Positions 1 through 64,000 of a stretch of 64,000 nt of DNA are shown here, in pieces. The stretch covers positions 62,001 to 126,000 of the forward strand of contig CAMNXF010000004.1 in NCBI GenBank assembly GCA_946567425.1, read 5' to 3'. The DNA is from an uncultured Clostridia bacterium (GTDB taxonomy: Bacteria > Bacillota > Clostridia > Oscillospirales > Ruminococcaceae). The notes under the pieces are model-generated. The model made no database searches, was not told where the DNA came from, and worked only from the letters and a program-made list of their open reading frames with translations. Position numbers and translations under genes: made by a program. How positions within the stretch are numbered: position 1 is the first letter of the stretch; each line of letters starts with the position of its first letter.

Positions 1-1439
1 TCTTGGGTCAATTTGCCATTCGCGAGCCAACGCTCCAGTTCAACCAAATTGTTCAGTTTCGCGATAAACCACTTGTCTATCTTGGTGATGTCGTGAATCG
101 TGTCAATGGAAATACCGCGCTTTAATGCTTCAAATACGCAGAACGAGCGGTCAACGTCAACGTCCTCGAGCTTTTTGAGGACCTCCTCGTCAGAAAGGAG
201 CGTGAACTCGCGTTTCGTCATAGTGTCCATTTTCAGCTCTATGGAGCGGACGGCCTTCATCATTCCCGCCTCAAAGGACGGCGCTATCGCCATAATTTCG
301 CCCGTGGCTTTCATCTGTGTGCCAAGCGTTTTCTTCGCGTAGACGAACTTGTCAAACGGCCATTTCGGAAACTTCACCACAAGGTAATCGAGCGCGGGCT
401 CGAAACACGCGTAGGTCTTGCCCGTGACCTGATTGATTATCTCGTCGAGCGTGTAGCCGACCGCAATTCTTGCCGCGACCTTTGCTATCGGGTAGCCCGT
501 CGCCTTGGAAGCGAGCGCCGACGAGCGCGAAACTCTCGGGTTTACCTCGATAACAGCGTAGTCGAAGCTGTCGGGCTTTAACGCGAACTGGCAGTTGCAG
601 CCGCCCTCGACCTCGAGCGCTTGGATTATGTTGAGCGCAGCCGTGCGGAGCATCTGGTATTCCTTGTCGGCAAGCGTTACGCAGGGCGCAACGACAATGC
701 TGTCGCCCGTATGAACACCAACGGGGTCGAAATTCTCCATGGAGCAGACGGTGATAACGTTGCCCTTGCTGTCGCGCATAACCTCGAACTCGACCTCTTT
801 CCAGCCCGAGATGCACTTCTCGACCAGAATTTGTGTAATAGGGGAAAGCCGCAAGCCGTTTGTCGCGATCTCGTGGAGCTCCTCACGCGTTTCGGCGATA
901 CCGCCGCCCGTGCCGCCCAAGGTGAACGCGGGTCGGACGATAACAGGGTAGCCTATCTCCTCTGCAAAATCCATAGCGTCATTGAGGGTCTCAACCACCT
1001 TTGACGGAATACACGGCTGCCCTATCGCCTCCATAGTATCCTTGAAAGCCTGTCTGTCCTCTGCCTTGTGAATGGTCTCGGGATTCGAGCCGAGCAGCTT
1101 TACGCCGTGTTCCTTGAGAAAGCCGCTCTCGGCAAGCTGCATCGACAGCGTGAGCGCGGTCTGCCCGCCCAGATTTGATACGACGCTGTCGGGCTTTTCT
1201 ATCTCGATAACGCGCTTTACCACCTCTAACGTAAGCGGCTCGATATAAATTTTGTCCGCCATGTGCTTGTCCGTCATTATCGTAGCGGGGTTGGAGTTGA
1301 TAAGAACGACCTCCAGACCCTCCTGCTTTAACGCGCGGCAAGCCTGCGTTCCTGCGTAGTCAAACTCTGCGGCTTGCCCTATTACGATAGGTCCCGAGCC
1401 GATGACCAGAACCTTTTTTATATCACTTCTTAACGGCAT
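1..1439 (-). CDS. carB: Carbamoyl-phosphate synthase large subunit (partial; runs off the left edge)
   Basis: Minus-strand ATG at 1439 gives [70 protein letters not shown], the CarB N-terminus; open to window edge; follows carA. Confidence 0.95.
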
Positions 1440-2542
1440 TGCTTGTTCCCTCCAAATTCGCCCATAAGCTTAATAAACTCGTCAAACAGATACGAGGTGT
1501 CGTGCGGTCCGCCGCACGCCTCGGGGTGGAACTGCACCGTAAACGCGGGCGCGTTTGTGTAACGAACGCCCTCGCACGTGCCGTCGTTGCCGTTTATATG
1601 GCTCACCTTGCCGGCGCTTTCGGGCACGCTACCGCCTATGACCGCGTAGCCGTGGTTCTGCGAGGTGATAAACGTCTTATCGAGCGCGAGGTCTTTCACG
1701 GGCTGATTTCCGCCGCGGTGACCGTATTTCAGCTTTTCGGTCTTTGCGCCGTTCGCCAGAGCGAGAAGCTGATGTCCGAGACAAATGCCGAACGTCGGTA
1801 TCTTCGCGGGGATAAGCTCCTTTAACGTGTTTATGGAGACGGTATTGTCGGCGGGGTCACCGGGACCGTTCGAGAGCATAATGCCGTCGGGATCCAGTGT
1901 CTTTATTTCGTCGGCAGACGCGTTGTACGGCATTACGGTGACGTTGCAGCCGCGCTTTACAAGCTCACGGCGAATGTTGAATTTGTAGCCGTAATCCATA
2001 AGTACAACGTTGAATTTTCCGTTTTCGGCGGAGTAGTACTCCTTTTCCTTGACGGAGACCTTGGACACGACCTCTCCGACCTTATAGGCGCGGATATCTC
2101 CGAGAAGCTTGTCCTTATCGTAATCGCCGCTTACTATCGCGCCGTTCATTACACCGCTTTCACGGATAATTCTCGTTAAGCGGCGCGTGTCGATATCGCA
2201 TATTCCGACGATATTCAGCTCTTTAAGATAGCTGTCCAGATCGCCCTCGCAGCGGAAATTGCTCGGCGCTTCGCAGCACTCGCGCACTATGTAACCCGAA
2301 GCCGCGCTGCCGCTGCTCTCGGGGTCTGTTTTGTTCACGCCGTAGTTGCCTATGAGCGGAAATGTCTGCGTTACTATCTGTCCGCAATAGGACGGGTCGG
2401 TGAGCGTTTCCTGATAGCCCGTCATCGCGGTGGTGAACACTATTTCTCCTATTGTATTCCCCTCCGCGCCAAATCCGCGTCCTTCAAACACCGTGCCATC
2501 GGCAAGTATCAGGTCCGCCTTTCTTTTGTCCTCAAAAATCAT
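1430..2542 (-). CDS. carA: Carbamoyl-phosphate synthase small (glutaminase) subunit
   Basis: [20 protein letters not shown]...[22 protein letters not shown] and class I amidotransferase motif [13 protein letters not shown]; 10-nt overlap with carB. Confidence 0.96.
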
Positions 2543-2709
2543 CTTTTTCTCCTTATTTTAAATAAATTTGCAAACCGCCCACTTTGTTCACCGGTCAAGC
2601 CACAAAAGCTCCGCTTCGCTTCTGCATCTTACTTTTGCAAATTTTATTTGCCGCCGTGACGTTTCGCGGAATTAGGACTGCTTCGCCAACCGTTCTTTTT
2701 CACACATTG

Positions 2710-3387
2710 TTAAGCGAAATCGGAAATTTCCACAAAATAAATACTTGTGCTGTTCTTTGTGATATACCACACATATTTGTCGCAGAAGTCAAACTCATTC
2801 AGCCGCACCGCTTGCAGGTCTTCAAAACTCTCCAACCGTTCTATAAAACGCAGCATTGCAGGATACGACGGCTCCACCCACGCTATATATTCAGGGTTGT
2901 TGCCTTGGCGTTTTTTATAGCTGCGCAGCTCGTTGTACGAGCGGTCGTAAATTTCCCTCAATTCCCCGACAAGCTTATCCTTTGAGAGTCTTGTACACTT
3001 TTCCTTGGGATATTCAAACGAACATTCAAATTCAAAATCAAAATCCCCTCTCCTATAACACTCTGTTTCGTAATCGTCGCCGTCGATTTTCAGCAGCCAG
3101 CCTGCCAGAAATATCTTTTTCATCATTTCCGCAGTATCGGAACTGTGCGGAAACAAAAACTCCGCAAGCGTTATATGTATATTCCAAGCAAAATAGCTTG
3201 ACATATACAATAATTCGGAATTTCTCATATACTCGGTCCGCCACTTCCGCGCGTTCCTGAAAAGCCGCTCCCATTTTTCGGGATCGTTCCCGCCGTTCAG
3301 AATACCCTGTTTGCCGAGAAACTCTATTAACAGCTTATCAAGGTGATCGATAAAAAACTCCCGCTCCATGCATTCCAACCAATCCAT
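2710..3387 (-). CDS. Hypothetical protein (225 aa) within pyrimidine operon
   Basis: ORF codirectional with the pyr genes; start overlaps the stop of the preceding ORF (3387). Confidence 0.65.
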   Translation of the reverse strand: MDWLECMEREFFIDHLDKLLIEFLGKQGILNGGNDPEKWERLFRNARKWRTEYMRNSELLYMSSYFAWNIHITLAEFLFPHSSDTAEMMKKIFLAGWLLKIDGDDYETECYRRGDFDFEFECSFEYPKEKCTRLSKDKLVGELREIYDRSYNELRSYKKRQGNNPEYIAWVEPSYPAMLRFIERLESFEDLQAVRLNEFDFCDKYVWYITKNSTSIYFVEISDFA

Positions 3388-3770
3388 TATGCTTTACCCC
3401 TTGCTTTTTGCAGATCATAAAGCGTTTCATCAACAAAAATTCCGCGAAAATACGCGTCAATCGCGTCGTCAAGACGCTCAATATACTCATTGTGATTTTC
3501 CGGGAATTTTTTCAGCTTTGACACATCATTTTTATCAAAATGCCATATCATTTCTTTCAGTACCCGTTGATATACACATGTGATTTTCCGCGCCGTTTCA
3601 AAATCCCTGCCGCATTTACAAGCGTCCTGCGCCAGCGTTATCACACAATCGTAAAACTCCCAAAAACGCTTTTTGGAAAACCGTCCGCGCTCGTGCAAAG
3701 AGTAAACCAAGCTTTTTTCCAAACAATCGGAATTCTTAGACAAAACCGTCTGCGCTTCATTAACCGTCAT
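3387..3770 (-). CDS. Hypothetical protein (127 aa) within pyrimidine operon
   Basis: ORF between pyrF and the 225 aa ORF, translationally coupled to it. Confidence 0.65.
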   Translation of the reverse strand: MTVNEAQTVLSKNSDCLEKSLVYSLHERGRFSKKRFWEFYDCVITLAQDACKCGRDFETARKITCVYQRVLKEMIWHFDKNDVSKLKKFPENHNEYIERLDDAIDAYFRGIFVDETLYDLQKARGKA

Positions 3771-3775
3771 AAGCC

Positions 3776-4714
3776 TTAGCTCTTTGAGGTGGCGATTTTC
3801 CCAACAAATTCCATTATCTCGTCGCGCATACGGATCGCCTCACGGCGCGCCGCCTCGGCGAACTCTCTCTCATTGCACTTCTCTTTCTGATACGCGCACA
3901 TTATTCCGCGCGAGCTGTTCACGATACCGCCCAAGCCGTTTTTGTCAAACGCGGCGGCGATGTCCTTTGCGGTCGCGCCCTGTGCGCCGTAGCCCGGGAT
4001 AAGGAAGAACGTGTGCGGAAGTATCTCGCGCAGACGCTTTATCTGCTCGGGGTATGTCGCGCCCGTAACCGCGCCAACGCCGCTGTAACCGTACACTCCG
4101 GGCAGCTCCTTGCCCCATTCCTCGCACATATTGCCCATAAGCTCGTAGATCGGTGTACCGTCCACCTTTTTGTCCTGCAGCTCTCCGCTCGACGGATTGG
4201 AGGTCTTGACAAGCACGAAAATGCCCTTGTCATTCTCTTTGCAGACCTTAAGCAGCGGCTTTATGCCATCCGAGCCGAGATAGCCGTTGACGGTGAGCGC
4301 GTCACCTAGGAACGGCTCAAACTCCGCGCTGCCAACCTTGACCTTGCCGAGGTGCGCGGTCGCATAGGCTTCCATTGTCGTGCCGATGTCGTTGCGTTTG
4401 CCATCGGTAATAACGTACATTCCCTTTGAACGTGCGTACTCCTGCGTTTTATAGAGCGCCTTTACGCCGGCCGTGCCGTACATCTCGTAATACGCCGCCT
4501 GCGGCTTAACCGCGGGAACGATGTCGTACAGCGCGTCGATAAGTCCCTTGTTGAACTCGTAAAGCGCTTTTGCCGCGCCCTTGAGCGTTTCTCCGTTCTT
4601 CTCAAAACATTTCTTCTTGATATATTCGGGAACGTAGTCCAGCTTGGGGTCAAGCCCCGCTACGGTCGGGTTCTGGGTCTGTTCGATTTTCTCGATAAGT
4701 CTGTCAAGTGCCAT
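3776..4714 (-). CDS. pyrF: Orotidine 5'-phosphate decarboxylase
   Basis: MALDRLIEKIEQTQNPTVAGLDPKLDYVPEYI...ITDGKRNDIGTTMEAYA; long-form PyrF. Confidence 0.95.
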   Translation of the reverse strand: MALDRLIEKIEQTQNPTVAGLDPKLDYVPEYIKKKCFEKNGETLKGAAKALYEFNKGLIDALYDIVPAVKPQAAYYEMYGTAGVKALYKTQEYARSKGMYVITDGKRNDIGTTMEAYATAHLGKVKVGSAEFEPFLGDALTVNGYLGSDGIKPLLKVCKENDKGIFVLVKTSNPSSGELQDKKVDGTPIYELMGNMCEEWGKELPGVYGYSGVGAVTGATYPEQIKRLREILPHTFFLIPGYGAQGATAKDIAAAFDKNGLGGIVNSSRGIMCAYQKEKCNEREFAEAARREAIRMRDEIMEFVGKIATSKS

Positions 4715-4735
4715 AATATTTTGTGTCCTTTCTTA

Positions 4736-5254
4736 TCAGCAATGCCCGCCGATGTTCAGCGCGGTCTTTTCAATTATATGCCCGTTCATTTTCTCCAACA
4801 GCTCGTTGAGGAAAAAGCCGTCCTTAACGTCGAGAGAGCAGTCGAGCGCGTAAACGGTCAATTTGTATACGTGATCCTTGTCGGGCGGCGTTGGTCCGAT
4901 GTAGCGCTTTGTGACGCGCTCGTCCTTTTCGCCGATAAACGGAGAAATGCGGCTGTTCGCGCCCTAAACCATACCAAGCGCGCCGTCTTGGCTTGCGTTC
5001 TCGGGGATCTCCGAAACGTTCGCGGGGATATTCGCCGCCGTCCAGTGTATCCACGCAAAACCGCACACGGGTATCGAGTCGAAGTCAACAAACACAACCG
5101 CAAGCGTCTCTGCGTTTTCGGGAACGTCCTCAACCGTTATCGGAAAAGAAACGACGGGCTTTCCGTTGATCTTCACGTCCGAATGCTTCGCGTATTTTTC
5201 GGGCAAGAACCCGTTTTCTTCGGGAATACTTATCTTCATATTACTTGTCTTCAT
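4736..5254 (-). pseudogene. YbhB/YbcL (PEBP/Raf-kinase-inhibitor-like) protein interrupted by one in-frame TAG at 4964-4966
   Basis: N-terminal ORF 4964..5254 ends ...ENASQDGALGMV*; same frame continues GANSRISPFIGEKDERVTKRYIGPTPPDKDHVYKLTVYALDCSLDVKDGFFLNELLEKMNGHIIEKTALNIGGHC* (TGA at 4736-4738), the conserved PEBP C-terminal half. Confidence 0.8.
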
Positions 5255-6512
5255 AAACTATCTTTCCGTCAACTATCGTCATTTTTACGCGCCCTTTGAG
5301 CTTCATTCCCTTAAAGCAGGTGTTGTGCGACTTGGAATGCAGCTTGTCGGGGTCGACTATCCATTCCTCGTTAATGTCGAAAACCGCTATGTCCGCGGGG
5401 TCGCCCTCACCTAGACTGCCGCCGGGGATACTCAAAATCTTGCGCGGATTTACGCACATCAGCTTGACGATACGCTTTAACGTTATCTTGCCCTTATGAT
5501 ACAGCGCCGTGAGCGTCGCCGCGAGCGACGTTTCCAGCCCGACAACTCCGTTCGGGGCTTTCTCGAAATCCGCTTTTTCCTCGGGAGCATGCGGCGCGTG
5601 ATCAGTAACGATACAGTCGATCGTTCCGTCGCAGACGCCCTCGGTTATCGCGGCAACGTCGTCAAGCGTTCGCAGCGGGGGATTCATGCGATAATCTGCG
5701 TCACGCAAACGGAGCTTTTCGTCAGTCAGCATAAAATAATGCGGAGCGGTCTCGCACGTCACCATAGCGCCGTATCTCGCGCCGAGCCTTACCAGCAGCA
5801 TACTTGTCGCCGTCGAAACGTGCGCGATGTGTATCGGCATTTCCAGATCGCCCGCCATGACTATCTCGCGTGCCGTGGAAATATCCTCAGAAATGCGATG
5901 CATTCCCGGAACGCCGAGTTCCTTTGAGATCTCGCCGCTGTTCATAATTCCGCCCGCGATAACGTTCGGATCCTCGCAGTGCGATATAACACGCAGTCCC
6001 GCGTAATGCGCCTTTACCATCGCCCTCGACAGAAGCCGTGCGTTGAGAACAGGCTTTCCGTCGTCGGAGACCGCCACGCAGCCCGCTTTTTTCAGCTCGG
6101 CATAATCGCAGAGCTCCTCGCCCTTTTGCCCCTTTGTAATGCAGCCGATAGGATAAACCTTGGCTTTTGCACCCCTTGCCTTGTCGAGAATATACTTTAC
6201 CGTTTCGGCGTTATCCACAACGGGAGAAGTGTTCGGCATACACGCGACTGCCGTAACGCCGCCCGCCGCAGCCGCCTCGCAGCCCGTGAGGATATCCTCC
6301 TTGTACGTCTGTCCCGGATCTCGGAAATGCACATGCATATCGCATATTCCCGGGATAACGGTCTTTCCCGTACAATCGACGGTCTTGTCGGCGGTCTCGG
6401 TGATATTCGGCTCGCATTTTACTATCCGTCCATTATCCACCAATATGTCTGCAATGCCCTCAAAATCGTTCGCTGCGTCAACTACATAGCCGTTTTTCAA
6501 TAAAAGCTCCAT
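5241..6512 (-). CDS. pyrC: Dihydroorotase
   Basis: VIPGICDMHVHFRDPGQTYKEDILTGCEAAAAGGVTAVACMPNTSP; HxH metal motif; 423 aa. Confidence 0.95.
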   Translation of the reverse strand: MELLLKNGYVVDAANDFEGIADILVDNGRIVKCEPNITETADKTVDCTGKTVIPGICDMHVHFRDPGQTYKEDILTGCEAAAAGGVTAVACMPNTSPVVDNAETVKYILDKARGAKAKVYPIGCITKGQKGEELCDYAELKKAGCVAVSDDGKPVLNARLLSRAMVKAHYAGLRVISHCEDPNVIAGGIMNSGEISKELGVPGMHRISEDISTAREIVMAGDLEMPIHIAHVSTATSMLLVRLGARYGAMVTCETAPHYFMLTDEKLRLRDADYRMNPPLRTLDDVAAITEGVCDGTIDCIVTDHAPHAPEEKADFEKAPNGVVGLETSLAATLTALYHKGKITLKRIVKLMCVNPRKILSIPGGSLGEGDPADIAVFDINEEWIVDPDKLHSKSHNTCFKGMKLKGRVKMTIVDGKIVYEDK

Positions 6513-6560
6513 ATAACCTCCTTGCCCGAAAGTCCGTACTAGTACTTACGTTTTCGTTCA

Positions 6561-7094
6561 TCAGCCGACAATGACCACCTTATCGCAGCCGTCCAGCTCT
6601 TTCACCATGACCTTGACCTTTTCATCCCGCGACGTCGGGAGATTTTTCCCGATGTAGTCCGCGCGTATCGGCAGCTCTCTGTGTCCGCGGTCGATAAGCG
6701 CCGCAAGCTGTACAAGCGTCGGACGCCCGCGCGCGAGCAGACCGTCTATCGCCGCACGTGCCGTCCGCCCTGTGAAGATCACATCGTCGATTATTACCAC
6801 ACGCTTTCCGGTAATGTCAAAATCTATCCTGCTTGTGTCCTCCGCCGCTCCACGTCTGCCGTCATCGCGGTACGGCGTAATGTCGAGCGTTCCCAGCGGT
6901 ATTTCGCGCCCCTCGTTGTCGGCGATCTTATCGGCTATTCTCTGCGCCAGCACCGCCCCCCGCGAGAACAGTCCGACCAGACAAAGCTCCTCTATGCCTT
7001 TATTGCGCTCAATTATCTCGAACGATATGCGCGTTATCGCCCTTGCGACCGCGTTCTCATCCAGTATCTCCGCCTTGATTGTGCTCCCGTCCAC
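6561..7094 (-). CDS. pyrR: Bifunctional PyrR regulator/uracil phosphoribosyltransferase
   Basis: RVVIIDDVIFTGRTARAAIDGLL PRPP-binding motif; GTG start at 7094; heads the pyr operon. Confidence 0.95.
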   Translation of the reverse strand: MDGSTIKAEILDENAVARAITRISFEIIERNKGIEELCLVGLFSRGAVLAQRIADKIADNEGREIPLGTLDITPYRDDGRRGAAEDTSRIDFDITGKRVVIIDDVIFTGRTARAAIDGLLARGRPTLVQLAALIDRGHRELPIRADYIGKNLPTSRDEKVKVMVKELDGCDKVVIVG

Positions 7095-7279
7095 ACGTTC
7101 ACCCCGCTTAACAAAAAAGCCTGCCGTTGCGGCAGGACGTAAAATCTACACCAAATCCAACGGGAGCACACCCCCGCGGCATTCGTCTAAATTATTCACG
7201 AACCTTCCCGGTATCGCCGTACCGATTTAAAAGCCGCTCTTATCTTAATTATTATACTCGATTTGACGTTTTTTGTCAA
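7095..7279 (-). promoter_or_regulatory. pyr operon promoter and PyrR-type attenuator leader
   Basis: Minus strand TTGACA (7279-7274) N17 TATAAT (7256-7251); PyrR-loop-like AUACCGGGAAGGUU (7214-7201); intrinsic terminator CCTGCCGCAACGGCAGGCTTTTTTGT (7136-7111) before pyrR. Confidence 0.8.
7111..7136 (-). terminator. Attenuator terminator upstream of pyrR
   Basis: CCTGCCG-CAA-CGGCAGG followed by CTTTTTT on the minus strand. Confidence 0.85.
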
Positions 7280-7382
7280 TAGTTAATTTCACGTTTCAGA
7301 CAAAAATTCACGCGCCCTGAAATCGTTTTTTATGTGCATTTTAACAACAATTACAGTATTCCCCGCCGAAAAAACAAAATGC

Positions 7383-7406
7383 GCCCACAGGGCGCATTTG
7401 AAATTA
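7383..7406 (-). terminator. Terminator downstream of nucleoside kinase
   Basis: Minus: AAATGCGCCC-TGT-GGGCGCATTTTGTTTTTT. Confidence 0.7.
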
Positions 7407-8318
7407 TTAACCTATAAACTCCCGTATAAGCGAATGAGACGGCACAAGCCTCTTATCCACCGGAGTGAGAAACTTCAGAAACTTTTCAATGTCTGCATAG
7501 TTCGCATAATCGGGGTATTCTCCCGCCGTTTTTTCCAGCTCCGGCAGCAGAATGTCGCGGTATACAGGAGCCTCGTACTCGATAAACGTGTCGATATCAA
7601 TATCCGCACGGTGCTTGTAGGGCATTATGTACAGGTCTTCGCCGCGTTCAACCGACTTGAAGAACTCGAACGTCTCCGAGAGTGAACGTCCGCGGTACAG
7701 CTTATCGCGCATTAGGCGGCGCATTAAGCGTATTTTGGACGGGTGGAGCAACTCTTCGCCGTTTTGAATACGCGTTCTCACGCTGACGTACACGCATTGT
7801 GTACAGTCGTCGAAATCGCCCGTAAGCAGCGGATTAAGTGCGTGAATACCCTCAAGTATGACCAAATCGCCGTTTTCACGCAGAAGCGGCATACCCTCAC
7901 GGCGCTCCTGAGCGGCGAAGTCGAAGCTCGGGATATCGATTTCCTCGCCGTGCGACAGCTTATCCAAATGCTCCTTGAACAGCGGTATATCAAGCCGCTG
8001 CGGACTTTCAAAGTCGATCTTTCCGTCCTTGCCGCGCGCGTGCTCGTTCAAGTGCATAGGCAAAAAATAGTTATCCATAGAAACCGTGTGAGCCTTGCAG
8101 CCGAGCGACTTTAAAATAACTGAAAGCCTTGTCGCGGAGGTGGTCTTTCCGGAACCCGACGGTCCGGAAATAAGCACTATCGGACGCTCGGCGCGCTGCG
8201 CGAATATTTTCTTCGCAGCCGCTTCGAGCTGATCGGCGTAGGCTTTCTCGCTCTCGGCGATAAAGCTCTCGGGCGAATTTGCCGCGTCATTAAGACTTTC
8301 CACTGAAATACATTTCAT
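7407..8318 (-). CDS. Uridine kinase/phosphoribulokinase-family nucleoside kinase
   Basis: Walker A GPSGSGKTTSATRLSVILKSLG; SMDNYFLP; DFESPQRLDIPLFKEHL. Confidence 0.85.
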   Translation of the reverse strand: MKCISVESLNDAANSPESFIAESEKAYADQLEAAAKKIFAQRAERPIVLISGPSGSGKTTSATRLSVILKSLGCKAHTVSMDNYFLPMHLNEHARGKDGKIDFESPQRLDIPLFKEHLDKLSHGEEIDIPSFDFAAQERREGMPLLRENGDLVILEGIHALNPLLTGDFDDCTQCVYVSVRTRIQNGEELLHPSKIRLMRRLMRDKLYRGRSLSETFEFFKSVERGEDLYIMPYKHRADIDIDTFIEYEAPVYRDILLPELEKTAGEYPDYANYADIEKFLKFLTPVDKRLVPSHSLIREFIG

Positions 8319-9274
8319 AGTCGACCCTCACAGTCCTCTAAACAGAATAATTTTTTGAACTGCCCGTAATTTTCGGAGTACGCCAACGCCCACTGCGCTC
8401 TCGCGACCGCGTACTCGACTGTCGCTTTTCCCGTTTCGAGGAGCGGACAAACCTTTGCCGCGTACCGTCCGACCTCGTATTCGTACAAACGCGTTCCGCC
8501 GTAAGCGCACTGCGTCGCGATAATAACATAAACTCCCGCGTTCGTGAGTTCAGCGACGTCTCCCAAAAGATAATCGGGAACTCCGCCCGCGCCGTAGCTC
8601 TCCAAAATGACCGCCCTTATGCCTTCGGGAACGTACAGCCTTTGCCCGGGAATCAGCTTGACATGAAAAACAGCGTCGGACAAACGCTCGTAAAACCGCG
8701 TTTCGCCGCCGTGCTTCTGAGTATCCTTATGCGCCGAAAACATATCAAGATTTTCCGATGTGCCGCCATCCGTTTCGCTGAACGGAAACGGAGTTGAAAT
8801 GCCGCTATCCGATTTGGAAACGTGTTTCCCGTCATAGATAGTTCCCGAAAAAACCAGCCTGACCCCGAACGCCCGCTCGTCCGAGGCGAATCTTACCGCG
8901 TCGAGCAGATTTCTCGGCGCGTCAGAATTTTCCGCCGACATTGGTCTCATGCTACCCGTGAACGCTATCGGCTTGCGGCTGTTCTGTATCAGGCAGGACA
9001 ACGCCGCTGCGGCGTATGCCATGGTATCCGTGCCGTGAGTTACAACAAAGCCGTCAAACTCGTCATAGCGCTCGTGAATATGCCGCGCCAGTTTCTCCCA
9101 ATGGCGCGGAGTCATATTCGTGCTGTCGAGATTGAAAAGCTGCTCACTGTGGATTTCTGCGGGTAATTCACAGCCCTTGAGCAGCTCGTTTACCGAGACC
9201 AACGGAGCAAGCCCGTTTTCCGTTTCCGCGCAGGCGATAGTGCCGCCTGTTCCGAGGATAAGGAGCCTTTTCAT
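8315..9274 (-). CDS. ansA: L-asparaginase (type I)
   Basis: MKRLLILGTGGTIACAE; VVTHGTDTMAYAAAALS; AFTGSMRPMSAENSDAPRNLLDAV. Confidence 0.93.
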   Translation of the reverse strand: MKRLLILGTGGTIACAETENGLAPLVSVNELLKGCELPAEIHSEQLFNLDSTNMTPRHWEKLARHIHERYDEFDGFVVTHGTDTMAYAAAALSCLIQNSRKPIAFTGSMRPMSAENSDAPRNLLDAVRFASDERAFGVRLVFSGTIYDGKHVSKSDSGISTPFPFSETDGGTSENLDMFSAHKDTQKHGGETRFYERLSDAVFHVKLIPGQRLYVPEGIRAVILESYGAGGVPDYLLGDVAELTNAGVYVIIATQCAYGGTRLYEYEVGRYAAKVCPLLETGKATVEYAVARAQWALAYSENYGQFKKLFCLEDCEGRL

Positions 9275-9283
9275 TCGCGGGAA

Positions 9284-9544
9284 TTACCTCGGCTCAACAA
9301 TAAACTTCATTGCCGTGCGCTCCTCGCCGTCGATCTCGACGGTCGTGAATGCGGGAATGCATATCAGATCCACTCCCACGAGCGCCATATAGCTGCGCGC
9401 GATAGCAATGGACTTCACCGCCTGATTTGCCGCGCCCGCGCCGACTGCCTGAACCTCTACCTCGCTGTTTTCGCGGATAACTGCCGCGATTGCGCCCGCT
9501 ACAGACTTGGGCACAGAATGTGCGGATACCTTTACTACTTCCAT
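9284..9544 (-). CDS. spoVS: Stage V sporulation protein S
   Basis: MEVVKVSAHSVPKSVAGAIAAVIRENSEVEVQAVGAGAANQAVKSIAIARSYMA; start placed at 9544 rather than upstream ATG. Confidence 0.95.
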   Translation of the reverse strand: MEVVKVSAHSVPKSVAGAIAAVIRENSEVEVQAVGAGAANQAVKSIAIARSYMALVGVDLICIPAFTTVEIDGEERTAMKFIVEPR

Positions 9545-9607
9545 TTTTTTCACCTTTTGAAACACTTTGAGCGTTTCTGCCTTTCTATTTTATATATATT
9601 TTTAAAA

Positions 9608-10383
9608 TTAACAGCCGCCGTATGTTCTGCGAAATCTTTCCAGCTTTATGCATTTGCCGATTTTGTTGTCGAACTCCGCAAAAACTCCGCAAACGTCGCA
9701 TTCTCCCGATGCGCTGACATATTTTTTCGGGTAATATGTCAAAAATTTTTCTATGATGATATCCTTTTCCACACCCAGCACCGAATTGTGAGCGCCCGTC
9801 ATTCCCGCGTCTGTGATGTAGCCCGTGCCGTCGATTATCTCCTCGTCGGCGGTCTGAACGTGCGTATGTGTGCCGAACACCGCCGATACCTTCCCCGCCA
9901 GAAAAAGACCCATGGCGCGCTTTTCGCTGGTGGCTTCGGCGTGAAAATCAACTATAACTATCTCCGATGTGATCTCTTTAAGGAGCTCTTCAGCGCACCC
10001 GAACGGATTATCCGCGGGCTGCATAAACGCCGTGCCGATAAGATTTACCACGGAAACGCTGAACGAACCGAAATCCAGTCTGCATACACCCTTGCCGGGC
10101 AGATAGCCGCCGAAATTCGCGGGGCGCAGCAGCGTGTCGCGCCGCTCGAACTCCTCCGCTATCGAGTTTTTGCGGAAAGCGTGGTTTCCCGTCGTGATAA
10201 CATCCGCGCCCGCGTCGTATATCGCCTGCGCCGAACGCGGATCGATACCGTTGCCGTCGGCGCTGTTTTCGCCGTTGACTATCGCGAGATCGGCATTGTA
10301 GTCGCGACGGAGCGACGGCAGAACCGCCGCGAGCGCTTCGCGTCCCGCGCTTCCCACAATATCGCCGATAAAAATCGTTCTCA

Positions 10384-10384
<1 letters not shown>
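9608..10384 (-). CDS. ymdB: YmdB-family metallophosphoesterase
   Basis: MRTIFIGDIVGSAGREALAAVLPSLRRDYNADLAIVNGENSADGNGID; start overlaps purA stop. Confidence 0.92.
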
Positions 10385-11682
<1,298 letters not shown>

Positions 11683-11758
11683 TCAAAAGACTTTGCCCAA
11701 GCCGAATAATTACCTTGCCGCATATATTGTATCACAAATTTCACAAAATTTCAAGCAA

Positions 11759-12601
11759 TTATTTGATAATTTTTCCGCCGCCGTGTTTTCCGGATTTGCC
11801 GCCCTTGTTGCCCTTTTCGGGTTTGAGGTTAAGCGGAGCTTCTTTGCCGCCCATATCCTCAAAGACGGCGGCGTCATCGTCTTCGTCGGGAAGCTCGGGA
11901 TTGCGCTCGCCGCGCTGTTCGTAGTACGGGTTGATAATGAATTTCTGTATCGCGGGATAGCAGCAGAACACCGAGGTGAAGCCTATCCACGCAAACGGCA
12001 CAAGCGGCGAAAGGATCAGCACGAACGGTCCGAAGAACAGCACCAGCGTAGCGTAAAGCACAAACAGCGCCAGAGTTATCAGCTCGCCCCAAAGGTTCAC
12101 AAAGACCAGTATCACGGAATTTTTGATGATGCCGCCCATTCCGAGGTTCAGCGAGACGATTTGCGGGTAGATGTAGAAGTTCATCATCAAGAACAGCACC
12201 TGCGCCGCTATCGCCAGAGCGTAAAGTATCTTGCCGCCCGTATCCAGCTCGGACATACCCGAATAGTAGCGGAACGTCAAAATCACCACGCCGATGACGA
12301 ATACGTCCAGCATACCTATTATAAACGACTGCTTGAAGTTCTTTTTGAACTGCTGCCAGAAATCGTGGAGAATAAACTGCGGGCGCTCAAGATAGATATT
12401 GCGCATCATCGCGGTCATCGCCGCTGTCGCGGGTCCGAACGTCACAATCGGTATGCAGAACAGAAAGTACACAAGATTTATCTTGAAAAATGTCCAGAAT
12501 TTGTTCGTGAACAACTCCCAATAGCGGAAGAACGGCTTTTTTTTCGGTCCGTTTTTGGATACGCCCTTTCCCGCCACATTATTATTGTAAAATAATCCCA
12601 T
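11759..12601 (-). CDS. DUF624/YesL-family membrane protein
   Basis: MGLFYNNNVAGKG...RYWELFTNKFWTFFKINLVYFLFCIPIVTFGPATAAMTAMMRNI; start placed at 12601. Confidence 0.75.
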   Translation of the reverse strand: MGLFYNNNVAGKGVSKNGPKKKPFFRYWELFTNKFWTFFKINLVYFLFCIPIVTFGPATAAMTAMMRNIYLERPQFILHDFWQQFKKNFKQSFIIGMLDVFVIGVVILTFRYYSGMSELDTGGKILYALAIAAQVLFLMMNFYIYPQIVSLNLGMGGIIKNSVILVFVNLWGELITLALFVLYATLVLFFGPFVLILSPLVPFAWIGFTSVFCCYPAIQKFIINPYYEQRGERNPELPDEDDDAAVFEDMGGKEAPLNLKPEKGNKGGKSGKHGGGKIIK

Positions 12602-12630
12602 AAAATTTCCTTTCGCGGCGTTGCCCTTAA

Positions 12631-12741
12631 TTACACAAGCGCCTGCACGAAAATGCCGATCACCATTGCTATCGCCAGAATTACCGCCAGAACGCGGCAC
12701 ACTCTCAACAATTTTGCGCGTTTTTTCTCGTCCATTGCCAT
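12631..12741 (-). CDS. Small single-TM protein (36 aa from 12741, 34 aa from 12735)
   Basis: MAMDEKKRAKLLRVCRVLAVILAIAMVIGIFVQALV*; SD-like AAAGGAA upstream; absent from supplied ORF track. Confidence 0.6.
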   Translation of the reverse strand: MAMDEKKRAKLLRVCRVLAVILAIAMVIGIFVQALV

Positions 12742-12750
12742 TTCCTTTCA

Positions 12751-12936
12751 GAGCCTGTTAAGCATCTCTCAGCGCATGTCTTTTCGGCAAATTTTGTCGC
12801 TGACTGCGTTAAAAATCCTTGAAATACATACAGTATAACGGCGGATTTAGCGTTTTCCGCGAAGCGGATAATGCGTTTTTATCATCGACAAAATTTACTG
12901 CTAAAATCCACACACTTCGAGATACTGAACAGGCTC
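12751..12936 (+). repeat. Palindromic MITE-like element, copy 1
   Basis: Termini GAGCCTGTTAAGCATCTC / GAGATACTGAACAGGCTC; loop core CTTGAAATACATACAGTAT; flanking TCA on both sides. Confidence 0.8.
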
Positions 12937-12987
12937 TCACAAACCGCTTCTTTTATTATACACCATTCAACTGTGTAATGTCAAGAG

Positions 12988-15570
12988 TTAATTTAAAACA
13001 TCAACTATACCGCCGCCAGACAGTGCGTAGATATTACCGCCGTGCTTGAACGCGAGCGTAAAGCCCGTTCTGTCGTCAAACAGTTCCTTTACGGGATATT
13101 CCTCGCCGCTGTCGGACATCACCGCGTAGCCCGACATCACCGAAACGCCGTCGAAATACCTGTACGCCGCGCCGAACCGCACTCCGTCCATTATCACGGT
13201 ATTTATCCCCGCGAACTCCAGAGTGTTCAGCAGCTCCGCGTCCATGGGCTTTGTGAGTGTGTTGACAAGGCTTGCCGCGCCGTTTTCAAGCTTGTAATGC
13301 GACAGCGTCATGGTATTCGCCGCCTTGCCGCAGATCAGCGCGTCGTCGCCGTGAACAGCCCCGTCAACGCTTTTCAGCACCGCCGTTTTCGGCTGCTTCG
13401 GGTCGGAGCAGTCCATGGTGAGAAACGTGCCGCTTTCGCCGTTCACCAACAGCAGGCTGCCGTCAAAGCGCATTGAGGTAACGGGCTGCGCTAAATTCGT
13501 AAGCTGCGCGGAGGTCTCGCCATTTTCATCTCTGATATTGATAACGCCGTTTTCGTATGTGGCGCAGCCGTTATCAAAAAACGCCGCCGCCTTAATAACG
13601 TCCATCTGAACGGCGTTTATCTCCTCGCCGACCGATATGAGCAAGCCGCCCTCGGCGCGGTTTCCATCCTTGTCGGCAATGACGCTCGTGCCGCTCATTA
13701 TGTAACGTCCGTCTGCGCTTGCGCTTACGGGGTCTCCTATCGCGGCGCAGGAGCTTTTCACCGAACCGTCCGCCATTGAATAAGCGGCGCTCACCGCATA
13801 GGAATAGCCCCTCGTGCCGCTGAGAATGACGCTTTGCGGCGGCATCGTCTTTTTCTCAGTGCCGAGCTTCGGAAGATAAACGTCCTCGTCTGCTATGCCG
13901 AACGTCCGCGAGAACTTCGGCGTGTAGACCGAGCCTAACAGTATATCGCCGCCGCTACGGTCAAAGTCGGTCATAAAGCCGTCCTGCGAGACCGTGTACA
14001 GCGCCGTACCGCCCGAGATCTTCATAAAGCCGCACTCCGCGCCGCCCGTAAACACGGCGATAAGCGCGCCGTTATCCTCGAATGCGTTCACTATCTGCGT
14101 GCCGTCGGGCGGCAGTATATCGCTAAGCTCCGTAAGTGTGCCGCTCTTGAACTCCTTTGCCTCGACCGCCTCCATGGTTACCGTGTACACGTTGTCGCCC
14201 TCGGCGAACGTTCCGAAGCCGTCTGCCTGAACAAGCAGATCGCCGAATATCTTATTATAATCGTAAACTCCCTCGCGTGCGTTTTTGCCGCCCGTTATGT
14301 TGTCGTTGTAGGCGTAGTATATCTCGCTGAACACGGCGGTGCTGTCCTCGGCGAAATCAACGTCCTTTATCTCGGCTTTTGCGGTCACCTCGGGAATAAA
14401 CCGCACGCCTGCCGCCGCGCCGAAAACCACGGCCGCGCCCACCGCCGCCGCAATCAGCGCGCCCTTGTGGTAAGGGTGTTCGTTCGGTATCGACACCACG
14501 AACGGCGCTTGCCTGGCTGTTTTAACGGGGCGTTCTTCCTGCCCGTCGTCCTGTTCGGGCTCATCATCGGACTGCTCGTCCTCGGCTCTTGCAGCCTCGT
14601 ATGCCGCGCGAGCCTCCATTTGCGCCTTTTCCGCCGCCGCTTTTGCCGCTTCGGCACGTCTTTCATACGCTTCCTCCTCGGCAAGCCGCTCGAGATTTTT
14701 CTTCAGCATTTCCTGATCTATCTGGATTATCGCCGTCGTCTCTCCGTTGTACGGCTGATTTACCGCTTCGATCTCCTCCGTGAACACGGGTTGCTCTTCG
14801 GTGTAGTCCTCCGTGACCTCGTCATACTCCTCGTCGGGATACGTCTCGTTTGCGTCCTCGTCGGGTTCGTACTCCTGTTCGGTTTCCTCCGCTTCGTCAA
14901 AGCCGCCCTCCGCAAGAAATTCTTCCGTGTTTCCCGTTATCGGCGTAAGTTCGGCGGCGGGTTCTTCGTTATACTCCCGATCTTGTTCCTCTTCCGTCGG
15001 AATGGTCTCTGCGGCGGACGCGGCGGGTTCTTCGGCGGCGCTCTCCGTTTCCGCTGAATATTCCCGAGGAGCTTCTTCCGCGTTCTCCTCGTGAACCTCC
15101 GCGGCGGTGAGTTCGCCGATATGGTCAAGCTCGTCCATGACCTCCTCAAACGTCGGCTCGGAGTAATCCTCATCTTCCTCGTCGCCGTTCAGCGCCATTT
15201 CAGACTTCTCCAGACGCAATGTGAGCGTTCGCTCCCATATCTGGCGCGCCGTATACAGTATGCGGCTGTAATCGTCCGAGGTAAGCTCGGAGTTCTCCAG
15301 CGTGAGAATAAGCCCCTGCAAATTCATCGCGGGATTGTCCCTTATCTTGTCTATCACCTGCTGTGGAGCCTCGCAGCCCTCCAACAGGTACAGAAAATCC
15401 GCACTGCCTATGCCCAGTCCTCTCAGGCGCGTAAGAAAAGTGAACGCGTCAAGCTCGGGCGGCGCGGCGTTCCCCTCGTCGTCGATAAGCAGACCGATAA
15501 CATTCTGCGGCACTATATCCTCGGGCACTACGCGCCGACGCATTATTTCCCGCATTTCCCCAACTGTCAT
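12988..15570 (-). CDS. Membrane-anchored protein with acidic cytoplasmic region, one TM and C-terminal beta-propeller-like domain (860 aa)
   Basis: Glu-rich region aa ~140-370; TM GALIAAAVGAAVVFGAAAGVRF; C-terminus with repeated blade-like strands (e.g. GFGTFAEGDNVYTVTMEAVEAKEF). Confidence 0.6.
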   Translation of the reverse strand: MTVGEMREIMRRRVVPEDIVPQNVIGLLIDDEGNAAPPELDAFTFLTRLRGLGIGSADFLYLLEGCEAPQQVIDKIRDNPAMNLQGLILTLENSELTSDDYSRILYTARQIWERTLTLRLEKSEMALNGDEEDEDYSEPTFEEVMDELDHIGELTAAEVHEENAEEAPREYSAETESAAEEPAASAAETIPTEEEQDREYNEEPAAELTPITGNTEEFLAEGGFDEAEETEQEYEPDEDANETYPDEEYDEVTEDYTEEQPVFTEEIEAVNQPYNGETTAIIQIDQEMLKKNLERLAEEEAYERRAEAAKAAAEKAQMEARAAYEAARAEDEQSDDEPEQDDGQEERPVKTARQAPFVVSIPNEHPYHKGALIAAAVGAAVVFGAAAGVRFIPEVTAKAEIKDVDFAEDSTAVFSEIYYAYNDNITGGKNAREGVYDYNKIFGDLLVQADGFGTFAEGDNVYTVTMEAVEAKEFKSGTLTELSDILPPDGTQIVNAFEDNGALIAVFTGGAECGFMKISGGTALYTVSQDGFMTDFDRSGGDILLGSVYTPKFSRTFGIADEDVYLPKLGTEKKTMPPQSVILSGTRGYSYAVSAAYSMADGSVKSSCAAIGDPVSASADGRYIMSGTSVIADKDGNRAEGGLLISVGEEINAVQMDVIKAAAFFDNGCATYENGVINIRDENGETSAQLTNLAQPVTSMRFDGSLLLVNGESGTFLTMDCSDPKQPKTAVLKSVDGAVHGDDALICGKAANTMTLSHYKLENGAASLVNTLTKPMDAELLNTLEFAGINTVIMDGVRFGAAYRYFDGVSVMSGYAVMSDSGEEYPVKELFDDRTGFTLAFKHGGNIYALSGGGIVDVLN

Positions 15571-15611
15571 TTTGTCACCCCGTTATTTTTACAATTATTA
15601 TAGCGTTTGTG

Positions 15612-16079
15612 TTAATCCAAATCCAATATATCGAACGACCTGTTTAGACGTTTTTTTACGCTGCCTTTCATTAGACCCGAGAAAGCCGAGATATCCTCGA
15701 TCGAGAACTTTCCAGCAATATACATCACGGCGCATATCCTGTCAACACCCTCCAGCTCGAACAATCTGCGCTTTATGTCGGGCTGCTCGTCGTCGAGATA
15801 CTCCTCGCCGCCGTATTCCTTTAACCTCATCTTTATGCGCGCGTACAGCGTTTTCATCATAAACACGCGGAACGCCGCCTCGCTGTGCAGCTTGTTTATT
15901 GAATTAAAGCCGTCGCGGATAGTGCCCGTGACCGCCTCTATAGCGTCCATGTCGTTCTCCAGCGAATAGAACGCCGTATAGTACATCTCGCGCGAAATGG
16001 TCTCGTACAGCCGCGAGAACGCTTTGGCGTCGCCGTTCGCCGCCATTGATACCGTTTCCCTGTATTCCTTCTTGTCCAT
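15612..16079 (-). CDS. ECF sigma-70-like protein (155 aa)
   Basis: GDAKAFSRLYETISREMYYTAFYSLENDMDAIEAVTGTI (region 2-like) and C-terminal region-4-like helices. Confidence 0.6.
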   Translation of the reverse strand: MDKKEYRETVSMAANGDAKAFSRLYETISREMYYTAFYSLENDMDAIEAVTGTIRDGFNSINKLHSEAAFRVFMMKTLYARIKMRLKEYGGEEYLDDEQPDIKRRLFELEGVDRICAVMYIAGKFSIEDISAFSGLMKGSVKKRLNRSFDILDLD

Positions 16080-16113
16080 ACTGCGCCGCCTTTCCGTAAA
16101 TATATTTTTCCCG

Positions 16114-16629
16114 TTAAAGTGTTATCCAAAATCTCTTTATCACATGACCGCTGCTGTCGTCCGTCTCACGCTCGAATATCCCGCCGTTTACGAGGATAAC
16201 CTTTTCACTCGCGATATTTCCCGCTTGGCAGGTCACGAGAATCTTGTCCGCGCCACGTTCGCGGTATATTTCAAGCGCCTGCCGCAGCATTTCCTTTGCG
16301 TAACCTTTGCGTCGTTCGGATTTGCGCACCGAATAGCCGATATGCCCTCCCCACTCGCCGACGATCGGGTGGTCGATATGACGGCGGCAGTCGATAAGCC
16401 CGACGACCCTGTTGTCCTCGTTTAACGCAAGAAACATATCCGTAGGCACAAAATCCTCAGGACATTTGTTTGAAAACTCCTCGAGATGAGCGAGCCAGTC
16501 ATCGGCGCTGTCATACTTTTCCAACATCGAACCGCCGTGAATTATCTCGCCGTTTTCCAAGAACTCCGCCCTATAAGCCATTATGTCCCCGATATATTCG
16601 GCGGAGGGTCTAATCAGACGAACGCTCAT
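16114..16629 (-). CDS. GNAT-family N-acetyltransferase
   Basis: IGYSVRKSERRKGYAKEMLRQALEIYRERGADKILVTCQAGNIASEKVILVNGGIFE. Confidence 0.85.
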   Translation of the reverse strand: MSVRLIRPSAEYIGDIMAYRAEFLENGEIIHGGSMLEKYDSADDWLAHLEEFSNKCPEDFVPTDMFLALNEDNRVVGLIDCRRHIDHPIVGEWGGHIGYSVRKSERRKGYAKEMLRQALEIYRERGADKILVTCQAGNIASEKVILVNGGIFERETDDSSGHVIKRFWITL

Positions 16630-18398
16630 TCCGTATCCTCCGCTATTTTAATGCCGAGCTCCGCGAGCTGCTCCTCCGACACGAACGACGGCGCTTCGCT
16701 CATCAGCTCGGACGCGTTCTGCACTTTCGGGAACGCAACCACGTCGCGCAGACTGTCACAGCCGCACATCAGCATCGCCAATCTGTCGAGACCGATACCC
16801 GCTCCGCCGTGAGGGGGCGCAGCATATTTATACGCGTCCACGAGGAAGCCGAATTTCGCGTTGATCTCCTCGTCAGTCATGCCCAGCATTTCAAACATCT
16901 TCTGCTGCAATTCGGGATCGTTTATGCGTATCGAACCCGACAGCAGCTCCACACCGTTCAGCACGAGATCGTAGCACTTCGCGCGGACTTTCGCCTTGTC
17001 GTTATCCAGATATTGGATATGTTCGTCGAGCGGCATGGTGAACGGGTGGTGCATTGCGAGCCACTCTCCGCTCTCCTCATCGTACTCAAAGAACGGGAAC
17101 TCGGTTATCCACACGAAATTCCAGCCCTCGGGGATAATGCCGAGCTGCTTCGCGGCCTTGGTTCTCAACGCGCCCAGCGTCGGCAGCGTTACCTTATCCT
17201 TATCCGCGACGATAAGCGCCACGTCGCCCTTTTCGCAGCCGAGCGCCGCGAGTATCTTTTCGAGTTCGTCCTCTTTCATAAACTTGCCGAACGAGCAGGT
17301 CGGCACATCGTCGACCCAGCGCACATAAGCCAAGCCCTTTGCGCCGATACCCTTGACGTACTCGACCAGCTTGTCAATCTCTTTCCTTGTAAGCGTGCCC
17401 GCCGCGTTCTTTGCGGTTATGCCGCGAACCGAGCCGCCGTTCTCCAGCGCTCCCTTGAACACGACGAAATCCGTGTCCCGAACGACCTCGGAGATATCCG
17501 TAATCTCCATCCCGAAACGTGTGTCGGGCTTGTCCGAGCCGAAACGGCGCATTGCCTCGTCATAAGTAAGTCTCGGCAGCGGAACAGTGATATCAACGTC
17601 CAGAACCTCTTTATAAAGGCGGTTGACGAAGCCCTCCAAACACTCAATAATGTCATCGGTGTCCACAAACGACATCTCAAGGTCTATCTGCGTGAATTCG
17701 GGCTGACGGTCTGCGCGCAGATCCTCGTCGCGGAAGCAACGCGCCAACTGAATATATTTGTCAAATCCCGAGATCATAAGGAGCTGCTTGTACATCTGCG
17801 GCGACTGCGGCAGCGCGTAAAACTTGCCGTTGTGGATACGCGACGGTACGATATAGTCGCGCGCTCCCTCGGGAGTGGACTTTATCATCATCGGCGTTTC
17901 GATCTCTATAAAGCCGTTTTCATAGAAGTACTCGCGCGCGCATTTTGCGATATTGTGGCGCATTATCAGATTATTCTGAAGCGGCTGACGGCGCAGGTCG
18001 AGATAGCGGTACTTCAAGCGCAACTCCTCGTTGGTCTTGGAATTGGAAACTATCTCAAAAGGCGGTGTTTCGGCTTTTGAGAGTATGCGCAGCTCGCTTA
18101 CAAGAATTTCCAGCCCGCCCGTCTTAATGTCATTGTTGACGCTCTCACGCGCTCTTACCGCGCCCCTTACCATAAGCACGTCCTCGCTGCGGACGGTCTT
18201 TGCCTTATCGAAAACCGACTTCTCGGTGGTCTCGTCGAACACGAGCTGAACTATTCCGCTGCGGTCGCGCAGGTCGATAAATATGATACCGCCTTTGTCG
18301 CGCACTCTCTGCGTAAATCCCCCAACGGTGACCTCGCCCATTTCAAGCGTTACCTCGCCGCAATAGCAGCTCCTTTTCATGCCTTTCATATTATCCAT
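16626..18398 (-). CDS. aspS: Aspartyl-tRNA synthetase
   Basis: GEVTVGGFTQRVRDKGGIIFIDLRDRSGIVQLVFDE; RYLDLRRQPLQNNLIMRH; GGAGIGLDRLAMLM; start placed at MDNMKGMKRS. Confidence 0.96.
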   Translation of the reverse strand: MDNMKGMKRSCYCGEVTLEMGEVTVGGFTQRVRDKGGIIFIDLRDRSGIVQLVFDETTEKSVFDKAKTVRSEDVLMVRGAVRARESVNNDIKTGGLEILVSELRILSKAETPPFEIVSNSKTNEELRLKYRYLDLRRQPLQNNLIMRHNIAKCAREYFYENGFIEIETPMMIKSTPEGARDYIVPSRIHNGKFYALPQSPQMYKQLLMISGFDKYIQLARCFRDEDLRADRQPEFTQIDLEMSFVDTDDIIECLEGFVNRLYKEVLDVDITVPLPRLTYDEAMRRFGSDKPDTRFGMEITDISEVVRDTDFVVFKGALENGGSVRGITAKNAAGTLTRKEIDKLVEYVKGIGAKGLAYVRWVDDVPTCSFGKFMKEDELEKILAALGCEKGDVALIVADKDKVTLPTLGALRTKAAKQLGIIPEGWNFVWITEFPFFEYDEESGEWLAMHHPFTMPLDEHIQYLDNDKAKVRAKCYDLVLNGVELLSGSIRINDPELQQKMFEMLGMTDEEINAKFGFLVDAYKYAAPPHGGAGIGLDRLAMLMCGCDSLRDVVAFPKVQNASELMSEAPSFVSEEQLAELGIKIAEDTE

Positions 18399-18940
18399 AA
18401 CGATATACCTCTCTGTATTAAATTGCATATATAGTTTATTATAACATCAATTCATGATTTTTTCAAGGGGATTATGTAATTTTTTGGGGGATTTAAGGCA
18501 AAAAAGCTCCCCCGCGTTTTAGTGCGAGGAACAGGACGATATTGGAAGATTCACTTTCTCTTCCTTAATAACTACAACAGCGCTTATCGCAACGACTATC
18601 GGCAGAACCGACACTGCTGATATTGACGTTTTTCTCTTATTTCAGCAACCAACTCGACCAACAAAAAGGCAGATCGACAGCATTTGAATTCAGATGTTGG
18701 TATCAAGATGATATCTTCGCGGGTCCTCCAAACCTTTTAAATGACCCTTTAATTTTATTATCTTCATATTGTTATAACGACATTCTCGCTTAAATTGCAA
18801 ATGCTGTTGATCCGGGTTTTATGAGGTCTTGTTTTAAGCAATACCAAAAAATGTATATTTTCCCCGTAATCGGCAAAACTACCGATATAGCCCAAACCAA
18901 CGGGTGATCCATAACAAATGATGGAAAGGAATAAAGCTTT

Positions 18941-19666
18941 ATGAAAAACAGGAAAAAAGAAGGTCAAAGCGGAAAAGCTCTGGCGATCGCTTCGGCGATC
19001 GGCGTGGCGGCGGTCGCGGCAACGGTATTTGCGGCTTATCGGTCAACCGTAAACAGACTGATCCCGACCGGCACATCGGGCGGGGAAAGCACGTGGGTGT
19101 TCTCAAGCAGCAGCTCGGATGTTCCCGTGCAGAACAACGTCTCGGGAGTGCCCATTGAGAGCAGCAAGTCCTCGGACAAGCCGAAAAGCTCCTCGTCAAG
19201 CGGCGCAAGCGAGCCTGCTGAAGAGGTCAACAAGCCCGTTAAGTCGGTGGAGATCGGCAACATTATCCCCGTTACGGGCGAGGTCTCTCACCCGTTCAGT
19301 GGCGGCGAGTTGGTAAAGTCCGAGACGCTCGGCGTGTGGAAAACACATGACGGCTGCGATATCCTCTGCGATCTCGGAACAGACGTAAGATCTATGTCCG
19401 AGGGCACGGTAAAGGAGATCAAGGACGATCCGCTGTGGGGCGTGTACGTTATCGTCGAGCAGAGCAACGGGCTTGAGGTCCACTATTGCGGTCTCGCAAA
19501 GGAACTGAATGTCAAGGCGGGGCAGCAGGTGAACCAGGGCGAGATCATCGGCAAAACAGGCGAGACCAATCAGTGCGAGATATTGCAGCAGCCGCACCTC
19601 CACCTCGGAGTTAAGAGCGGCAGCGAATGGGTCGATCCTATTTCGGTCGTTGATAAGGTAATTTAA
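18941..19666 (+). CDS. M23 family peptidase (SpoIIQ-like)
   Basis: N-terminal TM, Ser-rich linker, THDGCDILCDLGTDVRSMSEGTV and PHLHLGV metallopeptidase motifs. Confidence 0.85.
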   Translation: MKNRKKEGQSGKALAIASAIGVAAVAATVFAAYRSTVNRLIPTGTSGGESTWVFSSSSSDVPVQNNVSGVPIESSKSSDKPKSSSSSGASEPAEEVNKPVKSVEIGNIIPVTGEVSHPFSGGELVKSETLGVWKTHDGCDILCDLGTDVRSMSEGTVKEIKDDPLWGVYVIVEQSNGLEVHYCGLAKELNVKAGQQVNQGEIIGKTGETNQCEILQQPHLHLGVKSGSEWVDPISVVDKVI

Positions 19667-19761
19667 GAGAAGCTCGGGCTGTCGTTTTTTCGGCAGCCGT
19701 TACATATATTCGGGGATTTGCTCTTTTCCGTAAATTACCACGTCATTTTTTAAAAAAACAT

Positions 19762-19790
19762 TTGACAAATCAACGGAAATATGTGATAAT
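19762..19790 (+). promoter_or_regulatory. Sigma-A-type promoter upstream of GH25 gene
   Basis: TTGACA-N17-GATAAT. Confidence 0.6.
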
Positions 19791-19887
19791 ATATATGGAA
19801 CATAATTTGTTTTGACATAAACGAATTCGGGCTGCGCGCTCTTTCGCTGCAGAGGAAAGCTGCGCGTCTGCTTAGCAAGGAGAAAAA

Positions 19888-21342
19888 ATGAAGTTGTTGA
19901 AAAGAATAGCCGGAACGTTTCTGGCGGCGGTGATCGCGCTGGGCTGCACTTCGGCTTACGCGAGCACTCCCGATACCTCAGGTTCGTCAAGCTCGTCAAG
20001 CACGGCTGCTTTGGCGGAGGTCCGTCCGGGAACCTCCCGCGACGGCTACATACGCTGGACGGGCAGCGCCGTGCCGTTGGCGGGCAGAAAGTACTACATA
20101 GACAGAACCGTCAAGCTGTCGAAAAAAAGCAAGGTGGTATTTCCTGCGGGGAGCACTCTGGAGCTGCGCAGCGGCGCGGACTTGCAGATATTTGTCGGAA
20201 GCTCGCTGCAAATGCGCGGAGACCTTGTGATACAAGAGGGCGCCAAGATGACCGTTTCGGGAACGCTTGTGACGACGGTCGGCAGTTCGCTTGAAAACAG
20301 CGGGAAATTTACGTCGACAAAAAGCTCCTCGGTGAAAATATCCTCCGCGTTTACTTCAAAGGAGAATGCGGAAACGGTATTCGGCGGCGAGGTGCTGATC
20401 TATCAGGCGGGCGTTCTGCGCGGCGAGGGTAGCATGACGTTCGCGGCAAGCTCGGACGTTACGGTCACGGGTAGTGTGAACACTCCTGCGGGAGGACGGC
20501 TCTTCGCGAAAGGCAAGCTGGCGGTGACGTTAAACGGCAGAATAGTGCAGTCGGGCGATCTATGCTTGTATTCGAGACTGGTGAACAGCGGCACGGTAAT
20601 GCTGAATTACGGTTCGAGGTACTTTAAGTCGGATTCCGCCGTGCTCGCCGTTACCAAAAGCGGACGAATAACCGACAACCGCGCCGCGCCTCCCGCCGAA
20701 ACGGTGAGACCCGTGCCCGAGCCGCTCCCCGAGGGGAAAACGCTGCGGGGGATCGACGTTTCAAGCTGGCAGGAGACGATCGACTGGAAACGCGTTAAGG
20801 GCGCGGGTGTGGACTTCGCGATGCTGCGCTCCTCGTTCTATGTGAAAAAGGACAAGACGTTTGACTACAATATCGTCGAGGCGCAGAAGGCGGGTGTTCT
20901 GGTGGGAGTTTATCATTACTGCTACGCCGAGTCCGTTGCCGAGGCACGCGAGGAGGCGCGGTATTTCATGAGCGTTATCGAGCCTTACGAAATCGATTTT
21001 CCGGTAGTGCTGGACTTTGAGGACCCCGAACTGGAGCATCTCGGTAAAAGCAAGCTCACCTCAATAGCGAAAGCGTTCATGGACGAGCTAAAAAACGCGG
21101 GTTATTACACTATGCTGTACGCCAACAAGTATTGGTTGGAGAATATGCTTGACATGAGCAGACTCTCGGAATACGACGTCTGGCTCGCGGAGTGGCATAC
21201 CTCGCCGACGTGGAACGGAAATTTCGGAATGTGGCAGTTTTCGAGCGAGGGCAGAGTATCGGGAATACGCGGCGACGTAGACCTGAATATCTGCTACCGC
21301 GATTACTATAAGGCAATAATAGACGGAAATTATAAACGCTGA
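19888..21342 (+). CDS. GH25 lysozyme with N-terminal repetitive beta-rich domain
   Basis: Signal peptide; LRGIDVSSWQETIDWKRVKGAGVDFAMLRSSF...GVYHYCYAESVAEAREEARYFMSVI...VVLDFEDPE. Confidence 0.9.
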   Translation: MKLLKRIAGTFLAAVIALGCTSAYASTPDTSGSSSSSSTAALAEVRPGTSRDGYIRWTGSAVPLAGRKYYIDRTVKLSKKSKVVFPAGSTLELRSGADLQIFVGSSLQMRGDLVIQEGAKMTVSGTLVTTVGSSLENSGKFTSTKSSSVKISSAFTSKENAETVFGGEVLIYQAGVLRGEGSMTFAASSDVTVTGSVNTPAGGRLFAKGKLAVTLNGRIVQSGDLCLYSRLVNSGTVMLNYGSRYFKSDSAVLAVTKSGRITDNRAAPPAETVRPVPEPLPEGKTLRGIDVSSWQETIDWKRVKGAGVDFAMLRSSFYVKKDKTFDYNIVEAQKAGVLVGVYHYCYAESVAEAREEARYFMSVIEPYEIDFPVVLDFEDPELEHLGKSKLTSIAKAFMDELKNAGYYTMLYANKYWLENMLDMSRLSEYDVWLAEWHTSPTWNGNFGMWQFSSEGRVSGIRGDVDLNICYRDYYKAIIDGNYKR

Positions 21343-21352
21343 TAACGGGCAA

Positions 21353-21391
21353 GCGCCTGTCGGAATTTTTTCGGCAGGCGCTTTTTTATAT
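21353..21391 (+). terminator. Terminator after GH25 gene
   Basis: AAGCGCCTGTCGGAATTTTTTCGGCAGGCGCTTTTTTA. Confidence 0.8.
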
Positions 21392-21428
21392 TTATGTGAC
21401 TTTTCATCTGTTTTTCACAAAACGTGTA

Positions 21429-21457
21429 TTGACAAATTATTGAAATTGCTGTATAAT
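21429..21457 (+). promoter_or_regulatory. Consensus sigma-A promoter for MarR-ABC-ABC operon
   Basis: TTGACA-N17-TATAAT. Confidence 0.75.
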
Positions 21458-21508
21458 GTAGCATATCCAACAAGTTATTTTGTATTGACAACTCTTGAGG
21501 AGGGTCTT

Positions 21509-21982
21509 ATGGATAATTGCGGAATAGGTGTTCGGCTGAGAATGCTGAACAATGCGGTTCGGCGTTATATCGACCATTACGCCGACGGGAAAAGGGCGCT
21601 GGACAGCCTGTCCTGTTCAAACGGCTGGATAATCGGATATATCTGCGAGATGAAAGAACGCGGCAGGAACATTTATCAGCGCGACCTGGAGAACAATTTC
21701 GGGATAACGCGTTCGACCGCCTCGAAAGTACTGGGGCTTATGGAAAAGAAAGGGCTGATAGAGCGTCTGAGCGTCAGCCATGACGCGCGGTTGAAAATGA
21801 TCGTTCCGACGGAAAAGTCTGTCGAGATAGGACGGTTCATCAAGGAGGATAACGAAAAAATGGAGCGGCTGCTGAAAAAAGGCTTTTCTCCGCAGGAGCT
21901 TGAACAGCTCTACGGTTATTTAGAAAGAATACAGAATAATCTTGAAACGGCAGAAAAGGACATAAGGAGGGAGAAGATATAA
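21509..21982 (+). CDS. MarR-family transcriptional regulator
   Basis: IYQRDLENNFGITRSTASKVLGLMEKKGLIERLSVSHDARLKMIVPTEK winged-helix; SD GAGGAGG before ATG at 21509. Confidence 0.88.
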   Translation: MDNCGIGVRLRMLNNAVRRYIDHYADGKRALDSLSCSNGWIIGYICEMKERGRNIYQRDLENNFGITRSTASKVLGLMEKKGLIERLSVSHDARLKMIVPTEKSVEIGRFIKEDNEKMERLLKKGFSPQELEQLYGYLERIQNNLETAEKDIRREKI

Positions 21983-23733
21983 TGATAAAAACGCTTGTAA
22001 AGTGTATACGCGACGCGACGTTCCCGGCAATACTTACGCCTGTCTTCGTGCTGGCAGAGTCGCTTATCGAAGTGTCGATCCCGAGCGTTATGGCGAACCT
22101 TATCGACGAGGGCATTACCGTCGGCGATATGAACAGTGTTATAAAGTACGGGATAATCCTGATAATACAGACGCTTGGGGCGCTGTTCTTCGGCGCGACG
22201 GCGGGCTATACCGCTTCGAGAGCCAGCTCGCGGTTCGCGAGAAATCTCCGCGCGGATATGTACGCGCACATTCAGGAGTACAGCTTCTCGAACATAGACA
22301 AGTTTTCACCCGCGAGCCTTGTCACAAGGCTTACCACAGACGTGCAACGCGTGCAGATGTCGTTTCAGATGATAACGCGCATTGTGTTCCGCGCGCCCGC
22401 TATGCTGATCTTCGCGTTTGTGTTCGCGTTTCGGACGGATCATCAGCTTTCGCTGATCTTCGTTTGCGTTATCCCGTTTCTGGCGGTCGTGCTGGCGCTC
22501 ATTATCAAGACCGCGTTCCCGATCTTCAACAAAACGTTCGTCGCTTACGACGATCTGAACGAGGTTGTGGAGGAGAACGTTCACGGTATACGCGTAGTCA
22601 AGAACTTCGTTCAGGAGAAGTCTGAGATAAACAAGTTCCGCAAGGTCTCGGAGAGAATTTTCTCGCTGTTCACGAAAGCCGAGAAAACGGTCGCGTACAA
22701 CGCACCGGCTATGCAGGTGTCCGTTTACGCGTGTATTATCGCGATTTCGTGGCTCGGCGCGCAAGCTATCATCGCAAGCGGAAACGTTGAGGGTATGGGG
22801 CTTACTACTGGCGGACTTATGTCCCTGTTCACCTACACCATGCAGATACTGATGAGTCTTATGATGCTCTCGATGATATTCGTTATGCTTACGATGTCCA
22901 AGGCGAGCGCCGACCGCGTTGTCGAGGTGCTCAACGAAAAGAGCGACATCAACGACGGCGAACGCAACCTCACCGAGGTAAAGGACGGCTCTATCGAGTT
23001 TAAGAACGTTTCGTTCAAGTACTTCAAGACTGCGGAGAGCAACGCGCTTGACCATATCGACCTCAAGATAAACTCGGGCGAAACTATCGGCATTATCGGC
23101 GGCACGGGCTCGTCAAAGTCGACGCTCGTTTCGATGATACCGCGCCTTTACGATACCTCGGAGGGCGAGGTGCTTGTCGGCGGCGAGAATGTCCGCGACT
23201 ACAATATCGAGGCGCTTCGCAACAACGTGGCTATGGTATTGCAGAAGAACGTGCTGTTCAGCGGCACGATTTATGAGAACATACGCTGGGGTGACGAAAA
23301 CGCCTCTGACGAGGAGGTTCAAAAGGTGTGCAGACTGGCGTGCGCGGACGACTTTATACAGTCGTTCCCCGACAAGTATGACACCTATATAGAGCAAGGC
23401 GGCACGAACGTTTCGGGCGGTCAGAAGCAGAGACTTTGTATCGCGAGAGCACTGCTGAAAAAGCCGAAGATACTCATTCTGGACGACTCAACCTCGGCGG
23501 TCGACACAAAGACCGACGCAATGATACGCAAGGCTTTCCGCGACGAGATACCGAATACGACGAAGATCATTATCGCGCAGCGCGTTTCTTCGGTTTGCGA
23601 CGCTGATAAGATAATCATTCTCGACAACGGTAAGATCGTCGACTTCGGCAATCACGACGAGCTGTACGCGAACAGCGAAATTTACCGCGAAATATACGAT
23701 TCTCAGACAAAGGGGGCGGAAGAAGATGAGTGA
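21982..23733 (+). CDS. ABC exporter, TM-NBD half transporter A
   Basis: Walker A GIIGGTGSSKSTL; signature NVSGGQKQR; Walker B ILILDDSTSAVD. Confidence 0.92.
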   Translation: MIKTLVKCIRDATFPAILTPVFVLAESLIEVSIPSVMANLIDEGITVGDMNSVIKYGIILIIQTLGALFFGATAGYTASRASSRFARNLRADMYAHIQEYSFSNIDKFSPASLVTRLTTDVQRVQMSFQMITRIVFRAPAMLIFAFVFAFRTDHQLSLIFVCVIPFLAVVLALIIKTAFPIFNKTFVAYDDLNEVVEENVHGIRVVKNFVQEKSEINKFRKVSERIFSLFTKAEKTVAYNAPAMQVSVYACIIAISWLGAQAIIASGNVEGMGLTTGGLMSLFTYTMQILMSLMMLSMIFVMLTMSKASADRVVEVLNEKSDINDGERNLTEVKDGSIEFKNVSFKYFKTAESNALDHIDLKINSGETIGIIGGTGSSKSTLVSMIPRLYDTSEGEVLVGGENVRDYNIEALRNNVAMVLQKNVLFSGTIYENIRWGDENASDEEVQKVCRLACADDFIQSFPDKYDTYIEQGGTNVSGGQKQRLCIARALLKKPKILILDDSTSAVDTKTDAMIRKAFRDEIPNTTKIIIAQRVSSVCDADKIIILDNGKIVDFGNHDELYANSEIYREIYDSQTKGAEEDE

Positions 23734-25681
23734 TATAAAGGAAAACAAGCAGCCGCCGCGTGTGAACGGACGACCACCCAAAGGGGCGCGCGTTCCGATG
23801 AAATTCGACAAGAAAACCATTAAGCGTATGCTGTCATATATGAAGCCTTTTCTGCCGCAGCTTATTCTGGTTTTCGTATGCATTCTCGTCACTGTTGTAG
23901 CTTCGGTTTCGTCGTCGCTGTTTCTGGGAACGCTGATCGACGACTACATCATGCCGCTGGTCGGAGCGGATAACCCCGACTACGGCGGACTTCTGGGCGC
24001 GCTTTGCGGAATGGGAGCGCTGTTCGCAGCGGGCGCGCTGAGCGCGCTGTTTTACAGCCGCATTATGGCGGCGGTCTCTCAGGGCGTGCTGAAAAAGATA
24101 CGCGACGAGATGTTTTCGCACATGCAATCGCTGCCGATCAACTACTTCGATACTCATACGCACGGCGACATCATGAGCTTCTACACCAACGACGCGGACG
24201 CTATGCAGCAGATGCTCTCACAGTCTATTCCGCAGGTCATAAACTCGGGTATCACCATTATCGCGGTGTTCTGCTCGATGCTGTCGCTGTCAGTGTGGCT
24301 TACGCTTACGGTCGTGGTATTTCTGGCGCTGATACTGTTCATCACCGCGAAGATAGCAGGGAAGTCGGGCAAGTACTTTATGGCGCAGCAGCACTCGACC
24401 GCCGATATGAACGGCTATATCGAGGAAATGATAAACGGGCAGCGCGTCGTTAAGATGTTCTGCCGCGAGGAAAACGCCAAGGCGGATTTCGGCGTGAAGA
24501 ATGTCGACCTCTGCGAGAACACCTGCAAAGCGAACGCCTACGCGAATATCCTTATGCCTATCAACAACTGTCTGGGGTATTTCCTGTACGTTATTCTGGC
24601 GATAATCGGCGGTACGCTGGCGATAAACGAAATTCCGAACGTCGCGTGCTTTGCGGTTAACGTTCTGTCGCTCGGCTCTATCGCGTCGTTTTTGCAGCTC
24701 TCGCGGAGCTTTACGGGTCCTATCGGACAGGTTTCGCAGCAACTTAACTCGGTTGCAATGGCTATGGCGGGCGCGGAGCGTATCTTCTCGCTGCTCGACG
24801 AGCAGTCTGAGGTTGACAATGGCTACGTTACGCTCGTGAACGCAAAACGCGGCGCGGACGGTGAGCTTGTCGAGACCGAGGAGCGCACGGGACTGTGGGC
24901 TTGGAAGCACCCGCATTCAGCGGACGGCTCGGTAACGTATACGGAGCTAATGGGCAACGTCGTATTGGACGACGTTGATTTCGGGTATGTTCCCGAGAAG
25001 ATAGTGCTGCATAATATCGACATTTACGCCGAGCCCGGGCAGAAGGTCGCTTTTGTCGGCGCTACGGGCGCGGGCAAAACGACCATAACGAACCTTATCA
25101 ACCGCTTTTATGACATCGCCGACGGAAAGATACGCTATGACGGCATCAACATCAACAAGATCAAAAAGGACGATCTGCGGCGGTCGCTGGGCGTGGTTTT
25201 ACAGGACGTAAACCTGTTCACGGGAACGGTTATGGATAATCTGCGGTTCGGCAAGCCCGACGCTACCGACGAGGAATGTATCGCGGCGGCAAAGCTCGCA
25301 AACGCGGACGGATTTATCCGTATGCTTCCCGAGGGCTACAACACCGTGCTCACGGGCGGCGGCAGCGGACTTTCACAGGGACAGAGACAGCTTATCTCGA
25401 TAGCGCGCGCTGCGGTCGCCGACCCGCCCGTTATGATACTCGACGAGGCAACAAGCTCGATAGATACGCGCACGGAGGCTATCGTTCAGGCGGGCATGGA
25501 CGCGCTTATGAAAGGGCGCACGGTGTTCGTTATCGCGCACAGACTATCGACCGTCAAGAACTCGGACGTTATTATGGTTCTTGAACAGGGACGCATTATC
25601 GAGCGCGGCTCGCACGAAAAGCTCATCGCCGAAAAGGGACAGTATTACAGGCTGTACACGGGTGCGTTCGAGCTTGAATAA
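23726..25681 (+). CDS. ABC exporter, TM-NBD half transporter B
   Basis: Walker A FVGATGAGKTTITNLI; signature GLSQGQRQ; Walker B VMILDEATSSIDTR; overlaps half A. Confidence 0.92.
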   Translation: MSDIKENKQPPRVNGRPPKGARVPMKFDKKTIKRMLSYMKPFLPQLILVFVCILVTVVASVSSSLFLGTLIDDYIMPLVGADNPDYGGLLGALCGMGALFAAGALSALFYSRIMAAVSQGVLKKIRDEMFSHMQSLPINYFDTHTHGDIMSFYTNDADAMQQMLSQSIPQVINSGITIIAVFCSMLSLSVWLTLTVVVFLALILFITAKIAGKSGKYFMAQQHSTADMNGYIEEMINGQRVVKMFCREENAKADFGVKNVDLCENTCKANAYANILMPINNCLGYFLYVILAIIGGTLAINEIPNVACFAVNVLSLGSIASFLQLSRSFTGPIGQVSQQLNSVAMAMAGAERIFSLLDEQSEVDNGYVTLVNAKRGADGELVETEERTGLWAWKHPHSADGSVTYTELMGNVVLDDVDFGYVPEKIVLHNIDIYAEPGQKVAFVGATGAGKTTITNLINRFYDIADGKIRYDGININKIKKDDLRRSLGVVLQDVNLFTGTVMDNLRFGKPDATDEECIAAAKLANADGFIRMLPEGYNTVLTGGGSGLSQGQRQLISIARAAVADPPVMILDEATSSIDTRTEAIVQAGMDALMKGRTVFVIAHRLSTVKNSDVIMVLEQGRIIERGSHEKLIAEKGQYYRLYTGAFELE

Positions 25682-25686
25682 CAAAC

Positions 25687-25716
25687 AAAACCGCTTTCGG
25701 CCAAGAAAGCGGTTTT
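25687..25716. terminator. Bidirectional terminator between convergent ABC and ispF genes
   Basis: AAAACCGCTTTC-GGCCAA-GAAAGCGGTTTT. Confidence 0.8.
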
Positions 25717-25719
25717 AAT

Positions 25720-26193
25720 TTATTCTGCGATACTCTCCAACAAAACGACGGCGTTCGCGCCTATGCCTGCGCCGCCAAGTCCCAAGCCTTCTTCGGTGGT
25801 CGCCTTGACGGATATCCGCCCGGCTCCGCACCCGAAAGCCGCCGCAAGATTTCCGCGCATTTTTTCGATATACGGCGCAAGCTTCGGCTTTTCGGCGATT
25901 ATCGTGATGTCCGCGTTGCCGAGCGTGAAGCCTTTTTCACCCATTATACCGATAACCTCTCCGAGCAGGAGCATACTGTCCGCGTCCTTGTATTTCAGGT
26001 CGCTGTCGGGGAACAGATGTCCGATATCGCCGAGCGCAAGCGCCCCGAGTACCGCGTCCATAAGCGCGTGTACCGCGACGTCCGCGTCGGAATGCCCGAG
26101 CAGACCGCATTCATACGGAACACTCTCCCCGCAGAGCACCAGCCGCCTGTCGGGAACGAGCCTGTGAACGTCGTATCCGTGACCTATCCTCAT
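25720..26193 (-). CDS. ispF: 2-C-methyl-D-erythritol 2,4-cyclodiphosphate synthase
   Basis: MRIGHGYDVHRLVPDRRLVLCGESVPYECGLLGHSDADVAVHALMDAVLGA. Confidence 0.97.
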   Translation of the reverse strand: MRIGHGYDVHRLVPDRRLVLCGESVPYECGLLGHSDADVAVHALMDAVLGALALGDIGHLFPDSDLKYKDADSMLLLGEVIGIMGEKGFTLGNADITIIAEKPKLAPYIEKMRGNLAAAFGCGAGRISVKATTEEGLGLGGAGIGANAVVLLESIAE

Positions 26194-26906
26194 ATCATTT
26201 TCACCGTTTTTCTGTTGTTGTAGATAGCCTCCGCCGCCGCGAGATCGTCCGGGCGGGTTATCTTCATATTGCAGCCGTTTATCTCAGTTATCCGCACATA
26301 TTCTCCGCAAAGCTCGAGTATGCTGCTGTCGTCGGTGACGCTGTCCGCCTGAGCACCCAGCTTCTCCAGACAAGACATATAAAGTGTCTTCTTGAAAACC
26401 TGAGGTGTCTGCGCGTAATACAGCTTGCCGCGCTGCGGAGTTTCCTCGATAAATCCGTTGCCGCCGACCGATTTTACCGTGTCCGTCGCGGGAACGGCGG
26501 CTATTGCGGCGTTGTACTTCTCCGCGTCCGCGAAAACACGCTCTATCTCCTCGGTCATGATGAGCGGACGCGCACCGTCGTGAACGGCTATGTAATCCGC
26601 TTTCGGCGAGACAGCGTCAAGCGCGTTCTGCACCGACTTTGCGCGGGTATCTCCGCCCGCAACTACCGCCGCCAGCTTGCTCACGCCGAAATTCCGCGCC
26701 AGCTTTTCGTAGCGCGGAACCTCCTCCTCGGGCGCGGCGACTATTATTTCGCCGACCCGCTCCGACAACTCGAACTTCAGCGCGCTCATTACGAACACGG
26801 GCGTATCACCGATCTTTTCAAGCTGCTTGTTTACGCCGTTCATTCGCGTGGAGCTGCCTGCCGCGACTATAATGACCGAAACCGTAATAATTCCCCCCAA
26901 GATCAT
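26190..26906 (-). CDS. ispD: 2-C-methyl-D-erythritol 4-phosphate cytidylyltransferase
   Basis: VIIVAAGSSTRMNGVNKQLEKIGDTPV; VHDGARPLI; QTPQVFK. Confidence 0.95.
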   Translation of the reverse strand: MILGGIITVSVIIVAAGSSTRMNGVNKQLEKIGDTPVFVMSALKFELSERVGEIIVAAPEEEVPRYEKLARNFGVSKLAAVVAGGDTRAKSVQNALDAVSPKADYIAVHDGARPLIMTEEIERVFADAEKYNAAIAAVPATDTVKSVGGNGFIEETPQRGKLYYAQTPQVFKKTLYMSCLEKLGAQADSVTDDSSILELCGEYVRITEINGCNMKITRPDDLAAAEAIYNNRKTVKMI

Positions 26907-28027
26907 CTTTTGAAATTGCCGTGGAACTTGAAATAATTCAACTCGTCTCCCAGATTGCGCAGCAGCTTGCGGACCCTCGGGTCGCCGATGCTGCCCGTAA
27001 ACTCTATGTAGAACATATAGTCGTCGGGGAAGTTTTTCCGCACGTCAAGCGGTAACGGCTTCGACTGGATCTTCGACATAGAGAACCCGTTTACCGCAAA
27101 TTTTGTCAACAATCTGTATAATGCGCCGGAAATATTCGGAATTGACAACGACACCGCAACGGTATCCGCACCGTCGTAAACCTCGACGTTCCTCGCGAAA
27201 CAGATAAAGCGCGTGCAGTTGTTGGGGTCGGAGGCAATCTGCTTCCTTATTATATTAAGCCCGTGCATTTCCGCGCACTCCGACGAGCATATACAGCCGA
27301 GCTCCGCGCTCGGGTTTTCCGCGACCATTTTCGCGGCGGCAGCGTTGTTGTGATACGGTATCACCGTAAGCTGCGGGTGCGCCTCAATATAGCTTTCGCA
27401 CTGCCGTATCGCCTGCTCGTGACCGAAAAGTATCTTTATGTCCCCCTCGGAAACGCCCTTGCGTGCCGCGAGAACGTGTGCGCATTCAACGGTAGTCGTG
27501 CGGCAGATATACACTCTGTGACGTTCGAGGAGCTCCATATTCACCGTTACTTCGCCCGCGGTGCTGTTTTCAACGGGAATCACGCCGTAATCCACGTCGC
27601 CGTTTTCAACAGCCTCGTACACCTCATGGAACGCAGCGTAAAAGCTGATACTCCCGCTGCCGAAAAGCTGTTTTGCGGCGGTATGACCGTAGGCTCCCTC
27701 TATGCCCTGTACTGCGACGGACGGGCGATCCTTGGCTATCGGCGTGTACGGTATCTCGGTATCGGGCGTTATCGCGTTTATCTGTGACACCTTGGAAATG
27801 TCCATTATGTTCATAAACAAAAACGCCGCACTTTTTCTCAATTCATCGGGAGAGTTTTCCTTGACATTGTCGATTATAAACTTTTCGCGGTCGTGTTGGA
27901 ACACCACCATATTGTTCGCCGCCTTGTACTTCGCCACCTCCGTTGCCAGATCCATACGCTCCAGAAACAGATCGAGCATTTCGTCGTCTATCTTATCAAT
28001 CTTCTTGCGAATTTCACCAAGATCCAT
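26903..28027 (-). CDS. pheA: Chorismate mutase/prephenate dehydratase (P-protein) with ACT domain
   Basis: N-terminal CM IRKKIDKIDDEMLDLFLERMDLATEVAKYK; PDT VAVQGIEGAYGHTAAKQLFG; CTRFICFA; ACT GALYRLLTKFAVNGFSMSKIQSKPL. Confidence 0.93.
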   Translation of the reverse strand: MDLGEIRKKIDKIDDEMLDLFLERMDLATEVAKYKAANNMVVFQHDREKFIIDNVKENSPDELRKSAAFLFMNIMDISKVSQINAITPDTEIPYTPIAKDRPSVAVQGIEGAYGHTAAKQLFGSGSISFYAAFHEVYEAVENGDVDYGVIPVENSTAGEVTVNMELLERHRVYICRTTTVECAHVLAARKGVSEGDIKILFGHEQAIRQCESYIEAHPQLTVIPYHNNAAAAKMVAENPSAELGCICSSECAEMHGLNIIRKQIASDPNNCTRFICFARNVEVYDGADTVAVSLSIPNISGALYRLLTKFAVNGFSMSKIQSKPLPLDVRKNFPDDYMFYIEFTGSIGDPRVRKLLRNLGDELNYFKFHGNFKR

Positions 28028-28065
28028 TTTAACTCCTATCCGTTTTGTATATTTTGTCTCTGAAA

Positions 28066-29823
28066 TTACTCAACGTATCCCGGGTTGACGGGCGGCTGCA
28101 CAGGGCTGCTCTGCGAGCTGCCCGAATTGTTCGAATTGCCGTCGGCACGCACTGCGACGTATACCGTGACAGTTTCGTTCTCACTTACCCGAATGAGATC
28201 GTTGACCTCCTTGCTGCAACGCACTACCGTCCCTACGGCAACGTCGCCTGTCGGCTCGTTGACTACCTCGTATTTTACGTTTAGGCTTGTGAGTGTGGCT
28301 ATATAGTCCGCCTGCGTCTTGTTTTTGTAGTCGGGCAGCGGAACTACGCTGCGTCCCTTGCTCACCTTAATCTTTATCTGTGTGCCGTTCGCAACCATTT
28401 CGCCCGGCTCTATCGACTGGTCAAACATAAAGCCCGCGGGGTATTCGTCGGAGTAATCGTAGGTCGGCACAAACGTAAATACTCCCTCGTAGCGCGCCGC
28501 CGTATCCTCGTAGCGGCGGTTGGTGAAGTCGGGCATTGCAATATTCAGGTCGCTGACGCTGCTCTCGCTCTGCGGCTCTGAGCTTTCGGGACGGCTCTCC
28601 GAGGATGTGCTCGACGAGCTTTCCTGTCTGCTGCTTACGGTAACGGAGCTTTCCGACGAGCTGTTGTCGTCCGACGTTCCGCCGTTAAATTCCCACGCGC
28701 CCGACAGCGTAAGCGCGAACACGATCGCAAACGTTATCAGAACGAGACCTACGACTATCAGCGTCGCGAGGAACTTCGCGCGCTCCTTTTTCTGTTTTTT
28801 GAGCTTTTTCTGCTCGCTTTTAGTGAGCGGAAGGTCGTCGTTTCTGCGCGCGCCGCTGCCGGGAACGTATCTCGGCGGCGCAAACAGTTTATCCACAAAC
28901 TCCGTAATGGAGCGTATGCGGTTTTCGGTGGAGGGCTTCATTCCCTGCATTATCACCTTTGAGACGTTCTGCGGAACGTTGCGGTTTACGAGCATCGGCT
29001 CGAGCATACTGCCGCCCGTGCGGGCGATAGCCTCAGGGGGCGTCGTACCCGTAAGCACCTTGTACAGCACCGCGGATATCCCGTAAACGTCCGTCCATGT
29101 GCCGTTTATCTCGTTGGAATACTGCTCGGGCGCAGCGTAACCGCTGAATATCTCGCACGCTATTTCGGTGTTTGTGGTGCGTGCCGCGGAAATGCTGAAG
29201 CCCGAGAGTTTCAGCTCCATTTTATCGGTGATGAAGATAGTCTGCGGCGAAATCCCCCTGTGGATAATCCCGCCCGAATGTACAAGACTGAGCGTCGTGA
29301 GAATGGGCGGGAACAACTCCTTGACCTGCTCCCACGCCATGCCGCCCGAGGAGTTCGCGATAAAGGTCTTTAGGGAGATGCCGTCGATGAACTCAAGAAC
29401 CGCGTAACAGGTGTTGTTCTCACTGAAAACGTCGAGCACCGCCTGTATATGCGCCATTCCGCGCAGCTTCATCAGCGAGCGGTTGAGGTCCTCAAACTCC
29501 GAGAGATAGGTCTTGTAGAGCGCGCTGTTGTTAGCGTTCACAGTTATGACCGTCTCGCCCTTTTTTCGGCTGCAGAGCGTATCGGGCATAAATTCTTTGA
29601 TAGTTACCTTTGTATTTGCAGCTGTGTCGTAGCCGATGTATACCGCGCCCTCGCCGTTATACGAGAGCATACGCCCGACGATGTAGCGGTCGTTCAGATA
29701 TGTTTTTGGGACAAGGTAGCTCGGTATGCACGGGTCAAGGTCGCTGTACCCGCACAGCTTGCACGGACCGTCGTACGCTTTGTCGTTCATGCAGCCCATA
29801 CATAATGATGTATCCTTTTGCAT
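28066..29823 (-). CDS. Ser/Thr protein kinase-like (probable pseudokinase) with N-terminal Cys cluster, TM and PASTA-like extracellular domains
   Basis: MQKDTSLCMGCMNDKAYDGPCKLCGYS; kinase-like fold with HRGISPQTIF; TM; two PASTA-like repeats; start placed at 29823. Confidence 0.82.
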   Translation of the reverse strand: MQKDTSLCMGCMNDKAYDGPCKLCGYSDLDPCIPSYLVPKTYLNDRYIVGRMLSYNGEGAVYIGYDTAANTKVTIKEFMPDTLCSRKKGETVITVNANNSALYKTYLSEFEDLNRSLMKLRGMAHIQAVLDVFSENNTCYAVLEFIDGISLKTFIANSSGGMAWEQVKELFPPILTTLSLVHSGGIIHRGISPQTIFITDKMELKLSGFSISAARTTNTEIACEIFSGYAAPEQYSNEINGTWTDVYGISAVLYKVLTGTTPPEAIARTGGSMLEPMLVNRNVPQNVSKVIMQGMKPSTENRIRSITEFVDKLFAPPRYVPGSGARRNDDLPLTKSEQKKLKKQKKERAKFLATLIVVGLVLITFAIVFALTLSGAWEFNGGTSDDNSSSESSVTVSSRQESSSSTSSESRPESSEPQSESSVSDLNIAMPDFTNRRYEDTAARYEGVFTFVPTYDYSDEYPAGFMFDQSIEPGEMVANGTQIKIKVSKGRSVVPLPDYKNKTQADYIATLTSLNVKYEVVNEPTGDVAVGTVVRCSKEVNDLIRVSENETVTVYVAVRADGNSNNSGSSQSSPVQPPVNPGYVE

Positions 29824-30194
29824 TGTATCTGTTTCCCTTTCTTCTGTCTGTTTGAAAGCAAGTAAAGCATAATTATATACCTTAATACTATACACCAAAA
29901 AACCGAAAAAGTCAAGAATTATGACAGTTTTGTAACTTTTTAAAGCCCGATTGTAGCCGTTTTGTAACCTTTTTCTCCGCTTTCAACAATTGCGCGTAAG
30001 CTTTCGGCGGCGGCTTTTGGCTATTTTGACGGTGTCGTTGTGGTGACATTTTTTTGACAATTACAAAAAATCTCCGAAATTCTCTTGCAAAATTGTGAAA
30101 TATGTGGTATAATATGTTTAACGTGAAGTTGCGGTGAAGGATCGGCAACAATGTGGCTGCGTTAATCTTACGACCCTTGAAAGGAGTTTTTAAA

Positions 30195-30620
30195 ATGAGT
30201 TTTCTGGACGATGTTATCAACACCGGCAAGAACGTGGTTTCCGCTGCCGGCAAAAAGACCGATGAGGCCGTGCGCTTTTCCAAACTGAAAATCAAGGAAT
30301 CACAGCTTAACGGCGACATCAAGAGCAAGTTTGAGAAGCTGGGCGCGCTTATCTACGAGATGGCAAAGTCGGGCGAAAAAGACAACGAGCGTTTCGACGA
30401 GCTTATCGCGGAGCTTGACGGTTGCTATGAGGAGCTCAGCGGTATTGACAAGCAGTTTGACGAGCTGCGCAACGAGGTCACTTGCCCCGGCTGCGGCGCT
30501 AAATGCAAGGACGACAACGCGTATTGCTCAAAGTGCGGCACAAAGCTCCCCGAGAAGCCCGCTGCGGCGGCTGCCGAGGAGACAGAGAACAAGTCCGATA
30601 TCGACGAGAACAAGGACTGA
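30195..30620 (+). CDS. Zinc-ribbon-containing small protein
   Basis: MSFLDDVINTGKNVVSAAGKKTDEAVRFSKLKIKE...CPGCGAKCKDDNAYCSKCGTKL; SD AAGGAG upstream. Confidence 0.75.
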   Translation: MSFLDDVINTGKNVVSAAGKKTDEAVRFSKLKIKESQLNGDIKSKFEKLGALIYEMAKSGEKDNERFDELIAELDGCYEELSGIDKQFDELRNEVTCPGCGAKCKDDNAYCSKCGTKLPEKPAAAAAEETENKSDIDENKD

Positions 30621-30641
30621 ACTTACATTACAGCTTTGATT

Positions 30642-30676
30642 TCAGAGGGGAGAGCGGGCGGCTCTCCCCTTTTTTG
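30642..30676 (+). terminator. Terminator after zinc-ribbon gene
   Basis: AGGGGAGAGCGGGCGGCTCTCCCCTTTTTT. Confidence 0.75.
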
Positions 30677-30878
30677 TTGAGAATTGCTTTTTTCAACAGA
30701 TTTTATCGTAAAAATTACAGCACATTTCACAAAAATACGGAATAAGCAAAAAAATGCCGGAAAATTACATTGTCTTTTTTGGGGAAATATGATATAATAT
30801 CTTGTATGGTTTGACGCTTTTGTGCGTTAAATTCGCGAAAAACGGACAAAAGATATTTATCACTAAGGAGAAAAAGAT

Positions 30879-31877
30879 ATGAAGATGAAGAAAATTTTTG
30901 CGGCTCTTGCTGCCGCTGCTATGCTTTGCGGTCTTACCGCTTGCAGCACCGACGGTAATTCCGGCGGTTCTTCCGATTCCGGCGCTGGCAATTCGGGAAA
31001 CGCGGGCGATAAGGTCTACAATATAGGTATTTGCCAGCTTATAGAGCACCCTGCTCTCGACCTTGCAACCAAAGGCTTCCAGGACGCGCTTAAGGAAAAG
31101 CTAGGCGACAACGTAAAGTTCGACACGCAGCTTGCACAGGGCGAATCTACTAACTGTGCTACTATTATCAACAGCTTTGTTTCTTCAAATGTTGATCTGA
31201 TCATGGCGAACGCTACTGCCGCTCTTGCGGCGGCGGCTTCAGGTACGGATACTATCCCGATCGTCGGCACGTCGATAACCTCCTACGAGGTCGCGCTCAA
31301 CGGCGACGAGTGGAAGGGCAAGAACATCACAGGCGCGTCCGACCTTGCTCCCCTCGCGGAGCAGGAGGATATGATTCTCGAGATATTCCCCGACGCAAAG
31401 AAGGTCGGCATTCTCTATTGCTCGGCAGAGCCTAACTCCAAGTATCAGGCGCAGATCATCGGTGAGGAGCTGACGAAGGACGGCATCGAGTTCAAGGAGT
31501 ACACGATCGCGGACTCCAACGAGATACAGGCTCAGACACAGGCTGCAGTCGGCGACAAGTGCGACGTTATCTACATTCCGACCGACAACACCTTCGCGAA
31601 CGCTGCCGAGACCGTAAAGAATGTCGTTGTTCCCGCAAAGGTTCCCGTTGTAGCGGGCGAAGAGGGCATCTGCAGCGGCTGCGGAACAGTTACGCTTTCC
31701 ATTTCCTACGAAAGCATGGGCTACAACGCGGGTCTTATGGCGTATGAGATACTCGTGAACGGCAAGAAGCCCGGCGATCTGGAGATCGGCTACTCCAACA
31801 CCACCAAGAAGTACAACGCGGAGATCTGCAAGGAGCTCGGCATTACCATTCCCGACGGCTATACGGCAATTGAGTAA
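30879..31877 (+). CDS. ABC transporter substrate-binding lipoprotein (ABC_sub_bind/TrpX-like)
   Basis: Lipobox LTAC; NIGICQLIEHPALDLATKGFQDAL...GVSYESMGYNAGLMAYEIL-type periplasmic binding fold. Confidence 0.85.
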   Translation: MKMKKIFAALAAAAMLCGLTACSTDGNSGGSSDSGAGNSGNAGDKVYNIGICQLIEHPALDLATKGFQDALKEKLGDNVKFDTQLAQGESTNCATIINSFVSSNVDLIMANATAALAAAASGTDTIPIVGTSITSYEVALNGDEWKGKNITGASDLAPLAEQEDMILEIFPDAKKVGILYCSAEPNSKYQAQIIGEELTKDGIEFKEYTIADSNEIQAQTQAAVGDKCDVIYIPTDNTFANAAETVKNVVVPAKVPVVAGEEGICSGCGTVTLSISYESMGYNAGLMAYEILVNGKKPGDLEIGYSNTTKKYNAEICKELGITIPDGYTAIE

Positions 31878-31952
31878 TTATTCGGTATAAACAGCAACGG
31901 GGAGCGGTATTCCGTTCCCCGTTGATTTAAATCAGCGAATGGAGAAGAAAAT

Positions 31953-32921
31953 ATGAATGTGCTGACCACATTTCTGAACGCCTTCCCCGGCAATATATCA
32001 CAGGGGCTTATCTGGGGAATAATGGCAATAGGCGTGTATATCACCTATAAGATACTTGATTTCCCCGACCTTACGGTAGACGGCTCTATCGGAACGGGCG
32101 GCGCCGTCGCTGTCGTACTTATTCTTAACGGTGTTCCCGTATGGCTCGCGCTTGTCGCGGCATTCGCGGCAGGCTGTCTCGCGGGGTTGATTACCGGACT
32201 GCTGAACACACTGCTCGGCATACCGGGGATACTCGCGGGCATACTCACCCAAATTGCTCTCTATTCCGTCAACCTTGCCATACTTGGCGGATCAAATAAG
32301 TCCATAAGCGTGGATAAATTCCCGCTGCTGCTCTCCTCAAGAAGAGTGGCGGTGAGCGGCGGCTTTGCGATGTTCGGCTGGGAGGTCGGAAAGTGCCTGA
32401 TAATCGTTGCGTTGCTGATTGCCGCGCTGTACTGGTTCTTCGGTACGGAATACGGCTTCACTATCCGCGCTACGGGCTGCAACAGCAATATGTCTCGCGC
32501 TCAGGGTATCAACACAAAAAAATCCACTGTGATAGCACTGGTGCTCTCGAACGGTCTGGTGGGTCTTGCAGGCGGGTTTCTCGCGCAGTATCAGGGTTTC
32601 GCTGATGTAAATATGGGCAGAGGCGCTATCGTAATCGGTCTGGCGGCTGTTATAATCGGAGAGGTGCTCGGGTCGGCGATATTGGGCAAACGCTTCAATT
32701 TCGTTGCGAGGCTCTCGTTTACGGCTGTGGGAGCGATCATCTACTTCATCGTGCTCCAGATAGTAATGCTCACCGGTTTGCCGTCTACCTACAACAAGCT
32801 GTTTTCGGCTGTCGTGGTCGCGGTGTTCCTTGCCGTGCCTTATATACGAAAGTCTCTCAAGACTTCCTACGGCAGAGCCGCAAAGAGTTCCGCGAAGAAA
32901 GGAGAGTCGAGGAATGCTTGA
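31953..32921 (+). CDS. ABC transporter permease
   Basis: Multi-TM; GLIWGIMAIGVYITYKILDFPDLTVDGSIGTGGAV. Confidence 0.85.
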   Translation: MNVLTTFLNAFPGNISQGLIWGIMAIGVYITYKILDFPDLTVDGSIGTGGAVAVVLILNGVPVWLALVAAFAAGCLAGLITGLLNTLLGIPGILAGILTQIALYSVNLAILGGSNKSISVDKFPLLLSSRRVAVSGGFAMFGWEVGKCLIIVALLIAALYWFFGTEYGFTIRATGCNSNMSRAQGINTKKSTVIALVLSNGLVGLAGGFLAQYQGFADVNMGRGAIVIGLAAVIIGEVLGSAILGKRFNFVARLSFTAVGAIIYFIVLQIVMLTGLPSTYNKLFSAVVVAVFLAVPYIRKSLKTSYGRAAKSSAKKGESRNA

Positions 32922-33723
32922 GCTTATTGATGTAAAAAAGACTTTCAACGTGGGTACGATAAACGAGAAAAAGGCGTTGGACGGCGTTTCGATAAAGCTT
33001 GACGAGGGCGACTTCGTGACGATAATCGGCGGCAACGGCGCAGGTAAATCCACTACGCTGAACGCTATCGCGGGCGTGTGGCCGATTGACAGCGGAGCGA
33101 TAATTATTAACGGACAGAACGTCGCGGGACTTCCCGAGCATAAGCGCGCGAAATTCATCGGGCGCGTGTTCCAGGATCCCATGACGGGTACGGCGGCAAC
33201 TATGGAAATTCAAGAGAACCTCGCCCTTGCAAAGCGCAGAGGAAATCCGCGCGGACTGCGCTGGGGCATTACACGTGCCGAGCGCGAGGAGTATCACGAG
33301 CTGTTGAAAACACTCGACCTCGGACTTGAGGACAGAATGACCTCAAAGGTCGGGCTGCTTTCAGGCGGTCAGCGGCAGGCGCTCACGTTGCTTATGGCGA
33401 CGCTGAAAAAGCCCGATATTCTGCTGCTTGACGAGCACACGGCGGCGCTCGACCCGAAAACCGCCGCAAAGGTGCTGGAGCTTTCCGACAAGATAATCGA
33501 GGAAAACCGCCTTACTGCGATGATGGTAACTCATAATATGAGCGCGGCGATAAAGCACGGAAACCGCCTTATAATGATGAACAGCGGACGAATTATCTAC
33601 GATGTAAAGGGCGAGGAGAAGAAGAACCTTACCGTAGATATGCTGCTCGAAAAGTTTGAACAGGCAAGCGGCTCGGCGCTCAGCAACGACCGTATGCTGC
33701 TTTCAAAGCATGACAATATCTGA
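32914..33723 (+). CDS. ABC transporter ATP-binding protein
   Basis: GGNGAGKSTTLNAIAGV; LLSGGQRQALTLLMA; ILLLDEHTAALDPKT; ATG at 32914 overlapping permease. Confidence 0.92.
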   Translation: MLELIDVKKTFNVGTINEKKALDGVSIKLDEGDFVTIIGGNGAGKSTTLNAIAGVWPIDSGAIIINGQNVAGLPEHKRAKFIGRVFQDPMTGTAATMEIQENLALAKRRGNPRGLRWGITRAEREEYHELLKTLDLGLEDRMTSKVGLLSGGQRQALTLLMATLKKPDILLLDEHTAALDPKTAAKVLELSDKIIEENRLTAMMVTHNMSAAIKHGNRLIMMNSGRIIYDVKGEEKKNLTVDMLLEKFEQASGSALSNDRMLLSKHDNI

Positions 33724-33831
33724 ACGAATAACGAAGAGACGGGGCGGCTGCTTCGTCTCTTTCTATAATCCTTTTGAAAAATCTGCCCCCGAAGGAATAT
33801 TTTCGTGTTATTATATACGAGGGGTGATGAA

Positions 33832-34344
33832 ATGGCGGTATTCGACAAGCTGTACAAAAACTACAGAAAGCTCATGTTCGGGATAGCGTACGATATCCTG
33901 AAAAACGTACAGGACGCCGAGGACGCGTTCTTCCGTATTGCGGATAATCTTGACAGGATAAATGACGAGGACAGTCCGCAGGCGCTTAATTTCGCCGCCG
34001 TCATAACTCGCAACGTCTGCTTAAACGTGCTGCGAAAGCGACATATCGAGGACGATATCGACGACGCGGACGTTTCGTCTGACATGAGCACGGAGGACGG
34101 GTTTCTGGCGGATCAAGGCGTTGAAACGCTGGAGCGCGCTCTGAGGTCGCTCCCCGAAAAATATCGCGATATAATGTACCTTACGGTCTACGAGGAGCTT
34201 AAGCTGCGCGACGCGGCGGAGCTGCTCGGGATAACCTATAAAACGCCAAGTCGCGCGTTAGGCGCGCACGGAAGAAAATATCCGATTTTCTGGAAAAGGA
34301 AGGCTGTTTCAACTAACGGATATTCGGTTTTACATAAGGGGTGA
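33832..34344 (+). CDS. ECF-type sigma-70 factor with apparently frameshifted C-terminus
   Basis: MAVFDKLYKNYRKLMFGIAYDILKNVQDAEDAFFRIADNL; region 4 YRDIMYLTVYEELKLRDAAELLGITYK; -1 frame continues NAKSRVRRARKKISDFLEKEGCFN* (TAA 34314-34316). Confidence 0.8.
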   Translation: MAVFDKLYKNYRKLMFGIAYDILKNVQDAEDAFFRIADNLDRINDEDSPQALNFAAVITRNVCLNVLRKRHIEDDIDDADVSSDMSTEDGFLADQGVETLERALRSLPEKYRDIMYLTVYEELKLRDAAELLGITYKTPSRALGAHGRKYPIFWKRKAVSTNGYSVLHKG

Positions 34345-34348
34345 ATTT

Positions 34349-34924
34349 ATGGATAATTTGAAGAAAGCACTTGAAAACGTTATGCGTGAGGATATCGGGC
34401 GCTACGAAAACGCGGGAGAACACGAGTTTTCTGCGGAATTCGAGAAGAAAATGGAGCGACTGTCAAAGCGCTCCACTACGAAGAAACGCGTGCCGCTGCG
34501 CATTGGCAGAATATTCGCGGCTATGGCTGCGGCGGTCGCTCTGTTTGCGGTGGGAACGTTCGCGGGGGCGGTGTCGAGCGGATTTGACGTCACGCGTTCA
34601 ACACGTCTGGGGCTGCCCGCGAAGCTGTTTACCGCCGCCGATACCGATAGCTGCCCGACAAGCATTGAGACAGTATATAAGCTCAACTGTTTCCCCGATA
34701 ATCAGATAAGCATCTCGGACAATTTCGACAAAGACGGCAACAGAACGTCTGTATCATCAATGTATTTTTCCGCTCCGTTTGAATGGCGCGGCTTCGGGGT
34801 ACTGGAGGATGGCACGGAGGAGAACCTTGCGCGCACCTACATCTTCGACATTGAGGGCGCGGGCAGAGGTAAGCTGCCGAAACTGCTCAACAAAGCGGAG
34901 ATATATCCAGAGATACAAGTTTAA
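34349..34924 (+). CDS. Single-TM protein downstream of ECF sigma (possible cognate regulator)
   Basis: N-terminal soluble helix, TM IFAAMAAAVALFAVGTFAGAV, extracytoplasmic domain. Confidence 0.55.
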   Translation: MDNLKKALENVMREDIGRYENAGEHEFSAEFEKKMERLSKRSTTKKRVPLRIGRIFAAMAAAVALFAVGTFAGAVSSGFDVTRSTRLGLPAKLFTAADTDSCPTSIETVYKLNCFPDNQISISDNFDKDGNRTSVSSMYFSAPFEWRGFGVLEDGTEENLARTYIFDIEGAGRGKLPKLLNKAEIYPEIQV

Positions 34925-34942
34925 AATGAGAGTGGAGAGCGT

Positions 34943-35398
34943 ATGAAGGACTTTTTGAGGAGCGAGCTTATCAAGTCGCTGTTTTTTCCGGTGCTGTGCG
35001 GACTGTGGGCGGTCGTGCGTCTTGTGAACGACCTTTCGTGGGGCGCGGACTTTTCGGCGAGTTTTTTCTTCGGACCGATAGGCTATATCGCGGCGGCGGT
35101 TTTCGGCTGTGCGATACCGATAATACTCACGCTTATGCGGAACGTTCACACCGAGGATTATTTCAAAAAGCGGCTGATAATTCTTATTGTGACATATGTG
35201 GGGCTCAGCTTTCTGAACTTGATAATGGATCAGTTTCTTTATACGCTTTATTATCTGTTTTTCGGCGTTGGCTCCGTGCTGTTTCAGGTTTTTAAGGTTC
35301 AGGGCGAGGATACTCCCACCGATGAACGTGCTGTGCTTATTCTCTCTGACCCTGTGATCTACTGGACGATAAGGACGCTTCTCTTTTCATTATTATAA
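34943..35398 (+). CDS. Hypothetical multi-TM protein (151 aa)
   Basis: Several hydrophobic segments; preceded by GAGAGCG; followed by strong terminator. Confidence 0.55.
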   Translation: MKDFLRSELIKSLFFPVLCGLWAVVRLVNDLSWGADFSASFFFGPIGYIAAAVFGCAIPIILTLMRNVHTEDYFKKRLIILIVTYVGLSFLNLIMDQFLYTLYYLFFGVGSVLFQVFKVQGEDTPTDERAVLILSDPVIYWTIRTLLFSLL

Positions 35399-35403
35399 TA
35401 TAG

Positions 35404-35439
35404 ACCCGACGGCGTTTATGTGCTGTCGGGTCTTTTTTT
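35404..35439 (+). terminator. Terminator
   Basis: CCCGACGGCGTTTATGTGCTGTCGGGTCTTTTTTT. Confidence 0.85.
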
Positions 35440-35450
35440 GAAAAAAGCTC

Positions 35451-35494
35451 TTGACAAAAGTACTATATAGTATTATACTATATAGTAGGAGGTG
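35451..35494 (+). promoter_or_regulatory. Promoter with embedded duplicate palindromic operator and SD
   Basis: TTGACA-N17-TATACT; ACTATATAGT at 35462-35471 and 35477-35486; AGGAGGTG SD. Confidence 0.75.
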
Positions 35495-35501
35495 CACAAA
35501 A

Positions 35502-35960
35502 TTGTTGAAGAGGACAAACGGAGGTTTTCTTATCAGCAAGGTAAAGCAGATACAGGGGCGGGTGTTTGAGCGTATGCTGGACGAGAACGGGATAAGCGAG
35601 TTCAACGGTGCGCAGGGACGGATACTGTTCGTGCTGTGGGACGAGGACGGTATCCCGATAAGCGCGCTGTCCGAAAGGACGGGACTTGCGAAGACGACGC
35701 TCACGGGTATGCTCGACAGACTAGAGGCGGCGGGGCATATCCGCCGATTGCCCGACGCGGATGACCGCCGCGCCGTGAGGATACGTCTTACCGAGAGCGC
35801 CGAGGCTCTCCGCGAAAAATACGAGCGTGTTTCGGCGGCGATGAATGAGGTGTTTTACAGTGGGTTCAGCGACGAAGAGATACTCGCCTTTGAAAAGGGG
35901 CTTGGGAAAATTCTTGAAAATCTTATCGAAAAGGAGAATGAAAATGGACAAAAAAATTAA
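35502..35960 (+). CDS. MarR-family transcriptional regulator
   Basis: ALSERTGLAKTTLTGMLDRLEAAGHIRRLPDADDRRAVRIRLTESAEAL; likely TTG start 7 nt after AGGAGGTG. Confidence 0.87.
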   Translation: MLKRTNGGFLISKVKQIQGRVFERMLDENGISEFNGAQGRILFVLWDEDGIPISALSERTGLAKTTLTGMLDRLEAAGHIRRLPDADDRRAVRIRLTESAEALREKYERVSAAMNEVFYSGFSDEEILAFEKGLGKILENLIEKENENGQKN

Positions 35961-36378
35961 GGACGAGATACGCGGACTTCGCGACAGATGCAGCGTCGCG
36001 TACATCGGTTCAGTCAACGCGGAGGGCTTTCCTCAGATAAAGGCGATGCTGGTCGCCGAACACGACGATATGCGCGTGCAGTATTTTTCCACCAATCTCA
36101 GCAGCAAGCGCGCCGCGCAGTTCGCCGAAAATCCCAAGGCATGCGTGTACTACTGCCACGAGAGCGAGTTTAAGGGCGCGATGTTTACGGGAACGGTCGA
36201 GGTCTGCACCGACCACGACACCAAGGCGCTTATCTGGCACGACGGCGACGAGATGTATTACCCAAACGGCGTGGACGACGAGGACTACTGCGTGTACAAA
36301 TTCACCGCCGAAACCGTAAATTATTATCACGGACTTGCGAATGTAACATTCCCGGTCGATGAGTTTTACGGTGAATGA
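35944..36378 (+). CDS. Pyridoxamine 5'-phosphate oxidase-family (FMN-binding split barrel) protein
   Basis: IKAMLVAEHDDMRVQYFSTNLSSKRAAQFAENPKACVYYCHESEFKGAMFTGTVEV. Confidence 0.82.
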   Translation: MDKKIKDEIRGLRDRCSVAYIGSVNAEGFPQIKAMLVAEHDDMRVQYFSTNLSSKRAAQFAENPKACVYYCHESEFKGAMFTGTVEVCTDHDTKALIWHDGDEMYYPNGVDDEDYCVYKFTAETVNYYHGLANVTFPVDEFYGE

Positions 36379-36384
36379 AAACGG

Positions 36385-36416
36385 AAAGGCTGCGCGGATA
36401 GGCGCAGCCTTTTCAG
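36385..36416. terminator. Bidirectional terminator
   Basis: AAAGGCTGCGCGGATAGGCGCAGCCTTTT. Confidence 0.75.
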
Positions 36417-36421
36417 GATAA

Positions 36422-37042
36422 TTATTTGCATTTCAGCCACCGAACCGCTATCTGCGTTCGGTGCTCCAAGCCTGTTTTTTCGAGGATCGTGCTTATGTGA
36501 TTGCGCACCGTGCCGTTTGAGAGAAACAGCTTTTCGGCGATTTGCTGATTTGAAAGCCCCTCGGCGATAAGCCGCGTGATCTCCATTTCACGTTGAGTGA
36601 GCTGCGCAAATATTTCGCTGCTGTTCGTCGGACTTATTTTACCGCGAACATATTTCAGTATATCCTCCTGAAAAACCGTGCCGCCCGAATTTACGGCGCG
36701 GACGGCGTTTAATATCCTCTCGGCGGGCGAATTCTTCAAAATATAACCGCATATCTCACTTTTCAGCGCACGTACAATAAGATCCTCCTCATCAAACGTT
36801 GTCAGCAGCAGCGGCGCGCAAAGGCTCTCCGCAAGCATTTGTTCTGCGGCGGTTATCCCGTCGCATTCGGGCATACGGATATCCAGCAGCGCTACGTCGG
36901 GGTGAAGCTCGTGTGCAAGCTTCAGCGCCGTGTTTCCGTTCTCCGCTTCTCCGACGGTTCGCATATCCTCCTGCGAGGAGATTATCATTTTCAAACCCTC
37001 GCGCACTATAAAGTCATCGTCCGCTATCAATACCTTTATCAT
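36422..37042 (-). CDS. NarL/LuxR-family response regulator
   Basis: KVLIADDDFIVREGLKMII; LLDIRMPECDGI; EMEITRLIAEGLSNQQIAEKLFLSNGTVRNHISTILEK. Confidence 0.93.
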   Translation of the reverse strand: MIKVLIADDDFIVREGLKMIISSQEDMRTVGEAENGNTALKLAHELHPDVALLDIRMPECDGITAAEQMLAESLCAPLLLTTFDEEDLIVRALKSEICGYILKNSPAERILNAVRAVNSGGTVFQEDILKYVRGKISPTNSSEIFAQLTQREMEITRLIAEGLSNQQIAEKLFLSNGTVRNHISTILEKTGLEHRTQIAVRWLKCK

Positions 37043-38150
37043 AATTCACCCCGAAAATATTGATTATTTTGAAACCTGTCACTCCGCATTGGAAAAGGCA
37101 TTTCCCGCCGCAGACCGTAACTCTGTCATCTATTCCCTCCAGACCCATTCCCTTTGAAAACCCGCTTGTGCCGCTGCCGTTATCGGCAAATTCCGCGCGT
37201 ATCATTTTATCATAAACGCGTATCTTAAACGAAAATTCGTTTGCGTTGGAGTGCTTTACCGTGTTCGTCAGCGCTTCGGTCAGGTTGTCCTTTAAGCAGC
37301 TCCAGATCGGGGCGGAGATCGTTTCGGTATCGCCCTCGACGGAAAAGTTCGTCTTTATTTCGTAATTTAACGAGAACCGCTCCAAAAGCTCTTTAAGCTC
37401 GGAAGCGCTTGCCGTACCGCGTTTCGGACGCTCTTCGCGGAGGGCTTCGCGTATGCTGTCAACGCTGCCGCGCAGGTTTTCGATAGCCGTTCCGAGCGTT
37501 TTTTCCGCTTGCTCGGGATTTGTTTTCACATTTAATTTCGCACCCTCCAGCAGGATAATGCTGCCCGAAATATTGTGCCCGAGTTTGTCGTGTATGCGTA
37601 TTGAAAAGCGGCTGCGTTCCTCCAGGGCGGCGGTCTCGCGGATGGTAGCCGAATAGGCTTGAAGCTTAGCAGCGCGTTCGTTCTGCGCAGAAATGGTTCT
37701 GCGCTGTTCCTCGGACAACCGTCGGAAATACTCGAGACGTTCTATCGCCATTCTTGTAAAAACTCCCGCCGCCGAAATTAAAGCAGCGGAAACGAGCGCG
37801 TACCGCGTCGGACGGAAGATCAGCGCTGCAAGCAGCAAAAACGCTCCCGATATCCCGTAGAAATATTCTCCTGCATCTATCAAATCGACTATCTCAAACG
37901 CCGATAGCAGCAGCACGGGGAAATAATCCTCCGCGCCGCACACAAGACAGCCGACAACGGCTATCGGTGCGCATATCAGCCGAAATCGTCCTGAGACTTT
38001 GCTTATCAGATAATCCGCCGTGAATAAACAGCAAAAGGCGAGTGCGGCAACAACCGTAAAGCTGTGCGCCGTATTCGCCGAAAAATTTTCCACCGTGACC
38101 GCCGCCAACGCGACGGTCTTGAACGTAAGGTAAAATGTGTTTTTATCCAT
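37014..38150 (-). CDS. Sensor histidine kinase (HisKA_3 type)
   Basis: Multi-TM N-terminus; RFSIRIHDKLGHNISGSIILLEGAKL; N-box EALTNTVKHSNA; adjacent RR. Confidence 0.9.
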   Translation of the reverse strand: MDKNTFYLTFKTVALAAVTVENFSANTAHSFTVVAALAFCCLFTADYLISKVSGRFRLICAPIAVVGCLVCGAEDYFPVLLLSAFEIVDLIDAGEYFYGISGAFLLLAALIFRPTRYALVSAALISAAGVFTRMAIERLEYFRRLSEEQRRTISAQNERAAKLQAYSATIRETAALEERSRFSIRIHDKLGHNISGSIILLEGAKLNVKTNPEQAEKTLGTAIENLRGSVDSIREALREERPKRGTASASELKELLERFSLNYEIKTNFSVEGDTETISAPIWSCLKDNLTEALTNTVKHSNANEFSFKIRVYDKMIRAEFADNGSGTSGFSKGMGLEGIDDRVTVCGGKCLFQCGVTGFKIINIFGVNYDKGIDSGR

Positions 38151-39288
38151 TGTGTGCGTTTTTCCTTGTAAAGATCACCGCGGAAATCAGATAAACAAGC
38201 ACTGCCGCAAGCGCGATTATCAATATATTCGGGAGGATATTGTAATCGGGAGTGCCGGAGTATTCTCTCAGCGTCTCCATAAGCCAGTACTGCGGGAATA
38301 TCTTCGCTATGCTGCCGACAAATCCGAACTCGATATCTATCGGGAACCACGCGCCGCCGAGCATACTGCCGATAGTCGCGTAACCTACGCCGACCGTCAT
38401 GAGCGCGCGCTGATTGTTGACAAGCAGCGCAAACAGCACTGCAAGACCTACCGAAAACAGCATGAAAAGCTCGTTTATACCGAGCGCGAGCAGAAGCGGC
38501 ACGGGCATTTCCTCGCCCGCCGAATACGCGGACAAATTGAACAGCAGATTTGCCGCGGTGCAGCAAAGTATACCGAACATGCTTATTCCGACAACGTATT
38601 CTGAGGACTTCAGCGACGAGCATTTCATTCGGTTGAACGTGCCCAATTGCCTGTCGACAAGTATCTGATTTGAAATGAAAACGGTTATTCCCGAGATCAT
38701 CATCAGCATAAACCCGAACGACAGAATATAAGCGTCTGCCGTTTTTACGCGTCTGTCCGTCTGTGAATTTGTTTCGGCGAGAGTTATTGTATTCGGCGTG
38801 CTCTGTGAGGTCAGCATTTCCGAGAACGCTTCCGCGTTTCCGTCCGCAGCCTGCGAGATAATCGAAATGCCGCGCATATACGAGTTCAGATACGCTTCTA
38901 TAAACGCGGAATTTTCGTAATCGTCAAGGGTGGTTATTTCGAGCTGCCCGGACTTGCCGCTTATCATTGCATTTTCAAATCCACGCGGTACTTCTATTAT
39001 AGCAGAAAGCTTCCTGTTAATCAAGAGGGAAGACAAAAAATCGTAATCTTCCGTAACAATTTCCATTCCGAGCGGATTTTCAAGATAACCGCGCAGATCC
39101 TCCGAAAGCGTGCTGTTGTCATCATCGACAACACCCACGCTTATCGTGTCTGTGGCGTAGACCGTGCCGTCGGCGTTTATTTGCCCGTAGAAAACAATGA
39201 TCATAAGCGCGGCGGTGCCAAGCGCCAGAAACAGTGTCAGCTTGTTGCGGAGAATGCTGTTTTTGAATATCAACAATATTTTACTCAT
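38143..39288 (-). CDS. ABC-2 type permease
   Basis: MSKILLIFKNSILRNKLTLFLALGTAALMIIV; 6-TM ABC-2 layout. Confidence 0.85.
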   Translation of the reverse strand: MSKILLIFKNSILRNKLTLFLALGTAALMIIVFYGQINADGTVYATDTISVGVVDDDNSTLSEDLRGYLENPLGMEIVTEDYDFLSSLLINRKLSAIIEVPRGFENAMISGKSGQLEITTLDDYENSAFIEAYLNSYMRGISIISQAADGNAEAFSEMLTSQSTPNTITLAETNSQTDRRVKTADAYILSFGFMLMMISGITVFISNQILVDRQLGTFNRMKCSSLKSSEYVVGISMFGILCCTAANLLFNLSAYSAGEEMPVPLLLALGINELFMLFSVGLAVLFALLVNNQRALMTVGVGYATIGSMLGGAWFPIDIEFGFVGSIAKIFPQYWLMETLREYSGTPDYNILPNILIIALAAVLVYLISAVIFTRKNAHNG

Positions 39289-40394
39289 ATGTTCTTTCTC
39301 CTTGGAGACTTCTTCCTTGAATGTACTTTGATATAGCCGAGCACGATAAGCGCCGCGAATATTACGAGCGACCATACCGTAACGCTCACCGCTCTCTGCG
39401 GTCTGGAAAAGCCCGTCAGATCGAACGCCGCTTCAAGTATGATCCGCGAGGGGAGATATTCGGATAATCCCTCGATGTACATATCCTTATGGAATACTCC
39501 CGAAAAGAAAAGCATTATCCATAAGATCGGCATTAAGATCGCCCACGGCTGCATTTTCGAGAACACCAAATTTAACAGCACGCCAACCGCAAGCGCCGCC
39601 AAAGACGAGCATATAAACATCGTGAAAAGCAGCAGATTTTCACCCGCCGTGATGCAAAAATGCGCTCCAAAGAACAACGTGCTGACGGTCATAACAGTGC
39701 CGACTTGCACCAGCACAAGCGGAAGCAGCCCGAGTATCTTGCCGAAATAAACGGCGGTTTTGCTTATCGGCGCGGCGTTAAGGCGGTCTATCGTGTTGTT
39801 GGCGTATTCGTCGCTGTATACCGACGCGCCCGAAATGCACGAGCCGAAAAAAATTATCACTATCGTCATTGCGACTGCGTAATAATCCATCATTGTTCGC
39901 GTTCTGCCGAAATCGTGCGGCATTACATAGCCGTCCTCAGACAGCTCAATGTTTGCCAATGTTTGCGGATTCTTTTCAGCAACCGCCGTATATGCCGCAG
40001 CCGTTTGATTATAGCCGTCTATCAGCGCTTTGACCGTGCGGTTCTGAACGGCGTTCGATCCGTTATAGATCGTTATCTCCGTGCCGCTTAGCTTTACGGC
40101 GGCAGAATAATTTTCGAGAACGCTGTCCAACTCCTCCGAGGTTATCTTCGCGGCGTTGACGACCTCTTCCCTGTCGAGCGATACAATAAACTCCTCGAAA
40201 GCGTCGGCGGAATAGCCGCTGCCTTCAATGCAGTACGCGATATTCAGCTCGCCGACAACGGAATCCGAAACCTCAATGCTTTCAAGAAGCGTGCCGAGGA
40301 AAAACGCGCAAAGGCTCGGGAAAAATATTGAAAAGAAGATCGTCGAGCCGTTGCGAAAGCATGAGCGTATCTCGTTTAAAATTACCTGTAACAT
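39285..40394 (-). CDS. ABC-2 type permease
   Basis: MLQVILNEIRSCFRNGSTIFFSIFFPSLCAFFLGTLLESI; ATGA overlap with downstream permease. Confidence 0.85.
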   Translation of the reverse strand: MLQVILNEIRSCFRNGSTIFFSIFFPSLCAFFLGTLLESIEVSDSVVGELNIAYCIEGSGYSADAFEEFIVSLDREEVVNAAKITSEELDSVLENYSAAVKLSGTEITIYNGSNAVQNRTVKALIDGYNQTAAAYTAVAEKNPQTLANIELSEDGYVMPHDFGRTRTMMDYYAVAMTIVIIFFGSCISGASVYSDEYANNTIDRLNAAPISKTAVYFGKILGLLPLVLVQVGTVMTVSTLFFGAHFCITAGENLLLFTMFICSSLAALAVGVLLNLVFSKMQPWAILMPILWIMLFFSGVFHKDMYIEGLSEYLPSRIILEAAFDLTGFSRPQRAVSVTVWSLVIFAALIVLGYIKVHSRKKSPRRKNI

Positions 40395-40400
40395 TGCCGC

Positions 40401-41348
40401 TCACCTCAGCTCTCTGCCCGTGAGAGCGATAAATACGTCCTCAAGGTTCATGGATTCGGAGGTTATGCCGCATATTGGCAGACCGCGTTTTCTTATATGC
40501 TCAAGGCAAAGCGAAAAATCGCGGCATACGGCGTTCACCTCGAGTATTATCCGATCCTCGTCAATACGCGCTTTTTTCACGTTGGGGAGACTTGACAATT
40601 CGCTGATAAGCTCATTTGCGGGGAAGTCAGCGCTTATCTCCGTGGAAATTTTCAGCGCCTTGCTGTCGCTCACGCTCGAAATAAGCTCCTGCTCCGTGCC
40701 GCACGCGACAAATTTTCCATGGTCGATTATCGCTATTCTATCGCATATATCCTCGACCTCGTTCATATAGTGCGAGGTATAAATTACCGTCGCTCCGCGC
40801 TCGCGGAGGGTTTTTATCGAGGCGAGGATATGCTCGCGCGACTGCGCGTCAACGCCGACCGTCGGTTCATCCATTATTATAAGCTTTGGGCGGTGTGCTA
40901 TTCCGCACGCTATGTTCAAGCGCCGTTTCATACCGCCCGACATTTTTTTCGGCTTCATCTTTGCGCGGTCGGACAAGCCCACAAACTCAAGCGCTTCTTT
41001 TGCCGCGGAATTTAATTCTCTTCCACGCAGTCCGTACAGCGACGCGAAGAATTTCACGTTCTCTTCCGCTGACAAAAACGGATACAGCGCTATCTCCTGC
41101 GGCACCATTCCGATAATACGCCGAACCTTTTCCTTGTATTTTACGATATCCATTCTGTCGACCTCAACGCTGCCCTTATCGAAGCCGCACAGCGACGTTA
41201 TAATGTTCATGGTCGTCGATTTTCCGGCTCCGTTAGGTCCGAGCAAGCCGAATATCTCGCGCTCGCTTACCGAGAAACTGAGGTTATCTACTGCGCAGAA
41301 ATCGCCGTAATACTTTACCAGATTTTGTACTTTAAGAAATTCTTTCAT
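40401..41348 (-). CDS. ABC transporter ATP-binding protein
   Basis: GLLGPNGAGKSTTMNIIT; KMSGGMKRRLNIACGIAHRPKLIIMDEPTVGVD; start placed at MKEFLKVQNLVKYYGDF. Confidence 0.93.
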   Translation of the reverse strand: MKEFLKVQNLVKYYGDFCAVDNLSFSVSEREIFGLLGPNGAGKSTTMNIITSLCGFDKGSVEVDRMDIVKYKEKVRRIIGMVPQEIALYPFLSAEENVKFFASLYGLRGRELNSAAKEALEFVGLSDRAKMKPKKMSGGMKRRLNIACGIAHRPKLIIMDEPTVGVDAQSREHILASIKTLRERGATVIYTSHYMNEVEDICDRIAIIDHGKFVACGTEQELISSVSDSKALKISTEISADFPANELISELSSLPNVKKARIDEDRIILEVNAVCRDFSLCLEHIRKRGLPICGITSESMNLEDVFIALTGRELR

Positions 41349-41615
41349 AGCCGTACCGCCTTTCCCGATAACAGTATAGCATATTTTATTTTGTGCGGCA
41401 AGTGACTTTTGATAGAATTTTTCCGTGACATTTGTCATTTCGCTCCTATGTCAATAAAATTAAGAAGCATGGGTATTTTTGTTTGTAAAAAAAGATTCTT
41501 TTTGTTGGCGTTTCACAAAAAAGTGTCATTCCACAAAGACATAATCTCCTGCCGCGTTCGGAAGCATTGTTTACATACGTTTTAAAAAAAGAAGAGATAT
41601 TTAAAATAAAAGCAC

Positions 41616-41644
41616 TTGAAATAAATGAAAATTTATTGTATAAT
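41616..41644 (+). promoter_or_regulatory. Putative promoter of hybrid kinase gene
   Basis: TTGAAA-N17-TATAAT. Confidence 0.5.
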
Positions 41645-41716
41645 ATAATTACCTGATTATTCTTTTGGTGAGCGGCTATGAAAAGTCAATAAGCAAAATA
41701 ACCAAAAAACATATTA

Positions 41717-41877
41717 GAGCCTGTTTAGTATCTCTCAACACGCCGCCTGCACTCGCGTTTTGGTGCATAACTTCGTTGATTTTTCTTGAAATACATACAG
41801 TATGTCGGCGAAAAATCGCCTTGTTCTGCACCAAAACGCGGGCACATTCGGCGCATTTCGAGATACTAAACAGGCTC
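41717..41877 (+). repeat. Palindromic MITE-like element, copy 2
   Basis: Perfect 18-bp TIR GAGCCTGTTTAGTATCTC/GAGATACTAAACAGGCTC; inner arms CGCGTTTTGGTGCA/TGCACCAAAACGCG and GATTTTTC/GAAAAATC; central CTTGAAATACATACAGTAT; flanked by TTA on both sides. Confidence 0.85.
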
Positions 41878-42016
41878 TTAAAAATCAGGGCATGCTTGAA
41901 AGGAACATTATCACGAAGGAGTTTAAAGAGAACGCACACAAGTTTGTGAGCAACGCAGCCGGGAGCATTGAATTTTCATTCCTCGGTTCTGGTGGAGCGT
42001 AAATCTTTTGAAAGGG

Positions 42017-42040
42017 ATGATATAGCCTTTGCTATATCAT
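42017..42040 (+). promoter_or_regulatory. Perfect 10-bp hairpin upstream of hybrid kinase SD
   Basis: ATGATATAGC-CTTT-GCTATATCAT. Confidence 0.5.
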
Positions 42041-42053
42041 ACAAGGTGTGTTT

Positions 42054-44144
42054 ATGGATAAAGGCTTTGAGCGGCATTCCGAGATTATGGGCGAAAGCTC
42101 GGAGGTTCTTTTCCGCGATATGATAGAGCAAATGCCCGGAGGATTTTTCGTATACCGCGCGGACGAAAGCGAGGAGCTTCTGTATGTGAATGTAGCAACG
42201 CTGCGGATATTCGGCTGTGAGACCCGCAGTGAATTTGACGAACTGACAGGCGGTACGTTCCGCGGAATGGTTCACCCGGACGATCTGGAGGAAGTCGAAA
42301 ACAGTATTAAATCGCAGATATCCGCCGATGCCGAAGCTATGGATTACGTCGAGTACCGCATAAAGCAAAAAAACGGTTTAACGCGCCGCGTAAACGATTA
42401 CGGGCGTCTTGCGCATACAGAAGAATTCGGGGATTTATTCTGCGTTTTTATTTCGGACGACACCGACCGTATGAAAGAACGCATGGAGCGGCTTGAAAAA
42501 GTAAACAATATGCTTGTGCACATCTCCGCGCGCGAGGGGCGCTACCGCAAGGCGATACTTTACGACGCGCTGTTTTTCTACGAGGTAAGTCTTGCAGAGG
42601 ACAAGCTGATAACCGCCGTTACACGCACCCGCGAGGTCGACGTGCTGCCTGTGTCGGAGCTGTTCAATTCGTCGGGAGATCTTGAGGGCGCGTGTTATTC
42701 GGATTTTATCCACCAAGCGTCAAAGCTGGTCGATCTTGCCGATACGGAAAGCTACCTTACTTTTTTTGATACGTCAAGACTTATACGCTGCTGCGAGAAC
42801 GGCGAGCTGGAGCAAATATACGACAGACGCACCACGGACAATCTCGGCAGAACGCGTTTACTGCGCTATGTGGTGCTGTTGGGAGAAAGCGCTACGGACG
42901 GCGGAGCAGTCGCCCTGATAACCGTAAAGGACTTCACCGAGCAGAACGAGCACCGCAGACTTCTGCGCGAATCTCTTCAGCAGGCGCGTGCGGCGGAGAT
43001 CGCCAAGAGCACTTTTCTCGCGAATATGTCCCACGATATCAAAACTCCACTCAACGCCATACTGGGCTTTATCGACCTTATCAAACTCCACATCAACAAC
43101 AAAAGCAAGATAGAGGAATATCTTGAAAAAATACGCGTTTCGGGAAATCAGCTCCTCAACATCGCTAGCGAGGCGCTGGAGGTAACGCGAATGGAATCAG
43201 GCAAGGCGTCTCTCGCGGAAACCGAAGGAAGTCTTTCGGAAATGCTCGCCGAGATAGAAAAATCGCTTACGCCCGAGATGAACACCGCAGGTCTGCACTT
43301 TACAATAGATACCTCGCGTGTTGCGCGGTTCGCGGTTTTTGCCGACCTTATACGTATTAAGGAGATACTGATGCGGCTGCTCGACAACGCCGCGAAATAT
43401 ACCGAACCGGGCGGCTTTGTTTCGCTGCGCGTTACGGAGGATGCAAACGCGGGCGGCTTCGGGCGTTATGTGTTCACCGTGGAGGACACGGGCTGCGGCA
43501 TTTCGGCTGAGTTTATGGAGCGGCTGTTCGAGCCGTTCGCGCGTGAGAGCAATACGACCGAAAGCGGAGTTGTGGGTAGCGGATTGGGTCTGGCGGTCGT
43601 CAAAAATCTTGTTAATCTCATGGACGGCGATATTAAGGTTATGAGCCGCGTAGGAGAGGGAAGCCGCTTTACCGTAACGGTCGTGCTGCGGCAGCTTGAC
43701 GGCGGATCGCTTTCTGTTTCTGCGCTTACGCTGCCGCACATTTCGCTTGAGGGTAAGCGCGTGCTGTTGGTGGAAGATAACGAAATAAACAGCGAGATCG
43801 CCGAAGCGCTGCTTACGGAGAACGGTTTTCTGGTGGAAACGGCCTCGGACGGAGATATCGCGGTGGATATCGTGAAAAGCTCCGAACCCGGATATTTCGA
43901 TCTGGTGCTTATGGATATACAGATGCCGCGCATGAACGGCTATGAAGCAACAAGAGGTATCCGCGCGTTGTCCGAGCCGCTGCTCGCACGGATACCGATA
44001 ATCGCGCTGTCCGCCAACACCTACCCCGAGGACAGAAAGAAAGCCATAGACGCGGGAATGGACGCTCACGCGCCAAAGCCGATAGATATGTCAAGGCTTA
44101 TTGAGGTAATAAGCACAGTGTTGGAGCGCCGCGCCGCGGAATGA
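42054..44144 (+). CDS. Hybrid PAS sensor histidine kinase/response regulator
   Basis: PAS-like N-terminus; H-box MSHDIKTPLNAILGF; VEDTGCGIS; REC VLLVEDNEINSEIAEALL...LVLMDIQMPRMNGYEATR. Confidence 0.92.
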   Translation: MDKGFERHSEIMGESSEVLFRDMIEQMPGGFFVYRADESEELLYVNVATLRIFGCETRSEFDELTGGTFRGMVHPDDLEEVENSIKSQISADAEAMDYVEYRIKQKNGLTRRVNDYGRLAHTEEFGDLFCVFISDDTDRMKERMERLEKVNNMLVHISAREGRYRKAILYDALFFYEVSLAEDKLITAVTRTREVDVLPVSELFNSSGDLEGACYSDFIHQASKLVDLADTESYLTFFDTSRLIRCCENGELEQIYDRRTTDNLGRTRLLRYVVLLGESATDGGAVALITVKDFTEQNEHRRLLRESLQQARAAEIAKSTFLANMSHDIKTPLNAILGFIDLIKLHINNKSKIEEYLEKIRVSGNQLLNIASEALEVTRMESGKASLAETEGSLSEMLAEIEKSLTPEMNTAGLHFTIDTSRVARFAVFADLIRIKEILMRLLDNAAKYTEPGGFVSLRVTEDANAGGFGRYVFTVEDTGCGISAEFMERLFEPFARESNTTESGVVGSGLGLAVVKNLVNLMDGDIKVMSRVGEGSRFTVTVVLRQLDGGSLSVSALTLPHISLEGKRVLLVEDNEINSEIAEALLTENGFLVETASDGDIAVDIVKSSEPGYFDLVLMDIQMPRMNGYEATRGIRALSEPLLARIPIIALSANTYPEDRKKAIDAGMDAHAPKPIDMSRLIEVISTVLERRAAE

Positions 44145-44191
44145 TTTCCGCAACAATGTTTTGGCTTTTTGTTGATTTTCTTAAAAAAACC

Positions 44192-44220
44192 TTGACAAGA
44201 ATGCACAGGTGTGATATAAT
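44192..44220 (+). promoter_or_regulatory. Consensus sigma-A promoter for MMPL operon
   Basis: TTGACA-N17-TATAAT. Confidence 0.75.
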
Positions 44221-44366
44221 TATACATTATTCGGAAAGTCCTCGACGGGCGTTTATTATCTGAACGTTCGTCGCGGGCTATTTGTATTTTAGGGCAAAAA
44301 GCAACAAAGTCGGTAACATTGTTGCCTTGCACCATACAACCGTACATAAAGAAAGGAGTATTTGTT

Positions 44367-46859
44367 TTGAGCAATCACACAGACAATTCCGAAAAGCAAA
44401 GCCCGCTCGAACGGCTGTCGGCGTTTATAGTGGATAAGCGCAAGGCGTTCTATCTGCTTTATATCGGTGCTGCCATTTTCTGTATATTCTCGAGCGGCTG
44501 GACGCAGGTAAACGACGATCTTACAAGCTATCTGCCTGACACGACTGAGACGCGTCAGGGACTTACGATCATGGAGGAGGAGTTCGTGACGTTCGGTTCG
44601 AGCCGCATTATGGTGGACAATATCACCTACGCCGCAGCCGAGGAGCTTTCGGAGCAGATAGAGAGCACCGAGGGCGTAAAATCCGTTGAGTTCGACGGCA
44701 CGGAGGAGCACTTCAAAAAGGGCGCGGCGCTGTTCTCGATAACCTACGACGGCACGGCGACTGACGAGGTGAGCATTGACGCGCTTGCCAAGGTCGAGGA
44801 GCTTCTTGACGGCTACGACGTGTACGTTACAGGCGACACGGGCGATTCCGCGTCGGCGGGGCTGGCGGCGGAAATGCAGGTCGTTATGGTGATCGCCGTT
44901 GTCATTATTCTTCTGGTGCTGCTGTTCACCTCTCATACATATATGGAAATACCCGTGCTGCTGGCGACGTTCGGTATGGCGGCGCTTATGAACAAGGGCA
45001 CAAACTTTATTTTCGGCGAAATTTCGTTCGTGTCGGATTCCGTTGCGGTAGTGCTGCAACTGGCATTGGCTATCGACTACGCGATAATCCTCTGTCACCG
45101 CTACACCGAAGAACGTGCTCATCTGGAGGCGCGCGAGGCAGTCATAATCGCGCTGTCAAAGGCGATACCCGAGATCGCGGGTAGCTCTATGACAACGCTT
45201 TCGGGTCTCGGAGCGATGTGCTTTATGCGCTTCGGCATCGGCAAGGACTTGGGTCTCGTACTGATCAAGGCGATAATACTCAGCCTTCTTGCGGTATTTA
45301 CGCTTATGCCGGGACTGCTTATGAGCTTCAGCGGACTTATTGACAAGACGCACCACAAAAACTTCGTTCCGCAGATAACGGGCTGGGGCAAGCTCGCGGT
45401 AAAAACGCGCTTTGTTATGCCGCCGCTGTTTGTTCTGCTGATAATCGCGGGCTTTATTTTCTCGAACAAATGTCCCTACGCCTATGGTCAAACGGGACTT
45501 ACCACCACGCGCAAGAACGATTCGCAGATAGCGACTGAAACGGTCAACGGCACATTCGGCAGCGTGAATACGCTTGCGGTGCTCGTTCCCAACGGCGACT
45601 ACGAAAAAGAGGGGCAGCTTCTGCGCGAGCTTGAAAGGATGTCCGAGACAGACACCGTTCTCGGTCTGGCGAACGTTGAGGCAATGGACGATTACGTTCT
45701 CACCGATAAGCTCACGCCGCGTCAGTTCGCCGAAATGACCGACCTTGACGTTGAGGTCGCGCGGCTGCTCTACTCCGCCTACGCGGTGAATATGGAGACC
45801 TACGGGCAGCTCGTTTCGGGAGTGGACGAGTACGGCGTGCCGCTTATAGATATGTTTATGTTCCTCTACGACCAGATGGAGGAGGGGTACGTTACTCTTG
45901 AGGGCGAAATGGCAGATACTATCGAGGATCTGCACACGCAGCTTTCCGACGCTAAATTACAGCTTCTCGGCGAGAATTACAGCCGTCTTGTGCTAACGCT
46001 GAACCTTCCCGAGGAGAGCGACGAAACGTTCGCGTTTCTCGATACCCTCCACAAGACCGCCGCAAAGTACTACCCCGAAAACAGCTTTCTCGTAGGCAAC
46101 TCGACCAGCGACTTTGACCTGTCAACGTCATTCGGCGACGACAATCTGCTGATAGGCGTTCTCACGATCGTGTTCGTGGTGCTGGTCTTGATATTCACGT
46201 TCAAGTCCTCAGGACTGCCTGTGCTGCTTATTCTGGTAATTCAGGGTTCTGTCTGGATAAACTTCTCGTTTCCGTATCTGCAGCAAGAGCCGCTGTTCTT
46301 CCTGAGCTATCTTGTTGTAAGCTCGATCCAAATGGGCGCGAATATCGACTACGCTATCGTTATCGCAAACCGCTATGTCGAGCTGAAACAGATAATGCCG
46401 CCGAAAAAGGCGGTCGTCGAATCGCTCAATCAGGCTTTCCCGACTATTGTCACCTCGGGTACTATATTGGCTTCGGCAGGTGTTCTGATCGGATTTCTGT
46501 CGACCAATCCCGCGATATCGTCTATCGGCGTTTGCCTTGGGCGGGGTACGCTCATTTCGATTTTCCTTGTAATGGGAATTTTGCCGCAGATACTGCTGCT
46601 CGGTGACGTTATTATAGACAAGACAGCGATAACCCTCAAGCGCCGTCTGCCCGTGCAGAGCCATACCGGCATTATGCGTCTTGACGGTCATGTCCGGGGA
46701 TATGTGGCGGGCGTTGTTGACGGCGATTTCAGCGGACTTATCCGCGGCACGGTAAACGCGCAGCTTGAATCGGGCGCGCTTACGCATGACGAAACGGCAG
46801 CGCTGCCTGCCGAGTTTACGGGAGAGGAGGGCAATTCCGATGAAAAAGTTACGGAATAA
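44367..46859 (+). CDS. MMPL/RND-superfamily exporter
   Basis: Two RND repeats, GDTGDSASAGLAAEMQVVMVIAVVIILLVLLF...ALAIDYAIILCHRYTEER and MGANIDYAIVIANRYVELKQ; TTG start after GAAAGGAG. Confidence 0.88.
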   Translation: MSNHTDNSEKQSPLERLSAFIVDKRKAFYLLYIGAAIFCIFSSGWTQVNDDLTSYLPDTTETRQGLTIMEEEFVTFGSSRIMVDNITYAAAEELSEQIESTEGVKSVEFDGTEEHFKKGAALFSITYDGTATDEVSIDALAKVEELLDGYDVYVTGDTGDSASAGLAAEMQVVMVIAVVIILLVLLFTSHTYMEIPVLLATFGMAALMNKGTNFIFGEISFVSDSVAVVLQLALAIDYAIILCHRYTEERAHLEAREAVIIALSKAIPEIAGSSMTTLSGLGAMCFMRFGIGKDLGLVLIKAIILSLLAVFTLMPGLLMSFSGLIDKTHHKNFVPQITGWGKLAVKTRFVMPPLFVLLIIAGFIFSNKCPYAYGQTGLTTTRKNDSQIATETVNGTFGSVNTLAVLVPNGDYEKEGQLLRELERMSETDTVLGLANVEAMDDYVLTDKLTPRQFAEMTDLDVEVARLLYSAYAVNMETYGQLVSGVDEYGVPLIDMFMFLYDQMEEGYVTLEGEMADTIEDLHTQLSDAKLQLLGENYSRLVLTLNLPEESDETFAFLDTLHKTAAKYYPENSFLVGNSTSDFDLSTSFGDDNLLIGVLTIVFVVLVLIFTFKSSGLPVLLILVIQGSVWINFSFPYLQQEPLFFLSYLVVSSIQMGANIDYAIVIANRYVELKQIMPPKKAVVESLNQAFPTIVTSGTILASAGVLIGFLSTNPAISSIGVCLGRGTLISIFLVMGILPQILLLGDVIIDKTAITLKRRLPVQSHTGIMRLDGHVRGYVAGVVDGDFSGLIRGTVNAQLESGALTHDETAALPAEFTGEEGNSDEKVTE

Positions 46860-49800
46860 AATTATTTCTCTTATTGCCGCGTGCGCGGTTTCTGTTTCTC
46901 CGATAACTCCCGTTTATGCGGCAGTGTCGGCAGCTTCGGCAAACACGGTAACAATATCCACTGCCGAGGAGTTCATCGCTTTTGCGGAAAATTGTTCGCT
47001 CGACAAGTGGTCATACGGCAAGACCGTAAAACTTGCTGCCGACATCAACCTTTCGGGCACGGATTTCGAGCCTGTTCCGATCTTCGGCGGAACGTTCGAC
47101 GGCGCGGGGCACACTATCGACGGACTGCGAATTGACAGTACGGGCTCGCATAAAGGGCTTTTCCGCTATCTTGAGAAGAGCGCCGTCGTGAGTGAGCTGA
47201 ACGTTGTCGGAACGGTCTCCCCGATGGGCAGCCGTTCCGAAATAGGCGGCATTGCGGGCGTGAACTCGGGAACGATAAGGAACTGCACGTTCAAGGGTAC
47301 TGTAAGCGGCGAGAGCGGCGTGGGCGGCATAGTCGGCCGCAATGAAGAAACGGGCAGTGTTATCGGCTGTTCCGCTTCGGGAATAATCTTTGGGAAAAGC
47401 TCGACGGGCGGTATCGCGGGACGCAACGAGGGAACTCTGATAAAATGCGAAAACTTTGCGGGCGTAAATCTCACAAACCCCGACGTTTCTGGCGGTATGA
47501 CGGACTTCGACCCCGGGGCGGCGATCGACCAATACACAAGTCTTACTGACGAAGAAGCAAATCTGCTCAACAGCTACTCGGATTCGGGCGGAATAGTCGG
47601 TTATTCAAGCGGAATTGTGCAAAGCTGTGTAAACACGGGTAATGTCGGATATCCACACGTCGGCTACAACATCGGCGGCATCGCTGGGCGGCAGAGCGGC
47701 TATCTCGCGGGCTGCAAAAACGGCGGAACGATAAACGGACGCAAGGAGGTCGGCGGCATTGTCGGACAGTCCGAGCCGTATCTTACGCTTGAACCCGAAA
47801 AAGAAACGCTTGAAAACCTCCGCACCGAGCTTCATATGCTGGGCGACCTTATCGACAAAACACTGAACGACGTTGAGAGCACGGGTGACGACGTTTCCGA
47901 GCGGCTCTCGAATATGAAGAAATACGCCGACGCCGCAACGGACAGCTGCGATACAATGCTGAACGGCGTAAAGGATTTCGTCGACGGAAACGTTGACATA
48001 ATCAACACCGTAACCGCCGATATCACCAACGCGCTTGATAAAATAGCGCCCGCCATGGACGAACTGGCGGAGGTAGGCGGCAGCATAAGCGAAATGTCCG
48101 ACGATCTGAGCGCCGCTATGGACTGTCTTAAGGACGTTGCGGACGTAAGCGATTCGGCGATGACCGAGATTAAAGCCGCGCTCGACAAAATGAAGACCGC
48201 CTCGGACGATCTGAACAAAGCAGCCAAGAACTTTAAAGAGGCTGTCGAGGCGCTTACAGACGGGGTAGTCTCGAACGATGACGGCGATATTGCGGATGCG
48301 TCCGAAAACTTGGAGAAAGCCGCCGATCGGCTTGGCGGCGCGCTGGAAGATATGGACGGCGCAGCTGAAGAGCTTGACCGCGCTCTCACGGATGCGGGGC
48401 TTGCAGAGGGCGACAGTAACACGGTATCGGGTAATTCGGAAAACATCGCCGCTCCGGTTGTCCCCGAAACTCCGACAGAGCCCGAAGAACCCGATCGTCC
48501 GACACTCCCGTTTGAACCAAATATCCCCGACGGCGCGGACAAGGACATTGACGAGATAATCGACACTGTAAGGGATAATTGGGAAAAGGCGAAAGACCCG
48601 CTGAAGGATTCCGCGAACTCAATGGAAAAGGCAGCGGAGAGCCTTAACGCGGCGTTTGAGAAGCTGCAGAGCGCGGCTGAAAAGCTCGATCCCGTATCCG
48701 ACGACGTTAAAAACGCGCTTGATAAATTCGATGACGCGGCGAACGCTGCGTCAGCTATCGGCAAATCGCTGGAGAGCGCGTTCACGTCCTTTGGCGACGC
48801 GATTCGCGGGTTGACCGAGGACGGTCCCAAGGAATTTCTGTTGCTGGGCGACGACGATTTCCGAGAGGCAGGCAATACGCTCCAAGGCTCGGTAAACTCG
48901 ATAACGGACGACCTCGAGTCGCTCAACAAGCAGCTAAATGCAAACAGCGGAGTTGTCGCGGACGATCTCCGTGCGATAAACGATCAGCTCCGCGTTATAG
49001 CCGATCTGGTGATCGATGCGGTAGCCGATATCGAGGACACAGCCTCAAATCCCTCTGTCGATGACAGCTATCAGGATACGTCCGACAAGGATATCGCGGC
49101 GACGCGTCAGGGTAAAGTCACCGACTGCGAAAACAGCGGCGAAGTAACGGGTGACCGCAACGTCGGCGGCATAGTCGGCGCAATGGCAGTCGAATTCGAT
49201 CTCGATCCCGAGGGCGACCTTTCGGAGAATATGCGTTTCGGTGCGACTTACGAGAGCAAATCGGTTCTCCAGAACAGCAAAAACTACGGGCTTATCACTG
49301 CCAAAAAGGACTGCACGGGCGGTATTGTCGGACGTATGGAGCTTGGAACGGCGCTCGACTGTCAAAGCTATGGCGAGGTTGCTGGCGGCAGCAACTACGT
49401 CGGCGGTATCGCGGGATACTCCGACGCGGTGGTTCGTGATTGTTTTGCGAAATGCGTGCTTTCGGGGAGCAGCTATGTCGGCGGTGTTACGGGCTGGGCA
49501 AAAAATCTGCGCGGCTGCTACGCTATCGCCACTGTTAAAGAGGGCGACGAATACGTCGGCGCGCTTTCGGGCAGCATAAAGGAGGACGGCGTTCTCACGG
49601 GCAACCGCTTTGTCGATACAGGCGTTGCGGGCGTCGACGGCATAAGCTACGCCGACCGCGCGGAGCCTGTCGGTTTTTCGGAGCTTGTGAAAACACAGAG
49701 CGTTCCCAAGGAGTTCACAACGTTCAATATTATTCTCAAAGCGGACGATAAGATCGTCGAAAAGATACCGTTCGGGTACGGCGACGACCTTTCAAAGATA

Positions 49801-50373
49801 ACGCTCCCCGAGGTTCCCGCGCAGAATGGCAGCTTCGGCAAATGGAGCGAATTTGACACAACGGGGCTTATGTCCGATATTACCGTTGAGGCGGTCTACG
49901 CGCCGTGGATAACCATTGCGGCGAGCGAAGAGCAGCAGAACAAGCTGGCGTTGGCGCTTGCCGAGGGGCAGTTCACCGACGACGTTATGCTTCACGCGGA
50001 GAACGGTACGGCAACTCCGCCTATTACAAGCGGCAGCGACGCAAAAGTTCTCAATGTTTCCCTTACGGGAACGGGGTTGGACGACGCGGATACCGTTCCG
50101 ATCAGGCTGCTGAATGTCGGCGGAGGAAACGCCGCGGTATGGCGGCTCGACAACGGTAGCTGGCAGAGCGTTCCGTTTGAGCGCAGCGGGCAGTATCTTC
50201 TTCTCAAAATGACAGGAACGGAGAATACGTTCTGCATTCAGCCGCAGCAGACGGATATTTTGCCGATAATTATTATCGCGGCATCGGCGGCTGTCGTTAT
50301 CGTAGTAATTGTGGTTATCGTCAAAGCGTTCAAGAAGAAAAAGTCAAAAGTGAAAACGGCAGCGAAAAAATAA
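46840..50373 (+). CDS. Secreted, C-terminally membrane-anchored GLUG-repeat protein with long coiled-coil insertion (~1177 aa)
   Basis: Signal peptide MKKLRNKIISLIAACAVSVSPITPVYA; repeated GGIVG/GGIAG motifs; long heptad-rich helices; C-terminal TM IIIIAASAAVVIVVIVVIV + KKKKSK; start overlaps MMPL end. Confidence 0.8.
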   Translation: MKKLRNKIISLIAACAVSVSPITPVYAAVSAASANTVTISTAEEFIAFAENCSLDKWSYGKTVKLAADINLSGTDFEPVPIFGGTFDGAGHTIDGLRIDSTGSHKGLFRYLEKSAVVSELNVVGTVSPMGSRSEIGGIAGVNSGTIRNCTFKGTVSGESGVGGIVGRNEETGSVIGCSASGIIFGKSSTGGIAGRNEGTLIKCENFAGVNLTNPDVSGGMTDFDPGAAIDQYTSLTDEEANLLNSYSDSGGIVGYSSGIVQSCVNTGNVGYPHVGYNIGGIAGRQSGYLAGCKNGGTINGRKEVGGIVGQSEPYLTLEPEKETLENLRTELHMLGDLIDKTLNDVESTGDDVSERLSNMKKYADAATDSCDTMLNGVKDFVDGNVDIINTVTADITNALDKIAPAMDELAEVGGSISEMSDDLSAAMDCLKDVADVSDSAMTEIKAALDKMKTASDDLNKAAKNFKEAVEALTDGVVSNDDGDIADASENLEKAADRLGGALEDMDGAAEELDRALTDAGLAEGDSNTVSGNSENIAAPVVPETPTEPEEPDRPTLPFEPNIPDGADKDIDEIIDTVRDNWEKAKDPLKDSANSMEKAAESLNAAFEKLQSAAEKLDPVSDDVKNALDKFDDAANAASAIGKSLESAFTSFGDAIRGLTEDGPKEFLLLGDDDFREAGNTLQGSVNSITDDLESLNKQLNANSGVVADDLRAINDQLRVIADLVIDAVADIEDTASNPSVDDSYQDTSDKDIAATRQGKVTDCENSGEVTGDRNVGGIVGAMAVEFDLDPEGDLSENMRFGATYESKSVLQNSKNYGLITAKKDCTGGIVGRMELGTALDCQSYGEVAGGSNYVGGIAGYSDAVVRDCFAKCVLSGSSYVGGVTGWAKNLRGCYAIATVKEGDEYVGALSGSIKEDGVLTGNRFVDTGVAGVDGISYADRAEPVGFSELVKTQSVPKEFTTFNIILKADDKIVEKIPFGYGDDLSKITLPEVPAQNGSFGKWSEFDTTGLMSDITVEAVYAPWITIAASEEQQNKLALALAEGQFTDDVMLHAENGTATPPITSGSDAKVLNVSLTGTGLDDADTVPIRLLNVGGGNAAVWRLDNGSWQSVPFERSGQYLLLKMTGTENTFCIQPQQTDILPIIIIAASAAVVIVVIVVIVKAFKKKKSKVKTAAKK

Positions 50374-50374
50374 A

Positions 50375-50411
50375 AAAACGGCGTTGAACGAAAGGTTCAA
50401 CGCCGTTTTCT
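50375..50411. terminator. Bidirectional terminator
   Basis: AAAACGGCGTTGAAC-GAAAG-GTTCAACGCCGTTTT. Confidence 0.88.
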
Positions 50412-50453
50412 GCGGCAAAAGGAGCGGCAGTTATGCCGCTCCCGTTTTTTCAA

Positions 50454-52976
50454 TTAACCCAGAACTACCTCAACGGTATGCTCGCCGCCGTCAAAAGCGG
50501 GAATAACGTTTCCGTCAACGGGCTTGCCGTCCACTGTCATGGACTTAACGCCTGCGCATACGTGGTTCGGATTGGACACGCTTACGTTGTAGGTCGCGCC
50601 GCGGAATTGACGCGAGATCTTGAAGCCGTCCCACTCGTGCGGAATGGACGGGTCGATCTTTAAGCCGTCGTACTGCGGCTTAACGCCGAGGATATACTGC
50701 GAGATCGCGACGAAATTCCAAGCCGCCGTACCCGTAAGCCACGAGTTCTTAGCCTCGCCGTGACGCTTGCCGTCCTTACCCGCGATCATCTGCGCGTAAA
50801 CGTACGGCTCGGTACGGTGCAGATCGCTCATCTCCTCGCGGAAAGCGGGAGCGATTTTGCTGTAATACTCGAACGCCTTGTCGCCATGACCTACGGCAGC
50901 CTCAGCGCAGATAATCCACGCGTTGTTGTGGCAGAACACACCCGCGTTCTCCTTGTAGCCTCCCGGGTATGTGGAAATCTCGCCGTACTCGATCTTGTAG
51001 GTCGTGAACGCGGGATTGTTCAGCACCAGACCGTGCTTGCTGTTGAGGTACTTGTCAACGCTCTCAAGTGTCTTGATATCGCAGCCCTTGTCCTTGCCAA
51101 GCCCCGCGAGAACGCACCAACCCTGCGGCTCAATGAATATCTTGCCCTCCTCGCACTCATGAGAGCCGACCTTGTTTCCGTTGTGGTCGTAAGCGCGGAG
51201 GAACCACTCGCCATCGTAGCCTTTTTCAACGGTAGCCTTGCGCATTTTCTCGATTTCCGCCTCGGCGCGCTTTGCCTCAGCTTCGTCGCCCTTAAGACGA
51301 CACATAGCCGCGTACTCGGGCGCGATAAAGCAGAACATACCTGCGATCATTACCGATTCCGCGTTCTGCGAATAGAACGGCGGTTCGGTGAACATTTCCT
51401 TATTGTTGTAGGTCTGGAAGCTCTCGCCGGGCTTGTCAGAGAAGCACGAGAGGTTCAGACAGTCGTTCCAGTCCGCGCGTCCCGAAAGCGGCAGCCCGTG
51501 CGGTCCGATCTTCGTGCAGACGTGATTAAACGCGCGCTTGCAGTGGTCGAGCATGGTATCCGCAAGCTCCGTTTTGTTCTCGTAGGGTACTTTCTCGTCG
51601 AGAATGGAAACGTCGCCCGTCTCCTTGACATACTGCGCGACCGCCAAAATCATCCACAGCGGATCGTCATTGAAGTTTGAGCCGAGCTCGTGGTTGCCCA
51701 TTTTCGTAAGCGGCTGATACTGGTGATAAGCGCCGCCGTCCTCGAGCATTGTCGCCGCAAGGTCGATAAGACGCTCACGCGCTCTCTCGGGTATCTGGTG
51801 CACGAAGCCGAGCAAGTCCTGATTGCTGTCGCGGAAGCCCATTCCTCTGCCGATACCGCTCTCAAAGTAAGACGCGGAGCGCGACATATTGAACGTAACC
51901 ATGCACTGATACTGGTTCCAGATGTTGACCATACGGTTGACTTTCTCGTCGGGAGAGCTTACCGTATACTGCGTGAGCAGCTTGTCCCAGTAGTTCTTCA
52001 GGCTCTCGAACAGTTTGTCCGCCTTTTCGGGAGTATTGCAGAGGTCGATCATCTCAAGCGCCTTTTTCTTGTTGATAACGTTCTTGAGCTCCTTTTTGCC
52101 GCCAACGCCGTCAACGGTATACGAAACAATAATGCCGTCGTAATTGCCGCTCTTGTCAAATTTCTCGTCGGTGGGCATTTCAACATAACCGAGGCAGAAC
52201 ACCAACTCCTTACTCTCGCCCGGAGCGAGCTCCAGCTCGATATAATGCGAAGCGACAGGCGACCAGCCCTCCGCGACGGAGTTGTGCGGCTTGCCCTCAA
52301 ATACCGCGTCGGGGCGCTCAAAGCCGTTGTACAGCCCGAGAAAGCTCTCGCGGTCAGTGTCGAAACCCTGTACAGGAACGTTTACGGTGTAGAACGCGAA
52401 ATGATCGCGGCGCTCCTTGTACTCGGTTTTGTGGTAAATGGTTGAGCCGACAATCTCCACTTCGCCCGTATTGAAGTTTCTCTGAAAATTTGTGGTATCG
52501 TCGTTCGCGTCCCACAGACACCACTCCAAGAAACTTGTCAGTTTAAGTGACTTCTTGTCGGAGCTTTCGTTGGTGATAGTGACCTTCTGAACCTCGCCGT
52601 TGAAGTCCTGCGGCACAAAAAACTTAACCGAAGCCTTAACGCCGTTCTTTTTGCCCGTGATTATCGTATAGCCGAGACCATGACGGCACTCGTACTCATC
52701 GAGCTCGGTTTTTACGGGAGACCAGCCGGGATTCCAGACGGTATCGCCGTCTTTAAGATAGAAGTATCTGCCTCCCATATCAACGGGAACATTGTTATAG
52801 CGGTAGCGTGTAATTCTGCGCAGGCGCGCGTCCTTGTAGAAACTGTATCCGCCCGCCGTGTTTGAGATGAGCGAGAAGAAGCCCTGTGTTCCGAGGTAGT
52901 TTATCCACGGATAGGGTGTGCGCGGAGACGTGATGACGTACTCCTTTGCGCTGTCGTCAAAATGACCAAATTTCAT
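50454..52976 (-). CDS. GH94 cellobiose phosphorylase
   Basis: [88 protein letters not shown]; closely resembles characterised clostridial cellobiose phosphorylases. Confidence 0.93.
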
Positions 52977-53216
52977 AAGCTGAACCGTCCTTTCGGTAAT
53001 AATTTTTTTACCTAATTTAAAGTATACAACAAATGAGCAAAAAAAACAAGGGCTGAAAACGGTTACACAAGCATAATATATGTAACAAATTTTCGCTGTG
53101 TTTTATGGTGGTTTTGACGAAAAACTATAATAAAGGTTATTCGAGTTTTGTCGTTTTGTTAATTTAAGCGTTGCCGTGCAGCGTGAAAAAGCAAAATCTA
53201 ACAGCCGGGTGCAGCG

Positions 53217-53252
53217 CCAAAGCTCCCTTACGGCTCTTGCCGCAAGGGAGTT
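53217..53252 (-). terminator. Terminator downstream of amt-PII gene
   Basis: ACTCCCTTGCGGCAAGAGCCGTAAGGGAGC. Confidence 0.6.
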
Positions 53253-53263
53253 AAGTTCATAAA

Positions 53264-55078
53264 TTATTCGTTATCCTGCAAAGCGTCATAGCCGCTTTCG
53301 CCGGTGCGAATCTTTACAACGTCGGCAACGTCGTAAACGAAGATTTTTCCGTCGCCGATCTTGCCGGTGTACAGAACGCTCTTAGCGGTTTCGACAACCG
53401 ACTCGACGGGAACCTTGCACACAACGATCTCCATTTTGATTTTGGGCAGCAGATGAGTTTCGATAGGCACGCCGCGGTAGTATTCCGTAGCGCCCTTCTG
53501 CATTCCGCAGCCGAGAACGTTCGTGACCGTCATACCCGTAATTCCGATACCGGACATCGCGTTCTTGAGTGCCTCGATATGTTCCTGTTTGGTGATGATA
53601 ACCACCTTGGACATATGAACGCCGTCGCTCGGGGTGTATTTCTTGTGAACCACGGGAACAGACTTCTCGTTTGAAGCAGCCCCGACTTTCTTGTCGACCT
53701 GAGCCAAAGTATCGACCTCTTTCTCGCGTCCCGAAGCGGTTGTTTCGATCTGCATCGAGGGGATAAAGTCTGCGTAAGAGCTGGGCAGACCGTGTTCCGT
53801 CGCGTCCAGCCCGACGATCTCCTCGTGACGGGAAACGCGCAGCCCGATAGTTTTTTTAATGATAATGAACGTAAGCGATATCATCACGCCCGTCCACAAA
53901 AGCACCGCCAGAACGCCGACCGCCTGAATACCCAGTTGAGCAAATCCGCCGCCGTAGAACAGTCCGCGCATTTTAGCGTCGGGATCGGTGAGCGCTGCAA
54001 CGCCGCCGTTCTGACCTTCGCCCGTCGCGAACAATCCGACCGCCAGAGAACCCCAGATACCGTTGCAGAAATGTACCGCGACCGCACCGACGGGGTCATC
54101 GATATGCAGCTTGTAGTCGAGCAGCCAAACGCCGAACACAACAAGGAAACCGGAGACAAGACCGATTATCGCCGCGCCAACGCAGTCGGTATCGGCGCAG
54201 GGCGCTGTTATAGCGACCAAGCCCGCCAGCGAGGCGTTAAGGCACATGGAAACGTCGGGTTTTCCGTTTTTCAGCCATGTGAATATCATTGTCGTGCAAG
54301 TCGCCACTGCGGGAGCTACAGTTGTGGTGAGGAAGATGTTCGCAAGGTGCTCAACATTGTCGGCGGCAGCGCCGTTAAATCCGTACCAACCGAACCAAAG
54401 AATGAACACGCCCAGCGCTCCCAGCGTCATCGAGTGACCAAGAATAGCTCTCGGCTTGCCGTCCTTGCCGAATTTTCCGATACGAGGACCTACCATTGCC
54501 GCGCCGATAAGCGCGCACACGCCGCCTGCCATGTGAATTGCCGTCGAGCCCGCGAAGTCAACGAAACCGAGCTGCGTAAGCCAGCCGCCGCCCCATATCC
54601 AATGCGCCTCCACGGGGTAGATTATCGCGGAGATAACTCCCGAGTAAATGCAGTAGCTGATGAACTTCGTGCGCTCCGCCATAGCGCCCGAAACGATAGT
54701 CGCCGCAGTCGCGCAGAATACGAGGTTAAACACAAATTCCGCACATCTGTCAAAGCTTGAAAAGTTGCCGAGGATATCCATAGTCGGAATGCCCACCAGC
54801 CCGAACAGCGCGTCCTCGCCGAGCATCAGCCCGAAGCCGATAAGCACGAATGTCACCGTGCCGATACAGAAATCCATAAGGTTTTTCATTATGATGTTTC
54901 CGGCGTTTTTCGCGCGGGTCATACCCGTTTCCACCATTGCGAAGCCCGCCTGCATAAAGAATACCAGCGCCGCTCCTATCAGGTACCAGATACCGTTGCC
55001 GTCGCCAACGTTAAACATCGTTGAGTTGACGACTTCCTCGGCGCTCGCCGCTCCGAGCACCGTCAAGATTGCGTTCAT
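53264..55078 (-). CDS. amt: Ammonium transporter fused to C-terminal PII (GlnB/GlnK) domain
   Basis: Amt: GFAMVETGMTRAKNAGNIIMKNLMDF...DFAGSTAIHMAGGVCALIGA; PII: MSKVVIITKQEHIEALKNAMSGIGITGMTVTNVLGCGMQKGATEYYRGVPIETHLLPKIKMEIVV...GKIGDGKIFVYDVADVVKIRTGESG. Confidence 0.95.
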   Translation of the reverse strand: MNAILTVLGAASAEEVVNSTMFNVGDGNGIWYLIGAALVFFMQAGFAMVETGMTRAKNAGNIIMKNLMDFCIGTVTFVLIGFGLMLGEDALFGLVGIPTMDILGNFSSFDRCAEFVFNLVFCATAATIVSGAMAERTKFISYCIYSGVISAIIYPVEAHWIWGGGWLTQLGFVDFAGSTAIHMAGGVCALIGAAMVGPRIGKFGKDGKPRAILGHSMTLGALGVFILWFGWYGFNGAAADNVEHLANIFLTTTVAPAVATCTTMIFTWLKNGKPDVSMCLNASLAGLVAITAPCADTDCVGAAIIGLVSGFLVVFGVWLLDYKLHIDDPVGAVAVHFCNGIWGSLAVGLFATGEGQNGGVAALTDPDAKMRGLFYGGGFAQLGIQAVGVLAVLLWTGVMISLTFIIIKKTIGLRVSRHEEIVGLDATEHGLPSSYADFIPSMQIETTASGREKEVDTLAQVDKKVGAASNEKSVPVVHKKYTPSDGVHMSKVVIITKQEHIEALKNAMSGIGITGMTVTNVLGCGMQKGATEYYRGVPIETHLLPKIKMEIVVCKVPVESVVETAKSVLYTGKIGDGKIFVYDVADVVKIRTGESGYDALQDNE

Positions 55079-55117
55079 TTAAGACCGCCCCTTTCATTTC
55101 GTTCTTTTATCTAAACA

Positions 55118-55167
55118 AAAGAGGCTATGAGATAAACTCGCCGTTGAGTTTATCTCATAGCCTCTTT
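55118..55167 (-). promoter_or_regulatory. 22-bp perfect hairpin in amt-PII 5' leader
   Basis: AAAGAGGCTATGAGATAAACTC-loop-GAGTTTATCTCATAGCCTCTTT, T-rich downstream on the minus strand. Confidence 0.85.
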
Positions 55168-55178
55168 GCTATGTCTTT

Positions 55179-55207
55179 ATTATACTCGCTTTATCGGAAA
55201 ATGTCAA
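55179..55207 (-). promoter_or_regulatory. Consensus sigma-A promoter for amt-PII
   Basis: Minus: TTGACA-N17-TATAAT. Confidence 0.8.
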
Positions 55208-55459
55208 GCGGTTTTTGCAAGATTTTAGATTATTTCTTGCATTTTGTGGTAATTCACCAAATTCAACTTTAAATACCTTACCCTTGAGCGCATACTGCAC
55301 AAAAGCTGTAAAATGTAGTGATATCTTCCATTGTTCAAAGCAAACTTTTCCCATTAAAAGCCGCTGCACATTTTTCCCGTTAATTTATAACTTAGAATAA
55401 CGCAGATAAATTTGCAGAAAATACTACCGTAAACTTTCAAAAAGGAGCTGAATTTCCAC

Positions 55460-55624
55460 ATGAGCAAACAAACTCAAAGCTATATTAAGAGCGCGGCTGC
55501 AGGCGTTATTACGGGCGGACTGGCGTTTATGGCGGTCAAATCGCTCACCGACAACCGCCGTTTCAAACGCAAGTCCGCGGCAAAAGCGTTTAAGGTGCTC
55601 GGCAATTTTATGGACGCGTTCTGA
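55460..55624 (+). CDS. Small basic hydrophobic protein (54 aa)
   Basis: MSKQTQSYIKSAAAGVITGGLAFMAVKSLTDNRRFKRKSAAKAFKVLGNFMDAF*; SD AAAGGAG; followed by terminator; absent from supplied ORF track. Confidence 0.7.
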   Translation: MSKQTQSYIKSAAAGVITGGLAFMAVKSLTDNRRFKRKSAAKAFKVLGNFMDAF

Positions 55625-55641
55625 GGTTAATGCGTTAAAAT

Positions 55642-55676
55642 GAAACCGCACGGTACGACAGCCGTGCGGTTTTTAC
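55642..55676. terminator. Bidirectional terminator
   Basis: AAACCGCACGG-TACGACAG-CCGTGCGGTTTTT. Confidence 0.8.
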
Positions 55677-55706
55677 TATGTAAAGCATTTCCCGTTTCGT
55701 TTTCGC

Positions 55707-56768
55707 TTAATCGAGAAATACTCTCAACGCCTTGCTTTTGCTCTGCGAACGCAGCTTTCTGAGCGCCTTTGCTTCTATCTGGCGAATTCTCTCCCGCGTT
55801 ACTTTAAACTGTCTGCCGACCTCCTCGAGGGTATGCGAGCGGTCGTAACCGACGCCGTAGCGGAACTTGAGCACCTCGCGTTCGCGTTCGGGGAGCGTGT
55901 TCAGCGCCTTGTTCAGCTCGTCCTTGAACACCGCCTGCATTGCCGTGTCGATAGGCGCGGGCGCGTCCTCGTCGGGGATAAAGTCGCCGAGATAGCTGTC
56001 CTCCTCCTCGCCGACGGGAGCCTCCAGCGAAACGGGATCCTGCGCGATACGAATTATTTCGCGAACTCTGTCCGGCGTGAGGTTAAGCTCCTGTGCCACC
56101 TCGTCGACGGTTGGTTCGTGACCGTTCTCGTGCAGCAGCTTGTTCTGCGCTTTTTTTACGCGTGTAATGGTTTCCACCATGTGCACGGGAATGCGTATCG
56201 TTCTCGCCTGATCCGCGATAGCCCGCGTTATCGACTGGCGTATCCACCACGTCGCGTATGTCGAAAACTTGTATCCCTTGGTGTGGTCAAATTTCTCGAC
56301 CGCCTTGATAAGTCCGCTGTAGCCCTCCTGTATCAGATCGAGCAGCGGCATTCCGCGCCCGACGTAGTGTTTCGCAATGCTTACGACAAGCCGCATATTT
56401 GCGGTGATCAGCCTGTCGCGCGCCTGTTCGTCGCCCTCGGCGATCCTCTCCGCAAGCTGTATTTCCTCGTCTGCGGTAAGCAGCGGAATTTTTCCTATCT
56501 CGCGCAGATGTATCTTCACAGGGTCGTCGAGACTTGTGCTGCCCTTATCTCCGCCATCCTCGCCGATCTCCAGAGCCTTGTTCAAGTCGTCCTCCACGGT
56601 GAAGTCGTCGTCTATTTTAATATTGTTTTGATCAAGGAACTCGCTGAGCTTGTCAAGGTCGACATCCGCCTCGTCGATAACGTTGTATATCTCCTTTGTG
56701 GATAGTGTGCCGGTCTGTCTGCCTCTTTCCAGAAGCTCGTTAAATATGCTCTTCTCGGTATTGTTCAT
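55707..56768 (-). CDS. RNA polymerase sigma factor, RpoD/SigA-like paralog
   Basis: Full regions 1.2-4.2: [97 protein letters not shown]. Confidence 0.93.
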
Positions 56769-56805
56769 TTGCAGATCCTTTCAATAGACTTACTATATGT
56801 ACATT

Positions 56806-57894
56806 TTATTCCAAAAAATCCTTTAACTTTCTGCTTCTTGTAGGGTGACGAAGTTTCCGCAGAGCCTTGGTCTCTATCTGGCGTATTCTTTCCCTTGTTA
56901 CCTTAAATTCCGCGCCGACCTCCTCAAGCGTGCGCTGTCTGCCGTCAATAAGCCCGAAGCGCAGTATGATAACGCGCTTTTCGCGCTCGGTAAGCGTATC
57001 AAGAACCTCCCCGAGCATTTGCTTCAGCATGGAGTTGCAAGCCTCGTCGGCGGGCGCGGGCGCGTCCACGTCAGGAATAAAGTCGCCGAGATGGCTGTCC
57101 TCCTCCTCACCGATGGGCGTTTCGAGCGACACGGGATCCTGCGCGATACGGATTATCTCGCGAACCTTGTCGACGTTCATATTCAGATATTCCGCGATCT
57201 CGTCCTCGGAGGGCTCGCAGCCGTTCTCGTGCAAAAGCTGGCTCTGTGCCTTCTTCACCTTGGTAATTGTTTCCACCATGTGCACGGGAATACGTATCGT
57301 TCTCGCCTGATCGGCGATAGCACGGGTTATAGACTGTCTTATCCACCACGTAGCGTAGGTGGAGAATTTAAATCCCTTTGTGTAGTCGAATTTCTCAACC
57401 GCCTTGATAAGCCCCATATTTCCCTCTTGTATCAGGTCGAGGAACTGCATTCCGCGGCGGACGTACTTTTTCGCGATACTCACCACCAGACGCAGATTTG
57501 CCTCTATAAGGCGCTTTTTCGCGTAAGCGTCGCCCGTTTCCATACGCGCGGCAAGCTCGATCTCCTCCTCCGTAGACAGCAGCGGTATTCTGCCTATATC
57601 CTTGAGGAAGCTCTTCACCGAGTCGTCGGGAAGCATAACATCGGCGTCCGAGCTGTCAACATAGTCGCGGTCGGAATAGTCCAGAATGTTGTCAATATCG
57701 AGATCGGCGTCGAAATCGTCCACGATTTCAATGTTCATTGCGGCGATCTTATCGTAAATACGGTTGATCTGATCCGCGTTGAAATTCAGCTCTTCCAACG
57801 CGTCGGTTATCTCCTTTGCGGTAAGGCTGCCTTTCTGTTTGCCCTGATTAAACAATTCCTCCAGAGCGTTGGGTGATACGTTGTTCTCACTCAT
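56806..57894 (-). CDS. rpoD: Primary RNA polymerase sigma factor
   Basis: [74 protein letters not shown]; directly after dnaG. Confidence 0.95.
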
Positions 57895-59636
57895 TATATT
57901 TTTCTCTCCTCCAGCTTTCGCGCCAGCGCCAGCATTTCCTCGTCCGACATATCGGCGTACTGCTTTTCGTCTGCGCCCTTTTCATAATTATTTAATACTT
58001 CTATAAAATCCGCTAGTGCCGTTTTGTCGTTTGCGAACGTGTTATCGGTTACTATCTGAATTATTCTGCCCATTTCCCTCGCGTCAAATTCCTCGTTGAA
58101 CACAGAAATATCGGGTTCGCCGCCGTTTTCAAGCGTTTTTGCCAAAAATCCGTAAACGCGTTTATTAAACTCGGTGACAAATCCTGTTTTTATCTTCGAA
58201 GAAATTTTTTCCAGAGCCTCGGGATTGTTGTACAGATAGCATATTATCCCGCGTTCCGCCTTTTCCTCTTTCGGAGTTTTCAGCGCGTCGGGATTTATTT
58301 TGTCGGGAGCGCGTTTCGGAACGGCGTGCAACTGCTTGTTCGCTCTGCCTCTGTTCCTCGCGATCTCACGCTCGACCGCCGCTTTTATCGTTTCCACGGG
58401 TATCGACGACTCCCGCGCCGCCCTGCTTATGTAGACTGCCCTGTCGATCTCGTTATTGATCTGCGCCAGAAACGTTACCGCTTTTTTCAGATAAACTGCT
58501 CTGCCGTCATCGGTACTCAGATCGTGACCCGATGTGAGCTTGTCCATTTCGTAGGCGATCGCACTGCCCGATTTCTCGATAAGCAGCCTGAAAGCCTCCG
58601 CGCCGAATTTCTTTATAAACTCGTCGGGGTCTTTCGCGCCGTCCATTTGCAACACTCTCGCGCGAACCCCCGCCTCGGACAGCAGGTTGATACCGCGCGA
58701 TGCGGCGAGCTGCCCCGCGTTGTCGCTGTCGTAGGAAAGTATGACCTCCTTTTTGCCCAGCCGCGAGATCAGATTTGCCTGCTGCGACGTGAGCGACGTT
58801 CCCAGCGACGCGACCGCGCTGTCAAAGCCTGCTTGGTGCAGGGCGATAACATCCATATACCCCTCGCAGAGTATGAAATAGTCCGCCTTGGAATTTTTGG
58901 AAACGTTCAGCGCGAACAGCATATCGCTCTTGTGGAATATCTGCGTTTCCGCACTGTTGAGATATTTCGGGATATTCTTGTCCTCCGAGAGCGTCCGTCC
59001 TCCGAAAGCCGCGACGTTTCCGCGCGTATCAAAAATCGGGAACATAACGCGGTTTCTGAACTTGTCGTACATTTTATTGTTGTTCGCCGCCAACAGCGAA
59101 CCGTCCGCAAGCTCAAAATCCGAGTAGCCCAGCTTTTTCATATAATAATGCAGATCGTGATAATCGTCGACCGCATACCCCAGCCCGAAACGCCTTATCG
59201 TATGGTCGGACAGTCCGCGCCGCCGCAGATAGTCCAGCCCCGCTGCGCCCTCGGGGGAGAAAAGCTGCTTATGGAAATATTTTCCTGCCTCGCGGTTCAT
59301 TTCGTAGAGCCGTCGACGTTTCTGCGCCGAGCCGTCGTCCTTGTCCTCGGGCATCGGCATACCCGCACGCTGCGCCAGGAACCGCACAGCGTCCATATAG
59401 TCGAGGTTCTCGATAAGCCTTATGAACGTCACAACGTCGCCGCCGACGCCGCAGCCGAAGCAGTGGAACAATCCCTTATCGGGAGAAATGCTGCACGACG
59501 GAGACTTCTCCGAATGGAAAGGGCAGCGGCACATATAAGAACCGCCTGTGCGCTTTAATTCAACATAACCCTGCGCAACCGACAAAATATCGTTCTTGTC
59601 GTGAAGCTCACGCATAAAATCCTCGGATAAGCGCAA
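57894..59636 (-). CDS. dnaG: DNA primase
   Basis: CHC2 zinc finger [71 protein letters not shown] start after AAAGGGGTGA. Confidence 0.96.
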
Positions 59637-59658
59637 CGTGTCACCCCTTTCCCATGAA

Positions 59659-60669
59659 CTACGAGATATACCCCGAATTCCAGCCCCTCGGAATACACAG
59701 CTTGCTGAAATAGTCCACCGCGTATTCGTCGGTCATGCCGCTGATGAAGTCGCCGACCGCGGTCTCAAGCCCGTCTCTTTCGGCAAGCTCCTTGTAGAGC
59801 TGCGGCATTTCGTCCTTGTTCTTGAAAAAATAGTTATAGAGATACTCGACGATATGTCCCGCCTTGTCCTTTTCGGCGATCGTCTTTTCCGCTCTGTAAA
59901 CGCGCTCGAACATAAAGTTTCTGAGCTCCCCGAACGCGCTTTCTGTGGTTTCATCAAACAGAATTTTCTCGCCGCTGTTCTCGACAAGCGAGCGCACAAG
60001 GCACGTTATCCTCGCGGATTTCGTCGCCCCAAGCGTTTTCACGGGGAACTCGGGAAGATCGCTCTGCTTGATGACACCGCCGCGTATCGCGTCCTCGATA
60101 TCGTGATTTACATACGCGATCTTGTCGCAAAACCGCACCACCATGCCCTCGCGCGTTACGGGGGGAGCGGACGAGCCTCGGTGCGCGACAATGCCGTCCA
60201 CCACCTCGAACGTGAGGTTCAGCCCCTTGCCGTCCTTTTCAATTACCTCGACGACGCGCTTGCTTTGGAGATTGTGCGCGAAGCCGTTTGGGAGCAGTTT
60301 GTTCAGCACGCGCTCGCCGTCGTGACCGAACGGTGTGTGCCCGAGGTCGTGACCGAGCGCGATAGCCTCCGTCAGATCCTCGTTCAAGCCGAGCGCGCAC
60401 GAGACCGTCCGCGCTATCTGGCTCACCTCAAGCGTGTGCGTTAGCCGCGTGCGATAGTGGTCACTGTGCGGTATCAAAAACACCTGCGTCTTGTGCTTCA
60501 GTCGGCGAAAGGAGTTACAGTGGATAATGCGGTCGCGGTCGCGCTGAAAATCCGTCCGAAAATCGCACGGCTTCTCATATACCTTGCGTCCGCGGCTGTC
60601 CTCCGACCTGCACGCGTACTCGCTTAAAGTGACCCTTTCGTTCTCTATAATGCGTTCACGCGGCAGCAC
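59659..60669 (-). CDS. dgt: dGTPase-family HD phosphohydrolase
   Basis: RDRIIHCNSFRRLKHKTQVFLIPHSDHYRTRLTHTLEVSQIARTV; ALGHDLGHTPFGHDGE. Confidence 0.93.
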   Translation of the reverse strand: MLPRERIIENERVTLSEYACRSEDSRGRKVYEKPCDFRTDFQRDRDRIIHCNSFRRLKHKTQVFLIPHSDHYRTRLTHTLEVSQIARTVSCALGLNEDLTEAIALGHDLGHTPFGHDGERVLNKLLPNGFAHNLQSKRVVEVIEKDGKGLNLTFEVVDGIVAHRGSSAPPVTREGMVVRFCDKIAYVNHDIEDAIRGGVIKQSDLPEFPVKTLGATKSARITCLVRSLVENSGEKILFDETTESAFGELRNFMFERVYRAEKTIAEKDKAGHIVEYLYNYFFKNKDEMPQLYKELAERDGLETAVGDFISGMTDEYAVDYFSKLCIPRGWNSGYIS

Positions 60670-60750
60670 GGCGATCCCTCCTTTGTCCCTCTGTAATTAT
60701 ATACAATTTTCGACCCCGAAACACCTTTTTTTATTTAGAAATTCTACGTT

Positions 60751-61371
60751 TTACGCAAAATCAAACCATATTTTTTGTACACTTTCCATAACAATTTTGC
60801 CGTTGCAGCAGTCAATCAGCTTTTTCTTCAGCTTCTCTGAAAGCTCCTCGCGGACGAAAAGCGAGATCTTCACATTGTCGGCGAAGTCCTCCGAGGACAC
60901 GCGCACATCCAGCTCCGTGAATATCTGCGGCAGCCGCCCGTACAGCGAGTAATCGACCGAGATCTCGAGCTGCTCCGCGAGCGCCATGACCTTGATCTTC
61001 GCCGCGTCGACCGCGTCCTTAGCGCCGCGCGAATACGCCCGCACCAGACCTCCCGCGCCGAGCAGCACGCCGCCGAAATAGCGCGTCACCACACAAACCA
61101 CGTCGGTCAGCCCTTCCTTGCGCAGGACCTCGTAGATTGGCACGCCCGCCGTTCCCGAGGGCTCGCCGTCGTCGGAGTGGCGCGCGGCGGAGTTTTCGCG
61201 GAGGATATATGCATAGCAGTTGTGGGTCGCCTTGCGGTGCATAGCACGTATCTTGTTTATGAACTCCACCGCCTGCTCCTCGGTCTCCACGGGCGCGAGA
61301 TAGCCTATAAACTCCGATTTTTTCTCAATAAACCGCGCCTCGCAGCGTTCGGCAATAGTTTTGTATTCCAC
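60751..61371 (-). CDS. YigZ/IMPACT family protein
   Basis: EKKSEFIGYLAPVETEEQAVEFINKIRAMHRKATHNCYAYILRENSAARHSDDGEPSGTAGVPIYEVL. Confidence 0.93.
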   Translation of the reverse strand: MEYKTIAERCEARFIEKKSEFIGYLAPVETEEQAVEFINKIRAMHRKATHNCYAYILRENSAARHSDDGEPSGTAGVPIYEVLRKEGLTDVVCVVTRYFGGVLLGAGGLVRAYSRGAKDAVDAAKIKVMALAEQLEISVDYSLYGRLPQIFTELDVRVSSEDFADNVKISLFVREELSEKLKKKLIDCCNGKIVMESVQKIWFDFA

Positions 61372-61435
61372 CGCACTCTCCTAAAAATTATTCGCAGCCG
61401 TCATATTTTTGCAAAATTCGCCCTCAGCGACAACA

Positions 61436-61470
61436 AAAACTCACGCACAAAGACTTATGCGTGAGTTTCG
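61436..61470 (-). terminator. Terminator after rpmE
   Basis: Minus: AAACTCACGCATAAGTCTTTGTGCGTGAGTTTTTG. Confidence 0.8.
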
Positions 61471-61491
61471 TTTTTGAGAACTAAAAGCGCA

Positions 61492-61704
61492 TTACTTGCC
61501 CATATTGTAACGCTTTTTAAATCTGTCAACACGTCCGCCGCTGTCAACCAGCTTCTGCTTACCGGTATAGAACGGGTGGCACTTGGAGCAGATCTCGACC
61601 TTGATGTCCTTCTTCGTGGAACGTGTTTCTATAACGTTTCCGCAAGCGCACTTGATAGTTGTAGCCTCGTATGCGGGATGAATTCCCTCTTTCATGATTG
61701 TCAC
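61492..61704 (-). CDS. rpmE: 50S ribosomal protein L31 (zinc-binding type)
   Basis: [67 protein letters not shown]; likely initiates at the internal Met (MKEG). Confidence 0.95.
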
Positions 61705-61809
61705 CTCAATCCGTATTTACATCATAATACTTATCAATTATACCACATCGATTTCAAAAAATCAAGTGTTTTTGTCAATTTTCTTATGACAATTTGTAGA
61801 AATTAAGGC

Positions 61810-63525
61810 TTAAAAACCGATAATTTTTGTGAAATCCGCCGACAGCTTCTCTTGGAGCGCAACTGCCTCGGACTTATCTGCGCCTTTGGTGGTGTAGTAA
61901 ACCTTGATCTTCGGCTCAGTGCCCGAGGGTCTGATGATAACGGAAGCGTCGTCCTCAAGATTATAGGTGATAACGTCGGACTTAGGCAGCGTTACAGCGC
62001 TTGTAGAGCCGTCCGCCATGGTCTTTACGGAGGCGGTGTAGTCAGTAACGGCAAGAACATTCAAGCCGCCAATCGTCTTGGGAGCGTTCGCGCGAAGCCC
62101 CGCCATGATCTCTTTCATGCGCTCCATGCCCGACGCGCCCTCGCAGGTGAAGTTGCCAAGCTTGTTGAAGTAAACGCCGTACTCGTCATACATCTTTTTG
62201 CGCGCTTCTATAAGCGAAACGCCCTTAGTGCGGTAGTACGCCGCCATTTCACATATCAGCATGGAAGCCACGACAGCGTCCTTGTCGCGCACGTAGCCGC
62301 CCGCCAGATAGCCGTAGCTCTCCTCGAAGCCGAAGATATAGCGCTCCTCTTCGCAGTCCTTTTCAAGCAGACCGATCTGCTCGCCGATGAACTTGAAGCC
62401 CGTCAGCACCTCGCGCAGCTCCACGCCGTACTTCGCGCAGATCGCCTTGGTGATGTCCGAGGTAACGATCGTCTTGACCGCAACAGGGTTCTTGGGCATT
62501 TTGCCGAGAGCAATGCGCTCCTTACAGATATATTCGAGCAGCAGCGCACCCGTTTCGTTACCCGTGAACAGCTCGTAATGGTCGCCGTCGGGAACTGCGA
62601 TACCTACACGGTCGCAGTCGGGATCGGTTGCGAGCAGCAAATCGGGCTTTTCCTTTTCGCAGAGGTTAAGACCGCACTGAAGCGCCTCGCGTATCTCGGG
62701 GTTCGGGAACGGACAGGTCGGGAAGTTTCCGTCGGGGTTCTCCTGCTCGGGAACGACGACAACGTCCTTTACGCCGATCTCCTTGAGAATGCGGCGGACG
62801 GGCTTGTTACCCGTACCGTTGAGGGGAGTATAAACGACCTTGAGATTGCTGGTCGGCACAAGGTCGCTGTGCAGGCTTTGCTCGCGAACCTTAGCAATGT
62901 ATTCGTCGATAACGGAGTCCTCAATATAGCTTACCGAGCCGTCTGCGACAGCCTTGTCGAAATCGACCGACTTCACGCCGCTGAAAATGTCAATCTTGTT
63001 GATCTTGGAAAGCACAATATCCGCCGCTTCAAGAGTAAGCTGGCAGCCGTCCGAGCCGTAAACCTTATAGCCGTTGTATTTTGCGGGGTTGTGGGACGCC
63101 GTAACGACGATACCCGCACCGCATTTCAGCTTGCGGACTGCCCATGAAAGCATGGGGGTGGGCATAAGTTCCTTATAAATATGAACCTTTATGCCGTTCG
63201 CGGCAAGCACCTCGGCTGCGCTCCTGGCAAAATAATCGGACTTGTTGCGGCTGTCGTAGGCGATCGCGACGCTCTTTTCAACGCCGTTTTCGAGAATGTA
63301 CTCCGCGAGACCCTGAGTAGCCTTTTTAACGGTGTAGACGTTCATGCGGTTAGTGCCCGCGCCGATAACGCCGCGCAGTCCGCCCGTACCGAACTCCAGA
63401 TCGCGGTAGAAACGGTCGTTTTTGCCGTCCTCGTCGCCCGAAACGCTCTCCAGCTCAACCTTGAGATCGGGATCGGCAACTGCCTTGTCCAGCCAAAGCT
63501 CATACATTTTCTGAATATCTGCCAT
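61810..63525 (-). CDS. Phosphoglucomutase/phosphomannomutase
   Basis: DLEFGTGGLRGVIGAGTNRMNVYTV; GIVVTASHNPAKYNGYKVYG; LLATDPDCDRVGIAV; IIRPSGTEPKIKVYY. Confidence 0.95.
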   Translation of the reverse strand: MADIQKMYELWLDKAVADPDLKVELESVSGDEDGKNDRFYRDLEFGTGGLRGVIGAGTNRMNVYTVKKATQGLAEYILENGVEKSVAIAYDSRNKSDYFARSAAEVLAANGIKVHIYKELMPTPMLSWAVRKLKCGAGIVVTASHNPAKYNGYKVYGSDGCQLTLEAADIVLSKINKIDIFSGVKSVDFDKAVADGSVSYIEDSVIDEYIAKVREQSLHSDLVPTSNLKVVYTPLNGTGNKPVRRILKEIGVKDVVVVPEQENPDGNFPTCPFPNPEIREALQCGLNLCEKEKPDLLLATDPDCDRVGIAVPDGDHYELFTGNETGALLLEYICKERIALGKMPKNPVAVKTIVTSDITKAICAKYGVELREVLTGFKFIGEQIGLLEKDCEEERYIFGFEESYGYLAGGYVRDKDAVVASMLICEMAAYYRTKGVSLIEARKKMYDEYGVYFNKLGNFTCEGASGMERMKEIMAGLRANAPKTIGGLNVLAVTDYTASVKTMADGSTSAVTLPKSDVITYNLEDDASVIIRPSGTEPKIKVYYTTKGADKSEAVALQEKLSADFTKIIGF

Positions 63526-63778
63526 AAGAAGAAACCTCCTGAAAAAATATTTATAATAACGATTACATTATAACATATTTAATTGAAAATTTCAATAGTT
63601 TTGTAAAATGCTTACAAAAATTTTTACGGATAATGGAGAATTTTTTATATCAGCGTTAAGTTAATGCTTAACAAACTTAAATGATTTTTTATTTGCATGA
63701 TCGAACAGAACCGTTCTATATGCCCGTCCAAAGGCATATACTGTACAAAATTTCCAAATAAACACGGAGGTATCAAAA

Positions 63779-64000
63779 ATGAAAATAAACAAGAGGTCTT
63801 TTAAGTTAACGCTTTCAATGATAGGGTGCTTTGTGCTGCTTGCGATTTGCGCGAGAGTAACGGAGAGAGCGCTGCCGACCGCCGCCGAGGTCTCCGAAAA
63901 ACCGATTATCGTACTTGATGCGGGGCACGGCGGAATGGACTCCGGAGCGGTGGGCGTGACAGGCGTTCTCGAAAAGGACATAAACCTGTCAATAGTTCTC
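63779..64000 (+). CDS. N-acetylmuramoyl-L-alanine amidase (CwlD-like, partial; runs off right edge)
   Basis: MKINKRSFKLTLSMIGCFVLLAICARV...KPIIVLDAGHGGMDSGAVGVTGVLEKDINLSIVL. Confidence 0.88.
   Translation, partial: MKINKRSFKLTLSMIGCFVLLAICARVTERALPTAAEVSEKPIIVLDAGHGGMDSGAVGVTGVLEKDINLSIVL

Follow-up and report, generated by a model that had tools for sequence, protein, structure and literature searches.

The PEBP gene of the pyr operon in the window (the whole stretch of 64,000 nucleotides that was analysed) carries a single in-frame TAG at codon 92 and is most likely, with a probability that we put at roughly 0.7, a young nonsense pseudogene, which may be fixed in the population or still segregate there. 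A recent C-to-T transition would have turned the conserved CAG of Gln92 into UAG, at which RF1 would terminate, presumably with efficiency, to leave a 91-residue and probably non-functional fragment without the C-terminal part of the domain, provided that the base in the assembly is real. The stop is present in the window and absent from the relatives, UAG serves as an ordinary stop in this uncultured Clostridia bacterium, and the gene is missing from most congeners; a recent nonsense mutation, one of the options named in a preliminary description of this DNA, fits all the data. For re-initiation past the TAG, the next 30 codons offer no ATG, GTG, or TTG. The features concerned are collected in Table 1.

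Table 1 Features of the PEBP gene and its neighbours in the window
Feature	Position	Strand	Remark
pyrF (orotidine 5'-phosphate decarboxylase)	3776..4714	minus	downstream of PEBP, intact
PEBP gene, YbhB/YbcL family	4736..5239	minus	single in-frame TAG; read-through 167 aa, as written 91 aa
codon 97 CGC (Arg), window-private	4949..4951	minus	Cys (TGC/TGT) in close relatives
in-frame TAG, codon 92	4964..4966	minus	CAG or CAA (Gln) in relatives
pyrC (dihydroorotase)	5241..6512	minus	immediately upstream; stop 1 base ahead of PEBP ATG
pyrR-like phosphoribosyltransferase-domain gene	6561..7094	minus	upstream of pyrC

Two candidate starts are found for the PEBP gene, at 5254 (ATG AAG ACA AGT AAT ATG) and at 5239, the latter being aligned with the start in the relatives and used here for the numbering of codon 92. 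From the ATG at 5239, the frame runs through 91 codons to the TAG (4966-4964) and through a further 75 codons to a TGA (4738-4736), directly behind which stands a TAA; scanned from start to TGA, it contains, apart from the TAG, no further stop and no frameshift, as had been described initially for the UAG and the remainder of the frame. Pfam PF01161 (PBP domain) matches across the frame with 104.4 bits and one internal TAG, and with the TAG read as Q the scores are 107 bits for PF01161 (cut-off 24) and 138 bits for NCBIfam TIGR00481 (cut-off 57.75), both collections assigning the read-through protein to YbhB/YbcL. As written, the frame across the whole domain is interrupted by the TAG at codon 92 of 167. 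The coding signal is similar on both sides (0.34 bits/codon past the TAG versus 0.39 ahead of it), suggesting that the tail was coding until recently.

Gln occupies position 92 in 31 homologues out of the 32 that were aligned to the window, with L022 as the sole exception, so that the UAG does sit at a conserved Gln. The nearest homologues come from congeneric genomes deposited publicly as MAGs of uncultured Clostridia/Oscillospiraceae; they are L003 (89% identity to the window PEBP, codon 92 CAA), L004 (87%, CAG), and L021 (85%, CAG), intact orthologues with a sense codon at the site, as is looked for beside a nonsense pseudogene. One C-to-T transition thus accounts for the lesion, and the proposed change from CAG to TAG is borne out by the CAG of L004 and L021, with which codons 90-96 of the window are identical but for this one change and share the flanking codons (GTT _ GGC GCG AAC AGC). 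The stop is private to the window, every relative compared being without it. Of the motif LVQGxNSW, from which the conserved residue had been recognized, the Q holds, but the close relatives mostly read MVQG(A/S)NSC.

The placement within the pyr operon likewise stands, the gene order being pyrR-like, pyrC, PEBP, pyrF, two unnamed ORFs, and carA. Judged from its distribution, the PEBP gene between pyrC and pyrF is an accessory one: an intact close homologue (at least 62% identity) occurs in 6 of the 36 congeners searched, exceeding 80% identity in 3 of these, one more congener has a fragmentary match at a contig end, and the majority of the remaining congeners have pyrF directly behind pyrC with no PEBP between. 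The same genome contains a second PEBP, intact and more distant, on contig C7. Because the gene is missing in most congeners and this second PEBP exists, its loss would probably be tolerated by the organism. The presence or absence of an accessory PEBP between pyrC and pyrF across congeners is itself a modest note on genomic context. The interval (L111-L132, L003-L013) is variable: it is empty in most genomes, and otherwise holds PEBP alone or PEBP flanked on one side by several hundred additional bases. Farther along, between pyrF and carA, the two minus-strand ORFs (window 2710-3387 and 3387-3770) have no Pfam or NCBIfam match; relatives of the 127-aa ORF of this region occupy the corresponding place in L004, L005, and L013, as a tandem pair in L005.

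Apart from the TAG, the PEBP gene has the appearance of a gene long kept by purifying selection, with pairwise dN/dS values of 0.04-0.13 past the stop. These low values, together with the intact coding signal, point to a mutation that is young or has not become fixed, and since the gene appears otherwise to be under purifying selection, the inactivation, if real, would be very recent. The changes private to the window show a nonsynonymous-to-synonymous ratio of 5:9 past the TAG versus 3:14 ahead of it, and Cys97Arg lies five codons past the TAG; this higher nonsynonymous share and Cys97Arg are suggestive of relaxed constraint, in numbers too small for it to be claimed or tested.

A gene conserved but for the TAG would look the same if the organism's own copy were intact and the T were an assembly or consensus error, or a minority-strain base, in this draft and probably metagenome-assembled genome, an explanation that we consider unlikely, though it carries appreciable weight. 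It is in keeping with a lesion of one base only, in a sequence that is conserved and gives a coding signal on both sides, and with a draft of 40 contigs, ~92% complete, whose nearest relatives are MAGs. However, the contig is long (199.5 kb), no second TAG-interrupted conserved gene was met in the compared sample, and Cys97Arg is an independent private change nearby.

The same appearance would also be given by functional read-through, in which a near-cognate tRNA-Gln or a suppressor tRNA decodes the UAG at this site to yield some full-length protein. Insertion of Gln would bring back the conserved residue, and conservation extends into the tail; nevertheless, the RNA fold downstream of the TAG is ordinary (z = -0.73), and the stop is missing in every relative, which argues that no conserved read-through element exists. 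The search with RF00005 gave 36 tRNA hits, the well-scoring ones of which were typed with ARAGORN; none of the 36 has a CUA anticodon, in a set that is incomplete (e.g., Trp and Tyr tRNAs are missing) and may therefore have missed one, from a genome ~92% complete. Three weak hits read by eye are two truncated tRNA-Thr(CGU) and one degenerate tRNA without CUA. PylS gave no match above the cut-off, only sub-cut-off hits (21 bits versus 178), and the same profile gave hits in 13 of 14 control genomes, one of them above the cut-off. With neither a CUA tRNA in this incomplete set nor a PylS above the cut-off, the check advised in the preliminary description revealed no carrier for suppression, and we regard read-through at this site as very improbable, and low-level programmed or suppressor-tRNA read-through of the single UAG giving a functional full-length PEBP as more improbable still.

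Among the tRNA hits, contig C19 has three tandem copies of tRNA-Thr(CGU), ~184 bases apart (G000:C19:48096-48536, L093:8097-8537), of which copies 1 and 2 break off after the anticodon arm, keeping just the 5' part, and copy 3 is complete, as if the repeated unit had duplicated part of the tRNA gene. An isolated tRNA-like sequence on contig C5 (G000:C5:70225-70299, L092:926-1000; 40.6 bits, no ARAGORN call) combines good acceptor and T arms with a weak D stem and an anticodon loop that is enlarged (UUUUACUCAU); it is probably a decayed tRNA.

In a 364-kb sample of the genome, TAG terminates 16 of the 204 non-overlapping ORFs that are 200 aa or longer, and a further stop follows it at a median distance of 6 codons. 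At the ends of orthologous genes, TAG stands in place of TAA twice and is kept once, and TGA stands in place of TAG once; the dGTP triphosphohydrolase gene (window 59659-60669) ends in TAG, with a profile match reaching to within two positions of the profile end. RF1 is matched with 506 bits and has the RVPETESQG (PxT) and GAGGQ motifs, and ~11,200 aligned residues of conserved genes contain no in-frame TAG except that of PEBP. Other in-frame stop candidates were rejected: neither one upstream of a gene start nor one at the sample edge, in a frame of doubtful coding status, resembles a gene interrupted by a nonsense mutation, the stops at window 50454-52976 were put down to a shadow frame over a real gene, and a larger list consisted mostly of antisense shadow ORFs. 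Genuine genes ending in UAG, which had been named as the observation that would speak against recoding, thus exist both among the long ORFs and at the exchanged orthologous stops. A reassignment of UAG to Gln throughout the genome, for which the Gln position of the TAG and its rank as the rarest stop (4-10% of ORFs by length cut) could be adduced, is therefore contradicted by UAG standing at the very ends of orthologous genes at which relatives have TAA, the few codons from terminal TAG to the next stop, the intact RF1, and the lack of a CUA tRNA among the hits, and its likelihood is close to nil. The 2021 Codetta paper (PMC8629427) states that every bacterial stop reassignment known at the time concerns UGA, and its caution that a pseudogene stop created by a single transition can be mistaken for recoding fits the PEBP gene of the window.

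Beyond annotation the case matters little, the nonsense pseudogene favoured here being an ordinary broken gene of an already-known kind. It illustrates clearly how a single transition in a Gln codon can pass for recoding, against which RF1, the stop exchange at orthologous ends, and the tRNA anticodons together speak firmly. UAG-to-Gln codes occur in some phages and eukaryotes, and the window PEBP resembles them in having UAG at a Gln position but differs in that UAG does terminate genes in this genome, with an intact RF1. With the YbhB/YbcL PEBP family (PF01161, TIGR00481), the gene shares a nearly full-length, above-cut-off domain match when the TAG is taken as Gln, and the conserved DSIPVCGFAWIHW, GP-PPD-H-Y, and YALD blocks, whereas the TAG at a nearly invariant Gln, with 91 residues before the stop, sets it apart. 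Finally, from the single-nonsense pseudogenes of bacterial accessory genes it shows no notable difference, sharing with them one transition in an otherwise intact frame, the lack of the gene in most congeners, and a distant paralogue elsewhere.
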